From Bradyrhizobium sp. AZCC 2176 (lineage in GTDB: Bacteria; Pseudomonadota; Alphaproteobacteria; Rhizobiales; Xanthobacteraceae), in the NCBI RefSeq assembly GCF_036924645.1, contig NZ_JAZHRX010000001.1:6847501-6911500 (forward strand): a stretch of 64,000 nt of DNA, in the 5' to 3' direction. Every line of letters starts with the position of its first letter. Position 1 is the stretch's first letter. The notes under the pieces were generated by a model that did not search any database, was not told the DNA's origin, and saw only the letters and a program-made list of their open reading frames with translations. The position numbers and the translations under genes were made by a program. Below, piece after piece: positions 1-64,000 of the stretch.

Positions 1-448
1 CCGGAGGCGGTAATTGCAAAAGTCCTGCATCCGCCGCAGCCACCTGAACGGCAGGCGGGCTCTGCTCGGCGGCAAGCTTTGATGTTTCCGACGGCAGCGA
101 CGAAGCCGCGGCCAGTTGCGGTGCCCACCGGGAGATCATCGGCGTGACCGTCTCGCCATAGGACTGCCAGGCGAAAGCAGCGGTACAGATGCCCGCTGTC
201 AACAGCAGGCCGATCAAGCCGCGTAGCGCCGGTCTGCCTCGCGATGGATGACGAAGCCTGTTCACGGGCTTCTTCTCCAGCTTGGAAATCTGTTCGTTGA
301 ACCGTGCGAGTTCTTCATCCGCGCGAGCGATCTGCTCATAAGCATGCGCGAGCCGTTCATCGGCGCGCGCGACCAGCTCCATCTCTTGCGTGGACAGTGC
401 CGGATTAACGTGCGGGTCGGTTTGCTTGGTGTTCACCGAGGAATCCAT
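1..448 (-). CDS. Coiled-coil, single-pass membrane protein (3' end cut by window)
   Basis: This open frame starts at an ATG at 448 and runs off the left edge, so only about 149 N-terminal residues are visible. A clear AGGAGG lies just upstream of the ATG. Residues 20-60 are rich in Glu, Ala and Arg with heptad-like spacing (repeats of RADE and ARFNEQ), suggesting a short coiled coil. A basic stretch and then one hydrophobic segment (about residues 76-95) look like a membrane anchor, followed by an Ala/Pro/Ser-rich part. I recognise no enzyme domain. It resembles conserved hypothetical proteins of Bradyrhizobium; function unknown. Confidence 0.75.
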   Translation of the reverse strand, partial: MDSSVNTKQTDPHVNPALSTQEMELVARADERLAHAYEQIARADEELARFNEQISKLEKKPVNRLRHPSRGRPALRGLIGLLLTAGICTAAFAWQSYGETVTPMISRWAPQLAAASSLPSETSKLAAEQSPPAVQVAAADAGLLQLPPP

Positions 449-657
449 GAGGCGCCTCCTGCCAGTTTGCCGTCAACTGAACGAGCGATCGTCGGATTGT
501 AGACACTCCTTACCGCCGTTTTGACCAAAGCAAGGCTGGAGGATGGAAAGTATAGGGCTGATTTTGGGCAACAACCCTGCAGGCATCGCCTTGAGGTCGC
601 GTCGCAGCGCTCTACTTCCGACAGCTGGAAGCGAGCTGCCCTGGCCCTAACGACGGC

Positions 658-1923
658 TCAGTTGGCCTTGCGGCTCAGGAAGACCGGGATGTCGAGAACC
701 TTCTCCTCGACCGGATTGCGCGCAGGCATGGCACGGCCGAACGGATCGAGGCGCTGCGGCGCTGCCGGCCGCGCCGGTTCCGCGATCGGCCTTGCCGGTC
801 GCACTTCGGGGTGGCGGGACGGCGGGAGCATCGACGGCGGACTCTCAAATCTCGGCGCCGACACACTACGCTCGATCCGGTCGGCGGTGCGGCGCCTGTC
901 GTTGCTCAGCCGGCCGGCGAGGTCCGTCAGCGAGCTTTCCGCCGGCTGCGACTGGCGCGCCGGGCTGAGATTGTCGATGCCGGTAGCCACGACCGAGACG
1001 CGAACGATACCTTCGAGGCTTGCATCGAAGGTGGCGCCGACGATGATGTTGGCGTCCGGATCGGCCTCGTCGCGGATGCGGGTCGCCGCTTCATCGACCT
1101 CGAACAGCGTCAAATCCCTGCCGCCGGTGATGGAGACGATCAGGCCACTGGCGCGCTTGATCGAGGGATCCTCGATCAACGGATTGGAAATCGCAGCCAC
1201 CGCGGCGTTGAGCACGCGCTTGTCGCCGGAGGCCTCGCCCCTGCCCATCATGGCCTTGCCCTTCTCGCGCATGACTGAGAGCACGTCGGCAAAATCGAGA
1301 TTGATCAGACCTTCCTTGACGATGAGGTCGCTGATGCAGGCCACGCCCGAATACAGCACCTGATCGGCCATCGCGAAGGCATCGGCGAACGTGGTCTTCT
1401 CGTTGGCCACCCGGAACAGGTTCTGGTTCGGGATGATCAGCAGCGTGTCGACCTCCTTCAGCAGCTCCGCGATGCCGGCCTCGGCATAACGCATGCGGCG
1501 CTGGCCCTCGAACTGGAATGGCTTGGTGACGACACCGATGGTGAGAATGCCGAGCTCACGCGCGGCCCTGGCGATAATGGGCGCGGCACCCGTACCGGTG
1601 CCGCCGCCCATGCCGGCGGTGATGAACACCATGTGCGCGCCGCTCAATTGCTCGCGCACCATATCGATCGCCTCTTCCGCTGCCGCGCGGCCGATGTCGG
1701 GCTGCGCGCCGGCGCCAAGGCCACCGGTCACCTGCGCGCCCATCTGGATAACGCGCCCGGCCTTCGAACTGGTGAGCGCCTGCGCATCGGTATTGGCGAC
1801 GAGGAAGTCGACGCCTTCGAGCCCGGCCTCGATCATGTTGTTGACGGCATTGCCGCCGGCGCCGCCGACCCCGCACACAACAATGCGCGCCTTCAGCTCG
1901 CGGATATCGGTCATGCCGGTCAT
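658..1923 (-). CDS. ftsZ: FtsZ paralogue, tubulin-like GTPase
   Basis: FtsZ polymerises with GTP into the cytokinetic ring. The 421-residue product has the full GTPase core: the GGGTGTG signature at 106-112, the N-terminal [10 protein letters not shown] nucleotide loop near 18-27, and the catalytic T7 loop NLDFAD at 208-213. A linker of about 90 residues leads to a C-terminal peptide, [11 protein letters not shown], resembling the alphaproteobacterial FtsZ tail that contacts FtsA and other partners. No ftsA, ftsQ or mur genes are nearby, so this is probably a second copy outside the division cluster, with a shorter linker than the main copies of this group usually have. The start is supported by GGGG six bases upstream. 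Intact catalytic residues argue against a decayed copy; whether it divides cells or modulates the main FtsZ is open. Confidence 0.92.
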
Positions 1924-1974
1924 TTTTGCCCCACGATTGCTCCGCGACGCTGCGGAATGAGAAAACAGGGATAG

Positions 1975-2472
1975 CTAGCCACGCGCAGCCTTGCGGTCTG
2001 ATTCCACCAGGGTCGCGGCGAGTTGCCCCAGCCGGCGTTCCGTCTTTTCGATCGAGCTGTCAGTTCGGGCACGGGTCCGCAGCACGGCCACCTCCCCCTC
2101 AAGCCGCGCCGCCGCCTCCCTGGCCGCCGTGGTTTCGGCCCTCGCGTGCAGCAGCTCGATCACCAGGCGTTCCGCGCGCGCGCGTTCGTACTCGAAATCG
2201 GCGCGATGACCGGCCGCCCTCGCCTCAAGCTGCGCGATCTCCGCCTCCAATGCCGCGACCTTTGCCGTCCACTGCAGGACGTCGCCGGACCGGCGACGGC
2301 CTGGTGGCTGTGGCGTATGCCGGATTTCGGCGAGATCAACGGTCACCAGAGCCTTGCCGTCCTCCGAAAGCGAGCGTGGCAGCCGCAGCCGCCTGGCAAG
2401 CGAACGGGCGGCCACGGGCGAAATATTCAGGCGGGCGCCGAGGGCGCCATAGGTCAGACTCTCAACGGACAT
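1975..2472 (-). CDS. HTH and coiled-coil protein, conserved hypothetical
   Basis: The likely start is the internal Met at 2472 (MSVESLTYGAL), since the upstream extension has no family look. Residues 7-35 (TYGALGARLNISPVAARSLA) form a plausible helix-turn-helix. Residues about 65-150 are a long Ala/Glu/Arg-rich region with heptads, predicted to be a coiled coil. The layout suggests a DNA-binding, dimerising or oligomerising protein. Members are common in Bradyrhizobium but I know of no assigned function. It lies 51 bases upstream of ftsZ on the same strand and may be co-transcribed with it. Confidence 0.75.
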   Translation of the reverse strand: MSVESLTYGALGARLNISPVAARSLARRLRLPRSLSEDGKALVTVDLAEIRHTPQPPGRRRSGDVLQWTAKVAALEAEIAQLEARAAGHRADFEYERARAERLVIELLHARAETTAAREAAARLEGEVAVLRTRARTDSSIEKTERRLGQLAATLVESDRKAARG

Positions 2473-2716
2473 CGGCTGTTCTCCTCGAACGAACCGGGCG
2501 GTAAATCCGCTAGTGATAACTGGCAATCATCAGAGGCTAGGCCGGCATGGTTAACAGATGGTTAACGAATGGAACTGGGAGCCACCGATGTGCGCCCGCC
2601 GCCGCCGCGATGACCATCTGGCTCCGCGCCCAGAAGACGATTAAGCGCGTCAAAAGCTGGCGCGGGATCAACAGGTTGCGGTATATTTCCGGGATTGCGG
2701 CTGAGGCGCGACGCCG

Positions 2717-2926
2717 ATGGATGACGAACAGCTCGCTGACCTGCACAGATTTCTTGCCGAGTATCATCGAAGGCTCGCCAAGGAAGCCGTGCTCGACGTC
2801 GTGCAACAATATCACTCCGATCTCGCACAGCGACTCGCGGATGAAGCCGCGCTGATCCCAAGGCGAACCGCGATCGCGCAGCGCCTGCGCAAAGGCGAGC
2901 AGCAGAAGAAGAACGATCTGGAGTGA
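2717..2926 (+). CDS. Small charged hypothetical protein
   Basis: A 69-codon frame encodes an almost entirely helical, charged peptide (MDDEQLADLHRFLAEYHRRL at the start, Lys/Gln-rich end). Codon choice is GC-rich at third positions, as expected here. A weak purine stretch precedes the ATG. It has no recognised domain. A longer minus-strand frame overlaps the region but its product looks unlike a protein. Treat as a probable small gene. Confidence 0.45.
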   Translation: MDDEQLADLHRFLAEYHRRLAKEAVLDVVQQYHSDLAQRLADEAALIPRRTAIAQRLRKGEQQKKNDLE

Positions 2927-3061
2927 ATACGGCGGCTGCACCGTCAGTGCGATGCTGGCGCTGGAGGCCAGCGGCAAGATCGTCGCTTCTGCGCCGCGCT
3001 GCTGCGGCCGGAGAGCGCCGGCGAATGACAACGACGGACGCAGGGGATTGGACGCGCAGGC

Positions 3062-3769
3062 TCAGTGAAAGCCCGCGGCGAGCCCAACGACCTGGCCATC
3101 GAGACCATTGAAACCGTGATGACCGCCCGCCTGGCAGGGATCGCCATTGTCAGCGCCGCCGCTGAGCCAGGTGACGCGCGCGCGGCCGGACGACCATTTG
3201 ATGAACGGCTCAACTCCCGCCGGCAATGTCGCCCTGCAGGAATCCGCCTGATGATGAATGACGAGCGTGCGCGGCAGCGATGCCGGCGAGCCCAGGATCG
3301 CGATCACGCTTTCACCGCTGCCGGATTCGCGGCTGAGGAATCCCGACGTCAGCACCAGCGCGTCGGGCCTGGCGCCACGCGCGATGCCCTGCGCCGCGCG
3401 CAGTGTGCCGCGGCTGGTGCCGATCACCGTCACCGGCCGCTTGATCGCAGCCATGTACTCAACAGCCCTGGCGAGATCGGTGCCGGCATCGGCGACGAGC
3501 ACCGCGAGACCCCGCGCCGCATAGGCATGGCGCGTGCGAACCAGTTGATTGAGCCTCAGGCCGTGGATTCCGCCCTGGTCATCAGCGCGAATGGCCCCAT
3601 CGCCGCCGGGCAACAGAATGACGCTGCCGCGCAGCGCCTTCGGCCGGATCAACACGGCGCGCGAACCGCCGACGTCAACGGTCTCATCGGCAGCAGCGGG
3701 TACGCAGGCAAGGCCGACAAGCAATGCGGCAATTCCCAAACGATCGACAAAACGGCGTTTCTTCATCAT
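3062..3769 (-). CDS. Secreted alpha/beta-hydrolase-like protein
   Basis: A basic start (MMKKRR) and hydrophobic core ending in Ala-rich PAAADE around residue 28 form a signal peptide, so the protein is probably periplasmic. The nucleophile elbow GTSRG puts Ser at residue 119. Near the C-terminus GGHHGFNGLDG offers a candidate catalytic His. The product is 235 residues, shorter than typical alpha/beta hydrolases, consistent with a minimal, lidless fold. Two adjacent Mets (3769 and 3766) are both possible starts. Substrate unknown. The neighbours on both sides read on the opposite strand, so it is a single-gene unit. Confidence 0.75.
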   Translation of the reverse strand: MMKKRRFVDRLGIAALLVGLACVPAAADETVDVGGSRAVLIRPKALRGSVILLPGGDGAIRADDQGGIHGLRLNQLVRTRHAYAARGLAVLVADAGTDLARAVEYMAAIKRPVTVIGTSRGTLRAAQGIARGARPDALVLTSGFLSRESGSGESVIAILGSPASLPRTLVIHHQADSCRATLPAGVEPFIKWSSGRARVTWLSGGADNGDPCQAGGHHGFNGLDGQVVGLAAGFH

Positions 3770-4079
3770 GCTCTCTAACTATCGGCGGCGTTATCAGAGC
3801 GCTGGCAACGCGGCAGCAATTATCAATATCGCTCACACTTGTCGTCCCCCGTTCGGAGGAATGGTTCACACGCTGGTACGCAGCATAGCAGGCGTACCAG
3901 AGGCGCTCAAACGCAGCCCACCAAAGTCTCGACATGCGGTCGGTTCGGCCGGTGGGTTACGCCTTTCGGCGGACAAGTCGGCTACCCCTACCCGCTGACC
4001 GTTTCGTGAAGGCGAGAGGCAGGCTATCATCGCGCCGCATCACCACGCGATGGGAGCGGATGATCCGAGGGAGGCCGTC
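3770..4079. other. Intergenic stretch without a gene
   Basis: This gap separates the divergent hydrolase and cupin genes and must contain both promoters. The only structure I see is at about 3951-3993: a GGGTTACGCC segment followed by GGCTACCCC, read as a decayed copy of a dispersed repeat (a second such stretch lies at 5213-5278). Confidence 0.5.
3951..3993. repeat. Degenerate dispersed repeat, copy 1
   Basis: A segment beginning GGTGGGTTACGCCTTTCGGC and ending GGCTACCCCTACCC can partly fold on itself (GGGT..TACCC). It shares the order GG-TTACGCC, CGGCTA-CCC, CTAC with 5213-5278. From memory this layout matches small intergenic repeats of Bradyrhizobium-type genomes; this copy is imperfect. 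Confidence 0.4.
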
Positions 4080-4430
4080 ATGAGCCAGCCGCAGCCAGTC
4101 AAGGATGCCAGCCAGCTTTACGAAGTCGAGCGCCGTGCCCAGCACGCCGCGCGCCCCGGCTTTCGCATTACGGAGTTGCAGCTCTCTGCAACCCAGAAGG
4201 TGCCGTGGCACACCCACACCAATGTGTCAGATACGTTTTACGTCCTGGAAGGCCACATGCGGCTGTTCCTGCAGGATCCGAAAGAGGAAGTGAATTTGCA
4301 GCCCGGCGAAGTCTATGTCGTCAAACCCACGCGACCGCACCTGGTGACCAACGGGGGCACGAAGTCGCTCACCTTCCTGGTCCTGCAAGGCGTCGGCGAA
4401 TACGATTTTGTTCCGCTGGTGTCGCGCTAG
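4080..4430 (+). CDS. Cupin-domain protein
   Basis: The start at 4080 is favoured over 4050 because GAGGGAGG sits just upstream. The 116-residue product is one small beta-barrel: the first cupin motif is HTHTNVSDTFYVLEG with two His and a downstream Glu as metal ligands, and the second is the PGEVYVVKPTRPH region with its His. Such single cupins bind a metal and act as small dioxygenases, isomerases or binding proteins. Nothing nearby fixes the substrate. The gene stands alone on its strand with about 210 bases to the next gene. Confidence 0.82.
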   Translation: MSQPQPVKDASQLYEVERRAQHAARPGFRITELQLSATQKVPWHTHTNVSDTFYVLEGHMRLFLQDPKEEVNLQPGEVYVVKPTRPHLVTNGGTKSLTFLVLQGVGEYDFVPLVSR

Positions 4431-4642
4431 GCGAGCTTTCATGATGCCGAGAATGCTCGACGCGAGTTCCTATTGCTCCGAGCATGAATATAACGCGGAA
4501 CCGGTAGCGCGAGCGGCCGCGGACCCCGGCGTCGCGGCAATGGTTGTCACACTTTCTACAAACAACCGCGTGAAAATCGAGAAACCAAGGGGAATGTTGG
4601 GTCGTTCTGCTGCAGGCGTCATCCAAAACAGAGGAGACAGCG

Positions 4643-5104
4643 ATGGCAACTAAAGTAAAACCCGTTCCTGAAGGATATCACACCCTCACGCCCTATCTCG
4701 TCGTCGACGGCGCGGAAAGAATCGTCCAGTTCATGAAGAACGCATTCGGCGCACAATTCGTGTTCGAGCCGATGATGCGGCCCGACGGCAAGATCATGCA
4801 CGCGGAGCTCAAGATCGGCGATTCCGTCGTGATGATTGCCGATGCTTCCGAGCGCGCAAAGGCCACTTCAGCCATGCTGCACGTCTACGTGCCCAACGTG
4901 GATGCGGTTTACCAGATGGCGCTGAAGGCTGGCGGCACGTCGGTGATGGAGCCTTCGGACATGTTCTATGGCGACCGCAGCGGCGGCGTGACGGACCCGG
5001 CCGGCAACCACTGGCACATCGGCACCCACGTCGAGGACGTCTCGCCCGCCGAGCTCAAGAAGCGCGCGACGGAATTCATGAAGCAGCAGAACAAGGCGGC
5101 GTAG
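4643..5104 (+). CDS. VOC-family protein (PhnB/glyoxalase-like)
   Basis: The 153-residue product opens with TLTPYLVVDGAERIVQFMKN, the usual first strand-helix of PhnB-like vicinal-oxygen-chelate proteins, and closes with YGDRSGGVTDPAGNHWHIGTHVEDVS, the typical second half. These proteins share the glyoxalase/bleomycin-resistance fold; many PhnB-like members have no proven catalysis. GAGGAG lies seven bases before the ATG. There is no clear operon partner; the next gene, pccB, converges on it. Confidence 0.85.
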   Translation: MATKVKPVPEGYHTLTPYLVVDGAERIVQFMKNAFGAQFVFEPMMRPDGKIMHAELKIGDSVVMIADASERAKATSAMLHVYVPNVDAVYQMALKAGGTSVMEPSDMFYGDRSGGVTDPAGNHWHIGTHVEDVSPAELKKRATEFMKQQNKAA

Positions 5105-5212
5105 CGCCGCGCGCTGCTGAATATGCGGGGCGGGTTAGCGCGTCCGCCGAAGCTCGACAAGAGCGAGGACGGAGCGCAGCTCGCCGCTGCACCAACCGCG
5201 TATCGACATTTT

Positions 5213-5278
5213 GCTGGATTACGCCTTCCGCCTTCGCTAGTTGAGCCACGGCGTCCGAGGTCGGCTAACCCATCTACG
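5213..5278. repeat. Degenerate dispersed repeat, copy 2
   Basis: CTGGATTACGCCTTCCGCC followed by CGGCTAACCCATCTAC repeats the order of motifs at 3951-3993. It lies in the gap between two converging genes and is consistent with a decayed intergenic repeat. No coding potential is visible. Confidence 0.4.
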
Positions 5279-5286
5279 CATTCTCA

Positions 5287-6819
5287 TCACAACGGCAGAT
5301 TGTCGTGCTTCTTCGCCGGCATTTCGACCTTCTTATCCCTGAGCATCGCCAGCGCCCGTGCGATCCGCCTCCTTGTGGAATGCGGCATGATGACGTCGTC
5401 GATGTAGCCGCGCTCGGCGGCGATGAAGGGGGACAGGAAGCGGTCTTCGTACTCTTTCGTTCGCGCGGCGATCTTGTCGGCGTCGCCGATGTCTGAGCGG
5501 AAGATGATTTCCACTGCACCCTTGGCGCCCATCACGGCGATCTGGGCGGTCGGCCAGGCGTAGTTCATGTCGGCGCCGATTTCCTTGGAGGCCATCACGT
5601 CGAACGCGCCGCCATAGGCTTTGCGGGTGATGATGGTGACGAGCGGCACCGTGCATTGCGAATAGGCGAACAGCAGTTTTGCACCGTGCTTGATCAGGCC
5701 GCCATACTCCTGCGCGGTGCCCGGCAGGAAGCCCGGCACGTCGACGAACGTCACGATCGGGATGTTGAAGGCATCACAAAAACGAACAAAGCGCGCGGCC
5801 TTCCTTGAAGCATCGCTGTCGAGCACGCCCGCCAGCACCATCGGCTGGTTGGCGACGAAGCCGACGGTGCGGCCGGCGATGCGGCCGAAGCCGGTGACGA
5901 TGTTCTTCGCGAATGCCTCCGAGATCTCGAAGAAGTCGCCCTCGTCGACCACCTTCTGGATCAGCTCCTTCATGTCATAGGGCTTGTTCGGATTGTCGGG
6001 GATCAGCGTGTCCAGCGACATGTCCACGCGCTCGATGTCGTCGAAGCTTGGCCATTCCGGCACGCCGTCGGTGTTGTTGGACGGCAGGAAATCGATCAGC
6101 CTGCGCATCTGCAACAGCGTCTCGACGTCGTTCTCGAACGCGCCGTCCGCGATCGAGGAGCGCGTGGCGTGCACCGAGGCGCCGCCGAGTTCTTCCGCCG
6201 TCACCACCTCGTTGGTGACGGTCTTCACCACGTCGGGGCCGGTGACGAACATGTAGCTGGTGTTCTTCACCATGAAGATGAAGTCGGTCATCGCGGGCGA
6301 ATAGACGTCGCCACCGGCACACGGGCCCATGATGACAGAGATCTGCGGGATCACGCCTGAGGCGATGACGTTGCGGCGGAACACGTAGGAATAACCCGCC
6401 AGCGCCGCCACGCCCTCCTGGATGCGCGCGCCGCCGGCGTCATAGAGGCCGATGATCGGCGCCCTCGCCTTCATCGCCATATCCTGAAGCTTTGTGATCT
6501 TCAGCGCATGGGTCTCGGACAGCGAGCCGCCGAACACGGTAAAGTCCTTGGCGAACACAAACGTCTTGCGGCCATTCACCGTGCCCCAGCCGGTGACGAC
6601 GCCATCGCCCGGCACTTTCAACTTTTCCATGCCGAATTCGGTCGAGCGATGCTCGACGAACATGTCGAATTCCTCGAACGAGCCCTTGTCGAGCAGCAGT
6701 TCGATGCGCTCCCGCGCGGTCAATTTTCCGCGAGCGTGCTGCGCCTCGATGCGCTTCTCGCCGCCACCGAGCTTGGCGCCGGCGCGCCGTTCTTCGAGGG
6801 TGTCCAGGATATCCTTCAT
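5287..6819 (-). CDS. pccB: Propionyl-CoA carboxylase beta subunit
   Basis: This is the carboxyltransferase subunit that moves CO2 from biotin to propionyl-CoA, giving methylmalonyl-CoA. The start at 6819 ([13 protein letters not shown]) is chosen over upstream Mets because GGGAG precedes it and the family begins here; this gives 510 residues, the normal length. Family motifs include [14 protein letters not shown] near the N-terminus, [16 protein letters not shown] in the first crotonase-like half, and [20 protein letters not shown] and [10 protein letters not shown] in the second. The biotin-carrying alpha subunit (pccA) is not in the window. Acetyl-CoA carboxylase activity is possible but the sequence pattern fits PccB. 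Confidence 0.95.
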
Positions 6820-6956
6820 GCTGCTCCCGCCCGCCTTTTGGGTAACGATTTGAGCGGGTTCTAGCACGGCCTTTTCGGAAGCGGAAACACCTCGTCCGGC
6901 CTCTGGTACCGCCGCCCGGCGCCCCCTATATCCGCACCCTGACCATGGGGACCGGA

Positions 6957-7370
6957 ATGACCGATGCTGCAAGCGCCGACACCTCGGGCGCCGTTACAGG
7001 GGGTGTGCGAACGTTGCTTCGGCTGGAAGGATTAGCGCTCTTTATCGGGATGACGCTGCTTTATTATATCTGGGACGGCGACTGGTGGGTTTACGGCCTG
7101 CTGTTCTTCGTGCCCGATCTCAGCTTTGCGGCTTACCTGTCGGGGCCGCGTTTCGGCGCCCTGATCTACAACGCAGCCCACAGCTATCTCGCGCCGATGG
7201 CGATGATGACGACCGGCCTTGGCACCGCCTCGCCGCTCGTGCTCTCGATCGCCATGATCTGGCTGGCCCATATCGGCTTCGACCGCGCGCTCGGTTACGG
7301 GTTGAAATATGCCAGCGGATTTGGCTTCACCCATATGGGCCGGATCGGCAAGCCGTCCACCAAGGCTTAG
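6957..7370 (+). CDS. DUF4260-type membrane protein
   Basis: The product of about 137 residues has three or four hydrophobic segments (around 20-40, 45-62, 75-95 and 98-115), so it is an inner-membrane protein. [20 protein letters not shown] followed by [13 protein letters not shown] is characteristic of DUF4260 proteins. The ATG at 6957 is preferred to 6945 because GGGGACCGG is then well spaced. It is divergent from pccB with 137 bases between the starts. Function unknown. Confidence 0.78.
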
Positions 7371-7593
7371 GCTGGCGGTACGCTTAAAGCGAGTGAACGC
7401 AGCCCTCGGGTGATCGCCTCTGCCGGCAACCGCAAAGCAAGCGCAGAAAGCCGTGAGCGCATTCCTGCCGACGCTGTTCAAGCTGGGGTAGTGGCGGTGG
7501 AACCCGCCCGCATGACAGAGGGGCGGCGCCCGAAACAATGAACCGGCGCGGGGTCTGGGCGTTGATTGCCTAACCGAATGGAGGGCCATCAAG

Positions 7594-8082
7594 ATGTCTG
7601 GATCCAGTCTCACCCGAACGGCGTTGCTGCTTGCATCGCTGACCTTGCCGGGCAGCGCGGCCCTGGCCGCACCCATCTCCCCCTTTGCCGCCATGGCGGG
7701 TACATGGTCCGGTGGCGGCGTGCTCAGCACCACGGACGGACAACAGGAGCAATTGCGTTGCCGCGCAGCGTACAATGTCGCCGGAGCCGGCGAGCAGCTT
7801 CGGCTCAATATAAGATGTGCCAGCCCAAGCTATAATTTCGATCTTGCAAGCGACGTCGAATACCGTGGCGGCGCAATCTCCGGTTCATGGAGCGAAACCA
7901 GCCGCAACGCTTCCGGAACGCTTTCCGGACGCGCGTCCGGCGATCACATCCAGGCTGCAGCAAGAGGCGACAGCTTCTCAGCCAACCTGTCACTAACGAC
8001 CCGCGGCGGCCGGCAGACCGTGTCGATCCAGCCGCAGGGCACCAACGTCCGGGCGGTTTCGCTAGCGCTCAACCGGCGTTAG
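7594..8082 (+). CDS. Secreted hypothetical protein
   Basis: A Sec signal peptide (hydrophobic stretch ending SAALAAP near residue 27) leads a 162-residue protein. The mature part begins ISPFAAMAGTWSGGG and is rich in Gly, Ser and polar residues, with two Cys (RCRAAYN and RCASPSYN) that could form a disulphide. The pattern suggests a small periplasmic beta-rich, perhaps lipocalin-like, domain. I know similar conserved hypothetical proteins from Bradyrhizobium but no function. It converges with the serine hydrolase gene downstream. Confidence 0.75.
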   Translation: MSGSSLTRTALLLASLTLPGSAALAAPISPFAAMAGTWSGGGVLSTTDGQQEQLRCRAAYNVAGAGEQLRLNIRCASPSYNFDLASDVEYRGGAISGSWSETSRNASGTLSGRASGDHIQAAARGDSFSANLSLTTRGGRQTVSIQPQGTNVRAVSLALNRR

Positions 8083-8141
8083 CGAAGAGTCGCCGCGATA
8101 TCCGCGCACCGTGATGCGCAGCGATACTCGCCTTTGCTAAC

Positions 8142-9536
8142 TTAGGGCAGCCGCTTGCCCGGCAGATGCTTGCCGTTCTGATGCAACGTCAGCGACGGCG
8201 CCGCGCCGCCTTCAGGCCGGGCGAAGCTGATCTGGGCGTCGACCACGCGATAGAAAAACTCGGTCTCGTTCTCGGCATAGACCTCGAACTCGGGCTGCGC
8301 CGTCGCCTGAATGAACAGGCGCCCGCCATCGGGGCGCACCGTCAGGATGAAGGTCGGCGTCACCTCATAGCGGCCGGCATAGGCGGCCAGCACGGCCGGA
8401 TCGACCGGCACCTGTCGGCGAACTCTGGGCAGCGGGTATGCCGCGTTCACAAGATGCGTGCCAAGCAAGGTATTGGCGTCATGGTCGGCCGCATTGGAGA
8501 GCAGGATGCAGTTTCGCCGGGTTCTGGTCGAGTAGCCGATGAAGGTTGCATAGCCGCCAGTGCCGCCGCTCATCCAGATCAGTTCGTCGCCGAACCGCCG
8601 GGAGACGAACCAGCCGAGGCCCACGTCGCGCTGATCCATCCGCGGACGCCGCTCGGAAAGCGTCATCTTAAGTGCGGCAGCGACTGGCGTATCGGCCGGA
8701 TCCAGGCACATCTGGAGAAACTTCAACAGGTCGTTCGCCGTTGAACGAAACGCGCCGGCACCCGCAAGCGCCAAAAAATCCCAATTCGGGACCGGCGCGA
8801 GGCCGGCGTTGTGGCCCTGCGCCAGCCGTTGCCGCATCGAATCTGTGAGCGTGATGCGAGTATCGTCCATGCCGAGCGGCGCGCAGATGCGCGACACGAC
8901 GAGCTCTTCATAACTTTTGCCGGCGCGCAGCTCGAGGATATGGCCAAGCAGGCCGAAGCCGAGATTGGAATATTCGAAATGCTTGCCCGGCTTGGAGCCG
9001 AGCTTGCTGTTCGAGAGGTAGTCGTACAGCCGCTCGGCCATGTAATCGATGTAGGGATTGCCCCAGTCTTTCGGCGCGAAGTTCGACGGCATCCGTGGCA
9101 GGCCCGAGGTGTAGGTCGCCAGGTCCATCAGCGTGATCGGCGCGCCCTCGAAATCCGGCATCCTGACGCTGGCGGGCAGAAATTTCGATGCAGGATCGTC
9201 CGCCGCCACCTCGCCGCGCAGCACCATGTCGGCGAACACGAGCGAGGTAAGCACTTTTGTGATCGAGCCGATCTCGAACACTGTGTCGGCATCGAGCGGG
9301 CGATCGGAGCCGGAACGCCCGTAGGCCGTCACGCTGCGGCGGCCGCTGTCAATCGTCGCGGCGACCAACCCCATGGTGTGGCCGATATCCACGCGCTCTT
9401 TCAGGATGGCGGCGAGGTCCCGCTCGGGCGTTGACGGGGTCTGCATTGACTGGGCTTGCATTGACTGGGCCTGCACCCTTCCCCGCGCGAGCAGCAGCCC
9501 CGAGACTGCGAGCAGAACCGAGCGGCGATGCAGCAT
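8142..9536 (-). CDS. Serine hydrolase, class C beta-lactamase fold
   Basis: The 464-residue product has a signal peptide (MLHRRSVLLAVSGLLLA) and the penicillin-binding catalytic set: SITK at 91-94 with Ser91 as nucleophile, YSN at 189-191, and a GGTGG loop where class C enzymes have KTG. A C-terminal domain of about 100 residues follows, as in many AmpC-like esterases and D-amino peptidases, so it need not be a true beta-lactamase. GGAG is six bases before the ATG. Just after the signal peptide a 15-bp tandem duplication repeats QSMQA. It is downstream of a class D beta-lactamase gene on the same strand (67-base gap), so the two are probably co-transcribed. Confidence 0.88.
   Translation of the reverse strand: MLHRRSVLLAVSGLLLARGRVQAQSMQAQSMQTPSTPERDLAAILKERVDIGHTMGLVAATIDSGRRSVTAYGRSGSDRPLDADTVFEIGSITKVLTSLVFADMVLRGEVAADDPASKFLPASVRMPDFEGAPITLMDLATYTSGLPRMPSNFAPKDWGNPYIDYMAERLYDYLSNSKLGSKPGKHFEYSNLGFGLLGHILELRAGKSYEELVVSRICAPLGMDDTRITLTDSMRQRLAQGHNAGLAPVPNWDFLALAGAGAFRSTANDLLKFLQMCLDPADTPVAAALKMTLSERRPRMDQRDVGLGWFVSRRFGDELIWMSGGTGGYATFIGYSTRTRRNCILLSNAADHDANTLLGTHLVNAAYPLPRVRRQVPVDPAVLAAYAGRYEVTPTFILTVRPDGGRLFIQATAQPEFEVYAENETEFFYRVVDAQISFARPEGGAAPSLTLHQNGKHLPGKRLP
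9442..9471. repeat. 15-bp tandem duplication within a gene
   Basis: Two adjacent copies of TGCATTGACTGGGC plus T or C (9442-9456 and 9457-9471) differ at one base. They encode the repeated QSMQA unit just after the signal peptide of the class C-type hydrolase. The reading frame is preserved. Confidence 0.85.
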
Positions 9537-9603
9537 GCAAAGCTCCGTTGGCCGTCCTTGCGCCCGTCACGCAACCTTAACCTGCGCAACCCGGATCAAC
9601 CCG

Positions 9604-10422
9604 TCAATAGGCCACGATATCGGCAAGGCATTGCTGCGTCACCGCCATGCGCGCGGCGATGTGGTTTTGCTCCTTGCAGTCCATGTTCATCGCGAACACG
9701 GTGGCGGAAGACCCCTTCTCCACCCAGCCGACCATCCAGCCCAATGACGGCTTGCCCACTTCCGCCCCCAGCAGGCCGCTCTTGGCGCGGATGATAGCGT
9801 CGCCAACCTTGGTCACGGGGAGGATATCGCGCGTCAGTTCCTGGCTGCGCTTCGACACCGGCAGCACGCCGCGCCGCAGCCGGTCGACGAAGTCGATCTG
9901 CTGAATGGGATCAATGCGAAGGTTTCCGGTGAGCCAGAACTGGTCGATGCCGCCGCCGATGTCGCGGTTGCCGTAGTCGAACAGGTCGAGATATTTCTGC
10001 ATGCGCTCGGCCCCGATGCGGCGGGCGATCTCCTGATAGACCGGCACCGCGGACACCGCGATTGCCGAGCGCAGCGTGTGATCCTTGTTCCAGGGCTCGA
10101 TGCTGCGCGTCACGCCGTCCCACTTGAAGACGTCCTTGTCAGGGTCCTCGACCACGCCGGTTTCCAGCGCGATGATCGAATTCGGAATCTTGAAGGTCGA
10201 GGCCGGCAGCCTGCCCTCGCCCGAGCGGACCTTGTCGCTGGCGATGATCAAATAATCATCCACCTTGTAGCCGACGAAGGTTCCTGTCGTGCCGAGGTCG
10301 AAAAACCGCTTGGCCAGGTCGTCGCGAAACTCGCTGCGCTGGTAGGAGACATTGGCGAGGGTGCGCGCGGGCAAGAGAGTGGTAGCGGCAAGCAGGCTGA
10401 GCGCATGGCGGCGATTGATCAC
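9604..10422 (-). CDS. Class D (OXA-type) beta-lactamase
   Basis: Class D enzymes hydrolyse beta-lactams in the periplasm through an acylated Ser and a carboxylated Lys. All class motifs are present in this 272-residue protein: STFK at 75-78, SAV at 124-126, YGN at 150-152 and KSG at 214-216 (KTG in most OXA enzymes, KSG in some). The landmarks PASTFKIPNSIIALE, WNKDHTLRSA and QFWLTGNLRI are strongly OXA-like. Residues 1-24 look like a signal peptide. The Shine-Dalgarno is weak. The gene heads a two-gene unit with the class C-type hydrolase. Spectrum cannot be read from sequence. Confidence 0.92.
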   Translation of the reverse strand: MINRRHALSLLAATTLLPARTLANVSYQRSEFRDDLAKRFFDLGTTGTFVGYKVDDYLIIASDKVRSGEGRLPASTFKIPNSIIALETGVVEDPDKDVFKWDGVTRSIEPWNKDHTLRSAIAVSAVPVYQEIARRIGAERMQKYLDLFDYGNRDIGGGIDQFWLTGNLRIDPIQQIDFVDRLRRGVLPVSKRSQELTRDILPVTKVGDAIIRAKSGLLGAEVGKPSLGWMVGWVEKGSSATVFAMNMDCKEQNHIAARMAVTQQCLADIVAY

Positions 10423-10514
10423 GGTAGTATCCGAGCTGGTTTAGAGAGGCAGAGACGATGCAAATGGCATCGTGGAAAAACTATGACAAGGGGACTTTTC
10501 GTGTGACGCGTTTC

Positions 10515-10563
10515 CTGCGCAGAGCGGTTTCTGCGCAGATAAGTCTGCGCAAACCTGCGTAGA
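10515..10563. promoter_or_regulatory. Cluster of TCTGCGCAGA-like motifs upstream of the OXA gene
   Basis: A perfect inverted repeat, CTGCGCAGA, GCGGTT, TCTGCGCAG (10515-10538), is followed by TCTGCGCA at 10544 and CTGCGTAGA at 10555. Four related half-palindromes thus fall within 49 bases, about 95-140 bases before the beta-lactamase start. It could be an operator array or a repeat; no dedicated regulator (blaI/ampR type) is adjacent. Confidence 0.45.
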
Positions 10564-10590
10564 CTTCATTGCTATGCGAACCGGATTCCA

Positions 10591-10609
10591 CCCCGGATCA
10601 GCTCCGGGG
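10591..10609. terminator. Hairpin after the flhB-like gene
   Basis: CCCCGGA and TCCGGGG form a 7-bp GC-rich stem around TCAGC, 24 bases past the flhB-like stop. On the minus strand no T-run follows, so intrinsic termination is uncertain; it may stabilise the 3' end or be a repeat. Confidence 0.35.
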
Positions 10610-10632
10610 CAGGCTTTTGCTTGAAAACGCCG

Positions 10633-10899
10633 TTACCGGATCCGGCCCGACAGCCGCAGCACGAAGACCAGCACTTCGGCGACCGCCTTGTAGAGGTCCG
10701 GCGGAATTTCGTCGCCGATTTCGACATGGGACAAGGCGCCGGCCAGCACCTCGTTCTCCTCGATCGGGATGTCATGTTCGCGGGCGAGTTCGACGATCCT
10801 GGCGCCGATGACGCCCTTGCCCTTCGCCACCACCCGCGGCGCGCCGGTCTTGTCATAGTGCAGCGCGACCGCAAGCTTGTTTCTGGTTTCGACGCTCAT
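10633..10899 (-). CDS. FlhB C-terminal-domain-like protein
   Basis: The 88-residue product matches only the cytoplasmic C-terminal part of FlhB/YscU export switch proteins: AVALHYDKTGAPRVVAKGKG, then IPIEENEVLAGAL and a final helix. True FlhB has four membrane helices and cleaves itself at NPTH; both are absent. Such stand-alone FlhB-like (FlhX) proteins can partly replace the cleaved FlhB domain in some bacteria. Its ATG overlaps the stop of the fliK-like gene by four bases, implying translational coupling. Confidence 0.85.
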   Translation of the reverse strand: MSVETRNKLAVALHYDKTGAPRVVAKGKGVIGARIVELAREHDIPIEENEVLAGALSHVEIGDEIPPDLYKAVAEVLVFVLRLSGRIR

Positions 10900-12488
10900 A
10901 GCGCGCGATCCAGAAAATGCCCGGCGCGGGCGGCGGGCGCGGGCTGCGGCGGTGCGCCGTCGCGGATCACGATATCGCCGGGCTGCAATTCGGCCCGGCT
11001 CAGCGCCTGGCTGAGGTCGGATGCACCGGCGCGCAGTTGCTCCGCCGTCGCCGGCCGTTCCGCCCAGATCCGCACCGAGGTCTTGTCGCCGCTAAGCGAG
11101 ATCAGCGCGTGAACCGGACCGGCCGGCTCGACGTCGAGCGAAAATCGCGCGCGCCACACCCGCTTGGCCGACTCCACTTCCTGTTCGCCGCCATCGCGGG
11201 AAATCTCGAACTGCGCCATCGCCGTGCCTTGCGGCGTGGCGAAGGGAATCTCGAAATTCCAGCGCGGCACATTCATGTCGGCCTTCGACGTCGAAGTGTC
11301 GACGCGGTCCGGCAAGGATGCCACCTGCAGCAGGGTTTGCCGGGCGATGGCAGCATCGGTCTCGTCGAGCAGATGATGCGCGGTGGCTTCGAGCGGCGCA
11401 TGTGGCGCAATCGTCGGCGATGCGATCGGCTGGGCGGCCGGAAGCGCGCCGCGGATCGGCGGCGGCGGCGTGTTGGTGTGGAAGGTCATGTCCGTACCAC
11501 GAACGTCTTTCGGCGTGGCGGCCATCCGCACCGGGTTGCCGAGCTCTTGCAGCGCTTCCTGCAGCAGGTTCAAGGTCGCACCGGCCGAAGGGCCGGCGTC
11601 GAGCACCACCGCCAGCGGATTGCGGGCGACCTGACCTGCCAGCGCAAAATTCCCGGCGGCGGGCAACCGCGCCTGCGGCAGCAGGATTTCCTGAACATCG
11701 AGATTGGGAGACAAAGACGGCGCGAGGGTCGCGGCGGTGGCCTGCGGCGACGCGGCTTGTTGCGCCCCGGCCGGCGTCGCGGCTGTTGCGTTGCTGCCAA
11801 GCGCCGATTGCAGCGTCTGGCGAAGCACGATCAGCGCGGCCTTGAGGTCGGGAACGGCGCTCGGCGGGAGCGAGCCTGCCGCCAGCGACGCCTCAAGGAA
11901 AATTCCGGACTTCTGGAACGCGGTCTTGATATCGCCGCCGTCGAGGTTGTGGTCGAGGCTGGTCTGCTGCGCCAGCACCTGCGCGATCGCTGCCTGCAAT
12001 TTCGGCGGCAGATTGCTGGAGGAAACCGCCGCGCCGAGATTGGCAAACAACGGCGCCAGGCTGTCCTGTTCGGTCACCGCGGCTTGCGCGGCCGCGGAGA
12101 CGGCTGTGCGCTCCAGCGGCGTCAGCACGTTCTTCGATGACACGACGGCCGACCGACTAGCTGCGGCATCGGCCAGCGCATCGGGCGACAAGGTGACGGC
12201 GTCGGCTGATGACCCCGCGGCATCGCCACCCTGCCCGACCACGGCGAGGCGGATGCCGTCCTTGGTCTGCATGACTGCAAGCTGCAGGTTCTGGCCCTGC
12301 TGCAACGGAATTTCCGAGGCCACATCGATCGAGAAGCTGGCGATGGCAATCCGCACCAGATCGGCGGACAGCACTTTCAGGACCTGGGCGTTGACCACGC
12401 TCCCCGGCTGCAGCACGAGTTCGGGCGCGATGCCGCCAACCTCTTGGGCGGCAAGCACCGGCAGAACGGGATTGATCGATATCGCCAT
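10896..12488 (-). CDS. FliK-like hook-length control protein
   Basis: The 530-residue product has the composition and layout of FliK: a long Ala/Gln/Pro/Ser-rich, low-complexity region (about 100-380), then a folded C-terminal domain of about 120 residues (WNFEIPFATPQGTAMAQFEI onward, with RVWRARFSLDVEPAGPVHAL) as in the Flg_hook domain. FliK measures hook length and switches export specificity through FlhB. No other flagellar gene lies nearby. The pair with the FlhB-like gene suggests a conserved detached module; the exact role, flagellar or other, is inferred. Confidence 0.78.
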   Translation of the reverse strand: MAISINPVLPVLAAQEVGGIAPELVLQPGSVVNAQVLKVLSADLVRIAIASFSIDVASEIPLQQGQNLQLAVMQTKDGIRLAVVGQGGDAAGSSADAVTLSPDALADAAASRSAVVSSKNVLTPLERTAVSAAAQAAVTEQDSLAPLFANLGAAVSSSNLPPKLQAAIAQVLAQQTSLDHNLDGGDIKTAFQKSGIFLEASLAAGSLPPSAVPDLKAALIVLRQTLQSALGSNATAATPAGAQQAASPQATAATLAPSLSPNLDVQEILLPQARLPAAGNFALAGQVARNPLAVVLDAGPSAGATLNLLQEALQELGNPVRMAATPKDVRGTDMTFHTNTPPPPIRGALPAAQPIASPTIAPHAPLEATAHHLLDETDAAIARQTLLQVASLPDRVDTSTSKADMNVPRWNFEIPFATPQGTAMAQFEISRDGGEQEVESAKRVWRARFSLDVEPAGPVHALISLSGDKTSVRIWAERPATAEQLRAGASDLSQALSRAELQPGDIVIRDGAPPQPAPAARAGHFLDRAL

Positions 12489-12560
12489 GTCATGAGGTCT
12501 CGGCCAGGCTACGAAGGCTAACCCTCTGTCGTAAACCTCTCGTTAACCTGAGGGCGGCGC

Positions 12561-13334
12561 TCAGGCCGTCATGGCCTCCAGAATGGTCACCGCGGCGCGG
12601 AAATCGATGAACCTGGCCGCGCGGCGGGTCGCGACCTCCTCGTCGACGCCCCATTTCTCGACGTTCCAGTCATCATCCACGTGGGCGGCCGCCCATACCT
12701 CGTCGGAATCGAGGGCCCCGCGCAGCAGCGCCAGCGCCAGCAGCGCGGAGCCTGTTAACGTCGTCACCACATGGAGGGCGGCCACTGACCATGGATCGGT
12801 AGGAAAGACGCGGCGTGCCGCCTTGATCGCTTGCTCCGGCTGAGCGACATGCACGATCCCCTCGGACAGGATGAAATGGGCTCCCAGTTCGTTCGCGGCC
12901 CAGGACAGCACCGGGTCCCAGTGCGCGGCTTCGCGCGCGACCAGCGCCTCGGGATGGCCGGCGCGATAGAACAGCAAATCCGTGCCGAGGTATTTTGCGA
13001 TATCGTCGGCCACGGCATCGACGCGATCAGTGACCTCGGCAACGCTGTTGGCAAAGCGCGTCAGCGGCATGGTCAGGGGATCGATGGTCTCGCCTTGCGC
13101 ATTCCATTCGGCGGCGATCGCTTCCGCGATGGCGCTGGCCGGCGCGACAACCTGGCGGCCGGAAGGCGTGCGGATCGGCTTGCCGTCCAGCGTGACGGCA
13201 AACCCGCCATCCTTCGCCGCAATGCCCGCGTCCTTGTAGAACCGCTTGCGCCGGGGAACGCGCGTGGCACGCCGCACCGCCTCCTCCGGATCGAGCGGAG
13301 AATGTCCGGCGACTTCATCGAATAGTTCACGCAT
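12561..13334 (-). CDS. ATP12-family F1-ATPase assembly chaperone
   Basis: The 257-residue product matches ATP12 proteins, which in mitochondria bind the F1 alpha subunit during assembly; alphaproteobacteria keep homologues. Family landmarks are PRRKRFYKDAG, FAVTLDGKPIRTPSGRQVV, IAAEWNAQGE, DPLTMPLTRFANSVAEV and WDPVLSWAANELGA. The length is normal. No atp genes are adjacent. The final Ala-Met-Thr-Ala end is close to the 3' neighbour fliK with a 72-base gap on the same strand, so read-through is possible. Confidence 0.9.
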   Translation of the reverse strand: MRELFDEVAGHSPLDPEEAVRRATRVPRRKRFYKDAGIAAKDGGFAVTLDGKPIRTPSGRQVVAPASAIAEAIAAEWNAQGETIDPLTMPLTRFANSVAEVTDRVDAVADDIAKYLGTDLLFYRAGHPEALVAREAAHWDPVLSWAANELGAHFILSEGIVHVAQPEQAIKAARRVFPTDPWSVAALHVVTTLTGSALLALALLRGALDSDEVWAAAHVDDDWNVEKWGVDEEVATRRAARFIDFRAAVTILEAMTA

Positions 13335-13516
13335 GCGGCGGCCAGTGGTCGGTGATAATCCAGCCCTGACAATACGATATCGGGGGATGCAAATAAAGCC
13401 GATGAGGAGGTTGCGGCGACCGGTTGCAATACCGGTTCTGTTGGCGCGCCGCGCAGTCTGATCGGTTCACGCCTGGTTCCGCTCGTCGCCCTCGTACGCA
13501 ACGCAAGGCCTGTTCA

Positions 13517-14377
13517 CTATTGCGCCGATTGCGCTGACTGCGATGTGACGAGCGATCGGATTCGGTCCGCATCCGAGCCCGTGACCGGATTGTAGACGAT
13601 CATGCCAAGGTCGGGTCGACCATCGACGGCAAACGCCGAATATTCCAACGCGATCAGGCCAAGGATCGGATGCCGGAGACGCTTCACCCCCTCGCCGTGA
13701 ACGTGAACGTCATTGTCACGCCATAGCGCTTCGAACTCGGGGCTGAGCCTGCAAAGCTCGTCCACGAGTTGGCCGACTTCGGAAACGGCGCCGGCGCGCG
13801 CCGCATCCGCCCTGAACGCGCCGACCACGAAACGCGCCACGCTTTCCCAATCATATTGCGCGGCCCGGACGCGGGGATTGCCGAAGATGAGGCGAAGGAT
13901 GTTGCGCTGGTTGGAAGGGAGCGCGCCATAGTCGGTCAGCACCGCAGCCGCGGCACGATTCCATGCGACGACGTCCCAGGTGGCGGTCTTGATCAGGGCG
14001 GGACTGACCTCGAGCGCATCGAGCAGCCGTTGCAACCGAGGTGTGACTCCCTCGACCGCCGCGTAACGGACCGCGGGTAGACGCCCGAGCCCGAGCAGGA
14101 AGAGATGTTCGCGCTCGATGTCGGTGAGCATCAGCGCACCGGCGATCCGGTTCAGCACGTCCGCCGAGGGAGCGCCACCCCGCCCTTGCTCCAGCCACGT
14201 GTACCAGGTCGGGCTGATATTGGCGCGCTGAGCGACTTCCTCCCGGCGTAACCCCGGCGTCCGTCTGCGCCCGGCCGAAAAACCAAAGGCGGTCGGATCA
14301 AGCCGCGTGCGGCGGCCCTTCAGATAGCTTCCAAGCAGATTGCTGGTTTCGACGGGCACGCTGATCCTGTTGGTCAT
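13517..14377 (-). CDS. XRE-type regulator with MmyB-like ligand domain
   Basis: An N-terminal helix-turn-helix (about residues 30-85: TPGLRREEVAQRANIS then PTWYTWLEQGRG) is followed by a PAS-like MmyB domain (WDVVAWNRAAAAVLTDYG and LRLIFGNPRVRA), the usual layout of regulators that control a neighbouring dehydrogenase. It is divergent from the broken epimerase gene, its likely target. The ATG at 14377 has no Shine-Dalgarno and overlaps a TATAAT box at 14376-14381 (TTAAAG 17 bases upstream). If that box is the promoter, translation must begin downstream, for example at GTG 14359, which has AGGA five bases before it. Length 286 or 280 residues. Confidence 0.88.
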   Translation of the reverse strand: MTNRISVPVETSNLLGSYLKGRRTRLDPTAFGFSAGRRRTPGLRREEVAQRANISPTWYTWLEQGRGGAPSADVLNRIAGALMLTDIEREHLFLLGLGRLPAVRYAAVEGVTPRLQRLLDALEVSPALIKTATWDVVAWNRAAAAVLTDYGALPSNQRNILRLIFGNPRVRAAQYDWESVARFVVGAFRADAARAGAVSEVGQLVDELCRLSPEFEALWRDNDVHVHGEGVKRLRHPILGLIALEYSAFAVDGRPDLGMIVYNPVTGSDADRIRSLVTSQSAQSAQ

Positions 14378-14404
14378 TATACCACGATAACATCACTACT
14401 TTAA
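14376..14404 (-). promoter_or_regulatory. Possible promoter of the XRE regulator
   Basis: On the minus strand TTAAAG (14399-14404), a 17-base spacer and TATAAT (14376-14381) form a sigma-70-like promoter whose -10 box overlaps the first ATG of the regulator. It argues for the downstream GTG start at 14359. Confidence 0.45.
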
Positions 14405-14428
14405 CATGATGAGCGCTTGGCCGATATC

Positions 14429-14452
14429 AGTCTCCAAACACCATTGGAGACT
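14429..14452 (+). promoter_or_regulatory. Inverted repeat covering the epimerase ribosome-binding site
   Basis: Arms AGTCTCCAA (14429-14437) and TTGGAGACT (14444-14452) are perfect complements around ACACCA and are followed by TTTT. The GGAG in the right arm is the only Shine-Dalgarno for the ATG at 14460. The site could be the operator of the divergent XRE regulator, an RNA hairpin hiding the ribosome site, or both. Confidence 0.55.
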
Positions 14453-14459
14453 TTTTCCC

Positions 14460-15344
14460 ATGCGCATATTCGTCACCGGCGCGACCGGCTTTGTCGGCTC
14501 CGCCATCGTCCGCGAGTTGATCAATTCGGGCCATCAGGTACTGGGGCTGGCCCGCTCCGACACCGGCGCCGAGGCGCTCTCGGCGATGGGCGCCGACGTC
14601 CATCGCGGCTCGCTCGCGGATCTGGAAAGCCTCCGCGACGGTGCGCGCAAGGCAGACGCCGTCATCCACACGGCCTTCAACCACGACTTCTCCAGGTTCG
14701 CCGAGAATTGCGCGGAAGACCGGCGCGCGATCGAGGCGATGGGCGCCGTGCTGGAGGGATCCGGGCGGCCGATGCTCGTGACTTCAGGGCTTGCGTCGCT
14801 GGCGCCGGGCCGGATCGCGACCGAGGCCGACGGGCCCTCTCCCGATTTCCCGCGCGCCTCCGAGGCGGCGGCCGCTGCCGTGGCAGAACGCGGCGTGCGC
14901 GTGTCCGCGGTGCGTCTGGCGCCATCGACCCATGGCGCCGGCGATCACGGTTTCGTCCCGCATCTGATCAGCCTCGCACGCGAGAAAGGCGTCGCAGCTT
15001 ACATCGGCGATGGACAGAACCGCTGACCCGGCGTGCATCGGCTCGATGCCGCGCGCCTCTACCGGCTTGCGCTCGAACAGGGCGTCGAGAGCGGCCCCTA
15101 TCACGCGGTCGCCGACGAGGGCGTGCCGTTCAAGGAAATCGCCGAGGTGATCGGGCGCCGGCTTGGCGTGCCGGTCGTCTCCAAAACCCCTGATGAGGCG
15201 ACCGGGCATTTCGGCTGGTTCGCCCGGTTCGCGGGCATGGACATCCCGAGTTCGAGCGAGCGGACCAGGTCGGCGCTGGGATGGAAGCCGGAGCAGCCGG
15301 GGCTGATCGCCGATATCGATCAGCCGGGATATTTCGACGCCTAA
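14460..15344 (+). pseudogene. NAD-dependent epimerase/SDR, interrupted by in-frame stop
   Basis: The two halves read in the same frame with one TGA at 15024-15026 between them. The first 188 codons carry the Rossmann start [20 protein letters not shown] (GxxGxxG) and [12 protein letters not shown]; the second 106 codons begin [17 protein letters not shown] and continue to the family's normal end. In homologues I remember, the junction reads G-x-N-R-W-P-x-V-H, so TGG (Trp) became TGA by one base. Together they give about 294 residues, full length for the family. A GTG at 15033 could restart translation but would give only a substrate-domain fragment. Either a recent pseudogene or a sequencing error. 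It is divergent from the XRE regulator. Confidence 0.85.
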
Positions 15345-15456
15345 GCACGTCCAAGTATCTTGAGCGCCGAACCACGAGCGTGTATCGGCGCGAGCAACAT
15401 GCCGCGTCGGCAGCATTGCAGCGCGCCGGCCGGTGAAGTCCTACCCAGGTGATATC

Positions 15457-16692
15457 TTGAACTCCCAACCTTCGACGAAACACGTGGCGGCTTCCAGCTC
15501 GTTCGCGGCCATGAAGTCACGGCCCTATCGCGCGCAGTTCGTGGCCTACGTGCTGGCCATGATGGCCGACAATATCGAGCATGTGATCAGCTATTGGGTG
15601 GTCTTCCAGAAATTCCATTCACCCGCGCTGGCCGGCTTCGCGGTGCTGTCGCACTGGCTGCCATTTCTGCTGTTTTCCGTCGCCGTCGGCGGGCTGGCCG
15701 ACCGGTTCGACCCGCGTCGCATCATCCAGTGCGGGATGCTGCTGTTTATCGTGGCCTCGAGCGGCTGGGGAATCTTCTTCATCACCGACACGCTTGAGAT
15801 GTGGCACGCGATGCTGCTGCTGGTCATCCACGGCTGCGCCGGCGTGCTGTGGCAAACGCCGAACCAGTTGCTGCTCTACGACATCGTCGGTCCAGCCGAT
15901 CTGCCAAGCGCGGTGCGGATGAACGCGATGGCGCGCTATCTCGGCATCCTGGTCGGTCCGGCCGTGGGCGGCGTCATCATGCTGGCGCTTGGCCCATCCC
16001 ACGGTATCATTTTCAACACGCTGTTCTATCTGCCGATGCTGCTCTGGCTGTTCTGGGCGCCCACCAGAGCCAAGGACGCGGCACCCCGGCGCATCCCCGT
16101 CCGCGGCCTTGCCGACATCGTGCAGACCATCCGCGACATCGGCAAGCAGTGGGTCCTGACCTCGATGACGCTGCTCGCCGGGCTGACCTCGTTCATGATC
16201 GGCAATGCCTACCACGCCCAAATGCCGGGCTTCGCTGGCGATCTCGGACATGGCGACCCCGGCGTATCCTACAGCGTTCTGCTGGCAGCCGACGCCGCCG
16301 GCGCGCTGCTTGCGGGCATTGCCCTGGAAGCGTGGGGACGGCTCAAACCAGATCCCCGGACAGCCATCATCCTAGCCATCCTGTGGAGCCTGTCCCTGCT
16401 CGCCTTCGCTTCCATTGGGATTTACGCGCTTGCGATTGCACTGCTGTTTGCAGCCGGATTCTTCGAGTTGTCGTTCAACACGATGGCGCAGGCGCTGGTC
16501 CAGATAAATGCCCCCGCCGACATCCGCGGCCGCGTCGTCGGCCTGTTCAACATGGCCGGGCTCGGCATGCGGACCTTCAGCGGCATCACGGTGGGCTTGC
16601 TCGGCGCAGCGGTCGGCATTCACTGGTCGCTCGGCTTGTCGGCCGCCGTGCTGTTGGCCTTTCTGCTCGTCCTGCATCGCCGCGCGAAGTGA
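15457..16692 (+). CDS. MFS transporter
   Basis: The product has about twelve hydrophobic segments and the major-facilitator loop GGLADRFDPRRII between helices 2 and 3, so it is a proton-driven inner-membrane transporter, probably an exporter of the type that includes EntS-like proteins. The start is uncertain. TTG at 15457 has a good AGGTGA six bases upstream and is chosen here; GTG 15433 lacks one and ATG 15511 would begin right before the first helix. The product is 411 residues. Substrate unknown. The end converges on the amidohydrolase gene. Confidence 0.85.
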   Translation: MNSQPSTKHVAASSSFAAMKSRPYRAQFVAYVLAMMADNIEHVISYWVVFQKFHSPALAGFAVLSHWLPFLLFSVAVGGLADRFDPRRIIQCGMLLFIVASSGWGIFFITDTLEMWHAMLLLVIHGCAGVLWQTPNQLLLYDIVGPADLPSAVRMNAMARYLGILVGPAVGGVIMLALGPSHGIIFNTLFYLPMLLWLFWAPTRAKDAAPRRIPVRGLADIVQTIRDIGKQWVLTSMTLLAGLTSFMIGNAYHAQMPGFAGDLGHGDPGVSYSVLLAADAAGALLAGIALEAWGRLKPDPRTAIILAILWSLSLLAFASIGIYALAIALLFAAGFFELSFNTMAQALVQINAPADIRGRVVGLFNMAGLGMRTFSGITVGLLGAAVGIHWSLGLSAAVLLAFLLVLHRRAK

Positions 16693-16762
16693 TTCACCCG
16701 CATCGCGATCGGCCGATCGCCGACAGCCGACGCGCAGCTTCTGGCTCAGTTGGAGTCGACCC

Positions 16763-17983
16763 CTAGGGCTTTTGATAGATCACCTTGCCGGCGCGGATCG
16801 TGTAGGCGACCTTCGCAAGGTTGCTGACGTCTGTGACGGGATCGCCGTCGAGAACGGCAAGATCGGCGTCGAATCCCTTTTCGACCCTGCCCTTCTTCGC
16901 GGCCTTGAAATACCGCGCGGGATTGGTGGTCAGCGACGCGAGGATTTGGCGTTCCGACAGCGCGCGGTGCATCAATTCATATTCGAGCGTAGTGTCGTAG
17001 AGCTGGATGTAGCCGACGTCGGTTCCGAACAGAACCGTACTGCCGTTCTCGGAGAAGCTCTTGAGCTGGCCGACAATGTTGTCGACGATGCGCGCGACGA
17101 TCTCGGGCGGCAGCGGCAGCTTCGCAAACAGCGACAATGTCGGCGTTAGCGCTACCCCCTGCTGCTTGAAGCGCGCGAGCTGCTCGGGAGGGTAGCCCGG
17201 CTGCCTGGCGACCGTGTGCGCCATCACGTCGACCCCGGCGGCGATCACGGCCTCAATACCGGCTGTGTTCTGGGGATGTGCGAACACCGGCTTTCCTTGC
17301 GCGTGCGCGACATCGACCGCAGCCTTGGCAACGGCCGCGTCCATGTTGACGACCGGCTTGTCTTCCCCCTTGTAGGAGCCGGTGAACAGTTTGATGCCGT
17401 CGAGGCCGATCTGCAGATAGCCGCGCGCCATTTTCGCGGCTTCGTCGGGCGTAGCGGCTTCGGGGAGTTGCATCTCCGGTGGCAGATAAGCGGGATGGCC
17501 GCCCTTCGGAAAGATGCTGCCCAGAGCATGGATGTCCGGGCCCAGCACCTCGCCCGAGTTGATCCGCCGTCGTAACGGCAAGGTGTCGCTGGGGTCGGAG
17601 CCGAGGTCCCAAACGGTGGTGAAGCCCCACCGTGTCAGCATCTCCTGCATATGCTCTTGCAGCGACGCAGCGGGAGCAGAGCCCGCGTTCTTCCAGACGG
17701 CCTGCGTGAAGTGGACGTGGCTGTTCCAGAAGCCGGCAACGACGGTCTTTCCGGCGCAGTCAATGACCTGCGCATCCGAGGGAATCTGAACTTCGCTGCG
17801 GCTGCCGATTGCAGTAATGGCGCCATTGGACGTGACAATGACCGCGTCGGAAAGCGGCGCGGCGTCAGGCGAAGCGTAGACGCTGCCTCCCGCGAGAACG
17901 AGCGTCTGCGCCGTAGCGCCGGTGCAGACGGTCACCGCGAAAAGGAAAAAGCAGAGCGCGCCGCGGAGGAGATTTCCAGTCAT
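16763..17983 (-). CDS. Secreted amidohydrolase
   Basis: The start at 17983 puts a signal peptide first (MTGNLLRGALCFFLFAVTVC, cleavage near ATAQ at 26). The 406-residue product has amidohydrolase metal ligands: HVH at 89-91, Lys in DGIKLFTGSY, His in PVFAHPQN and VMAHTVA, and Asp in FGTDVGYIQ. It resembles imidazolonepropionase-like and prolidase-like enzymes that cleave cyclic or peptide amides outside the cytoplasm. Substrate not predictable. A longer upstream frame to 18133 overlaps the rluA-type gene and lacks sense as an N-terminus. Confidence 0.88.
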   Translation of the reverse strand: MTGNLLRGALCFFLFAVTVCTGATAQTLVLAGGSVYASPDAAPLSDAVIVTSNGAITAIGSRSEVQIPSDAQVIDCAGKTVVAGFWNSHVHFTQAVWKNAGSAPAASLQEHMQEMLTRWGFTTVWDLGSDPSDTLPLRRRINSGEVLGPDIHALGSIFPKGGHPAYLPPEMQLPEAATPDEAAKMARGYLQIGLDGIKLFTGSYKGEDKPVVNMDAAVAKAAVDVAHAQGKPVFAHPQNTAGIEAVIAAGVDVMAHTVARQPGYPPEQLARFKQQGVALTPTLSLFAKLPLPPEIVARIVDNIVGQLKSFSENGSTVLFGTDVGYIQLYDTTLEYELMHRALSERQILASLTTNPARYFKAAKKGRVEKGFDADLAVLDGDPVTDVSNLAKVAYTIRAGKVIYQKP

Positions 17984-18092
17984 GCGCGAAGCCCTTTTTA
18001 CCTTGGCTGTTCGGAATCGACGAGCGGGACCGGATACCAGATGTGTGCGGTTCCGGTTTGACAGTTGTTGCGCCCTTCGAAAATCGGCGGCG

Positions 18093-19289
18093 CTATTCCT
18101 CCGGCGCGTTCTCGATCGGATCGAACCGGTCATGCTCGAGCCCGAGCAGATTCCAGGATTGCAGCATGTGCGGCGGCAGCGGCGCGCTAACGTCGATGAC
18201 GCCGCCGCGCGGGTGCGGGATCACGATCCGCCGCGCCAACAGATGCAGGCGGTTCTGCAGGCCGCCCGGCAGGTCCCAGTTCTCCTTGTTGAAATATTTG
18301 GGATCGCCGACGATGGCGTGATCGATATGGGCCATATGGGCGCGCAACTGATGGGTGCGTCCCGTGACCGGCTTCAGCGATACCCAGGCGAGTTTTTGGG
18401 CGGAGGTCTCGACCACGGCGTAGTAGGTCACCGCGTGGCTGGCGCCCTCGTCGCCGTGTTTGGCCACGCGCATGATGCTGTCGTCCTCGCTCTCTTCCTT
18501 GGCGAGATAGGTCGAGATGCGGCCCTGCTTCGGCTTCGGCACGCCGGCCACCAGCGCCCAGTAAATCTTGCGCGCCGAGCGGTGGCGGAACGAGCCGGTC
18601 AAGGCGGTGGCGGCAAAGCGTGTTTTTGCAATCAGCAGGCAGCCCGAGGTTTCCCGGTCCAGCCGGTGCACCAGCCGCGGCTTCTGCCCCTTGGCGTCGC
18701 GCATCACTTCAAGCATCAGGTCGACATTTCGCGTGATGCCGGAACCGCCCTGCACCGCAAGCCCCGCGGGCTTGTTCAGCACCATGACGTCGGCGTCCTC
18801 GAACAGCGTCATCTCCTTCAGCGCCTGCAACGTCTTCGTTGCAGCCTCAGAAAGCTGGCCTGCGCCCTTCGGGGCATCGAGCTTGAGCGGCGGAATGCGA
18901 ACGCTCTGGCCTTCTTCCAGCCGGTCTTTGCTGTCGGCGCGCTTGCCGTTGACGCGCAGTTCGCCCTTCCGGACGATGCGCTGGATGTGGGAGAACGAAA
19001 GCCCGGGAAAGCGCGCCTCAAGGAAGCGGTCGACGCGCATGTTGTTTTCGTCCGCGGTGACGACGACGGTCTGGACCTTGATCGGGAGCGGCGGCGGCTC
19101 GGGTGCGATCTTTTCCGGTTCAGGCATAACAGGTTTCGCCGCACGGGGCGGCGAAGCCAGAAATCGCGCCGGTGGCTTGCCGCCCGGACGATACGACTGC
19201 TGCCGCTCGGCTGCCGAGCCCCGATAGGGCCGCGCGCCCTTCGGGCGATCGCCCGACGGGCGGAGAGGTCTCTTGACGCGGCGGCTCAT
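18093..19289 (-). CDS. RluA-family rRNA pseudouridine synthase
   Basis: The enzyme isomerises uridine to pseudouridine in 23S rRNA. An S4 RNA-binding domain (about 82-130: RVDRFLEARFPGLSFSHIQR) precedes the catalytic domain with HRLDRETSG, giving catalytic Asp211. LKPVTGRTHQLRAHMAHIDH is the conserved C-terminal block. The first 70 residues are a basic, Pro-rich extension not usual in E. coli RluC/RluD. Its ATG overlaps the higA stop by four bases, so its translation is coupled to an antitoxin gene. RluC or RluD specificity cannot be told apart here. Confidence 0.92.
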   Translation of the reverse strand: MSRRVKRPLRPSGDRPKGARPYRGSAAERQQSYRPGGKPPARFLASPPRAAKPVMPEPEKIAPEPPPLPIKVQTVVVTADENNMRVDRFLEARFPGLSFSHIQRIVRKGELRVNGKRADSKDRLEEGQSVRIPPLKLDAPKGAGQLSEAATKTLQALKEMTLFEDADVMVLNKPAGLAVQGGSGITRNVDLMLEVMRDAKGQKPRLVHRLDRETSGCLLIAKTRFAATALTGSFRHRSARKIYWALVAGVPKPKQGRISTYLAKEESEDDSIMRVAKHGDEGASHAVTYYAVVETSAQKLAWVSLKPVTGRTHQLRAHMAHIDHAIVGDPKYFNKENWDLPGGLQNRLHLLARRIVIPHPRGGVIDVSAPLPPHMLQSWNLLGLEHDRFDPIENAPEE

Positions 19290-19603
19290 GCCGTTTTTCC
19301 AAGCTTACGAGATGTCGGACGGATTGTGCGACGCGGCAATACCGCGATCTTCGCACCCACCTGGCTTTCAGCGAGACGTAGCTCGTAATTCTGCTGCAAG
19401 TTCATCCAGAATTGCGGGCTGGTGCCAAACCAGTGCCCAAGACGCAGCGCCGTATCGGCCGTGATGCCGCGCTGGCCGTGAATGATCCCCGTGATCCGGT
19501 TCACCGGCACATCAATCTGGCGCGAAAGCTCGGCAGCACTTAAGCCAAGTTCGCGCAACTCTTCGGCAAGATGTTCGCCCGGATGGATAGGTGTACGAGG
19601 CAC
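19286..19603 (-). CDS. higA: HigA-type antitoxin / XRE regulator
   Basis: The 105-residue product opens with PIHPGEHLAEELRELGLSA, then the helix-turn-helix LSRQIDVPVNRITGIIHGQR and WFGTSPQFWMNLQQNYELRLA, the standard HigA sequence. HigA normally binds its toxin HigB and represses the shared promoter. Upstream only the last 24 codons of a higB-like frame remain, so HigA appears to be without its toxin. Its stop overlaps the start of the pseudouridine synthase gene, suggesting it is kept as the first gene and possible regulator of that unit. Confidence 0.92.
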   Translation of the reverse strand: MPRTPIHPGEHLAEELRELGLSAAELSRQIDVPVNRITGIIHGQRGITADTALRLGHWFGTSPQFWMNLQQNYELRLAESQVGAKIAVLPRRTIRPTSRKLGKTA

Positions 19604-19615
19604 GATGGTCTTTCC

Positions 19616-19690
19616 TCAATGATAGTCGACGATCTCCACCTCGACAGGCCCCGGCATCCCGTCAGGCCATGCGAAGCAGATACAGCATTT
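19616..19690 (-). pseudogene. Remnant of higB toxin 3' end
   Basis: The frame ending at 19616 encodes ICFAWPDG, then VEVEIVDYH and stop, which is the signature end of HigB/RelE toxins (ICF-W-DG...VEIVDYH). HigB is normally about 90 residues; here only about 24 align. Upstream sequence to the esterase gene shows no HigB-like residues in any minus frame. It lies 12 bases before higA, the normal higBA spacing, so the fragment marks a deletion of the toxin's 5' part. Confidence 0.75.
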
Positions 19691-19704
19691 ACGACTTACG
19701 TAAA
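19688..19704. promoter_or_regulatory. TTTACG/CGTAAA inverted repeat before higA
   Basis: Arms TTTACG (19688-19693) and CGTAAA (19699-19704) flank ACTTA; a second palindrome, TTACGTAA, overlaps the right arm. It lies at the break point of the higB remnant, upstream of higA. HTH antitoxins usually bind such dyads, so it is a candidate HigA operator. Confidence 0.4.
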
Positions 19705-19818
19705 TAGTAATTCCACTATGTCCGAGTGCGTCGTGAATCGTCACGGCGAATTCAGTATAAATTAGGTGCCGGATCGGCCATGTTAGGCCAAACAACCAAG
19801 AAACGTGGGGCAGTCCGG

Positions 19819-20757
19819 ATGAAATTATCAAGGTCGGCTTTGACCGTACTGGCGGCAATGGTCTCGAGCACGGCGTGGGCACAGCAGATGCCCGAGGATC
19901 TGGCCTGGAAGCTCCTGGAACTCGGCCGCGTCATCGACCCACCCAAGACGATGGAGCTCTACGCGCCGCTGCAGGAAAAAGAGCCGTATCAGGGCGTCAA
20001 GGTCGACCGGGACGTTAAATACGGCCCCGCCGATCGCAACCTGCTCGATATCTTCGCACCGGATAACGTGACATCGCCCCGGCCGGTGCTGATCTTTGTC
20101 CACGGCGGCGCCTTCGTCGGCGGCAACAAGCGGACCACACCGACCAGCCCGTTCTACGACAACATCATGCTTTGGGCGGCAAGGAACGGCTTCGTCGGCG
20201 TCAACGTCACCTATCGGCTCGCGCCACTGGCAGCCTGGCCGGCGGGCACCGAGGACATCGCCACCGTGGTGAAGTGGATCACCGACAAGATCGGCGAGCG
20301 TGGCGGCAATCCCGCCCGCATCTACCTGATGGGACATTCCGCCGGCGCGGTTCACGTCGCGAACTATGTCTCGCACCCCGAATTCCACAAGGTGAAGGGT
20401 GGCGGCTTGGCCGGCGCGATCATGCTCTCGGGCATTTACGACCTGACCGCGACACCGCTTGCCGATACCGGGCGCGCCTATTTCGGCGCCGATCCCGCGC
20501 GCTATGCCGAACGATCCTCGCTGTCCGGCTTGGCAACAACGGATATTCCGCTGATGATGGCTGCCGCCGAACTGGATCCGGAAGGCTTCGTGCTGCAATT
20601 CGATCTCGCGAAAGATGCGAGCTGCAAACGCGCCGGCGGATGCGCGCGCACTTTCCTGCTGCCGCAGCACAGCCACATGTCGGAGGTGTATTCGATCAAC
20701 ACCGCCGACACCCGGCTGACCGATCAGATCCTCGATTTCGTGAAGACAAGGAAATAG
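19819..20757 (+). CDS. Secreted carboxylesterase (alpha/beta hydrolase)
   Basis: Starting at 19819 gives a signal peptide (MKLSRSALTVLAAMVSSTAW, cleavage after AQQ) and a 312-residue product. The oxyanion motif HGGAF is at 95-99, the nucleophile elbow GHSAG at 172-176 (Ser174), with candidate Asp in ELDPEGF and His in QHSHMSE. This is the hormone-sensitive-lipase / BD-FAE type of esterase. It acts in the periplasm, probably on short acyl esters. The gene is divergent from higA, and about 120 bases separate it from the next operon. Confidence 0.88.
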   Translation: MKLSRSALTVLAAMVSSTAWAQQMPEDLAWKLLELGRVIDPPKTMELYAPLQEKEPYQGVKVDRDVKYGPADRNLLDIFAPDNVTSPRPVLIFVHGGAFVGGNKRTTPTSPFYDNIMLWAARNGFVGVNVTYRLAPLAAWPAGTEDIATVVKWITDKIGERGGNPARIYLMGHSAGAVHVANYVSHPEFHKVKGGGLAGAIMLSGIYDLTATPLADTGRAYFGADPARYAERSSLSGLATTDIPLMMAAAELDPEGFVLQFDLAKDASCKRAGGCARTFLLPQHSHMSEVYSINTADTRLTDQILDFVKTRK

Positions 20758-20820
20758 CGACCGAACCAGGGCGCATTGCGGCCTCGCGCCCGGTACGCCG
20801 CGGACATGCCGCCACGATAG

Positions 20821-20849
20821 TTGACTCCAGATTTTATAGTATGTACTAT
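20821..20849 (+). promoter_or_regulatory. Sigma-70-like promoter of the HxlR operon
   Basis: TTGACT (20821-20826), a 17-base spacer and TACTAT (20844-20849) are close to the consensus. The -10 box lies in the right arm of a perfect inverted repeat. The first gene's ATG is at 20878, with GATGAGG eight bases before it. Confidence 0.7.
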
Positions 20850-20853
20850 AAAA
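20832..20853. promoter_or_regulatory. Operator, probably for the HxlR regulator
   Basis: Arms TTTTATAGTA (20832-20841) and TACTATAAAA (20844-20853) are perfect complements separated by TG. A second, looser dyad, TACTA with TAGTA at 20858-20862, overlaps its right side. Location over the -10 box predicts repression. TACT/AGTA half sites are of the kind described for YodB/HypR-type HxlR regulators. Confidence 0.65.
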
Positions 20854-20877
20854 AATGTAGTACGATGAGGCTTTCCG

Positions 20878-21312
20878 ATGTCAGCCACATCTGACGTTGC
20901 CCGCCCAACCGGCGTCCGCGGCTTTTGGCTTGGATTTGCCGCCTATCTGCTTCCGTCCTTTCCGATTGCTTTCGCCTGGCATCTCGTCCTGTTCGAGCAG
21001 AAGTACCACGCGCTGCAAATCTATCGTGACGAACCGGTGATCGCCTTCGGACTGGCTTCAATGATCATCCAGGGCGCGATCTTCTCGTGGTTATTCCCAC
21101 GCGTATTCGTGCAAGGCAGCGGCTCCTTCGTGAAGGACGGGCTGTTGTATGGTCTTGGCGCAGGCCTGCTGTCGTGGTCATTCACCACACTCGCGGTCGG
21201 AGCCAAGAACGTGATGGTTTCCGTGCCGGACTATGTGCTGCTCGAAACCGCGTTCACGATCCTTCAATTCGCCATCGTGGGGCCATTGATCGCGCTCGCC
21301 TACCGAAGATGA
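20878..21312 (+). CDS. Four-helix membrane protein, hypothetical
   Basis: The 144-residue product has four hydrophobic segments (about 15-36, 53-74, 85-107 and 118-141) and no signal peptide, so it is an integral inner-membrane protein. I do not recognise the family with confidence. It is the first gene behind a strong promoter/operator and 23 bases before an HxlR regulator, so it is probably the main gene controlled by that regulator. Confidence 0.78.
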   Translation: MSATSDVARPTGVRGFWLGFAAYLLPSFPIAFAWHLVLFEQKYHALQIYRDEPVIAFGLASMIIQGAIFSWLFPRVFVQGSGSFVKDGLLYGLGAGLLSWSFTTLAVGAKNVMVSVPDYVLLETAFTILQFAIVGPLIALAYRR

Positions 21313-21335
21313 TGCGGAGGAAATCAACCTAAAGG

Positions 21336-22016
21336 ATGAGCAACCTGCACTACCCGCAATTCTGCGCACTTGCCCGCGCGGCGGAAATCATCGGCGAGCG
21401 TTGGACACTCCTGATTATCCGGGAGCTTCTTGTTGGGCCGAAGCGATTTGGCGATCTCCTGGATCATCTTGACGGCATGAGCCCCACCTTGCTGACAACG
21501 CGCCTCACCGCCCTGATCGAATGCAACGTCGTGCGGCGGACCGCCTTGCCGCCGCCAGTCAATGCGCAAGTGTACGAGTTGACGGAGATCGGCCGGGAGG
21601 TTCAGCCCGCGATCCGGGAGTTGATCCGCTGGGGCGGCCGCTTCCTGTTTCCCCCGGTGCCGGGCGACACGTTCGAGCCCGATTGGGTGCTGCTCGGCCT
21701 TGACGCCATTGCGAAACGCTCACCCGTGCCGGAAATCAGGATCGGCCTCGTGGTCACCCATGGCAAGAAATCGGCGGGCTTCACCGTCGCAGGCAGCAGC
21801 GTCGGAACGACGATTCAGAGAGGCCTCAGCGATTGCAAGGGGACGCTGGAAGCCCCGTTCGACGCGGTGCTGCAGGTTGTCGGAGTGAGCGTATCACTTC
21901 AGGATGCGATTGAGGCAAAGCGCGCCAGAGTAAGCGGCAGCATGGCGCTCGTTCGCAAGCTTCCCCTTCTGTTCGACCTCGCGGATCGCCGGCGCATCAC
22001 GCCCGCTGCAAACTGA
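21336..22016 (+). CDS. HxlR-family regulator with C-terminal extension
   Basis: Residues 8-100 form the winged helix of HxlR regulators: FCALARAAEIIGERWTLLI, then RELLVGPKRFGDLLDHL and GREVQPAIRELIRWGGRF. A single Cys near residue 10 sits where redox-sensing family members have theirs. A further 120 residues resemble the SCP2-like domain found in longer members and may bind a ligand. It is the second gene of a four-gene unit and likely autoregulates through 20832-20853. The ATG has AAAGG directly before it and GGAGG 15 bases away. Confidence 0.88.
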   Translation: MSNLHYPQFCALARAAEIIGERWTLLIIRELLVGPKRFGDLLDHLDGMSPTLLTTRLTALIECNVVRRTALPPPVNAQVYELTEIGREVQPAIRELIRWGGRFLFPPVPGDTFEPDWVLLGLDAIAKRSPVPEIRIGLVVTHGKKSAGFTVAGSSVGTTIQRGLSDCKGTLEAPFDAVLQVVGVSVSLQDAIEAKRARVSGSMALVRKLPLLFDLADRRRITPAAN

Positions 22017-22028
22017 CAGGAGGGACCG

Positions 22029-22424
22029 GTGGCTTGGACGAAATCACCGCAGTCACTGATCGATCTGTTCGAGAAGTCGGTTCCGTCAGCCACAAGCGTT
22101 TCCCGCCGCAAGATGTTCGGCTACCCGGCGGCCTTCGCCAACGGAAACCTCTTTATCGGGCTGCATCAGAACGATTTCATCATACGGCTATCGGAGAAGG
22201 ATCGCGCCCGGTTCAGCGCCGAATTCGGCGAACGGCGCTTCGAGCCCATGCCGGGCCGGCCGATGCGTGAATATGTGCGATTGCCCGAGGAACTGCTGGC
22301 CGACCCGCGCAGGCGCGCATCCTGGATCGATCTTTCGCTGCGCTATGCCGAGGCCATCGTGCCGAAGGCGAAGCCTCCAAAGAGAAAGCAAATGGCCCGA
22401 ACGGTGAAAAGGAGTCGAACATGA
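22029..22424 (+). CDS. TfoX/Sxy N-terminal-domain protein
   Basis: The frame uses a GTG start with AGGAGGG upstream. KMFGYPAAFANGNLFIGLH and the following FIIRLSEKDRARF match the TfoX N-terminal domain; the C-terminal TfoX domain of competence regulators is missing. The tail is very basic (KAKPPKRKQMARTVKRSR). At 131 residues it is a usual length for single-domain members, whose role is unknown. It is 12 bases after the HxlR gene and overlaps the next gene by four bases. Confidence 0.82.
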   Translation: MAWTKSPQSLIDLFEKSVPSATSVSRRKMFGYPAAFANGNLFIGLHQNDFIIRLSEKDRARFSAEFGERRFEPMPGRPMREYVRLPEELLADPRRRASWIDLSLRYAEAIVPKAKPPKRKQMARTVKRSRT

Positions 22425-22708
22425 AAAAGTTTGTGCTGCTGCACTACGGCTTTGAGAAACCTACCCCGGAAATCATGGCCGCTTGGGGCAAATGGTTCGA
22501 GGCGACCAAGCCGCATACCGTCGACATGGGCGGCCTGGGCAATGGTCGCGAAATATCGAAGGACGGAACGAGGGACCTTCCGCTCGGACCCGACTCGATC
22601 ACCGGCTTCACGATCGTCAACGCGGCAAGTCTCGACGACGCCGAGAAGATCGCCCAAGGCAACCCTTTCATTTCGAGCATTCGGGTCTACGAAGTAAGGT
22701 CGAGTTGA
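22421..22708 (+). CDS. YciI-like (YCII) protein
   Basis: The 95-residue product begins MKKFVLLHYGFEKPTPEIMA and carries the ferredoxin-like pattern of YCII proteins (GPDSITGFTIVNAASLDDAEK, then NPFISSIRVYEV). Some members are small lyases or dehalogenases; most are uncharacterised. The ATGA overlap with the TfoX-like gene shows it is last in the HxlR operon. Confidence 0.8.
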   Translation: MKKFVLLHYGFEKPTPEIMAAWGKWFEATKPHTVDMGGLGNGREISKDGTRDLPLGPDSITGFTIVNAASLDDAEKIAQGNPFISSIRVYEVRSS

Positions 22709-22811
22709 CGCGAAGACGTTGCGGCGAATGAAGCGCTTCAGCGTCATTGCCAATGCGCCGTTTCGGTTGCTGCATGGCAGTCGCGGCACCCGATCGTCTA
22801 AGCCGCTCGCC

Positions 22812-23522
22812 CTATTTGCACTGCGCGACGTTTCTGACCGCGGTCAGGTCGCTGATGGAATTGTTCGACGGACGCTTTTTGGCGGCCTCCTCCGCTGCGG
22901 CACAGGCCGCCACCGGGTCTCCGTTCTGGAACCTGGCCCAAGCGAGATTGGTCCAGGCATCGCTGAAGTCTGGGGACTCCTTGACGGCCTGATCCAGCAC
23001 CGCCTGCGCATCGCGCGGCCGTTTGGCGATCAGGAGCAGCCGGCCATAGTCGGCCTTGAGCGCCTTCACCGGATTAGGTTGCTTGAGCGCAATCTTGAAC
23101 AGCTCGTCGGCGGCGTCGAAATCATTGAAGCGAGCTTGAGCAATCACCGCGAAGCCGTGATAAACAGTGCTCTGTTCAGGTGAAATGAGAAATGCCTGAT
23201 TAAACCGCAGCGCGGCCTCCCGCACCTTGCCGGCCTGTATCGCTATCCAGGCACGCTTGGTTGTCTCCTCGAAAGCCTTTTCGCGAGACCCGGTGGCCCC
23301 GACGATGGCGCTCACAAACTTCTCATCCTCGGCCTTCTGCTCCGGAGTCTTGGCTCCAAATCCGAAGAACGGCTGCTCGTTGATCGGCGCGGAATACGTC
23401 CGCTTCGTCACTTGTACGCCCGGCACCACCTCGACGGTCTCGGCAGCAGCAGAAAATGCAGACGCCACCGTCACCGCAAAGACGACGACCCGAATGGCCT
23501 CTTTAAGATCGCTCTGTCTCAT
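22812..23522 (-). CDS. Secreted TPR protein
   Basis: The 236-residue product has a signal peptide (AIRVVVFAVTVASAFSAAAE) and three or four tetratricopeptide-like helix pairs from about residue 88 to 225 (AWIAIQAGKVREAALRFNQA; YGRLLLIAKRPRDAQAVLDQ; AWTNLAWARFQNGDPVAACA). TPR proteins are scaffolds for protein partners. Its start overlaps the rarA stop by four bases, so it ends a Do protease-rarA-TPR operon. The ribosome site would lie within the rarA 3' end. Confidence 0.8.
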   Translation of the reverse strand: MRQSDLKEAIRVVVFAVTVASAFSAAAETVEVVPGVQVTKRTYSAPINEQPFFGFGAKTPEQKAEDEKFVSAIVGATGSREKAFEETTKRAWIAIQAGKVREAALRFNQAFLISPEQSTVYHGFAVIAQARFNDFDAADELFKIALKQPNPVKALKADYGRLLLIAKRPRDAQAVLDQAVKESPDFSDAWTNLAWARFQNGDPVAACAAAEEAAKKRPSNNSISDLTAVRNVAQCK

Positions 23523-24853
23523 TCGCGCTCACGTTCCCTTCGCAACTTCGCCCAGTAGTCCAGCCGCTTGCGGATCTCGCGCTCAAAACCGCGATCCGGC
23601 GGATCGTAAAAGGTTTGCCGCCCCAGCGCTTCCGGAAAGTAGTCCTGCCCGGAGAACGCGTCCGGCGCGTCGTGATCGTATGCGTAGCCCGAACCATAGC
23701 CTTCCGACTTCATCAGCTTGGTCGGCGAATTGAGAATATGTTTTGGCGGCAGCAGCGAGCCGCCCTCTTTCGCCGTTCGCATCGCAGCCCCGAACGCCTT
23801 GTAGGCGGCGTTCGATTTCGGCGCGGTGGCGAGATAGATCACGGCCTGCGCAATTGCGAGTTCGCCCTCGGGATGGCCGAGGAAATCGAAGGCATCCTTG
23901 GCGGCGTTGCAGATCACCAGCGCCTGCGGATCGGCCAGACCGATGTCCTCGACCGCCATGCGTACCACGCGCCGCGCCAAAAACAGCGGGTCCTCGCCGG
24001 CATCCAGCATGCGCGCGAGGTAATACAGTGCGGCATCCGGATCGGAGCCGCGCACCGATTTATGCAGCGCCGAGATCAGGTTGTAATGGCCGTCGGCCGA
24101 TTTGTCGTAGATCGGCGCGCGGCGCTGCAGGATTTCCTGCAACTGCGCGGCGTTGAAGCTTTCATCCTTGCGCGCGGCGCGCCAGACCTCTTCGGCCAAG
24201 GTCAGCGCGGCGCGGCCGTCGCCATCGGCCATCCGCACCAGCACGCTGCGCGCCTCCGCATCGAGCGGTAGTTTTCGGCCTTCGATCTTCTCGGCATGCG
24301 CAAACAGTTTTTCGATCGCGGCGACATCGAGCGAATGAAACACCAGCACCCGCGCCCGCGACAAAAGCGCGGCGTTGAGTTCGAACGACGGGTTTTCCGT
24401 AGTGGCACCGACCAGCACCACGGTGCCGTCTTCCATCACGGGCAGAAACGAATCCTGCTGCGCGCGGTTGAAGCGATGCACCTCGTCGACGAACAACAGC
24501 GTGCCCTTGCCCATTTCGCGCCGGGCGCGCGCCGCGTCGAACACCTTCTTCAGGTCGGCGACGCCGGAAAACACTGCCGAAATCTGCTCGAAATGCAGTT
24601 CGGTGGCGTCAGCCAACAGCCGCGCCACCGTGGTCTTGCCGGTGCCTGGCGGTCCCCAGAACACCAGCGAGCCCAGCGTGCGCGTCTCCAGCATCCGCGT
24701 CAGCGCGCCGTCCGGGCCAAGGATGTGATCCTGGCCCACGACATCGGCAAGCGAGCGCGGGCGCAGCCGGTCGGGCAGCGGATGCGGCGCATCCTGCTCC
24801 ATCCCCGCCGCAGCGAAGAGATTGGTTGCTTCGCGGGGTTGCTTCGGGCTCAT
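23519..24853 (-). CDS. rarA: Replication-associated recombination protein A
   Basis: RarA (MgsA) is an AAA+ ATPase that acts at stalled replication forks with SSB. The 444-residue product has Walker A GPPGTGKT at 67-74, Walker B LLFVDEVHRFN (Asp123, Glu124), sensor VGATTENPSFELNAALLSR, and the C-terminal domain block MLDAGEDPLFLARRVVRMAVEDIGLADPQ split over several helices. Length is normal. It overlaps the genes on both sides by four bases (Do protease upstream, TPR protein downstream). Confidence 0.95.
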   Translation of the reverse strand: MSPKQPREATNLFAAAGMEQDAPHPLPDRLRPRSLADVVGQDHILGPDGALTRMLETRTLGSLVFWGPPGTGKTTVARLLADATELHFEQISAVFSGVADLKKVFDAARARREMGKGTLLFVDEVHRFNRAQQDSFLPVMEDGTVVLVGATTENPSFELNAALLSRARVLVFHSLDVAAIEKLFAHAEKIEGRKLPLDAEARSVLVRMADGDGRAALTLAEEVWRAARKDESFNAAQLQEILQRRAPIYDKSADGHYNLISALHKSVRGSDPDAALYYLARMLDAGEDPLFLARRVVRMAVEDIGLADPQALVICNAAKDAFDFLGHPEGELAIAQAVIYLATAPKSNAAYKAFGAAMRTAKEGGSLLPPKHILNSPTKLMKSEGYGSGYAYDHDAPDAFSGQDYFPEALGRQTFYDPPDRGFEREIRKRLDYWAKLRRERERE

Positions 24854-26244
24854 CCGCCCAGCGTCACGTTGATCTGCTGGCCGCCGCGCACCACGACGAT
24901 GCGCCAGAGCCTGGAAGAAGCTTTTGAAGCCTTGTCGAGATCGCTGGTCTTGCCGATCTTCTGGTTGTTGACCGCAAGGATGATATCGCCCTTCTGGAAG
25001 CCGACGCTGGCCGCGGTGCCGCCGTCGGCGAGGTCGATCACCACGACACCCTCGGTCTGGGAATCCAGGTGCAGCTCGTCGGCCACCGCCGGCGAGATAT
25101 TGGCGACTTTTGCGCCCTGGAACGGCGAGCGCGCGGTGAGCACGATTTCATCGCGGTTGGTATCGGGCGCGGTCTCCAGCGGCACCGTCAGCTTGACGGT
25201 CTTGCCGGCGCGCTGAACGTCGATCTGGGCAGCGCCGCCAAGCGGCCGCGTGGCGAAGCGGTAGTCGAACGCGTTGGGATCGTCGATCTGCTGGCTTTCG
25301 ATTCCAATAATGAGGTCGGATGGCTTCAGGCCGGCGCGCGCGGCCGGACTGTTCGGCGCAACGTTGGCGACCAACGCGCCGTTCGGCAGCTTCAGCCCCA
25401 GCGTCTCGGCGATTTCGGGCGTCACCGCCTGCAGTTTCGCGCCCAGCCACGGCCGCTTGACCGCCTTGCCGCCGCTCTTGGCGGATGCCACGACCACGCG
25501 CACCATGTTGGCCGGGATCGCAAAGCCGATGCCCTGCGAGCCGCCGGAGCGCGAGAAGATCGCTGTGTTGATGCCGACGAGCTTCCCCGTCATGTCGACC
25601 AGCGCACCGCCGGAATTGCCGGGATTGATCGCGGCATCGGTCTGGATGAAGAACTGGTAGTCGGTGATGCCGACCTTGGTGCGGGCAAGCGCCGAGACGA
25701 TGCCCTGAGTCACGGTCTGACCGACACCGAAGGGATTGCCGATCGCAAGCACGACGTCACCGACCAGCAGCTCATCGGAATTGGCGAACTCCAGCGTGGC
25801 GAATTTCTCCCTGCCGTCCTTCACGCGCAGCACGGCCAGATCGGTGCGGCTGTCCTTGAGTACGATTTCGGCCTCGAACTCGCGCTTGTCGGCGAGCGAA
25901 ATCTTGACCTGATCGGCGCCCTCGATGACGTGGTTGTTGGTGACCACGAGTCCCATGGGGTCGACCATCACGCCCGACCCGAGCGAGCGCTGCATCTGCT
26001 CGGGCTGCTGGCCGGGCACGCCGAAGAAGCGGCGGAAGATCGGGTCGTCCAGCAGCGGGTTACGGTTCTGCACGGTCTTGGCGGCGTAAACGTTCACCAC
26101 CGCCGGCTGCGCGCGCTGCACGATCGGCGCGTAGGACAGCCGCAGCTCGGCACCCGAGGACGGCACGCGCCGGTCCTGCGCAAGCGCAGGCGCTGCAACG
26201 ACCACAGAGGCCAGCAGCAGAGCGAAGAAGCGGATCAAATTCAT
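24850..26244 (-). CDS. Do-family periplasmic serine protease (DegP/DegQ type)
   Basis: The product of 464 residues has a signal peptide (cleavage near ALAQ at 23), a trypsin-like domain with His105 (TNNHVIEG), Asp135 (SRTDLAVL) and Ser211 (NPGNSGGALVD), and two PDZ domains (about 265-355 and 370-460). The short LA loop region after residue 60 is more DegQ/DegS-like than DegP-like. It degrades or chaperones misfolded envelope proteins. First gene of an operon with rarA; the reason for that pairing is not obvious. Confidence 0.94.
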   Translation of the reverse strand: MNLIRFFALLLASVVVAAPALAQDRRVPSSGAELRLSYAPIVQRAQPAVVNVYAAKTVQNRNPLLDDPIFRRFFGVPGQQPEQMQRSLGSGVMVDPMGLVVTNNHVIEGADQVKISLADKREFEAEIVLKDSRTDLAVLRVKDGREKFATLEFANSDELLVGDVVLAIGNPFGVGQTVTQGIVSALARTKVGITDYQFFIQTDAAINPGNSGGALVDMTGKLVGINTAIFSRSGGSQGIGFAIPANMVRVVVASAKSGGKAVKRPWLGAKLQAVTPEIAETLGLKLPNGALVANVAPNSPAARAGLKPSDLIIGIESQQIDDPNAFDYRFATRPLGGAAQIDVQRAGKTVKLTVPLETAPDTNRDEIVLTARSPFQGAKVANISPAVADELHLDSQTEGVVVIDLADGGTAASVGFQKGDIILAVNNQKIGKTSDLDKASKASSRLWRIVVVRGGQQINVTLGG

Positions 26245-26327
26245 GCGACAATCCTAAGAATTCAGCACCACACATATAGATGCGCGGCCACAACGAGAGA
26301 AGATAAAGTGGACCCAAATACCGGCAG

Positions 26328-26705
26328 CTACGCCGCGCGATCGGGCGTTTTGACGGCGTCCGGCGGCGGCGCAGAGGATAGCCTTTCCTGATGGCCCTCG
26401 CCCCACGCCCGCAGCGTCTCGATCACGGGCCGCAGGCTCTCGCCGATCTCCGACAGCGTGTACTCGACCCGCGGCGGCACCTCGGCATAGACCTTGCGGA
26501 TCACGAGCTTGTCGTCCTCGAGCGCCCGAAGCTGCTTGGTCAGCATGCGCTGGGTAATCGCCGGCATCCGCCGCCGCAACTCCCCAAAACGCTGGGTGCC
26601 GGCCTGCAGGTGGAACAAGATGACACCCTTCCACTTGCCGTCGATCAGGTCGAGCGTAGCCTCGACCGCGCAACCGGGCCGGTGGGCAAAATTCCGCCGT
26701 TTCAT
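26328..26705 (-). CDS. HxlR-family regulator
   Basis: The 125-residue product is a single winged helix: PGCAVEATLDLIDGKWKGVI, ELRRRMPAITQRMLTKQLRA, and VEYTLSEIGESLRPVIETL. The Cys at residue 12 is the usual redox-reactive position. GGAAGAG precedes the ATG. It is divergent from an NAD(P)H quinone-reductase-like gene 117 bases away, the arrangement of QorR/YodB-like switches in which oxidation or electrophiles relieve repression. Confidence 0.92.
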   Translation of the reverse strand: MKRRNFAHRPGCAVEATLDLIDGKWKGVILFHLQAGTQRFGELRRRMPAITQRMLTKQLRALEDDKLVIRKVYAEVPPRVEYTLSEIGESLRPVIETLRAWGEGHQERLSSAPPPDAVKTPDRAA

Positions 26706-26719
26706 GGAGCTCTTCCAAT

Positions 26720-26759
26720 AGTATCCAAACAGGGACTAGTTCCCCAAATTTACAGTACT
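26720..26759. promoter_or_regulatory. Candidate operator between HxlR and quinone reductase genes
   Basis: The gap contains AGTATCC (26720), GGGACTAGTTCCCC centred on an ACTAGT palindrome (26735-26740), and AGTACT (26754-26759). Minus-strand TACTAT just before the regulator's start could be its -10 box. Dyads here are imperfect, so the exact operator is uncertain. Confidence 0.35.
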
Positions 26760-26822
26760 TGCCAAGTTGATGCCAGCGCGACAGTTAGGTTGCCACCCTC
26801 AAGCAAGGCAGGAGAAACGGGC

Positions 26823-27836
26823 ATGAAGGCCGTCGGATACCGAAAATCGCTCCCCATCGAGGACGCGGATTCGCTGATCGATTTCGAAACCGCCAAACCG
26901 GAACCGAAGGGCCGCGACGTCAGAGTCGCCGTGAAAGCGATCTCAGCCAACCCGGTCGACTACAAGGTCCGCAAGCGCGCCGCCCCGCCCGAGGGCGAAA
27001 CCAAAATCCTGGGCTATGACGCCGCCGGTATCGTCGATGCCGTTGGACCCGACGTCACGCTGTTCAAGCCGGGCGATGAAGTATTTTACGCCGGCTCGAT
27101 CCTGCGCCAGGGCACCAACGCGGAATTTCATCTGGTCGACGAGCGGATCGTCGGCGAGAAGCCAAAATCGCTTTCGTTCGCGCAGGCCGCCGCCTTGCCG
27201 CTCACCTCGATCACCGCATGGGAATTGCTGTTCGACCGGCTCGGCGCCGTGCCGGGCAAGAGCGTCGATCCGCGCACGCTCTTGATCACCGGCGGCGCCG
27301 GTGGTGTCGGCTCGATCCTGATCCAGCTCGCGCGCCGCCTCACCGGACTGACGGTCGTCGCCACCGCCACGCGTCCGGAGTCGCAGAAATGGTGCCTCGA
27401 TCTCGGCGCGCACGCCGTGGTCGACCATTCCAAACCGATGAAGGAGCAGATCGAGAAGCTGAAGGTGCCGCCCGTCGCGCTGGTCGCAAGCCTCACCTTC
27501 ACCGACCAGCACTACAAGGCGATCGCCGATTTCATGGCACCGCAAGGCAAATTCGGCCTGATCGACGATCCCCCGGAATTCACCGTCTCTGCCTTCAAGG
27601 GCAAGGCCGTCTCGATCCACTGGGAATCGATGTTCACACGCTCGTCGTTCCAGACGGTTGACATGATCGCCCAGCACCATCTGCTCAACGATGTGGCAGA
27701 CCTGATCGACAAGGGCGTGCTGCGCACCACGCTCGACCAAACTTTCGGCACCATCAACGCGGCCAATCTGAAGCGCGCCCACGCGCTTTTGGAAAGCGGC
27801 AAGTCGCGTGGCAAGATCGTGCTGGAAGGCTGGTAG
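26823..27836 (+). CDS. Zinc-type alcohol dehydrogenase / quinone reductase-like enzyme
   Basis: The start at 26823 (AGGAGAAACGGGC before it) gives 337 residues. It is a medium-chain dehydrogenase: N-terminal GroES-like domain (SANPVDYKVRKRAAPPEGE, GYDAAGIVDAVGPDV) and Rossmann motif GGAGGVGSILIQLARR. The catalytic zinc ligands of classical alcohol dehydrogenases are absent, so it is a zinc-independent, NADPH quinone reductase or enone reductase type (the 'zinc-binding' label is historical). Control by the divergent HxlR regulator suggests a role in detoxifying quinones or aldehydes. Confidence 0.9.
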   Translation: MKAVGYRKSLPIEDADSLIDFETAKPEPKGRDVRVAVKAISANPVDYKVRKRAAPPEGETKILGYDAAGIVDAVGPDVTLFKPGDEVFYAGSILRQGTNAEFHLVDERIVGEKPKSLSFAQAAALPLTSITAWELLFDRLGAVPGKSVDPRTLLITGGAGGVGSILIQLARRLTGLTVVATATRPESQKWCLDLGAHAVVDHSKPMKEQIEKLKVPPVALVASLTFTDQHYKAIADFMAPQGKFGLIDDPPEFTVSAFKGKAVSIHWESMFTRSSFQTVDMIAQHHLLNDVADLIDKGVLRTTLDQTFGTINAANLKRAHALLESGKSRGKIVLEGW

Positions 27837-27915
27837 CTGCCCAACAAACAGGGTTGATCGGGAGGTCGATTCAAAGGACCCTGTCCCATCGATCCGGGAC
27901 GGCTGTCGCCGAAAA

Positions 27916-27936
27916 CCCCGGCGCGAATTGCCGGGG
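27916..27936 (+). other. GC-rich hairpin before the TctC gene
   Basis: CCCCGGC and GCCGGGG form a 7-bp stem around GCGAATT, 30 bases upstream of the next ATG. There is no T-run on the plus strand. It may be the 3' end structure of the quinone reductase transcript or a leader structure. Confidence 0.4.
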
Positions 27937-27965
27937 AACACGGAAGACAGGAGACCTGTTTCGAC

Positions 27966-28940
27966 ATGATACGGATGTTTCTGACGGCCGCGATTGCGTC
28001 GGCCTGTGTGGTGGGTTGTGCTTCGATCGCAGCGGCGCAAGGTAGCTACCCCGAAAAACCGCTGCAGTTGATCGTGCCCTTTCCGCCCGGCGGCGCCTCC
28101 GATGTCGTCGGACGCATTGTTGCCGGCGAGCTCGAGGCGCGCCTGGGCAAGCCCGTCATCGTGCTCAATCGCCCCGGTGGCGGCACCACGATCGCAGCCC
28201 GGGAGGCCGCCAATGCGGCACCCGACGGCTACACCCTGCTCGCCAGCTCGAATTCGACCTTTACCCTGCAGCATGCGGTGAAGGACAACGTGCCGTACGA
28301 CAGCGCCAGGGATTTCGAGCCGATCGGCCAGACCGGCACCCTGACCATGGTGCTGGTCACCCATCGCGACAATCCGATCAAGGACGTCGCGGCGCTGGTC
28401 GCAGCCGCGAAGGCCAATCCCGACAAGCTGTCGCTGGCCTCCTTCGGCATCGCCACCATTTCGCATTTCGCCGGCGAGCTCTTCAAATCAAGCGCCGGCA
28501 TCAAGATGGTGCACCTGCCCTACAGGGGCAGCGCGCCGGCGATGAACGACCTGATGGGCAAGCACATCGAGTACCATGTGGATACCGTGATCGCGATCAG
28601 GCCGCTGCTCGAATCCGGCGCGCGTCCGCTGGCGGTATTCTCCGCCAAACGTTCGCCGTTCCTTCCTGACGTTCCGACACTCGCCGAACTCGGTTATCCC
28701 AATATCGACCTCGTCTCTTGGGGTACTGTGGTCGCGCCCAAGGGAATCCCGCCGGCCATTCGCGACCGGCTCGCCTCGGTGCTGGACGAGGCGATCGCAA
28801 GCCCTTCGGTGATCGAGCGCTTTAAGAAGGTCGGGTACGAAGCCGGCTTCAAGCGCTATCCGGACTGGCCGGGATTCATCGCCAGGGAAACCGCCGAGAT
28901 GAAGGAACTGGCCCGCAAGGGCGGGATCAAGGAAGAGTAA
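27966..28940 (+). CDS. Tripartite tricarboxylate transporter solute-binding protein (Bug/TctC)
   Basis: Bug proteins are periplasmic ligand-binding subunits. The 324-residue product has a signal peptide (cleavage near IAAAQG) and the family marks YPEKPLQLIVPFPPGGASD, LNRPGGGTTIAA, PDGYTLLASS and HLPYRGSAPAM. The membrane subunits TctA/TctB are not adjacent, which is common for this expanded family. The amidase gene begins eight bases downstream, so the ligand may be an amide or an acid released from one. An in-frame ATG at 27975 is an alternative start. Confidence 0.92.
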   Translation: MIRMFLTAAIASACVVGCASIAAAQGSYPEKPLQLIVPFPPGGASDVVGRIVAGELEARLGKPVIVLNRPGGGTTIAAREAANAAPDGYTLLASSNSTFTLQHAVKDNVPYDSARDFEPIGQTGTLTMVLVTHRDNPIKDVAALVAAAKANPDKLSLASFGIATISHFAGELFKSSAGIKMVHLPYRGSAPAMNDLMGKHIEYHVDTVIAIRPLLESGARPLAVFSAKRSPFLPDVPTLAELGYPNIDLVSWGTVVAPKGIPPAIRDRLASVLDEAIASPSVIERFKKVGYEAGFKRYPDWPGFIARETAEMKELARKGGIKEE

Positions 28941-28948
28941 CCCCCGAT

Positions 28949-30442
28949 ATGACCGAGCCGTGCGATCTGCCCGCGGCAACGGCCCGGGCGTTGATCGGCG
29001 AGCGCAAGCTTTCGCCGGTCGAACTCATGGACAGTTGCATCCGGCGGATCGAGGAGATCGACCCCGCCGTCAATGCGATCATCGCGCGCTCGTTTGATAG
29101 CGCGTGCGCAACGGCGCGGGAGGGCGAGGCCGCCGTGATGCGCGGCGATCCACTCGGCCCGCTGCACGGCCTTCCGCTCGGCGTGAAGGACCTGGTCGAC
29201 GCCAAGGGGCTGCCGACGAGTTTTGGCAGCGTGCTGTTCGCGGACAACATCGCGGCCGAGGATGAAGCTGTTGTCGCGATGCTCAAACGCGCCGGCGCCA
29301 TCGTCGTCGGAAAGACCAACGTCCCCGAATGGGGCGCGGGCGGCAATACCCGCAATGCGCTGCACGGCGCCACCGGCAACCCGTTCGATCCCGAACGCTC
29401 CGCCGCCGGCTCGTCTGGCGGGTCGGCGGTGGCGCTCGCCACCGGCATGGTGCCGCTGGCGACCGGTTCGGACACCGGAGGCTCGGTCAGGAACCCCGCC
29501 GCCTTTTGCGGGGTGGTCGGATTCCGTCCCTCGCCCGGGCTGATCGCCAGCAACAGCCGCAACATGGCCTGGCTGCAGATCTCGCAGCTCGGGCCAATGG
29601 CGCGAAACGTCTCCGACGCATGCCTGATGCTTTCCTGCATGCTGGATCGCGACGCGCGGGATCCGCTGTCGGCGATCCTTCACGCCGGCGGAACGCCTGA
29701 GAGCGCGACCTATCGCAATCCGCCAAGGATCGATCTTGCCGGCTTGAGCATCGCGGCGACATGCGATTTCGGGTTTGCGCCGACCGAGCGCGCCATCACC
29801 GAGACATTCAAGACGAAGCTCGCGACATTCGGATCGGCATTCCGCCGCCTCGAATGGACCCATCCGGACTGCAGCCATGCCGATGAGGTGTTCCGGATAT
29901 TGCGCGCCGTCGCATTTCTGGGGCGTCACCGCGAACTCGTAGAGAAACATCCGGACAAGGTAGGCCCCAATATTCGCGACAACGTCGTCGAGGGGCTCGG
30001 ATACTCCGCTCTCGACGTGGCGCGCGCGCTCTCGCTGCAGACCGCGCTCTATCGGAGCTGGCAGACATTCTTCGGCGAGCACGATTTTGTCATTGCGCCG
30101 ACGGTCACGATCAGCCCGCGGCCGTGGTCGGAGCTCTACCCGGCCACGATCGACGGCACGCCGACCAAAAGCTATTTCCACTGGCTGGCGCTGGCCTACG
30201 CCGTCACCAATGCCGGACATCCGGCGGTGGCGATACCGGCCGGCCGCGACGGCGCCGGATTGCCGTTCGGTATCCAGATCATCGGCCCGCGCGGCGGCGA
30301 TGTCGCGACGCTTGCCGTTGCCCGCGAGATCGAGGCGCTGCTTGGCGCCAATCCGGAGACGGCCCGTCCCGTCCCCGATCTCGCCTGGCTGCGCGGTCAG
30401 CCGCCGATGTCCTCCCGGCCGGGTTTTCTGGATTTCGACTGA
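28949..30442 (+). CDS. Amidase (amidase-signature family)
   Basis: The 497-residue product carries the amidase signature: catalytic Lys in LGVKDLVDAKG, the Gly/Ser loop AAGSSGGSAVALATGM with cis-Ser, and nucleophile Ser in GSDTGGSVRNPAAFCG. These enzymes hydrolyse amides to acid and ammonia in the cytoplasm. GatA itself is excluded because gatC/gatB are absent and the C-terminal part differs. It is coupled to the upstream binding protein (8-base gap), suggesting uptake and use of an amide-containing compound. Confidence 0.92.
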   Translation: MTEPCDLPAATARALIGERKLSPVELMDSCIRRIEEIDPAVNAIIARSFDSACATAREGEAAVMRGDPLGPLHGLPLGVKDLVDAKGLPTSFGSVLFADNIAAEDEAVVAMLKRAGAIVVGKTNVPEWGAGGNTRNALHGATGNPFDPERSAAGSSGGSAVALATGMVPLATGSDTGGSVRNPAAFCGVVGFRPSPGLIASNSRNMAWLQISQLGPMARNVSDACLMLSCMLDRDARDPLSAILHAGGTPESATYRNPPRIDLAGLSIAATCDFGFAPTERAITETFKTKLATFGSAFRRLEWTHPDCSHADEVFRILRAVAFLGRHRELVEKHPDKVGPNIRDNVVEGLGYSALDVARALSLQTALYRSWQTFFGEHDFVIAPTVTISPRPWSELYPATIDGTPTKSYFHWLALAYAVTNAGHPAVAIPAGRDGAGLPFGIQIIGPRGGDVATLAVAREIEALLGANPETARPVPDLAWLRGQPPMSSRPGFLDFD

Positions 30443-30639
30443 CGCGATGTTCGTCTGCGGCTACTGCCCGGTTCCAGACGGAACAACGGCAAGGGTTACC
30501 TTGCGCTGGCGAAACCGCCTCCTGAACGTCCATTCATCAAAATTAAATCCGCCGCCAAACCCTTGGCAAGCCGTCGCTTACGCAACGAACTTCACTCGAA
30601 AGTGTTTAGCGAATGTCTGTTTATGGAAAGGAGTGGTCC

Positions 30640-31011
30640 ATGAGGAAGGCACCTTTGGCTTTAGCCGCGGCGGCGGTCTTGGGCCTGACGGCGGTGACGG
30701 CACCGTCGCCGGCAGAGGCCCACTGGCGCGGAGGAGGATTTTTTCCGGCCGTGGCTGGCGGATTGATCGCGGGCGCGGTTATTGGCGGACTGGCTTCGAA
30801 CGCCTACGCCTATGGTCCGGGCTACGGATACTATGGCGGCTATCCGTATTACGGCGGCTATGCGCCGGCTTACTATGGCGGATATTACGACGAGCCTTAC
30901 TACCCAGTCGTCCGCTATCGCCGCGTGGTTCGGCCGGCGTTCGCCTACTATGGCGGCCCGCGATTCTATGGTCCGCGGTTTTACCATCGCCGCCACTGGC
31001 ATCATTGGTAA
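30640..31011 (+). CDS. Secreted Gly/Tyr-rich small protein
   Basis: The start at 30640 has GAAAGGAG six bases upstream and gives a signal peptide (MRKAPLALAAAAVLGLTAVT, cleavage near AEAHW). A Gly/Ala hydrophobic stretch (VAGGLIAGAVIGGLA) follows, then a tract of GYYGG-like units rich in Tyr and Gly, ending in a His/Arg-rich tail (YHRRHWHHW). Such proteins are common in Bradyrhizobium and unassigned; they could be surface or outer-membrane-associated. A strong terminator follows. Confidence 0.82.
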   Translation: MRKAPLALAAAAVLGLTAVTAPSPAEAHWRGGGFFPAVAGGLIAGAVIGGLASNAYAYGPGYGYYGGYPYYGGYAPAYYGGYYDEPYYPVVRYRRVVRPAFAYYGGPRFYGPRFYHRRHWHHW

Positions 31012-31023
31012 TGCATCGAATCG

Positions 31024-31052
31024 AAAGGGCCGCCAGCATGGCGGCCCTTTTT
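31024..31052 (+). terminator. Intrinsic terminator
   Basis: AAAGGGCCGCC and GGCGGCCCTTT pair perfectly around AGCAT and continue into a T-run, 12 bases after the Gly/Tyr-rich gene. The A-run on the left lets it work in both directions for the converging DUF1236 gene. Confidence 0.92.
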
Positions 31053-31077
31053 GATGAACAACGCCGCAGTCGATTGT

Positions 31078-31428
31078 TCAGTCGATTTCATGCACCACGG
31101 TTCGGCTTGCGGGGTCAACCAGCATCACGCGATTGTTCGAGTAGACGTAGCGATACTTGGTCACCGTCGGACCCCAATCCGGAGGCACCGGCACGAGTTC
31201 GACGTCGGTCGGCACCTTCGCGCCAACCACGATCCTCTCCTGCGTTTCGACCGGACGGATCTTGTGCTCGGTGACGTAACTCTTGATCCGGGTGCGATAC
31301 TCCGGTTCGATCTGGATCGTAGCGCCCGCAGCCCCCGTGGTCGTTCCGGGCGTGACTATAGTGGTTTGGGCACTGGCCATCGTCGTAACCAGCGACGCTG
31401 CGGCCGCAAGCATGAACAGCTTCTTCAT
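31078..31428 (-). CDS. DUF1236-type secreted protein
   Basis: GAGGAGG seven bases before 31428 fixes the start (MKKLFMLAAAASLVTTMASA, a signal peptide). The C-terminal half (TEHKIRPVETQERIVVGAKV, VPTDVELVPVPP, YRYVYSNNRVMLVDPASRTV) matches DUF1236, a small periplasmic domain widespread in Rhizobiales. Function unknown; 116 residues. It converges on the Gly/Tyr-rich gene and shares the terminator between them. Confidence 0.85.
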   Translation of the reverse strand: MKKLFMLAAAASLVTTMASAQTTIVTPGTTTGAAGATIQIEPEYRTRIKSYVTEHKIRPVETQERIVVGAKVPTDVELVPVPPDWGPTVTKYRYVYSNNRVMLVDPASRTVVHEID

Positions 31429-31579
31429 CTGATTCCTCCTCAAACCGCATCAGCGCGGTTGCAGGAAAAACAGATTTTTCCCGCTCTTGTTCCGAGAAGA
31501 ATTCAGCACCGCAACGCGTTGAATAGGCAAAGATATGGCCTTGACGCGCTGCCATTTAGCGCGACATGCCGTTGCAAGC

Positions 31580-31876
31580 TCAAAGCGGCGCGACGCCTTC
31601 AACGAAGATCAGCCGTCGATCCAGTGCCGTCTGCCGCACCTTCAAGGCCTCCGCATATTCCGGCGAAGCGTACCATTCACGCAAACGTTCTATCGTTGGA
31701 AATTCGACGACAATGATGGTTTTCGGCGGTGGGCCGCCTTCGATCAAATTTGCGACGCCGCGGCGGACCAAATAGCGCCCGCCATACTGCGCGATCGTCT
31801 TCGCGGCGATGATGCGATAAGCCTCGAAACCCGCCGCATCGCGCATCTCAACTTCGGAAATAACATAGGCCGACAT
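31580..31876 (-). CDS. DUF1330-type protein
   Basis: The start at 31876 has GGAGG upstream and gives 98 residues (MSAYVISEVEM...). The pattern AGFEAYRIIAAKTIAQYGGR followed by VVEFPTIERLREWYASPEYAE is the DUF1330 ferredoxin-like fold, related to dimeric alpha/beta-barrel proteins. The function is unknown. It lies 23 bases after the GreA/B-like gene on the same strand and is probably co-transcribed. Confidence 0.88.
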   Translation of the reverse strand: MSAYVISEVEMRDAAGFEAYRIIAAKTIAQYGGRYLVRRGVANLIEGGPPPKTIIVVEFPTIERLREWYASPEYAEALKVRQTALDRRLIFVEGVAPL

Positions 31877-31899
31877 CGCGAACCTCCGACCACATTTGA

Positions 31900-32358
31900 T
31901 CACCGGATTTCGACGATCTCCGCCTCGCCTCCGCCGATGACGCCGACATCGCCGACACCCTTGCCAAACAGCGCGCGCGCCAGCGGCGACGCATGCGAGA
32001 TCGTCCCGTGTGCGGGGTCGGCTTCGTCTTCGCCGACGATGCGGAACGTCTGCCGGCGGTCATCCTCGCGCACGATGGTGACGGTATGGCCGAGCCGCAC
32101 GACCGAATTGTCCGTGGGCTCCGGGATCACCGCCGCCGTGGCGCGACGCGCGCTCCAATAACGGACATCGCGGCGGGCGGTCGCCAAGGCGTGCCGATCC
32201 CCGGCCGCTTGCGCCGCAGCCTGGGCTGCCTGGGCGGCCACCAATGCTTCCTCGATCCGGCGGAAACCTTCAGCCGTCACATCATTCGGAAGGTCGGAGA
32301 TCGGCCGGTCCGGCAGATCCTCGGTGTCCGCTGTTTCCTTGACGAACGCTCTGCTCAT
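31900..32358 (-). CDS. GreA/GreB-family protein
   Basis: Gre factors enter the RNA polymerase channel and stimulate cleavage of backtracked RNA. The 152-residue product has an Ala/Gln-rich helical N-terminal part (about 30-75) and a GreA C-terminal domain (VRLGHTVTIVREDDRRQTFR, IVGEDEADPAHGTISHASPL, ARALFGKGVGDVGVI). The N-terminal hairpin is short, and the acidic DxxE tip of true GreA is not obvious, so it may bind the polymerase without cleavage activity (Rnk or Gfh1-like). It follows the ribosomal cluster but is separated by a strong terminator. Confidence 0.85.
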   Translation of the reverse strand: MSRAFVKETADTEDLPDRPISDLPNDVTAEGFRRIEEALVAAQAAQAAAQAAGDRHALATARRDVRYWSARRATAAVIPEPTDNSVVRLGHTVTIVREDDRRQTFRIVGEDEADPAHGTISHASPLARALFGKGVGDVGVIGGGEAEIVEIR

Positions 32359-32441
32359 ACCTTGTCAAACGTCTGCGAGCCCTGAGGGTTCCTATGAACC
32401 CGCGCCCGCATGGCGACGAGATGGCAGGCGCTTCGCCCAAC

Positions 32442-32470
32442 AAAAAAGCGGCGCCGGAAGCGCCGCTTTT
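32442..32470 (-). terminator. Terminator of the ribosomal-protein cluster
   Basis: AAAAGCGGCGC and GCGCCGCTTTT pair perfectly around a 5-base loop, 22 bases past the rplQ stop. On the minus strand the stem ends in six Ts. Confidence 0.93.
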
Positions 32471-32492
32471 GAAACTTGCGATTTTGGAAGAC

Positions 32493-32909
32493 TTACGCCG
32501 CTTCGGCGGACTTTTCCTGCACCGGGCCGGAATCCTGGCCCTTGGCATCGACGTCGCGGTCGACGAACTCGATCACGGCCATCGGGGCATTATCGCCGTA
32601 GCGGAAGCCGGCCTTGATGATGCGGGTGTAGCCGCCCTGGCGGTCCTTGTAGCGGGGCGCCAGCGTGTCGAACAACTTCTTGACCTGGTCGACGTCGCGC
32701 ATTTCGGAGATCGCCTGGCGACGCATGGCGAGCCCGCCCTTCTTGCCGAGGGTGACCAGCTTCTCGACGATCGGGCGCAATTCCTTCGCCTTCGGAAGCG
32801 TGGTGACGATCTGCTCGTGCTTGATCAGCGCGGCGCACATGTTGGCGAACATCGCCTTGCGATGCTCGGCGGTGCGGTTGAGTTTGCGATGAACCTTGCC
32901 GTGACGCAT
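32493..32909 (-). CDS. rplQ: 50S ribosomal protein L17
   Basis: L17 is a large-subunit protein near the exit tunnel. The 138-residue product begins [20 protein letters not shown], the invariant L17 start, and includes [20 protein letters not shown]. The C-terminal 20 residues (after [13 protein letters not shown]) form the usual variable tail. It is the last gene of the alpha operon, separated from rpoA by 118 bases that contain a terminator-like hairpin. Confidence 0.97.
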
Positions 32910-32983
32910 TGAACTATTCCTTCTCTTCGTCGCGACGGTTCGTCGGACTTGTTGCTCAGGTGGGCTGCCTGCGTTCGCCCGTT

Positions 32984-33013
32984 AAAAAGCGCGATGAAAC
33001 ATCATCGCGCTTT
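32984..33013 (-). terminator. Terminator-like hairpin between rpoA and rplQ
   Basis: AAAGCGCGATG (32986-32996) and CATCGCGCTTT (33003-33013) pair perfectly around AAACAT; on the minus strand the stem is followed by TTTTTAAC. It lies 14 bases past the rpoA stop, inside what is normally one operon, so it may act as a partial terminator or RNA stabiliser. Confidence 0.75.
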
Positions 33014-33027
33014 GACTTGTTGTTCGC

Positions 33028-34047
33028 TCAGTAGTGATCTTCGAAACGCTTGGCGAGCTCGTCGATGTTCTCCGGCGGCCAGCCCGGCACTTCCATGCCG
33101 AGATGCAGACCCATCTGGGCCAGCACTTCCTTGATCTCGTTCAGCGACTTGCGGCCGAAGTTCGGGGTGCGGAGCATTTCCGCTTCCGACTTCTGCACGA
33201 GGTCGCCGATATAGACGATGTTGTCGTTCTTCAGGCAGTTTGCCGAACGCACCGATAGTTCGAGCTCGTCGACCTTCTTGAGGAACGCCGGGTTGAAGGC
33301 GAGATCGGGAATGATCTCCTGCGCCACTTCCTTGCGCGGCTCTTCGAAGTTCACGAACACATTGAGCTGATCCTGCAGGATGCGGGCGGCATAGGCCACC
33401 GCGTCTTCCGGCGAGATCGCGCCGTTGGTCTCGATCGTCATGGTCAGCTTGTCGTAGTCGAGGATCTGGCCCTCGCGGGTGTTCTCGACCTTGTAGGAGA
33501 CCTTGCGCACAGGCGAGAACAGGCTGTCGACCGGGATCAGGCCGATCGGCGCATCCTCGGGCCGGTTACGCTCGGCGGCGACATAGCCCTTGCCGGCGGC
33601 GACCGTGAACTCCATGCGGATTTCCGCGCCCTCGTCCAGCGTGCAGATCTGCAGGTCGGGATTGAGCACGACGATGTCGCCGACGGTCTGGATGTCGCCG
33701 GCGGTGACGACGCCCGGACCCGACTTCTTCACGACCATGCGCTTGGGGCCTTCGCCCTGCATCTTGATCGAGATGTCCTTGATGTTGAGCACGATGTCGG
33801 TGACGTCCTCGCGAACGCCCGCGATCGAGGAGAACTCGTGCAGCACGCCGTCGATGTGCACCGACTGCACGGCGGCGCCCTGCAGCGACGACAGCAGGAT
33901 GCGGCGTAGCGCGTTGCCAAGCGTCTGGCCGAAGCCGCGCTCGAGCGGTTCGGCGACGACGGTGGCAAACCGGGTCGCGTCGGAGCCCGGCGTTACCTGC
34001 AGCTTGTTCGGTCGAATGAGTTCTTGCCAATTTTTCTGGATCGTCAC
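33028..34047 (-). CDS. rpoA: RNA polymerase alpha subunit
   Basis: The alpha dimer starts assembly of RNA polymerase; its C-terminal domain contacts UP elements and activators. The GTG at 34047 ([20 protein letters not shown]) with AAGGGG upstream is the family start; the in-frame extension to 34095 is not. The 339 residues cover the N-terminal dimerisation domain ([20 protein letters not shown]) and the C-terminal domain ([35 protein letters not shown]). It follows rpsK by 138 bases. Confidence 0.97.
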
Positions 34048-34185
34048 TTTGTTACCCCTTCGGGTCAATAGACCGGCCAGTCGATTTGCCTTCAAATCAC
34101 CGGCGTCGGAGATCGCGGATCAGTCCGCAGCAGTCAAAACTCCAAAAACAATCGCGAGGCGGCGCCTGCCGCCCGCGACCAGATA

Positions 34186-34575
34186 TCAGACCCGCCGGCG
34201 CTTGCGCGGACGGCAGCCATTGTGCGGGATCGTCGTCACGTCGCGGATCGACGTCACGGTGAAGCCCGCCGCCTGCAGCGCACGAAGCGCCGATTCACGG
34301 CCCGAACCCGGGCCGGCAACTTCCACTTCCAGCGTGCGCATGCCGTGTTCCTGCGCCTTCTTGGAAACGTCTTCGGCCGCGACCTGCGCGGCATAGGGGG
34401 TCGACTTGCGCGAGCCCTTGAAGCCCATCGTGCCGGCCGAGGACCAGGCAATGGTGTTGCCCTGCGCGTCGGTGATGGTGATGGTCGTGTTGTTGAACGA
34501 CGAATTGACGTGCGCGATGCCCGAAGCGATGTTCTTGCGTTCGCGACGGCGTACGCGGGTGGCTTCCTTGCCCAT
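34186..34575 (-). CDS. rpsK: 30S ribosomal protein S11
   Basis: S11 sits on the small-subunit platform near the mRNA exit. The 129-residue product has the family marks [40 protein letters not shown] and the basic end [12 protein letters not shown]. It is in the alpha operon after rpsM; the 120-base gap between them contains a palindromic repeat. Confidence 0.97.
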
Positions 34576-34649
34576 AACCTAAAAACCTTCCTGTGATCTC
34601 AAACGCCGCCGTACTGCCAGCGGCTACACCTAAAAACGTGATGGCAAGT

Positions 34650-34695
34650 GGCGAATAGATATCTACTCGCCATTCCCTATTCGCTATTCGCCCGC
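34650..34695. repeat. Palindromic intergenic repeat, copy A (rpsM-rpsK)
   Basis: GGCGA-A-TAGAT pairs with ATCTA-C-TCGCC, and the stem is followed by a TTCCCTATTCGCT tail reaching the rpsM stop codon. The right part (34667-34685) matches 47356-47374 at 17 of 19 bases, and both copies abut the 3' end of a ribosomal-cluster gene. Confidence 0.75.
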
Positions 34696-35064
34696 TTACT
34701 TCTTCTTGCCGGCGATCGACTTGGCCGGGCCCTTGCGCGTGCGCGCATTGGTGTGGGTGCGCTGGCCGCGCACCGGCAGGCCGCGGCGATGACGCAGGCC
34801 GCGATAGCAGCCGAGGTCCATCAGACGCTTGATGTTGATACCGGTCTCACGGCGAAGGTCGCCCTCGACGAGATAGTCGCGGTCGATCACTTCGCGGATC
34901 TGCAGGACTTCCTGGTCGCTCAGCTGGCTGACGCGACGCTCAGTCGGGATCTTGACCTTCTCCATGATCTCGGCCGCGTTCTTCTGGCCGATGCCATGGA
35001 TGTACTGGAGCGCGATCAGAACGCGCTTGTTGGTCGGGATATTCACGCCGGCAATACGGGCCAC
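34696..35064 (-). CDS. rpsM: 30S ribosomal protein S13
   Basis: S13 lies in the head of the small subunit and contacts the P-site tRNA. The GTG at 35064 ([20 protein letters not shown]) gives the standard 122 residues; the longer frame to 35163 is non-coding. [20 protein letters not shown] is the conserved C-terminal block before the Lys-rich tail. A candidate promoter lies 150 bases upstream, after adk, so it may start an alpha-operon transcript. Confidence 0.97.
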
Positions 35065-35216
35065 GGACTTCTCTCCTGTCGCCGATCCCTCATGGGCCGG
35101 CCTTAAGTGCTTGCTATCTCGGGCAGGTTTCCGCAAACGCGAACACGACGCCCTTCCCCTCATCTGCTTCGGGGCCCGGCATCGTCAAAAAACTATCCGA
35201 CTTGGATGCGGGCTTA

Positions 35217-35243
35217 TTAAAGGATTCAACTCGGTTTCGTCAA
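35217..35243 (-). promoter_or_regulatory. Candidate promoter for rpsM-rpsK-rpoA-rplQ
   Basis: On the minus strand TTGACG (35238-35243), a 16-base spacer and TTTAAT (35217-35222) are close to the sigma-70 pattern. It lies just past adk and would give a leader of about 145 bases before rpsM. Confidence 0.5.
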
Positions 35244-35249
35244 CCGCCT

Positions 35250-36122
35250 CTATCGCTTAGCTCGCTTTTTCGTGACCTTTTTGGCGGCCTTCCGGACGGT
35301 GGCCTTTGCCGCCTTTTTGGCCTTGGCAGCGGCTCCGCGCCGGGCGGACGAGGCGACCTTCCGCCCTGCCTTCTTGGAAGCTGCTGCCTTAATCCCCTTG
35401 GAAGCCGCTTTCTTGCTCCTTGAGGCCGTTTTGGCGGCTTTCTTGGCGGTTTTGGCAGCCATGCCCGCGGGCCTGGCGGTCGTCCTGGAGGCTCCTACGG
35501 CCTTCCTGGCCGGGGCCGCGGCTTTGGGTTCCACTGCGCCGACGGCGGAGAGGATCCGGTTGATCTCCCTTGTGACCTGCTCGATGGTCATCATCCCGTC
35601 GACGGTCGCCAGCTTCCGACGCTCGGAATAATAGTGGATCAGCGGCTCGGTCAGCGAGCGATAGCTCGCCAGCCGCTTCGACAGCACTTCCGGGGTATCA
35701 TCGATTCGCACTTCCTCGCCGCGCGCCCGCATCTCGGCGACGCGCGTCTCGACGCGGTCCAGCAGCGCGCTTTCGTTGACGCGCAATTCGATTACGGCGT
35801 CGAGCTTGATGTGTTTCCTCTTCAGGAGTTCGTCGAGGGCTGCCGCCTGCGGCACCGTGCGGGGAAAGCCGTCGAGGATGAAGCCGTTCTTCATGTCGGG
35901 CTGGTCGAGACGGTCGGAGATGATCCCGATCACGATCTCATCCGGCACCAGCGCGCCGCTCGCCATGATGTCCTTGGCCTGCAGGCCGACCGGCGTTTGG
36001 GCTGTGACCGCCGCACGCAGCATCTCGCCGGTCGAGAGCTGGACGATGCCGTACTTCTGAACCAGCCGCTGTGCCTGGGTCCCCTTGCCCGCCCCCGGCG
36101 GACCCAAAAGGATCAATCTCAT
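35250..36122 (-). CDS. adk: Adenylate kinase with Lys/Ala-rich C-terminal tail
   Basis: Adenylate kinase interconverts ATP + AMP and 2 ADP. Starting at 36122 (MRLILLGPPGAGKGT, P-loop at 7-15), residues 1 to about 193 form a complete enzyme: FILDGFPRTVPQ and RIDDTPEVLSKRLASYRSLT are present, and the LID is the short, zinc-free form. The remaining 97 residues are almost only Lys, Ala, Arg, Ser and Thr (KKAAKTASRSKKAASKG and similar), like the tail of histone H1 or bacterial H1-like proteins. Normal adk is about 190-215 residues. The tail is in frame, without stops, and may bind nucleic acid or ribosomes. The gene sits between secY and rpsM. Confidence 0.95.
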   Translation of the reverse strand: MRLILLGPPGAGKGTQAQRLVQKYGIVQLSTGEMLRAAVTAQTPVGLQAKDIMASGALVPDEIVIGIISDRLDQPDMKNGFILDGFPRTVPQAAALDELLKRKHIKLDAVIELRVNESALLDRVETRVAEMRARGEEVRIDDTPEVLSKRLASYRSLTEPLIHYYSERRKLATVDGMMTIEQVTREINRILSAVGAVEPKAAAPARKAVGASRTTARPAGMAAKTAKKAAKTASRSKKAASKGIKAAASKKAGRKVASSARRGAAAKAKKAAKATVRKAAKKVTKKRAKR

Positions 36123-36198
36123 GACTTTTCGCCCCCCGGCTTGGTGAGCGAGACGCCGCACACCCTGTATTGAATTTCAGACCACGCGTGTCCGCTGA

Positions 36199-37530
36199 TC
36201 AGCGGCGGCGGCCCCTCAGCTTGGATTTCCTGATCAGCCCCTCATACTGATGGGCCAGGAGATAGCCCTGCACCTGCGCCACCGTATCCATGGTCACGCT
36301 GACGACGATCAGAAGCGAGGTGCCGCCGAAATAGAACGGCACCGAAGCGTAGGAAATCAGGATCTCGGGAATCAGACAGACGATCGCCAGATAGATCGCA
36401 CCCAGCACGGTAACGCGCGACAGCACGTAATCGATATATTCGGCGGTGCGCTCGCCCGGGCGGATGCCGGGGATGAAGCCGCCGTGCTTCTTCAAATTGT
36501 CGGCAGTCTCGGTCGGGTTGAACACAATCGCGGTGTAGAAGAAGGCGAAGAACACGATCAGCGCCAGATAAAGGAACAGGAACAGCGGCCGACCGTGGCT
36601 GAGTTGGGTGTTGAGCCACTGGAACCATTCCGGGCCCTTGCCGGCGTTGAAGTTTGCAACGGTGGCCGGCAGCAGCAGCAGCGACGAGGCGAAGATCGGC
36701 GGGATCACGCCTGACGTGTTGAGCTTGAGCGGCAGATGCGAGGACTGGCCCTCGAACATCTTGTTGCCGACCTGGCGTTTCGGATACTGGATCAGAAGCC
36801 TTCGCTGCGCGCGCTCCATGAACACGATGAAGGCGATCACGGCGACCGCCATCACGATCACGATCAGGATCAGGCCGGTCGAGAGCGCGCCCTGGCGTCC
36901 CAGTTCCAGCATGTTGGCGAGCGCGGACGGCAGCTCGGCGACGATGCCGGCCAGAATGATCAGCGAAATGCCGTTGCCGATGCCGCGCGAGGTGATCTGC
37001 TCGCCGAGCCACATCAGGAACATGGTGCCGCCGGTCAGCGTGATCGTGGTCGAGAGCAGGAAGAAAATGCCGGGGTCGCTGACGACGTTTCCGGCGCCCT
37101 GCAGGCCGACGGCAATGCCGTAGGACTGGAACGCGGCCAGGATCACCGTCAGATAGCGGGTGTACTGGTTCAGCGTCTTGCGGCCGGCCTCGCCTTCCTT
37201 CTTCAGCGCTTCGAGCTGCGGGGAAACCGTGGTCAGGAGCTGGATGATGATCGATGCCGAGATGTACGGCATGATGTTCAGCGCGAAGATCGCCATGCGG
37301 TGGATGCCGCCGCCGGCGAACATATTGAACATGCCGAGAATGCCGCCGGCCTGCGACTTGAACACCTGCTCCCAGATCGCAGGATCGATGCCGGGCAGCG
37401 GAATGTAGGTGCCGAGCCGATAAACAAGCAGCGCACCCAGCGTGAACCAGATGCGCTTCTTCAGTTCGTCGGCCTTCGCCAAAGCGCCGAAATTGAGGTT
37501 TGCCGCAAGTTGTTCTGCTGCTGAGACCAT
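36199..37530 (-). CDS. secY: Protein translocase subunit SecY
   Basis: SecY is the channel of the Sec translocon in the inner membrane. The 443-residue product has ten predicted membrane helices and the family blocks FTLGALLVYRLGTYIPLPGI, GIFALGIMPYISASII-like sequence (FALNIMPYISASIIIQLLT is present), ERAQRRLLIQYPKRQVGNKM in the cytoplasmic loop that contacts SecA/ribosome, and GFIPGIRPGERTAEYIDYVL. It is the usual end part of the spc operon, 76 bases before adk. Confidence 0.97.
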   Translation of the reverse strand: MVSAAEQLAANLNFGALAKADELKKRIWFTLGALLVYRLGTYIPLPGIDPAIWEQVFKSQAGGILGMFNMFAGGGIHRMAIFALNIMPYISASIIIQLLTTVSPQLEALKKEGEAGRKTLNQYTRYLTVILAAFQSYGIAVGLQGAGNVVSDPGIFFLLSTTITLTGGTMFLMWLGEQITSRGIGNGISLIILAGIVAELPSALANMLELGRQGALSTGLILIVIVMAVAVIAFIVFMERAQRRLLIQYPKRQVGNKMFEGQSSHLPLKLNTSGVIPPIFASSLLLLPATVANFNAGKGPEWFQWLNTQLSHGRPLFLFLYLALIVFFAFFYTAIVFNPTETADNLKKHGGFIPGIRPGERTAEYIDYVLSRVTVLGAIYLAIVCLIPEILISYASVPFYFGGTSLLIVVSVTMDTVAQVQGYLLAHQYEGLIRKSKLRGRRR

Positions 37531-37644
37531 GTTCAGGCTTTCTCCCGCCGCCCCTCAAACCGCCGCCCCTTCCCCGGGGCGATCGGCAGACGCCGGACAT
37601 TATTTGGTGCTCGGCTTCGATAAGTCCATCGCTCTCACGTGCGG

Positions 37645-37668
37645 ATCGCCCGCCACTGAGCGGGCGAT
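37645..37668. repeat. Palindrome between rplO and secY
   Basis: ATCGCCCGC (37645-37653) and GCGGGCGAT (37660-37668) form a perfect 9-bp stem around CACTGA, ten bases before the rplO stop end. No T-run is present on the minus strand, so it is more like a repeat or RNA-stabilising hairpin than a terminator. Confidence 0.55.
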
Positions 37669-37678
37669 GACGCAGATG

Positions 37679-38167
37679 TTACGCCGCCTCGCCTTCTTCC
37701 TTCTTGGCCGGGGCCAGGATCTTCACGGTGCCGCCGGCCTTCTCGACCGCCGCGACCGCGGATTTGGAGGCGCCATGCACCTCAATCGCGAGCTTGGCCT
37801 TGAGTTCGCCGCGGCCGAGCAGCCGCAGGCCGTCCTTGGCGCGACGGATCACGCCGGCCTTGACCAGCGATTCGACGGTGACGGTTTCCTTGACGTCGAC
37901 CAGCTTGGCGTCGATCGCCTGCTGCAGCCGGTCCAGGTTGATCTCGGCGAAGTCGAGCCGGAAGATGTTGTTGAAGCCGCGCTTCGGCAGGCGGCGATGC
38001 AGCGGCATCTGGCCGCCCTCGAAGCCCTTGATGCGCACGCCCGAACGCGCGGTTTGGCCCTTGCCGCCGCGGCCCGAAGTCTTGCCCTTGCCTGAACCGA
38101 TGCCACGGCCGACGCGCATCCGCTTCTTGCGCGAGCCGGCGTTGTCGGCGATATCGCTGAGCTTCAT
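37679..38167 (-). CDS. rplO: 50S ribosomal protein L15
   Basis: L15 is a large-subunit assembly protein. The 162-residue product begins [20 protein letters not shown] and contains the Gly/Arg-rich [20 protein letters not shown] and [18 protein letters not shown], both invariant in L15. Its Lys/Glu-rich tail is typical of alphaproteobacteria. It follows rpmD by 75 bases, a gap filled by a palindromic repeat. Confidence 0.97.
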
Positions 38168-38187
38168 CGTTAGCTTCCTTTATCCTT

Positions 38188-38238
38188 GGAGCATGATCTT
38201 AACCGAGAACCGGTACCCGCTTTTCGGAATCATGCTCC
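38188..38238. repeat. GGAGCATGAT palindromic repeat between rpmD and rplO
   Basis: Arms GGAGCATGAT (38188-38197) and ATCATGCTCC (38229-38238) are perfect complements. The interior also pairs imperfectly (CCGAGAACC against GCTTTTCGG). From memory, repeats beginning GGAGCATGATC are scattered in Bradyrhizobium-type genomes; here one fills almost the whole gap inside the spc operon. Confidence 0.75.
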
Positions 38239-38242
38239 GATC

Positions 38243-38437
38243 TTATTTCTCGTCGACGATGCGGACGAGATGTTGAACCTTGGCGATCATGCCGCGAATT
38301 GCAGGCGTGTCCTGCAACTCGGTCACACGACCGATCTTGTTGAGCTTGAGGCCGATCAGCGTCGCGCGCTGCGAGTGATGGCGGCGGATTGCGCTACCGG
38401 TCTGCTCGACCTTGATCGTCTTTGCGGCCTTGGCCAT
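38243..38437 (-). CDS. rpmD: 50S ribosomal protein L30
   Basis: The 64-residue product has the L30 core [20 protein letters not shown] followed by [20 protein letters not shown], with the usual short bacterial length. It sits between rpsE and rplO as in most bacteria. Confidence 0.96.
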
Positions 38438-38475
38438 CGTCTTAACTCCAAAGAGCGCCTAAAAAATCGCGCCGG

Positions 38476-39051
38476 TTATTCAGCCACCACTTCGGCGTCG
38501 CCGCCGACGCGGCGCGACTGCAGCGTGGACACCTTGATGTTGCGGCGCGCGGCCACCGAACGCGGCGAATCCTGATGCTTCAGCGCGTCGAAAGTGGCGC
38601 GAACCATGTTGTAGGGATTCGACGAGCCGATCGACTTCGCCACCACGTCCTGGATGCCGAGCGTCTCAAACACCGCGCGCATCGGGCCGCCAGCGATGAT
38701 GCCGGTACCGGCCGGAGCAGCGCGCAGGTAGACGCGGCCGGCGCCGTGGCGGCCGGCGATGTCGTGATGCAGCGTGCGGCCTTCGCGCAGTGCGACGCGC
38801 GTCAGATTACGCTTGGCCGACTCGGTCGCCTTGCGGATCGCCTCGGGAACTTCGCGCGCCTTGCCGTGGCCGAAACCGACCCGGCCCTTCTGATCGCCGA
38901 TCACGACCAGCGCCGCAAAGCCGAAGCGCTTGCCGCCCTTGACGACCTTCGCCACGCGATTGATGTGGACGAGCTTGTCGACGAACTCGCTGTCGCGCTC
39001 CTCGCGATCCCTGCTCCGTTCGCGGCCGCCGCGTTCGCGTTCACCTGCCAT
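38476..39051 (-). CDS. rpsE: 30S ribosomal protein S5
   Basis: S5 contributes to decoding fidelity and mRNA unwinding at the entry channel. The start at 39051 ([20 protein letters not shown]) gives 191 residues with the alphaproteobacterial Arg/Glu-rich leader, then [20 protein letters not shown] (double-stranded RNA-binding domain) and [20 protein letters not shown]. Spacing to rpmD is 38 bases. Confidence 0.97.
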
Positions 39052-39113
39052 GGTGTTTTCCAATCTTTAGGGGAAGAGAGCCCCTGTCCTCGTAAATTTC
39101 CAAAACCGGTTCG

Positions 39114-39473
39114 TTAGAAGCTCAGTCCGCTTTCGCGGGCCGCATCCGCAAGCGCCTTGACGCGCCCGTGATAGAGATACTGACCGCGATCGAACACCAC
39201 TTCCTTGACGCCCTTCTGCACGGCGCGTTCCGCCAGCAGCTTGCCGACGGCCTTGGCCGCATCGATGTTGGCGCCCGTGTTGCCGCCCTCGCGCATGTTT
39301 TTTTCCAGCGACGAGGCGGAAGCCAGCGTCTCGCCCTTCAGGTCGTCGATGACCTGGGCGTAGATGTGCTTCGACGAACGGAACACCGACAGACGCGGGC
39401 GTCCATTGGCGGTCCGGCGCAGCGAGTTCCGCACGCGCTGCTTGCGCCGGGCATTCGTGACCTTGAGTGACAT
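39114..39473 (-). CDS. rplR: 50S ribosomal protein L18
   Basis: L18 binds 5S rRNA with L5. The 119-residue product includes [40 protein letters not shown] and the C-terminal block [20 protein letters not shown]. Normal length; 62 bases before rpsE and 11 after rplF. Confidence 0.97.
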
Positions 39474-39484
39474 GACCGGCTCCG

Positions 39485-40018
39485 TTACTTCTTCTTGCCT
39501 TCCTTGCGGAAGATGAATTCGTTGGCGTACTTCACGCCCTTGCCCTTGTAGGGCTCCGGCGGACGGTAGGCGCGGATCTCAGCCGCGACCTGGCCGACGC
39601 GCTGGGAATCGGTGCCCGTGATCGTGATCTCGGTCGGCTTCGGCACCGCGATGGTGATGCCTTCCGGGATCGCGTAGACGACATCGTGGCTGTAGCCGAG
39701 CGCCAGCTGCAGGTTCTTGCCCTGCAGCGCAGCACGGTAACCGACGCCGGTGATCTCGAGCTTCTTCTCGAAACCCTTGGTGACGCCCTCGACCAGGTTG
39801 GCGACCTGCGCGCGTGCGGTGCCGTACATCGCCTGCGCCCGGTTGGTTTCGATCCGAGGCGCGACCTTGACCGCGCCGTCCTCGAACTTCACCTCGACGT
39901 CGTCATGCACGACGAACTGAAGCTGGCCCTTCGGCCCCTTCATCTTGACGGTCTGCCCTTCGACGCTCGCCGTCACACCGGACGGGATCGGAACGGGCCG
40001 TTTGCCAACACGTGACAT
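39485..40018 (-). CDS. rplF: 50S ribosomal protein L6
   Basis: L6 lies near the GTPase-associated centre. The 177-residue product starts [20 protein letters not shown] and carries the two L6 repeats, with [20 protein letters not shown] in the first half and [20 protein letters not shown], then PYKGKGVKY in the second. It ends in a Lys-rich tail. Confidence 0.97.
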
Positions 40019-40033
40019 GGCTTCAATCCTTCC

Positions 40034-40432
40034 TCAGAACACCGTGAAGAGAATTTCGCCGCCCACATTCGCGTCACGCGCGGCGTGGTCAGCCATGATT
40101 CCCTTCGGCGTCGACAATACCGAAATGCCGAGACCGTTATTCACCCGCGGCAGGTTCTTCACCGAGGCGTAAACCCGGCGGCCCGGCTTCGAGACCCGCT
40201 CGATCTCGCGAATGACGGGCTCGCCGTCGAAATACTTCAATTCGATCTCGAGCTCGCTGCGGCCCGAAGCGTGTTCGACGCTGGCGTAGCCGCGGATGTA
40301 ACCCTCGGACTTCAGCACTTCGAGCACGCTGGCGCGCATCTTCGAGCCCGGGGTCGAGACCTTGGACTTCGAACGCATCTGCGCGTTGCGGATGCGGGTG
40401 ATGAGATCGGAGATCGGATCGTGCGTTGACAT
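40034..40432 (-). CDS. rpsH: 30S ribosomal protein S8
   Basis: S8 binds helix 21 of 16S rRNA and in E. coli represses the spc operon. The start at 40432 ([20 protein letters not shown]) gives the standard 132 residues. The C-terminal block [20 protein letters not shown] and [10 protein letters not shown] (VGGE(V/L)L) is present. A longer frame to 40564 only reads back into rpsN. Confidence 0.97.
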
Positions 40433-40446
40433 TGTTCCGACCCTCC

Positions 40447-40752
40447 TTACCAGCTCGACTTCACGAGCCCGGGAACCAGGCCCTTGGAGCCGAGTTCGCG
40501 TAGCGCGATGCGGGAAAGCTTGTTCTTGCGGTAGTTCGAGCGCGGACGACCGGTCAGTTCGCAACGGTTGCGGATGCGCGTCGCCGACGAATTGCGCGGC
40601 ATCTGAGCGAGCTTCAGCGTCGCCGCGAAGCGCTCTTCCATCGGCCTGGTCTTGTCGGCGATGATCGCCTTCAGCTTCGCACGCTGCGGGGCGGCGTTCT
40701 TCGTCATCCGCTTGCGCCGGTTGTTCTTCTCGATCGAACTCTTCTTTGCCAT
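40447..40752 (-). CDS. rpsN: 30S ribosomal protein S14 (zinc-free type)
   Basis: The 101-residue product is the long form of S14 without the CxxC zinc ribbon: [40 protein letters not shown] and [21 protein letters not shown], each shortened here. It sits between rplE and rpsH as usual. Confidence 0.97.
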
Positions 40753-40797
40753 GCTTTGGCTCCTAGGTTTCCGCGTTTGAGAGGCTTTAGCTGCGTC

Positions 40798-41347
<550 letters not shown>

Positions 41348-41355
<8 letters not shown>

Positions 41356-41662
41356 CGATCTCTGCTCCCGAGCTCTTGGCAATGCGTACCTTCTTGCCAT
41401 CAGCCTGAATCTTGAAGCCCACGCGGGTCGGCTTTCCGTCCTTGCCGACATAGGCGATGTTGGACAGGTGGATCGGCGACTCCTTGGAGATGATGCCGCC
41501 TTCCTGGTTCTGGGTCTGCTTCTGGTGACGCTTCACCATGTTGACGCCGCGCACCAGCGCCTTGTTCTCGGCGGGGCGGACCTCGAATACTTCGCCGGTA
41601 CGGCCCTTGTCGCGGCCGCTCAGCACGATGACCTTGTCACCTTTCCGGATCTTGGCAGCCAT
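41348..41662 (-). CDS. rplX: 50S ribosomal protein L24
   Basis: L24 is an early assembly protein at the tunnel exit. The start at 41662 gives 104 residues. The KOW motif [19 protein letters not shown] is near the N-terminus, followed by [20 protein letters not shown]. Its start overlaps the rplN stop and its end overlaps the rplE start, showing tight translational coupling. Confidence 0.97.
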
Positions 41663-42030
41663 CACAGCACCTCCGGCGCAAGCGAGATGATTTTCATGTG
41701 GTTCTTGGCGCGCAGCTCGCGCGGCACCGGCCCGAAGATACGGGTGCCGACCGGCTCCGACTGGTTGTTGATCAGCACCGCGGCGTTGCGGTCGAACCGG
41801 ATGACCGAGCCGTCGGCGCGGCGGATGTCCTTGCGGACCCGCACCACGACGGCCTTCATCACGTCGCCCTTCTTCACCTTCCCGCGCGGGATGGCTTCCT
41901 TGATCGACACGACGATAACGTCGCCCACGGTGGCATAGCGGCGCTTGGAGCCCCCCAGCACCTTGATGCACATGACACGGCGTGCGCCTGAATTGTCGGC
42001 CACGTCGAGGTTGGTCTGCATCTGAATCAT
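41662..42030 (-). CDS. rplN: 50S ribosomal protein L14
   Basis: L14 lies at the subunit interface. The 122-residue product begins [20 protein letters not shown] and contains [20 protein letters not shown] and the invariant C-terminal [20 protein letters not shown]. It is 86 bases after rpsQ, whose intervening gap shows no strong structure. Confidence 0.97.
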
Positions 42031-42115
42031 TGATGCACCTCGTCCTCTTTCTGATGCGCTCGAATTAGCGCCTAAAATTTTTCCTGATTACTCATCCGGC
42101 CGGGCCGAACGAGTC

Positions 42116-42364
42116 TCAGGCGGTTTTCTTCTGCTCGCCCCGGACCACGGTCCAGCGCTTCAGCTTGGAGATCGGCTTGCTCTCCTCGATCCAGACCATA
42201 TCGCCCGGCTTAAACTCGCTGTTCTCGTCGTGCGCGTGGTAGTTCTTGGAGCGGCGGATCGTCTTCTTGTAGATCGGATGGGTGAAGCGGCGATCGACGC
42301 GCACCACCACCGTCTTGGCTTGCTTGTCGCTCACGACCACGCCCTGAAGGGTACGTTTCGGCAT
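42116..42364 (-). CDS. rpsQ: 30S ribosomal protein S17
   Basis: The start at 42364 ([20 protein letters not shown]) gives 82 residues. The OB-fold core continues [20 protein letters not shown], and [20 protein letters not shown] is the family end. Ten bases after rpmC. Confidence 0.97.
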
Positions 42365-42374
42365 TGGTGGCCTC

Positions 42375-42581
42375 TTACTTCTTCTTCGCGCGCGACTGCG
42401 CGGCGATGGTCTTGATGCGGGCGATATCGCGGCGGGCTTCACGCAGCCGCGAGGTGTTCTCCAGCTGCCCGGTGGCGCGCTGGAAACGCAAATTGAAACG
42501 CTCCTTCTTCAGATTGAGGACGGCGTCCTCCCTCTGGTCGTCGCTCATCGCGCGGATGTCTTCAACTTTCATCGGGGCCAT
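42375..42581 (-). CDS. rpmC: 50S ribosomal protein L29
   Basis: L29 is a small helical hairpin at the tunnel exit near the SRP site. The start at 42581 ([20 protein letters not shown]) gives 68 residues with [20 protein letters not shown], the core of the family. The longer frame to 42725 belongs to the antisense-like extension over rplP. Five bases after rplP. Confidence 0.96.
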
Positions 42582-42586
42582 GACGG

Positions 42587-43000
42587 TTACTCCGCAATGC
42601 GCGCGACGAAGCGCGTCTTGATCGGCAGCTTGGCGGCGGCCAGCGTAAGCGCTTCCTTCGCGGTCTGCACGTTGACGCCGTCGATCTCGAAAATCACGCG
42701 GCCGGGCTTGACCCGCGCCACCCACAGTTCCGGCGTGCCCTTGCCGGAGCCCATGCGGACTTCGGCAGGCTTCTTCGACACCGGCAGGTCGGGAAATACG
42801 CGGATCCAGACGCGGCCGGCGCGCTTCATGTGACGGGTCAGCGCGCGGCGCGCGGCTTCGATCTGGCGGGCGGTGATGCGCTCGGGCGCCATCGCCTTCA
42901 GGCCGAACTGGCCGAACGACAACGTCGCACCCGAAGTCGCAACGCCGTGGATACGGCCCTTATGCGCCTTCCGGAACTTCGTTTTCTTTGGTTGCATCAT
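42587..43000 (-). CDS. rplP: 50S ribosomal protein L16
   Basis: L16 sits near the A-site tRNA elbow. The 137-residue product starts [20 protein letters not shown] and contains [40 protein letters not shown] and [20 protein letters not shown]. The two Mets at the start are equally possible. Confidence 0.97.
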
Positions 43001-43031
43001 GGCTTTAAGCCCTCAAACCTTCTCTAATATC

Positions 43032-43733
43032 TCACGCAGCGGCGTCGCGGCGCGGACGTGCGGTGTCGCCTTCGGCCATCTTCTTGTCCTGGGCCATCGG
43101 ATCGTGCTCGAGGATCTCGCCCTTGAAGATCCAGACCTTGACGCCGCAGGTGCCGAACGTGGTGAACGCGGTCGCCACGCCGTAATCGACGTCGGCGCGC
43201 AGCGTGTGCAGCGGCACGCGGCCTTCACGGTACCATTCCATGCGCGCGATTTCGGCGCCGCCGAGACGGCCCGAGCAGTTGATGCGAATACCCTCGGCGC
43301 CGAGGCGCATCGCCGACTGCACCGCCCGCTTCATGGCGCGGCGGAACGCGACGCGGCGCTCGAGCTGCTGGGCGATCGATTCGGCGACCAGGGTGGCGTC
43401 GAGTTCGGGCTTGCGGATTTCGACGATGTTGATGACGACGTCGGAAGCCGTGATGTCGGCAACGCGCTTGCGCAGCTTGTCGATGTCGGCGCCCTTCTTG
43501 CCGATCACGACGCCCGGACGCGCCGAATGGATCGTCACGCGGCACTTCTTGTGCGGACGCTCGATCACGATGCGGGCAACAGCGGCCTGCTTGAGCTCCT
43601 TGTGCAGGATCTCGCGGATCTTGACGTCTTCGTGCAGCAGCTTGCCGTACTCGTTCTTGCCGGCGAACCAACGCGAATCCCACGTGCGGTTGATACCGAG
43701 ACGCAGTCCGATTGGATTGATCTTTTGACCCAT
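43032..43733 (-). CDS. rpsC: 30S ribosomal protein S3
   Basis: S3 forms part of the mRNA entry and has a KH domain. The 233-residue product begins [20 protein letters not shown] and has the KH motif [20 protein letters not shown] (GxxG as GKKG), then [20 protein letters not shown] and [20 protein letters not shown]. Standard length. Confidence 0.97.
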
Positions 43734-43752
43734 CGTTTTCTCCCGCGCCGCT

Positions 43753-44139
43753 TTAAGCGCTTGCCTCGGCCTCGACCTGACGAACCACGATGGTCAGGTG
43801 CGAGAACGGTTTATACACACGCCCCGAACGGCCACGGCCGCGCGGCGAAAAACGCTTCATGACGATGCCGTTGCCGACATGGGCCTCGGCGACGACGAGA
43901 TCGTCGACCTCGAGGTCATGGTTGTTCTCGGCGTTCGCAATCGCCGATTCCAGGCACTTCTTGACGTCGACCGCGATCCGCTTGCGCGAGAACTGCAGGT
44001 CGGCGAGCGCAGCCGAAGCCTTCCGGCCGCGGATCAACTGCGCGACAAGATTGAGCTTCTGCGGGCTGACGCGCAGCATCCGGGCAACAGCCTTGGCCTC
44101 GTTGTCCGCGAGGCTACGTTCGCGCTTTGGTTTGCTCAT
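43753..44139 (-). CDS. rplV: 50S ribosomal protein L22
   Basis: L22 lines the exit tunnel with its long beta-hairpin, a site of macrolide resistance mutations. The 128-residue product has [40 protein letters not shown] and the hairpin block [19 protein letters not shown]. No deletion is visible in the hairpin. Confidence 0.97.
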
Positions 44140-44149
44140 CGTCTATTCC

Positions 44150-44428
44150 TCAAGCCTTCTTGGCTTTCTTGTCGCCAGAGTGGCCATGGAAGGTACGGGT
44201 CGGCGAGAACTCGCCGAACTTGTGACCCACCATTTCCTCGTTGACCGAGACCGGCACGTGCTTCTGGCCGTTGTAGACGCCGAACGTCAGGCCGACGAAT
44301 TGCGGCAGGATGGTCGAGCGGCGGCTCCAGATCTTGATGACGTCATGACGGCCGGACGCGCGCGCAGCATCTGCCTTCTTGAGCAGAGAGGCTTCGACGA
44401 ACGGGCCTTTCCAGACTGAACGAACCAT
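44150..44428 (-). CDS. rpsS: 30S ribosomal protein S19
   Basis: S19 is in the small-subunit head. The 92-residue product starts [20 protein letters not shown] and includes [20 protein letters not shown] and [20 protein letters not shown], with a Lys-rich end. Normal length and position. Confidence 0.97.
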
Positions 44429-44440
44429 GTCCGGCGTTCC

Positions 44441-45274
44441 TTACTTCTTCCGCTTATGGCGGCTTAGGAGGATGAATCGATTGGTCGACTTGTTCGACCG
44501 CGTCTTCTTGCCCTTGGTCGGCTTGCCCCACGGGGTAACCGGGTGGCGGCCGCCCGAGGTGCGGCCTTCGCCGCCGCCGTGCGGATGGTCGATCGGGTTC
44601 ATGACGACGCCGCGGTTATGCGGGCGCCAGCCGAGCCAGCGGGTGCGGCCGGCCTTGCCGATCGAGATGTTCATGTGGTCGGGGTTCGACACCGCACCGA
44701 TGGTGCCGCGGCAACGGCCGTGCACCAGGCGCTGCTCGCCCGAATTCAGGCGCAGGATGACGTAATCCTGGTCGCGGCCGACGATCTGGGCGTAGGTGCC
44801 GGCCGAACGCGCGATCTGGCCACCCTTCCCGATCTTCATCTCGATGTTATGGACGATGGTGCCGACCGGCATGTTGCCGAGCGGCATGACGTTGCCGGGC
44901 TTGACGTCGACATAATTGCCGGCAACCACCGTGTCGCCCGCGGCCAGCCGTTGCGGCGCCAGGATGTAGGCCTGCTCGCCGTCCTGATACTTGATCAGCG
45001 CGATGAACGCGGTGCGGTTCGGATCATATTCCAGCCGCTCGACGACGGCGGGCATGTCGACCTTGTTCCGCTTGAAGTCCACGATGCGGTAGGCCTTCTT
45101 GTGGCCGCCGCCGCGGAAGCGCACCGTGATGCGGCCGGTGTTGTTGCGGCCGCCGTTACCGAGCTTGCCCTCGGTCAGCGCCTTCACCGGCTTGCCCTTG
45201 TAGAGGGCCGAACGGTCGACCATCACCAGCTGGCGCTGGCCCGGCGTCGTCGGATTGTAAGTTTTCAATGCCAT
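44441..45274 (-). CDS. rplB: 50S ribosomal protein L2
   Basis: L2 is needed for subunit joining and peptidyl transferase structure. The 277-residue product contains [40 protein letters not shown], and the highly conserved [20 protein letters not shown], which includes the functionally important His (HPHGGGEG). Standard length. Confidence 0.98.
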
Positions 45275-45286
45275 CGCTGTGTCGCC

Positions 45287-45586
45287 TTATAGTCCGGTGG
45301 TGACGTCGATGCGGTGGCCCTCTTCGAGGGTCACGATCGCCCGCTTGACGTCCGACTGCGAACCGAAATTGCCGCGGAACACCTTGGTCTTGCCCTTGCG
45401 GACCAGCGTGTTCACGCTCTTCACCTTGACGTCGAACAGCTTCTCGACGGCTTCCTTGATTTGCGGCTTGGTCGCCTTGCCGGCGACCTTGAACACGACC
45501 TTGTTGTGCTCGGACGCCACCGTCGCCTTTTCGGTGACGACGGGCGCAACGATCACGTCGTAATGGCGCGGATCGATATTCTTCAT
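45287..45586 (-). CDS. rplW: 50S ribosomal protein L23
   Basis: L23 is the docking site for trigger factor and SRP at the tunnel exit. The start at 45586 gives 99 residues: [40 protein letters not shown] and [20 protein letters not shown]. Its first four bases overlap the rplD stop. Confidence 0.97.
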
Positions 45587-46203
45587 TTGAAGCGCGCCTC
45601 CAGCGCATCGACTGCCGCCTTCGTCAGCACGAGCTTCTGACGGCGCAGAATGTCGTAGACGTTGATGCCCTGGATCGGCAGCACGTCGATATTCGGAATG
45701 TTGCGAGCCGCGGTCGCGAAACCGTTGTTGAGCTCGGCGCCGTCGATGATCAGCGCATTGGTCAGGCCGAGACCCGAGAAGTGGCCGACCAGCGCCTTGG
45801 TCTTGGCTTCCTTGATCTGGGCGCTGTCGATCACGATCAGGCCGCCGTCCTTGGCTTTCGCCGACAGCGCGTGCTTGAGCGCCAGCGCGCGCACCTTCTT
45901 CGGCAAGTCGGTCGCATGCGAGCGAACCACCGGACCGAACGCACGGCCACCGCCGCGGAACTGCGGCACGCGGGCCGAGCCGTGACGGGCGCCGCCGGTG
46001 CCCTTCTGCTTGTACATCTTCTTGCCGGTGCGCCAGACATCGGCGCGGCCCTGCGTCTTGTGCGTTCCGGCCTGGCGCTTGTTGAGCTGCCATTGCACGC
46101 AACGCTGGATGATGTCGGCGCGGGGCTCGAGACCGAAGATCGCGTCCGAGAGCTGAACCGATCCGGCTTCCTTACCTTCAAGGGTCGTGACTTTCAGTTC
46201 CAT
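45583..46203 (-). CDS. rplD: 50S ribosomal protein L4
   Basis: L4 has a tunnel-lining loop and in E. coli represses the S10 operon. The start at 46203 ([20 protein letters not shown]) gives 206 residues. The loop [20 protein letters not shown] and the following [20 protein letters not shown] are intact. Starts one base past the rplC stop. Confidence 0.97.
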
Positions 46204-46204
46204 C

Positions 46205-46924
46205 TCACGCGCCCTCCTGCTCGGCCGGAGCCTCAGCCTGCTCGCCGCCGGCAACCTTGAACTTGCCGGGCTTCGGAGCTTCCTTCGGCAACGGCTTCTT
46301 TACGGCGTCGCGCACCGAGATCCAGCCGCCCTTGGAGCCGGGAACGGCGCCTTCGACGAGGATCAGGCCGCGCTCGACGTCGGTCTGCACCACACGCAGA
46401 TTGAGCGTGGTGATACGGTCGACACCCATGTGACCGGGCATCTTCTTGTTCTTGAAGGTCTTGCCGGGATCCTGGCGTCCGCCGGTCGAACCGATCGAAC
46501 GATGCGAAACCGACACACCGTGGGTGGCGCGCAGACCGCCGAAATTCCAGCGCTTCATGCCGCCGGCAAAACCCTTACCGACCGAGGTGCCGGTGACGTC
46601 GACGAACTGGCCGACCACGAAATGGTCCGCCTGAATCTCGGCGCCAACCGGGATCAGCGCGTCCTCGGACACGCGGAACTCGGTGACCTTCCGCTTGGGC
46701 TCGACCTTGGCGACCGCAAACTGGCCGCGCTCTGCCTTCGGCAGATAAACGGTCTTGCGGGTCCCGGCACCGAGCTGCAGCGCGACGTAACCGTTCTTTT
46801 CGGTCGTGCGGTGGCCCAACACCTGGCAATTGCCCAGCTTCAGCACGGTCACAGGGATATGTTCGCCGGTCTCCGTAAAGACCCGCGTCATCCCGACCTT
46901 TTGTGCGATCACTCCGGAGCGCAT
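46205..46924 (-). CDS. rplC: 50S ribosomal protein L3
   Basis: L3 shapes the peptidyl-transferase centre. The 239-residue product begins [20 protein letters not shown] and has the tip region [40 protein letters not shown] and [20 protein letters not shown]. The tail after residue 205 is an Ala/Glu/Pro-rich extension common in alphaproteobacteria. Confidence 0.97.
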
Positions 46925-46974
46925 CGGCGTGCTTCCTGTTCTTTCTGTCCGCTAACTTCGGACGATCCTGAAAT

Positions 46975-47283
46975 TTAGAGCTTGATCTCGACGTCGACAC
47001 CGGCGGCCAGGTCGAGCTTCATGAGAGCATCGACGGTCTGCGGGGTCGGGTCGACAATGTCGAGAAGGCGCTTGTGGGTGCGCATCTCGAATTGCTCGCG
47101 GCTCTTCTTGTCGACGTGCGGAGAACGGTTGACGGTGAACTTCTCGATGCGGGTGGGCAGCGGGATAGGTCCGCGAACCTGGGCACCGGTACGTTTCGCC
47201 GTGTTCACGATCTCGCGGGTCGACGTATCGAGGATACGATGGTCGAACGCCTTGAGACGGATGCGAATATTCTGGCCGTTCAT
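46975..47283 (-). CDS. rpsJ: 30S ribosomal protein S10 / NusE
   Basis: S10 works in the ribosome and, as NusE, in transcription antitermination. The 102-residue product is highly conserved: [60 protein letters not shown]. It starts the S10 group after tuf; the 93-base gap between them contains repeat copy B. Confidence 0.98.
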
Positions 47284-47326
47284 TGCCGTTTGTCTTTCTT
47301 TGTCGTCGCTTCTTGCGAATGATGGA

Positions 47327-47376
47327 GGCGAACAGCGAGTGAACTCACTCGCTATTCGCCGTTCCCTGTTCGCTGC
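47327..47376. repeat. Palindromic intergenic repeat, copy B (tuf-rpsJ)
   Basis: GGCGA-AC-AGCGAGTGA pairs with TCACTCGCT-AT-TCGCC, and the stem is followed by GTTCCCTGTTCGCTGC up to the tuf stop. Its tail (47356-47374) matches copy A at 34667-34685 in 17 of 19 bases. On the minus strand it lies immediately 3' of tuf. Confidence 0.75.
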
Positions 47377-48567
<1,191 letters not shown>

Positions 48568-48607
48568 TTGACTCTCCGTTCAGTCGTTAGCTTTGAACCA
48601 ACGACAA

Positions 48608-50680
<2,073 letters not shown>

Positions 50681-50709
50681 GGGCTGTTCCTTAAATCCGT
50701 TCTTCGCCG

Positions 50710-51195
<486 letters not shown>

Positions 51196-51567
51196 TTATT
51201 TCGGACGCTTCGCGCCGTACTTCGAACGGCGCTGCTTACGGTTCTTGACGCCCTGGGTGTCGAGGACGCCGCGGAGGATGTGGTAGCGCACGCCAGGCAA
51301 GTCCTTGACGCGGCCGCCGCGGATCATCACCACCGAGTGCTCCTGAAGGTTATGGCCTTCACCCGGGATGTAGCCGATCACTTCGAAGCCGTTGGTCAGG
51401 CGCACCTTGGCGACCTTACGCAGCGCCGAGTTCGGCTTCTTCGGGGTCGTGGTATAGACGCGCGTGCAAACACCGCGCTTCTGCGGCGACTGCTGCAGCG
51501 CCGGCACCTTCTTGCGTGACTTCTGCACCGCACGCGGATTTGCGATCAGTTGGTTGATCGTCGGCAT
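51196..51567 (-). CDS. rpsL: 30S ribosomal protein S12
   Basis: S12 monitors decoding. The start at 51567 gives 123 residues, the standard length. [20 protein letters not shown] and [20 protein letters not shown] are intact. Lys43 and Lys88, the classic streptomycin-resistance positions, are both Lys, and Asp89 (methylthiolation site) is present, so S12 is of the streptomycin-sensitive type. It is the first gene of the long ribosomal cluster, with a leader of about 420 bases. Confidence 0.98.
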
Positions 51568-51992
51568 GTCAGCCTTCACCCTTTAGTTCACGCGAAACCT
51601 AGACTGGCTTTCGCAAATTCTTCTCGGAACTAGCCGTTCCGTTCGGCCCGCCTTGCGCAGAAAAAACATCCACGCAAAACGAAATCGCGCCAACCACTCA
51701 TCGCTGAGCGGAAAGCGCTTCGACGCCACAGAGGACCGCAAGTGAAGGCCGATCAGCGTTCGCTGTCCGGCCTGCTACCGAGGTCATGCATCCGAGTTCA
51801 CTCTCAAGAGGACGTGCTCAAGAGAACTAAAATCGTCCTGGCATTGCCTAGCAAATATGATCGACAGCGTTTGAGCGGCATTCGTCGAGGGTGGTGCCCG
51901 TCCCGGTCCTTTAGGAAACTTCCGTAAGGATTTGAAAGGGTGTTCCGTTCCGACGCTGGCGTTGCTCACCGCCTGTCGTTAAGTGGCCGTCT

Positions 51993-52020
51993 TCTATAAG
52001 CGGTGAATGGCTAAGTCAAG
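51993..52020 (-). promoter_or_regulatory. Probable promoter of the rpsL operon
   Basis: On the minus strand CTTGAC (52015-52020), 16 bases and TATAGA (51993-51998) resemble the alphaproteobacterial sigma-70 pattern. The distance to the rpsL ATG is about 425 bases. Confidence 0.55.
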
Positions 52021-52143
52021 CGAAACGAGAACACTGGAAATGCCTATGGCGTCTACGGATTCAGTGCTTCGCGTGAATTCGGGAAGTCCGAAATGGTGAT
52101 GCGCCACCCTTCCCTGGCCCCTTTCGAGTGGCTTATTTTACCC

Positions 52144-52157
52144 GGATAAATATATCC
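52144..52157. promoter_or_regulatory. AT-rich dyad upstream of the FAD oxidoreductase gene
   Basis: GGATA and TATCC form a perfect inverted repeat around AATA in a markedly AT-rich stretch, about 92 bases before the ATG. It may be an operator or overlap the -10 region. Confidence 0.4.
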
Positions 52158-52248
52158 AGAAACATAATTCTCGGTTCCAGCTTTTCCCGGCTAAGCCTTT
52201 ATTTGCCATTCGGGGGTCAAAACTAGCGCTTTGAAGCCGGGATTGCCC

Positions 52249-53472
52249 ATGAAATACACCGACATTGCGATCATCGGCGGCGGCCTGGCCGGCTCGACCG
52301 CCGCCGCCATGCTCGGACGCGCGGGAATTCCGACAGTTCTGATCGATCCGCATCAGGTCTATCCGTTCGACTTCCGCGTCGAAAAAATCAGCGGCGACGA
52401 GCAGCTCGGCCGCTTTTACCAGACCGGAATCGCCGATTCGGTGCTTCGCTCGGCCACCCATGACGGCGAAAACTGGATCGCGCGATTCGGCTACCTGCTC
52501 GACAAGAAGCCGAGCCGCCAATACGGCATCATGTACGACGCGCTGATCGGCGCGGTCCGGGCGGAAATCGTAGCTCCCGCCGAACTCGTCTACGGCAAGG
52601 TGACCGATGTCTCGACCAGCGCAGAGCGGCAGAAGCTCACGCTGTCCAACGGCGAAACGCTCTCGGCGCGCCTGGTGGTGCTGGCCAACGGGCTAAGTGT
52701 CGGGCTGCGCCGCAATCTCGGCATCGAGCGCCAGGTCCTCAGCGTCAGCCATTCCATCTCGATCGGATTTGACCTGGTGCCGGTCGGCCGCCCGGCCTTC
52801 GAATTTCCCGCCCTGACCTATTTTTCGGAGCGGGCCAAGGAGCGCGTCGCTTATGTGACGCTCTTCCCTGTCGGAAACCGGATGCGCGCCAACCTTTTCG
52901 TCTACCGCGAGGTCGACGACCCCTGGCTGCGCGAGATGCGGAAGCGGCCGGTCGAAACCATGAATGCCGCGCTGCCCAGGCTGCGCCGGATCACCGGCGA
53001 ATACGGCGTTGCCGGCGACGTCAAGATCCGGCCTGCGGACCTTTACGTCTCTACCGGCTATCGCCAGCCCGGCGTCGTTCTGGTCGGCGACGCCTTTGCG
53101 GCGACCTGCCCGGTGACCGGCACCGGTACCGACAAAGTGTTCACCGACATAGCCCGACTCTGCAACGTCCATATCCCCGTCTGGCTTGCGACCGAGGGCA
53201 TGGATGCGGCCAAGATCGCTTCCTTCTATGACGATCCGGTCAAGCAGGCCTGCGACGCCTGGTCGATGGCCAAGGCCGTCAGCTTCCGCAAGGTCACGAT
53301 CGAGAACGGGCTGTACTGGCGTGCACAGCGTTGGGCGCGCTTCCTGGCGTGGTTGGGCGAAGGTGCCATGCGGCGGATGCGCAGCCGCGTCAGCGCGGCG
53401 TTAAACCGCCGCGCTTACTCCTCGTCATCATCCTCATCATCGTCATCGTCTTCATTGTCGTCGTCGGCCTGA
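52249..53472 (+). CDS. FAD-dependent oxidoreductase / monooxygenase-like protein
   Basis: The ATG at 52249 begins a Rossmann fold directly (MKYTDIAIIGGGLAGSTAAA, GxGxxG at 10-15). The second FAD motif GDAFAATCPVTGTGTDKVF near residues 278-296 resembles the GD-containing motif of aromatic hydroxylases, halogenases and geranylgeranyl-reductase-like enzymes; the tryptophan-halogenase WxWxIP is absent. About 407 residues. The last 17 residues are almost only Ser, encoded by TCG/TCA repeats antisense to the acidic tail of the converging ABC transporter gene, which it overlaps by 58 bases. Adjacent genes suggest a joint role in making and exporting a compound; substrate unknown. Confidence 0.82.
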   Translation: MKYTDIAIIGGGLAGSTAAAMLGRAGIPTVLIDPHQVYPFDFRVEKISGDEQLGRFYQTGIADSVLRSATHDGENWIARFGYLLDKKPSRQYGIMYDALIGAVRAEIVAPAELVYGKVTDVSTSAERQKLTLSNGETLSARLVVLANGLSVGLRRNLGIERQVLSVSHSISIGFDLVPVGRPAFEFPALTYFSERAKERVAYVTLFPVGNRMRANLFVYREVDDPWLREMRKRPVETMNAALPRLRRITGEYGVAGDVKIRPADLYVSTGYRQPGVVLVGDAFAATCPVTGTGTDKVFTDIARLCNVHIPVWLATEGMDAAKIASFYDDPVKQACDAWSMAKAVSFRKVTIENGLYWRAQRWARFLAWLGEGAMRRMRSRVSAALNRRAYSSSSSSSSSSSSLSSSA

Positions 53473-55439
53473 GCGGCGGCCTGGTGCGGCGTGTGGCCCT
53501 GGTCGTCCCAGAGCTTGCGATAGACGCCGTTGGCCGCGAGCAATTGCGCATGCGAGCCGCGCTCGATTGCCTTGCCGCCCGAAATCACGATGATCTCGTC
53601 CATCTCGACCACCGACGTCAGGCGGTGGGTCGACCAGATCATGGTGCGCCCCTCCGCCACGTTGAGAAGCGTGCGGTTGATCGCGGCTTCCGTGGTCTGG
53701 TCGAGCGCCGACGTCGCCTCGTCGAGCAGCAGCAGCGAGGGATTGCGGATGATCGCACGCGCAATCGCGATGCGCTGGCGCTGGCCACCCGACAGCGTGT
53801 CGCCGCGCTCGCCGACCGGCGTGTCGTATTTCTGCGGCAGGCTCGTGATGTAGCGGTGAATCTCAGCCTTGCGCGCCGCCTCCTCGACCTCCTCGTCGCT
53901 GGCGCCTTCCTTGCCGAGCCGGATATTCTCGCGGATCGACATGTTGAACAGCATGTTCTCCTGGAACACGATCGCCATGCTCGCCCGCAGGGATTCGCGC
54001 GTCACGCGGCGGATATCGACGCCGTCGATCGCGACCCGCCCCTCGTCCGGCGTGTAAAGGCGCAGGATCAGGTTGAGCAGCGTGCTCTTGCCCGAGCCGC
54101 TCGGACCCACGATCGCGATGCGCTTGCCGACGCCGAGCTTGAGGCTGAAATTATCCAGCACCGGCGTCTCGCTGCCTTCGTAGGCGAAGGTGACGCGGTC
54201 GAATGTGATGTCGTTGGTGATGCGCGGCAGATCGGGCGCGCCCGGACGATCGGCGCCGCGCGTCGGCTCGTCCAGCAGTTCCTGCATGTGCCGCACCGCC
54301 GCCGCCGACTGGATCGACACCGGAATGAAGTGCATCAGGTGAGCGATGTTGTAGGACACCTCCCAGAATGCGCTCTCAAAAGTGACGAACGTGCCGATGG
54401 TGATCTGGCCCTTGGTGGCGAGATAGGCGCCGATCGCCAGCACGACGAGGTGCAGCAGCAAGACTGAAATGGTGACGGTGCGCTCCACCATCGTGGAAAG
54501 GAAGACAGCGGACGCGGTCTTGATGCGCACATCCTGGTTGCGCATGGTGAACCAGCCGAGCGTACGGCGCTGCAGGCTGAACGCCTTGATCACCGCCTGC
54601 GCCGCCACGTTTTCCTGCACCGTGCCGAGCAGCGCCGACTCGTTCAATTTCTGCTCGTAATTTGCCTGCACCGCCTTCGGCGTCAGGATTCGCGGCCCGA
54701 TCAGCGTGATCGGAAATACCAGCAAGGCGACCGCCGCGAGCTGCCAGTTCAAAAACAGCATCAGGATGATGCCGGCGATCAGTTCCAGGAACGGCAGCGC
54801 CGCGCTGTTGGCGAAGGTCTTGATCGAGCCTTCGAAGGCCGCGAGATCGATCGAGAAGCGCGAGAGAATCTCACCGCGCTTGGTGCGGGCAAAATACGAT
54901 GACGGCAGATTCTGGACGTGCTCGAACAGCCGCGCCCGTACATCGGCAATGATGCACGCCGCCAGCCGCGCATCCCAGCGTTCATACCAGACCGCAATGA
55001 TCGAGGTGATGATGCCGGCGACCGCCAGCACGCCAAGGATCTTGTAGAGTGCCTGAAAATCCTCTTCGCCGAGCGCGTCGTCGATCAGGAATTTGAGGCT
55101 CAGCGGCATGATGACATTGAACAACGTCTCGACCAAGACCCCGAAACTGACGAAGATCAGAAGTTTCCTGTAATTGCCCAGATACGGCTTGACGAAGCCG
55201 TACATCGTCGCCAGCGCGCCGGCGGCTTCCTTGGCGGTGAAGACGACGAGATCCTCGTCGTCTTCATCGTCCTCAAGCTCCAGTTCGTCGTCGTCTTCCT
55301 TCTCATCGTCGGAGGGCGCGCCGGCCGCCTTGCCGCCGGAAAGCGGGGCGACAGTCGCCAATAAGAGCTTCTTCGCAAGCTCGGGATCGTCCGCCGGCGC
55401 GGAATTCTGATCATCCGAGGAAGGAGGCTTGGGCGCCAT
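53415..55439 (-). CDS. ABC exporter (fused permease-ATPase) with acidic tails
   Basis: The 674-residue half-transporter has six membrane helices (about 90-380) followed by an ATPase with Walker A GPSGSGKS (445-452), signature LSGGQ (549-553), Walker B LLLLDEAT and H-loop STHRL, all intact. It probably exports a lipid or hydrophobic product as a dimer, like MsbA. Unusual are two acidic low-complexity segments: residues 43-63 (Asp/Glu-rich) and the last 18 residues, almost all Asp/Glu. The C-terminal acidic run overlaps the FAD oxidoreductase gene in antisense. The gene follows the oxidase-methyltransferase gene (162-base gap) on the same strand. Confidence 0.92.
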   Translation of the reverse strand: MAPKPPSSDDQNSAPADDPELAKKLLLATVAPLSGGKAAGAPSDDEKEDDDELELEDDEDDEDLVVFTAKEAAGALATMYGFVKPYLGNYRKLLIFVSFGVLVETLFNVIMPLSLKFLIDDALGEEDFQALYKILGVLAVAGIITSIIAVWYERWDARLAACIIADVRARLFEHVQNLPSSYFARTKRGEILSRFSIDLAAFEGSIKTFANSAALPFLELIAGIILMLFLNWQLAAVALLVFPITLIGPRILTPKAVQANYEQKLNESALLGTVQENVAAQAVIKAFSLQRRTLGWFTMRNQDVRIKTASAVFLSTMVERTVTISVLLLHLVVLAIGAYLATKGQITIGTFVTFESAFWEVSYNIAHLMHFIPVSIQSAAAVRHMQELLDEPTRGADRPGAPDLPRITNDITFDRVTFAYEGSETPVLDNFSLKLGVGKRIAIVGPSGSGKSTLLNLILRLYTPDEGRVAIDGVDIRRVTRESLRASMAIVFQENMLFNMSIRENIRLGKEGASDEEVEEAARKAEIHRYITSLPQKYDTPVGERGDTLSGGQRQRIAIARAIIRNPSLLLLDEATSALDQTTEAAINRTLLNVAEGRTMIWSTHRLTSVVEMDEIIVISGGKAIERGSHAQLLAANGVYRKLWDDQGHTPHQAAAQADDDNEDDDDDEDDDEE

Positions 55440-55601
55440 AAAACCAACCGATGCTGCACGGCCGGCATGACCGCAAATCGAACGCGGCAGCGGCGGGCGC
55501 TACCGCACGGATTCTATGCGATCGGGATCAATTCGGCAAACATTTGGCGCGCGGCGCTGATTCATCAGAGCCGGGCGCGCCTTAATACAACTGGTCGAAC
55601 C

Positions 55602-57656
55602 TCAATCGTCCGATTCGACCTTGTCGAAGAACGAATAGCGCAGGCTGTCGGCGTCGGCGTACCACTGCCCCGGCCCCTTGTTGGCGGCCAGCGTCGCCGC
55701 CCACACCGCATCGGTGCAGTCACGGCGGTGCATCGAGAGGTCGAAGCCGTTGCCGAAGAACAATTCGGACCATTCCCACCAGGTACCGAGCTTCTTCACG
55801 CCGCGCAGCAGGTCGTAACGGTCGATCAGCGCGGGGGCCATGTCGGACGTCACCGACCCGAACACCAGCCCGGTCTTCACGACGCGGTTGAGTTCGCGCA
55901 CCGCCCGCGGCACCTGCTTTTCGGCGACATGGCAAAGGCTGGTCTCGAACACGAAATCGAATTCGTCGTCCTTGAACGGCATGTCGACGATGGAGCCGAG
56001 CTTGTTGTACTTTTTCAGTGCCTTCGGCGTTTTGGCGTGGATCGCCTTGTTGTTTTCGATACCCCAGGCATCGATGCCGCGCTCGCGTAGCGCGCCGACC
56101 AGTTCGCCGCTGGCGGAGCCGGCGACGAGCAGCTTGTAGCCCTTGGCCCTGTCCCAGACGATCTTGATCAGGTCCGTCAGATAGGCCGGATCGGTAAACC
56201 GGTTCCAGACTTCGCTATACGGGCCAATGCCACGGTAATTCTCGAAATAGCTGAGGTCGATCTTGTCGGATGACAGCTCGCCTTGCTGGGCCCGGGCACG
56301 GCGCAACCGCATCATCTCGGTCAGAACGATATCGGTGGCGGCGTCGGAAGAATCGAGCAGGCCATTGAGCGTCGAATCGAACAGATAATCGCCGACCACC
56401 ACGATCCCCGGGTGCTGCTTCGGTTCCGGACGATGGTTGGTCATGACGTCCCGCACCGGCATCCCGCCCGGCAGCGCGTTCACCGATGACAGCCAGCGGT
56501 GAATCCTGCCTTCCATGAAATGGTCGCGGGCGTTGCCGAACGCGGCCGGCAGCGACTTGAGCGCCGCGTCGATCAGTTCCTGGTCGCTGAGATTGGCAAA
56601 CGCCAGCGCATCGGAACCTGCGATCAGCCAGTTGAGCACGCCGTGCTTGCCGACGTCGTGGCGGGCGCCCTCATTATAGACGCAGCAGCCGCCGAACGCT
56701 TCCGACATGAACCAGGCGCCGGCGATCTTCTCGCCCCAGAACGGCTCGTCGAACAGGATCGAAACCCGAAGGTAATGCGCCGGACGGTCGAAATAGGCGA
56801 CGTGCTTGACCATCGACTTGCGCAGCTCTTCGCCATCCCAACGCATGGTGGCGAGCCAGGAATGTGGCAGACACATCAGCACCAGATCGAAATCCCGTGT
56901 CTCCGGCCCCTTCCCGTTCATCATATTGAGTTGATAGCGGCCGCTATTGGTCTTGCCGACCTTGAGCACGCGGTGATTGAGCTGGATGTTGGCATCGACT
57001 TCCGAGCGCAGGCACTCGATCAACTGCTCGTTGCCGTTCTGGATCGAGTACAGGCCGATATAGCCGTCGATATCCATCACGAAGTTCTTCAGCGCGTTCA
57101 GCCCGTTGGTATTGTGGCTTTCAGTCGCGATATCCGAGCGCGCCATCACCTTGAAGAAGCGCTTGGCGATGGGATCGTCGACTTCCTTGTCGAGCACTTC
57201 CTCGCAGGTCATGTAGGCCCAAGGGTGCTCGTTGTCGTGGGCGCCGACGCCCTCGTAATATTCGATCGGCGAGACCATGTCGCTGCAGCGCTTGCGGAAC
57301 GCCTCGATCGCAGCCGCGGTCTTCTCACCATATTTGCGGCGCATGCCCGGCACGTCGTGGAGCAGCTCACCGTCGAGATGCACCTGCTCGGCGTCCATCG
57401 GTATGGTCTGCAGGCCGAAATGCTGGATCAGTTCCCTTAAGGGATCCGGGCCGGTCATTGAATAATCGTAGATTTCGGCGACGCCTGCCTCGTACATCGC
57501 CGGCGCGGAATCGAATTTGCGCGAGACAATCTTGCCCCCGATTCTGTCGGATGCCTCGTAGATCGTGACGCGGCAGAGATCGCCGAGCTTTTTCTTCAAA
57601 TACCAGGCACTCATCAGCCCGCCCGGGCCGCCGCCCACGATTGCAAGATCCAACAT
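55602..57656 (-). CDS. Amine-oxidase-like FAD protein fused to SAM methyltransferase
   Basis: Residues 1 to about 470 form an FAD protein of the amine oxidase/protoporphyrinogen oxidase/desaturase type: MLDLAIVGGGPGGLMSAWYL (GGGPGG at 8-13), YEASDRIGGKIVSRK (the GG doublet), and a C-terminal FAD site GIVVVGDYLFDSTLNGLLDS. Residues about 490-684 form a class I methyltransferase: motif I LLVAGSASGELVGALRERG near 508-526, acidic GIENN, and DEFDFVFETSLCHVAEKQV. No linker stop or frameshift is visible, so it is a true two-domain protein of 684 residues. It could oxidise and methylate one substrate in succession. The terminator at 57793-57819 separates it from the LuxR-type regulator upstream. Product unknown. 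Confidence 0.88.
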   Translation of the reverse strand: MLDLAIVGGGPGGLMSAWYLKKKLGDLCRVTIYEASDRIGGKIVSRKFDSAPAMYEAGVAEIYDYSMTGPDPLRELIQHFGLQTIPMDAEQVHLDGELLHDVPGMRRKYGEKTAAAIEAFRKRCSDMVSPIEYYEGVGAHDNEHPWAYMTCEEVLDKEVDDPIAKRFFKVMARSDIATESHNTNGLNALKNFVMDIDGYIGLYSIQNGNEQLIECLRSEVDANIQLNHRVLKVGKTNSGRYQLNMMNGKGPETRDFDLVLMCLPHSWLATMRWDGEELRKSMVKHVAYFDRPAHYLRVSILFDEPFWGEKIAGAWFMSEAFGGCCVYNEGARHDVGKHGVLNWLIAGSDALAFANLSDQELIDAALKSLPAAFGNARDHFMEGRIHRWLSSVNALPGGMPVRDVMTNHRPEPKQHPGIVVVGDYLFDSTLNGLLDSSDAATDIVLTEMMRLRRARAQQGELSSDKIDLSYFENYRGIGPYSEVWNRFTDPAYLTDLIKIVWDRAKGYKLLVAGSASGELVGALRERGIDAWGIENNKAIHAKTPKALKKYNKLGSIVDMPFKDDEFDFVFETSLCHVAEKQVPRAVRELNRVVKTGLVFGSVTSDMAPALIDRYDLLRGVKKLGTWWEWSELFFGNGFDLSMHRRDCTDAVWAATLAANKGPGQWYADADSLRYSFFDKVESDD

Positions 57657-57792
57657 GTCTTTTCCGTCGCCCCTCCGGCCCCCCTGCCTTCCGAAGCAGC
57701 CGGTCTAAACCGCATCTAGCAAAAGCGCTTTTCACCCTGAAGGGAAGATGAACAAAGCAGGTCCTCGCAACGCAGCAATGAAAGAAAGCAGC

Positions 57793-57819
57793 AAAAAGGC
57801 CGGCTTGCGCCCGCCTTTT
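57793..57819 (-). terminator. Terminator after the LuxR-type gene
   Basis: AAAAGGC and GCCTTTT, extended by GG/CC after one mismatch, form a stem with six loop bases. On the minus strand it ends in TTTTT, and it lies about 85 bases past the LuxR-type stop and before the fusion gene. Confidence 0.7.
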
Positions 57820-57902
57820 GACTTCGCACCGTATTCTTGCGGAAGCCCTATTTCGCCGGCGGGGTGTGGCCGTTCCGCCTCTGCAATCAAGGACGCGGTT
57901 AT

Positions 57903-59000
57903 CTAGCCGCCACGGAACGCCTTGCCGGCGAGCAGGCTGACAAGCTCCTGCTGGCGCGAGAGGCCGGTCTTCGACAGCACGGCCTTGAGCTGGCTGCGCA
58001 CGGTCTCCCGATTGACGCCCGACGCGTCGGCAAGTGTATCGATGGTTTCAGCCTGGCCGATGCCCCGCGCCACGCGCGCTTCCGCCGGCGTCAGGTCGAA
58101 CAGGCCTTGCAGGACTTCCGCGGTCGGCACCGCGGCGCGGTTGACCGGCGTCACCACCAACAGCGCGGTAGCCCGCGTGAAGATATCGTGCGCGGAACCG
58201 CGTACCGGGATCACATGCAGCACCATCGGTACTTGACCTGCCGTCGCGGCGATCGGTATGGACTTCACGGTACGGTCACCGGCAAAAGGCAGCGTGCCGA
58301 GCGCTTCGCCGAGCAACACGTCCGCCGCAACGTCCGCTATCGTGACGCGCTGGGCGCGATCCTGAAACAGCGAAGGCATCAGCGCTTCGAACAGACCGTT
58401 TGCCGCGAACACCCGGCCGCGCCCACGCAACACCGCACCTGGCAGGCCCAGCACCTGCAGCGCATCAGCCTGCGCGCGGGCACGCTCGAAGCCAAGGCGG
58501 TTCGCCGTCAGGGACGCCCGGGCCAGATGCGGCCGCAGCCCATCCAGCAAGGTGACGATTTCCCGCGGTACCGGACCGCGGTCCTGATGCCGCGGCACGA
58601 CAATCGCGATGGAATCGCCGCTCGGTATCGGAATGATCGTTCCCGCCCGATAACCGATGCCGTGTTTGCGGTAAAAATTGCAATAGACGTCGTTGGTCGC
58701 GATCTCCTCCTCGGAGAGGAGGTCATGGTCGGTGACGAAGCCCGCATGATTGAGGGCGATGGCGCGCGGCAAATCAGGATCGCGCTCGCTCCATCCGTCT
58801 CTCAGGAAAACCGGCACGATCTCGTCATATTCGACGGAATTGACCGCGCTTGTGTATCCGTCCCGCACGCCGAACAGAAAACCGCCATTGCCGCCGACCG
58901 CCGCACCGAGTTCACCCAGTACCGCCGGCCAAAGCGATGGAACGAGCCCTGCCTCGTAGATGCGATCGATCAGGGATTCGAAATGAACCGGCTCGCTCAT
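57903..59000 (-). CDS. LuxR-type transcriptional regulator
   Basis: The C-terminal 60 residues are a LuxR helix-turn-helix: FDLTPAEARVARGIGQAETI, then DTLADASGVNRETVRSQLKA and VLSKTGLSRQQELVSLL. The first 300 residues start FESLIDRIYEAGLVPSLWPA, a sensor region that I remember in many alphaproteobacterial LuxR proteins lacking an AHL-binding domain. Start uncertain: ATG 59000 fits the family but lacks a clear Shine-Dalgarno; ATG 59048 and GTG 59051 are in frame, with GGACGGG upstream. It lies between rpoC and the oxidase-methyltransferase gene and is a candidate regulator of that group. Confidence 0.82.
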   Translation of the reverse strand: MSEPVHFESLIDRIYEAGLVPSLWPAVLGELGAAVGGNGGFLFGVRDGYTSAVNSVEYDEIVPVFLRDGWSERDPDLPRAIALNHAGFVTDHDLLSEEEIATNDVYCNFYRKHGIGYRAGTIIPIPSGDSIAIVVPRHQDRGPVPREIVTLLDGLRPHLARASLTANRLGFERARAQADALQVLGLPGAVLRGRGRVFAANGLFEALMPSLFQDRAQRVTIADVAADVLLGEALGTLPFAGDRTVKSIPIAATAGQVPMVLHVIPVRGSAHDIFTRATALLVVTPVNRAAVPTAEVLQGLFDLTPAEARVARGIGQAETIDTLADASGVNRETVRSQLKAVLSKTGLSRQQELVSLLAGKAFRGG

Positions 59001-59088
59001 GGGGACTTGCCGATATTGGACACCATTGCCTGACTTGATAGCAGGCATCACCCGTCCGGGTGAAGCGCCAGATTCCCGTTCGCGAAAG

Positions 59089-59117
59089 AAAAAGCCGGCT
59101 TCGCAGCCGGCTTTTTT
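59089..59117 (-). terminator. Terminator of rpoBC
   Basis: AAAAAGCCGGCT and AGCCGGCTTTTTT pair perfectly around TCGC, 18 bases past the rpoC stop, with T-runs on both strands. A strong terminator here isolates rpoBC from the genes that follow. Confidence 0.93.
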
Positions 59118-59135
59118 GTTGATCGGAATGGAGCC

Positions 59136-63335
<4,200 letters not shown>

Positions 63336-63426
63336 CGTCTTCTCCTCGCGTGCCGATCGTCACCGGCAGCAAATTCGAAATTCTTCTTTGGTCCGCGCCC
63401 GCTCAACGTCCGGGCGGAGCGCGAAT

Positions 63427-63469
63427 GTCCGGCCCATCTGCGAAGTCGCCTTCGCGCTCTGGGCCGGAC
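63427..63469. other. Large hairpin between rpoB and rpoC
   Basis: GTCCGGCCCA (63427-63436) and TGGGCCGGAC (63460-63469) are perfect complements; inside, GCGAA pairs with TTCGC. The 43-base structure occupies much of the 150-base rpoB-rpoC gap. There is no T-run, so it probably affects RNA processing or stability and not termination. Confidence 0.7.
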
Positions 63470-63485
63470 TATCGAATCTTTGACG

Positions 63486-64000
<515 letters not shown>

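Follow-up and report, generated by a model that had tools for sequence, protein, structure and literature searches.

A flavin oxidase-methyltransferase fusion and an ABC exporter between rpoC and rpsL of Bradyrhizobium: a conserved gene pair with two optional neighbours

What are the genes that separate rpoC from rpsL in Bradyrhizobium sp. AZCC 2176, and do they form a single system? The window (the whole stretch of 64,000 nucleotides analysed here, part of a 7.1 Mb genome in a single contig) contains an rpoC-rpsL gap of ~7.6 kb. An earlier reading of the sequence alone (the sequence-only reading) saw four genes in it, and took a LuxR-type regulator, an FAD oxidase fused to a methyltransferase, an ABC exporter and a second FAD protein on the opposite strand for one compact accessory locus that makes and secretes a modified molecule. 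All four open reading frames are indeed present. Transcription of the minus strand proceeds in the order rpoC, D, C, B, rpsL, with A on the plus strand in the same gap:

51196-51579, minus strand: rpsL, one flank of the gap
52249-53472, plus strand: gene A, FAD monooxygenase, 407 aa, with the fold of group A hydroxylases, PF01494 (FAD_binding_3); optional
53415-55439, minus strand: gene B, ABC exporter, 674 aa, ABC_membrane and ABC_tran by Pfam; core of the module
55440-55601, minus strand: 162 bp between C and B, including a GC-rich hairpin that has no T-run
55602-57656, minus strand: gene C, flavin oxidase-methyltransferase fusion, 684 aa, by Pfam; core of the module
57793-57827, minus strand: terminator-like hairpin and T-run after D, -16.4 kcal/mol, z -2.6
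57903-59051, minus strand: gene D, LuxR-like regulator, as the GTG open reading frame (probable start ATG 59000); optional
59083-59115, minus strand: rho-independent-type terminator after rpoC, hairpin and T-run, -18.2 kcal/mol, z -4.0
59136-63335, minus strand: rpoC, the other flank of the gap

Layout of the interval

The domain content of C, B and A agrees with what had been read from the sequence. Pfam places an Amino_oxidase domain at residues 12-432 of C (102.5 bits, cut-off 19.8) and Methyltransf_11 (PF08241) at residues 512-596 (38.8 bits, cut-off 21.2), which bears out the fusion; the oxidase occupies approximately residues 1-455 and the class I SAM methyltransferase ~466-684. B joins a membrane domain to an ATPase domain in a single chain with acidic N- and C-terminal tails, as expected of an ABC exporter, and the FAD-binding domain of A confirms the second FAD protein on the opposite strand. 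The LuxR assignment survives only in part: the D frame exists, but D has no Pfam domain at 0.001 and gives no GerE hit; in two relatives of D, GerE scores 12.4 and 15.8 bits, below the cut-off of 23.5. The probable start of D is ATG 59000, residue 18 when counted from the GTG: nine of its 18 relatives have in-frame stops before this codon and none after it.

The proposed terminators after rpoC and after the LuxR gene fare similarly. Hairpins with T-runs stand at both places, but a simple scanner detects the one on the rpoC side and misses the one on the D side, and its overall count of terminators (7, against 7.2 in shuffles) shows no excess. The terminator-like hairpin after D suggests that D is probably transcribed separately from C. 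Promoter prediction is uninformative (1 found, 1.5 expected), and no RNA family reaches the gathering threshold between positions 45000 and 64000 of the window.

The A and B frames overlap tail to tail by 58 bp (53415-53472), the serine-rich end of A being antisense to the Asp/Glu-rich end of B. This tail is missing in 11 other aligned A proteins, and it looks as though the original stop codon of A was lost. The space between B and rpsL is an insertion spot in other genomes: it holds FkbM and ATP-grasp genes at locus L148, similar genes at L143, a glycosyltransferase and a flippase-like gene at L149, and a metal ATPase with regulators, identified by eye, at L140.

The oxidase-methyltransferase and the exporter as a pair

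How constant is this arrangement? We examined 97 loci, comprising the best 80 of 252 C-bearing relatives (whose genus-labelled records are Bradyrhizobium or Tardiphaga, the rest being uncultured) and 17 loci from other genera; 10 of the 97 do not span the gap. The order rpoC-C-B-rpsL on one strand is found in all 87 that do, a figure that speaks to the constancy of the neighbourhood and not to its frequency, these loci having been picked for possessing C. Frequency is given by a sample of 248 genomes of the family searched with C and B. C has matches at E <= 0.001 in 127 of them: 90 at 75% identity or more, six from genus g65 at 42-43%, and 31 in which the similarity is just weak and local. 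A B ortholog (E <= 1e-180) is present in 89 of the 248, distributed over 12 of 47 genera, which presumably include Rhodopseudomonas, Nitrobacter and Afipia. Both genes are present in 89 of the 90 C-bearing genomes, and B occurs alone in none of the 248. B lies 74-630 bp downstream of C on the same strand for 89 of 91 C copies, in 88 of the 90 genomes. Of the two exceptions, one is a C that sits at the edge of a contig (G231, with C only) and the other a genome in which C and B are on separate contigs. The pair is not strictly universal, since it is missing from some genomes of genera that otherwise have it (G078, G119, G160 and G177 of genus g44, for example). In wider samples C is found at E <= 1e-60 in 11 of 398 genomes of the phylum, all of the same family, and in four of 385 genomes of the class, of which two belong to other families. 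A search of 72,556 plasmid records for a mobile origin of C gave no match. The pairing of C and B is thus well supported, and the clade has conserved C-B for a long time, which does not fit the wedged-in accessory locus that the sequence-only reading proposed. In one Bradyrhizobium genome (G021, locus L120) C is split into two overlapping frames at approximately residue 348 with B intact; the split is either real or an artefact of sequencing.

Pairwise comparison against the window (Nei-Gojobori, dropping dS < 0.1 or > 2.5 and short alignments) gives a median dN/dS of 0.108 for C (n=97) and 0.165 for B (n=96), next to 0.080 for both rpoC (n=86) and fusA (n=82). C is accordingly under strong purifying selection. 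A gene held almost as tightly as RNA polymerase, with an exporter adjacent to it in 88 of 90 genomes, suggests that a conserved metabolite has been overlooked.

The reading that we favour, with modest confidence, is that C and B constitute the functional unit, with C oxidising and methylating one substrate and B exporting the product. The N-terminal MAO-fold domain of C would oxidise the substrate with FAD, the C-terminal class I domain would methylate the same molecule from SAM, and B, as an ABCB/MsbA-type exporter, would take the resulting product across the inner membrane. The data show the pairing, its conservation, the domain families or folds and the cofactor motifs. That one substrate serves both domains of C, that B carries the product of C, that this product is small and amphipathic, and that it is transported in this direction is what we infer. 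Several observations count against such a unit: the 162 bp spacing between C and B with a hairpin in it, the occurrence elsewhere of C without an adjacent B, the split C beside an intact B in G021, and the congeners that do without the pair.

An alternative that we regard as unlikely and yet the most serious is that shared descent alone keeps C and B side by side, C acting intracellularly, B serving as a general lipid or drug exporter, and the interval being rarely rearranged. Long-term synteny within one family can be neutral, and genes inherited vertically in one clade could stay adjacent even if they had no pathway in common. In addition, B is similar to MsbA and to multidrug exporters, C occurs in other lineages with no B next to it, and a genome lacking C (G081) nevertheless has a relative of B. 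What argues against descent as the whole explanation is the pair's occurrence in a second context, in bacteria that we call Phreatobacter-like (family f20, a label that rests on a 93%-identical database protein). There, B adjoins C in the same orientation in 12 of 12 genomes with C (ten loci, L150-L159, together with G482 by way of L162 and G565 by way of coordinates), the proteins being 40-43% (C) and 43-44% (B) identical to those of the window. The setting is a different one in the three loci that were read (L119, L162 and L163), with neither rpoC nor rpsL within ~20 kb; the neighbours include TRAP transporter genes, and fabI in L119 (identified by eye), and L163 has a metallo-beta-lactamase-fold gene. 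The ABC gene beside C is the sole match to B at E <= 1e-90 in all four Phreatobacter-like genomes searched. Between B of the window and nine ABC paralogues encoded in the same genome, identity is just 31-38%. The Phreatobacter-like pair, with B closer to it than to these paralogues, makes the strongest case that the two genes are functionally linked. The pair is kept as a unit, then, both in Bradyrhizobium with its related genera and in Phreatobacter-like bacteria. Also contrary to descent alone, the three C-bearing genomes searched outside these groups (G218, G099 and G330, the C neighbourhood having been read for G218 and G330) contain no ABC exporter matching B at E <= 1e-90. Of two control genomes without C, one has no match to B at this threshold and the other, G081, has an ABC exporter that is 36% identical (3.4e-102).

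B does not accompany C everywhere. In six loci (L130, L131, L132, L160, L201 and L202), from three of the six C-bearing genomes of genus g65 and from G330, G1185 and G1006, C is followed not by B but by a protein of 280-297 aa with a hydrophobic C-terminal segment, for which those scanned gave no Pfam or NCBIfam match. Related beta-barrel genes, 64% identical, stand upstream of C in L201 and L202 (BBP2 in L201), and the gene that comes after C in G368 is convergent and appears by eye to be transporter-like. The C proteins of g65, G330, G1185 and G1006 form a separate branch of the C tree; the tree is unrooted and so does not tell an ancestral C-B pair from two assemblies of related parts. The absence of an adjacent B in several lineages does imply that the oxidase-methyltransferase need not always have a B exporter.

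Does B simply serve this clade as MsbA, the flippase of lipid A, and does C modify the lipid A or envelope precursor on which B acts? MsbA structures are among the relatives of B, B scores 376 bits against the MsbA model TIGR02203, and no exporter of the host genome reaches the curated cut-off of that model (602 bits). B ranks just sixth for TIGR02203 in its own genome, however, so nothing marks it out as MsbA; the identification is rejected, and the reading built on it is improbable.

Returning to C-B as an oxidation, methylation and export unit, we suggest more tentatively that C represents a new family of flavin oxidase-methyltransferases, bifunctional enzymes that have an arginine in place of the flavin lysine; that together with B it makes and exports a methylated envelope or signal molecule, near-universal in the Bradyrhizobium group (12 genera here); and that a protein of ~290 aa replaces the exporter in another lineage.

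The literature adds little. No description of C or B was found in open-access papers, a search with the USDA110 gene tags around the locus returning rpsL only. Transposon sequencing of B. diazoefficiens 110spc4 yielded five genes that are essential there and in R. palustris and lack homologues in E. coli and Caulobacter (PMC8225791). C is missing from that five-gene Bradyrhizobiaceae-specific list (PMC8225791, Table 2), which, as far as the table goes, indicates no essential role on rich medium and weakly suggests that C is dispensable there. The text of the same paper identifies bll5409 and bll5410 as RNA polymerase subunit genes, and bll5405 is named as rpsL in a passage of another (PMC8585493); C would correspond to bll5408 and B to bll5407.

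Genes A and D

A and D are distributed differently. Of the 87 gap-spanning loci, 53 have a complete A, six have part of it and 28 have none; D is found in 18, from three genera; and all four genes are complete in just 11. Comparing co-occurrence across relatives in this way, as the sequence-only reading had suggested, does not uphold its single four-gene system. Its compact unit of enzyme and exporter stands for C and B, and fails for A and D, which vary on their own.

A-like genes (E <= 1e-60, a threshold that admits relatives down to ~38% identity) occur in 81 of the 248 family genomes; C is missing from 25 of these 81, and another 23 have B, with A only elsewhere. A lies within 6 kb of B for 32 of the 96 A matches listed, or in 32 of the 90 C-bearing genomes. 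A also has a GNAT gene as a neighbour: among 11 A loci picked by hand, mostly away from C, A adjoins a GNAT (called by similarity to the GNAT of L053) in seven (L178, L179, L180, L182, L183, L185 and L186) and not in the other four. PF13480 was found in all five of these seven GNATs that were scanned. The two genes make up a module, exemplified by L053:14322-16929, that is met in genera with and without C-B; in G078, which has no C, A and GNAT occupy the rpoC side of the gap. GNAT is present in 15 of the 87 rpoC-rpsL loci, with a fragment in one more, while the best GNAT relative in the host genome is just 31% identical and located elsewhere. A in the window is probably an orphan, a leftover of a separate A-GNAT module. 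The 25 genomes with A-like genes and no C, together with the GNAT neighbourhood, make it unlikely that A and C are the "two redox flavoproteins" of one pathway. D, whose nearest paralogue in the host genome is 28% identical, is proposed to be a locally acquired or retained, optional, LuxR-like regulator.

That all four genes specify one pathway with its regulator, A contributing a second oxidation step, is accordingly the least probable of the readings and is rejected on gene distribution across relatives: the loci with all four genes complete, the proximity of A to B in about a third of C-bearing genomes and purifying selection on A (median dN/dS 0.258, n=53) and D (0.177, n=18) favour it, but they are outweighed by the patchy presence of A and D, the genomes with A and no C or with A only away from B, the GNAT companion, the position of A on the opposite strand and the hairpin between D and C. 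Setting A and D apart avoids testing the wrong four-gene pathway, and the two-gene C-B pair provides the handle for finding the metabolite.

Relation to known enzymes and exporters

A structural search with the two flavoproteins, another check that had been proposed, was productive for both, giving a group A monooxygenase fold for A and an MAO-type fold for the N-terminal part of C. The structural model of A (pLDDT 83.8) resembles group A flavin monooxygenases such as PnpA, UbiI/UbiH and the Tet destructases over nearly the whole chain, with TM scores (by query length) of 0.48-0.73 among the 50 best matches listed, which suggests that A is likely a hydroxylase and not an oxidase. At just 12-20% identity to these enzymes A represents a family of its own, adjacent to a GNAT gene in seven of the 11 loci read. 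It is not recognised as a UbiH/UbiF-type ubiquinone hydroxylase, its best score being 62.8 against a cut-off of 224.65 and all of the best 25 of 44 models remaining below cut-off.

B shares the half-transporter architecture of ABCB-type exporters (MsbA, Sav1866, TM287/288, P-glycoprotein), with PDB matches from ~1e-137 to 1e-79 among the 60 best listed, and falls below each NCBIfam cut-off among the best 25 of 189 models. It differs from these exporters by an unusual Asp/Glu-rich tract at its N-terminus: 10-17 D/E per 20 residues in B and in three Phreatobacter-like proteins, against 2-6 in the matching tract of the nine paralogues of its own genome.

The C-terminal domain of C is like the class I SAM methyltransferases of the Methyltransf_11/25 type by Pfam, which is the basis of its class assignment (the fold searches cover residues 1-451), and has weak profile matches to LahSB and other SAM-dependent enzymes; Pfam and profile searches found no close characterised relative. 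G513, S514, G517 and E534, which we take to be SAM-binding residues, are invariant in an alignment of 17 of 17 C homologues. The classical motif I of class I methyltransferases is GxGxG; in C it reads GSASG. Two database homologues of C, P0128 (960 aa) and P0129 (916 aa), have two tandem methyltransferase domains after the oxidase.

The N-terminal domain belongs with the flavin amine oxidases. In the AF2 model of C (pLDDT 87.5, pTM 0.87) residues 1-451 adopt the fold of MAO, L-amino-acid oxidase and protoporphyrinogen oxidase (by Foldseek and VIA-align), and the FAD motif residues GGGPGG, E34, GGK42 and G422-D423 are invariant in the same 17 aligned homologues. The active-site lysine of amine oxidases lies next to flavin N5 and helps the reaction with oxygen. 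In the sequence alignment C does not have this lysine of the monoamine, polyamine and L-amino-acid oxidases proper; Arg297, present in 17 of 17 homologues, is aligned by profile with the lysine of putrescine oxidase and L-amino-acid oxidase, and C may therefore be a dehydrogenase or use an electron acceptor other than oxygen. Within a superfamily that comprises MAO, putrescine oxidase, L-amino-acid oxidase, protoporphyrinogen oxidase and VioA, to which its best PDB sequence match scores just 57 bits, C is set apart by this arginine and by the methyltransferase to which it is fused.
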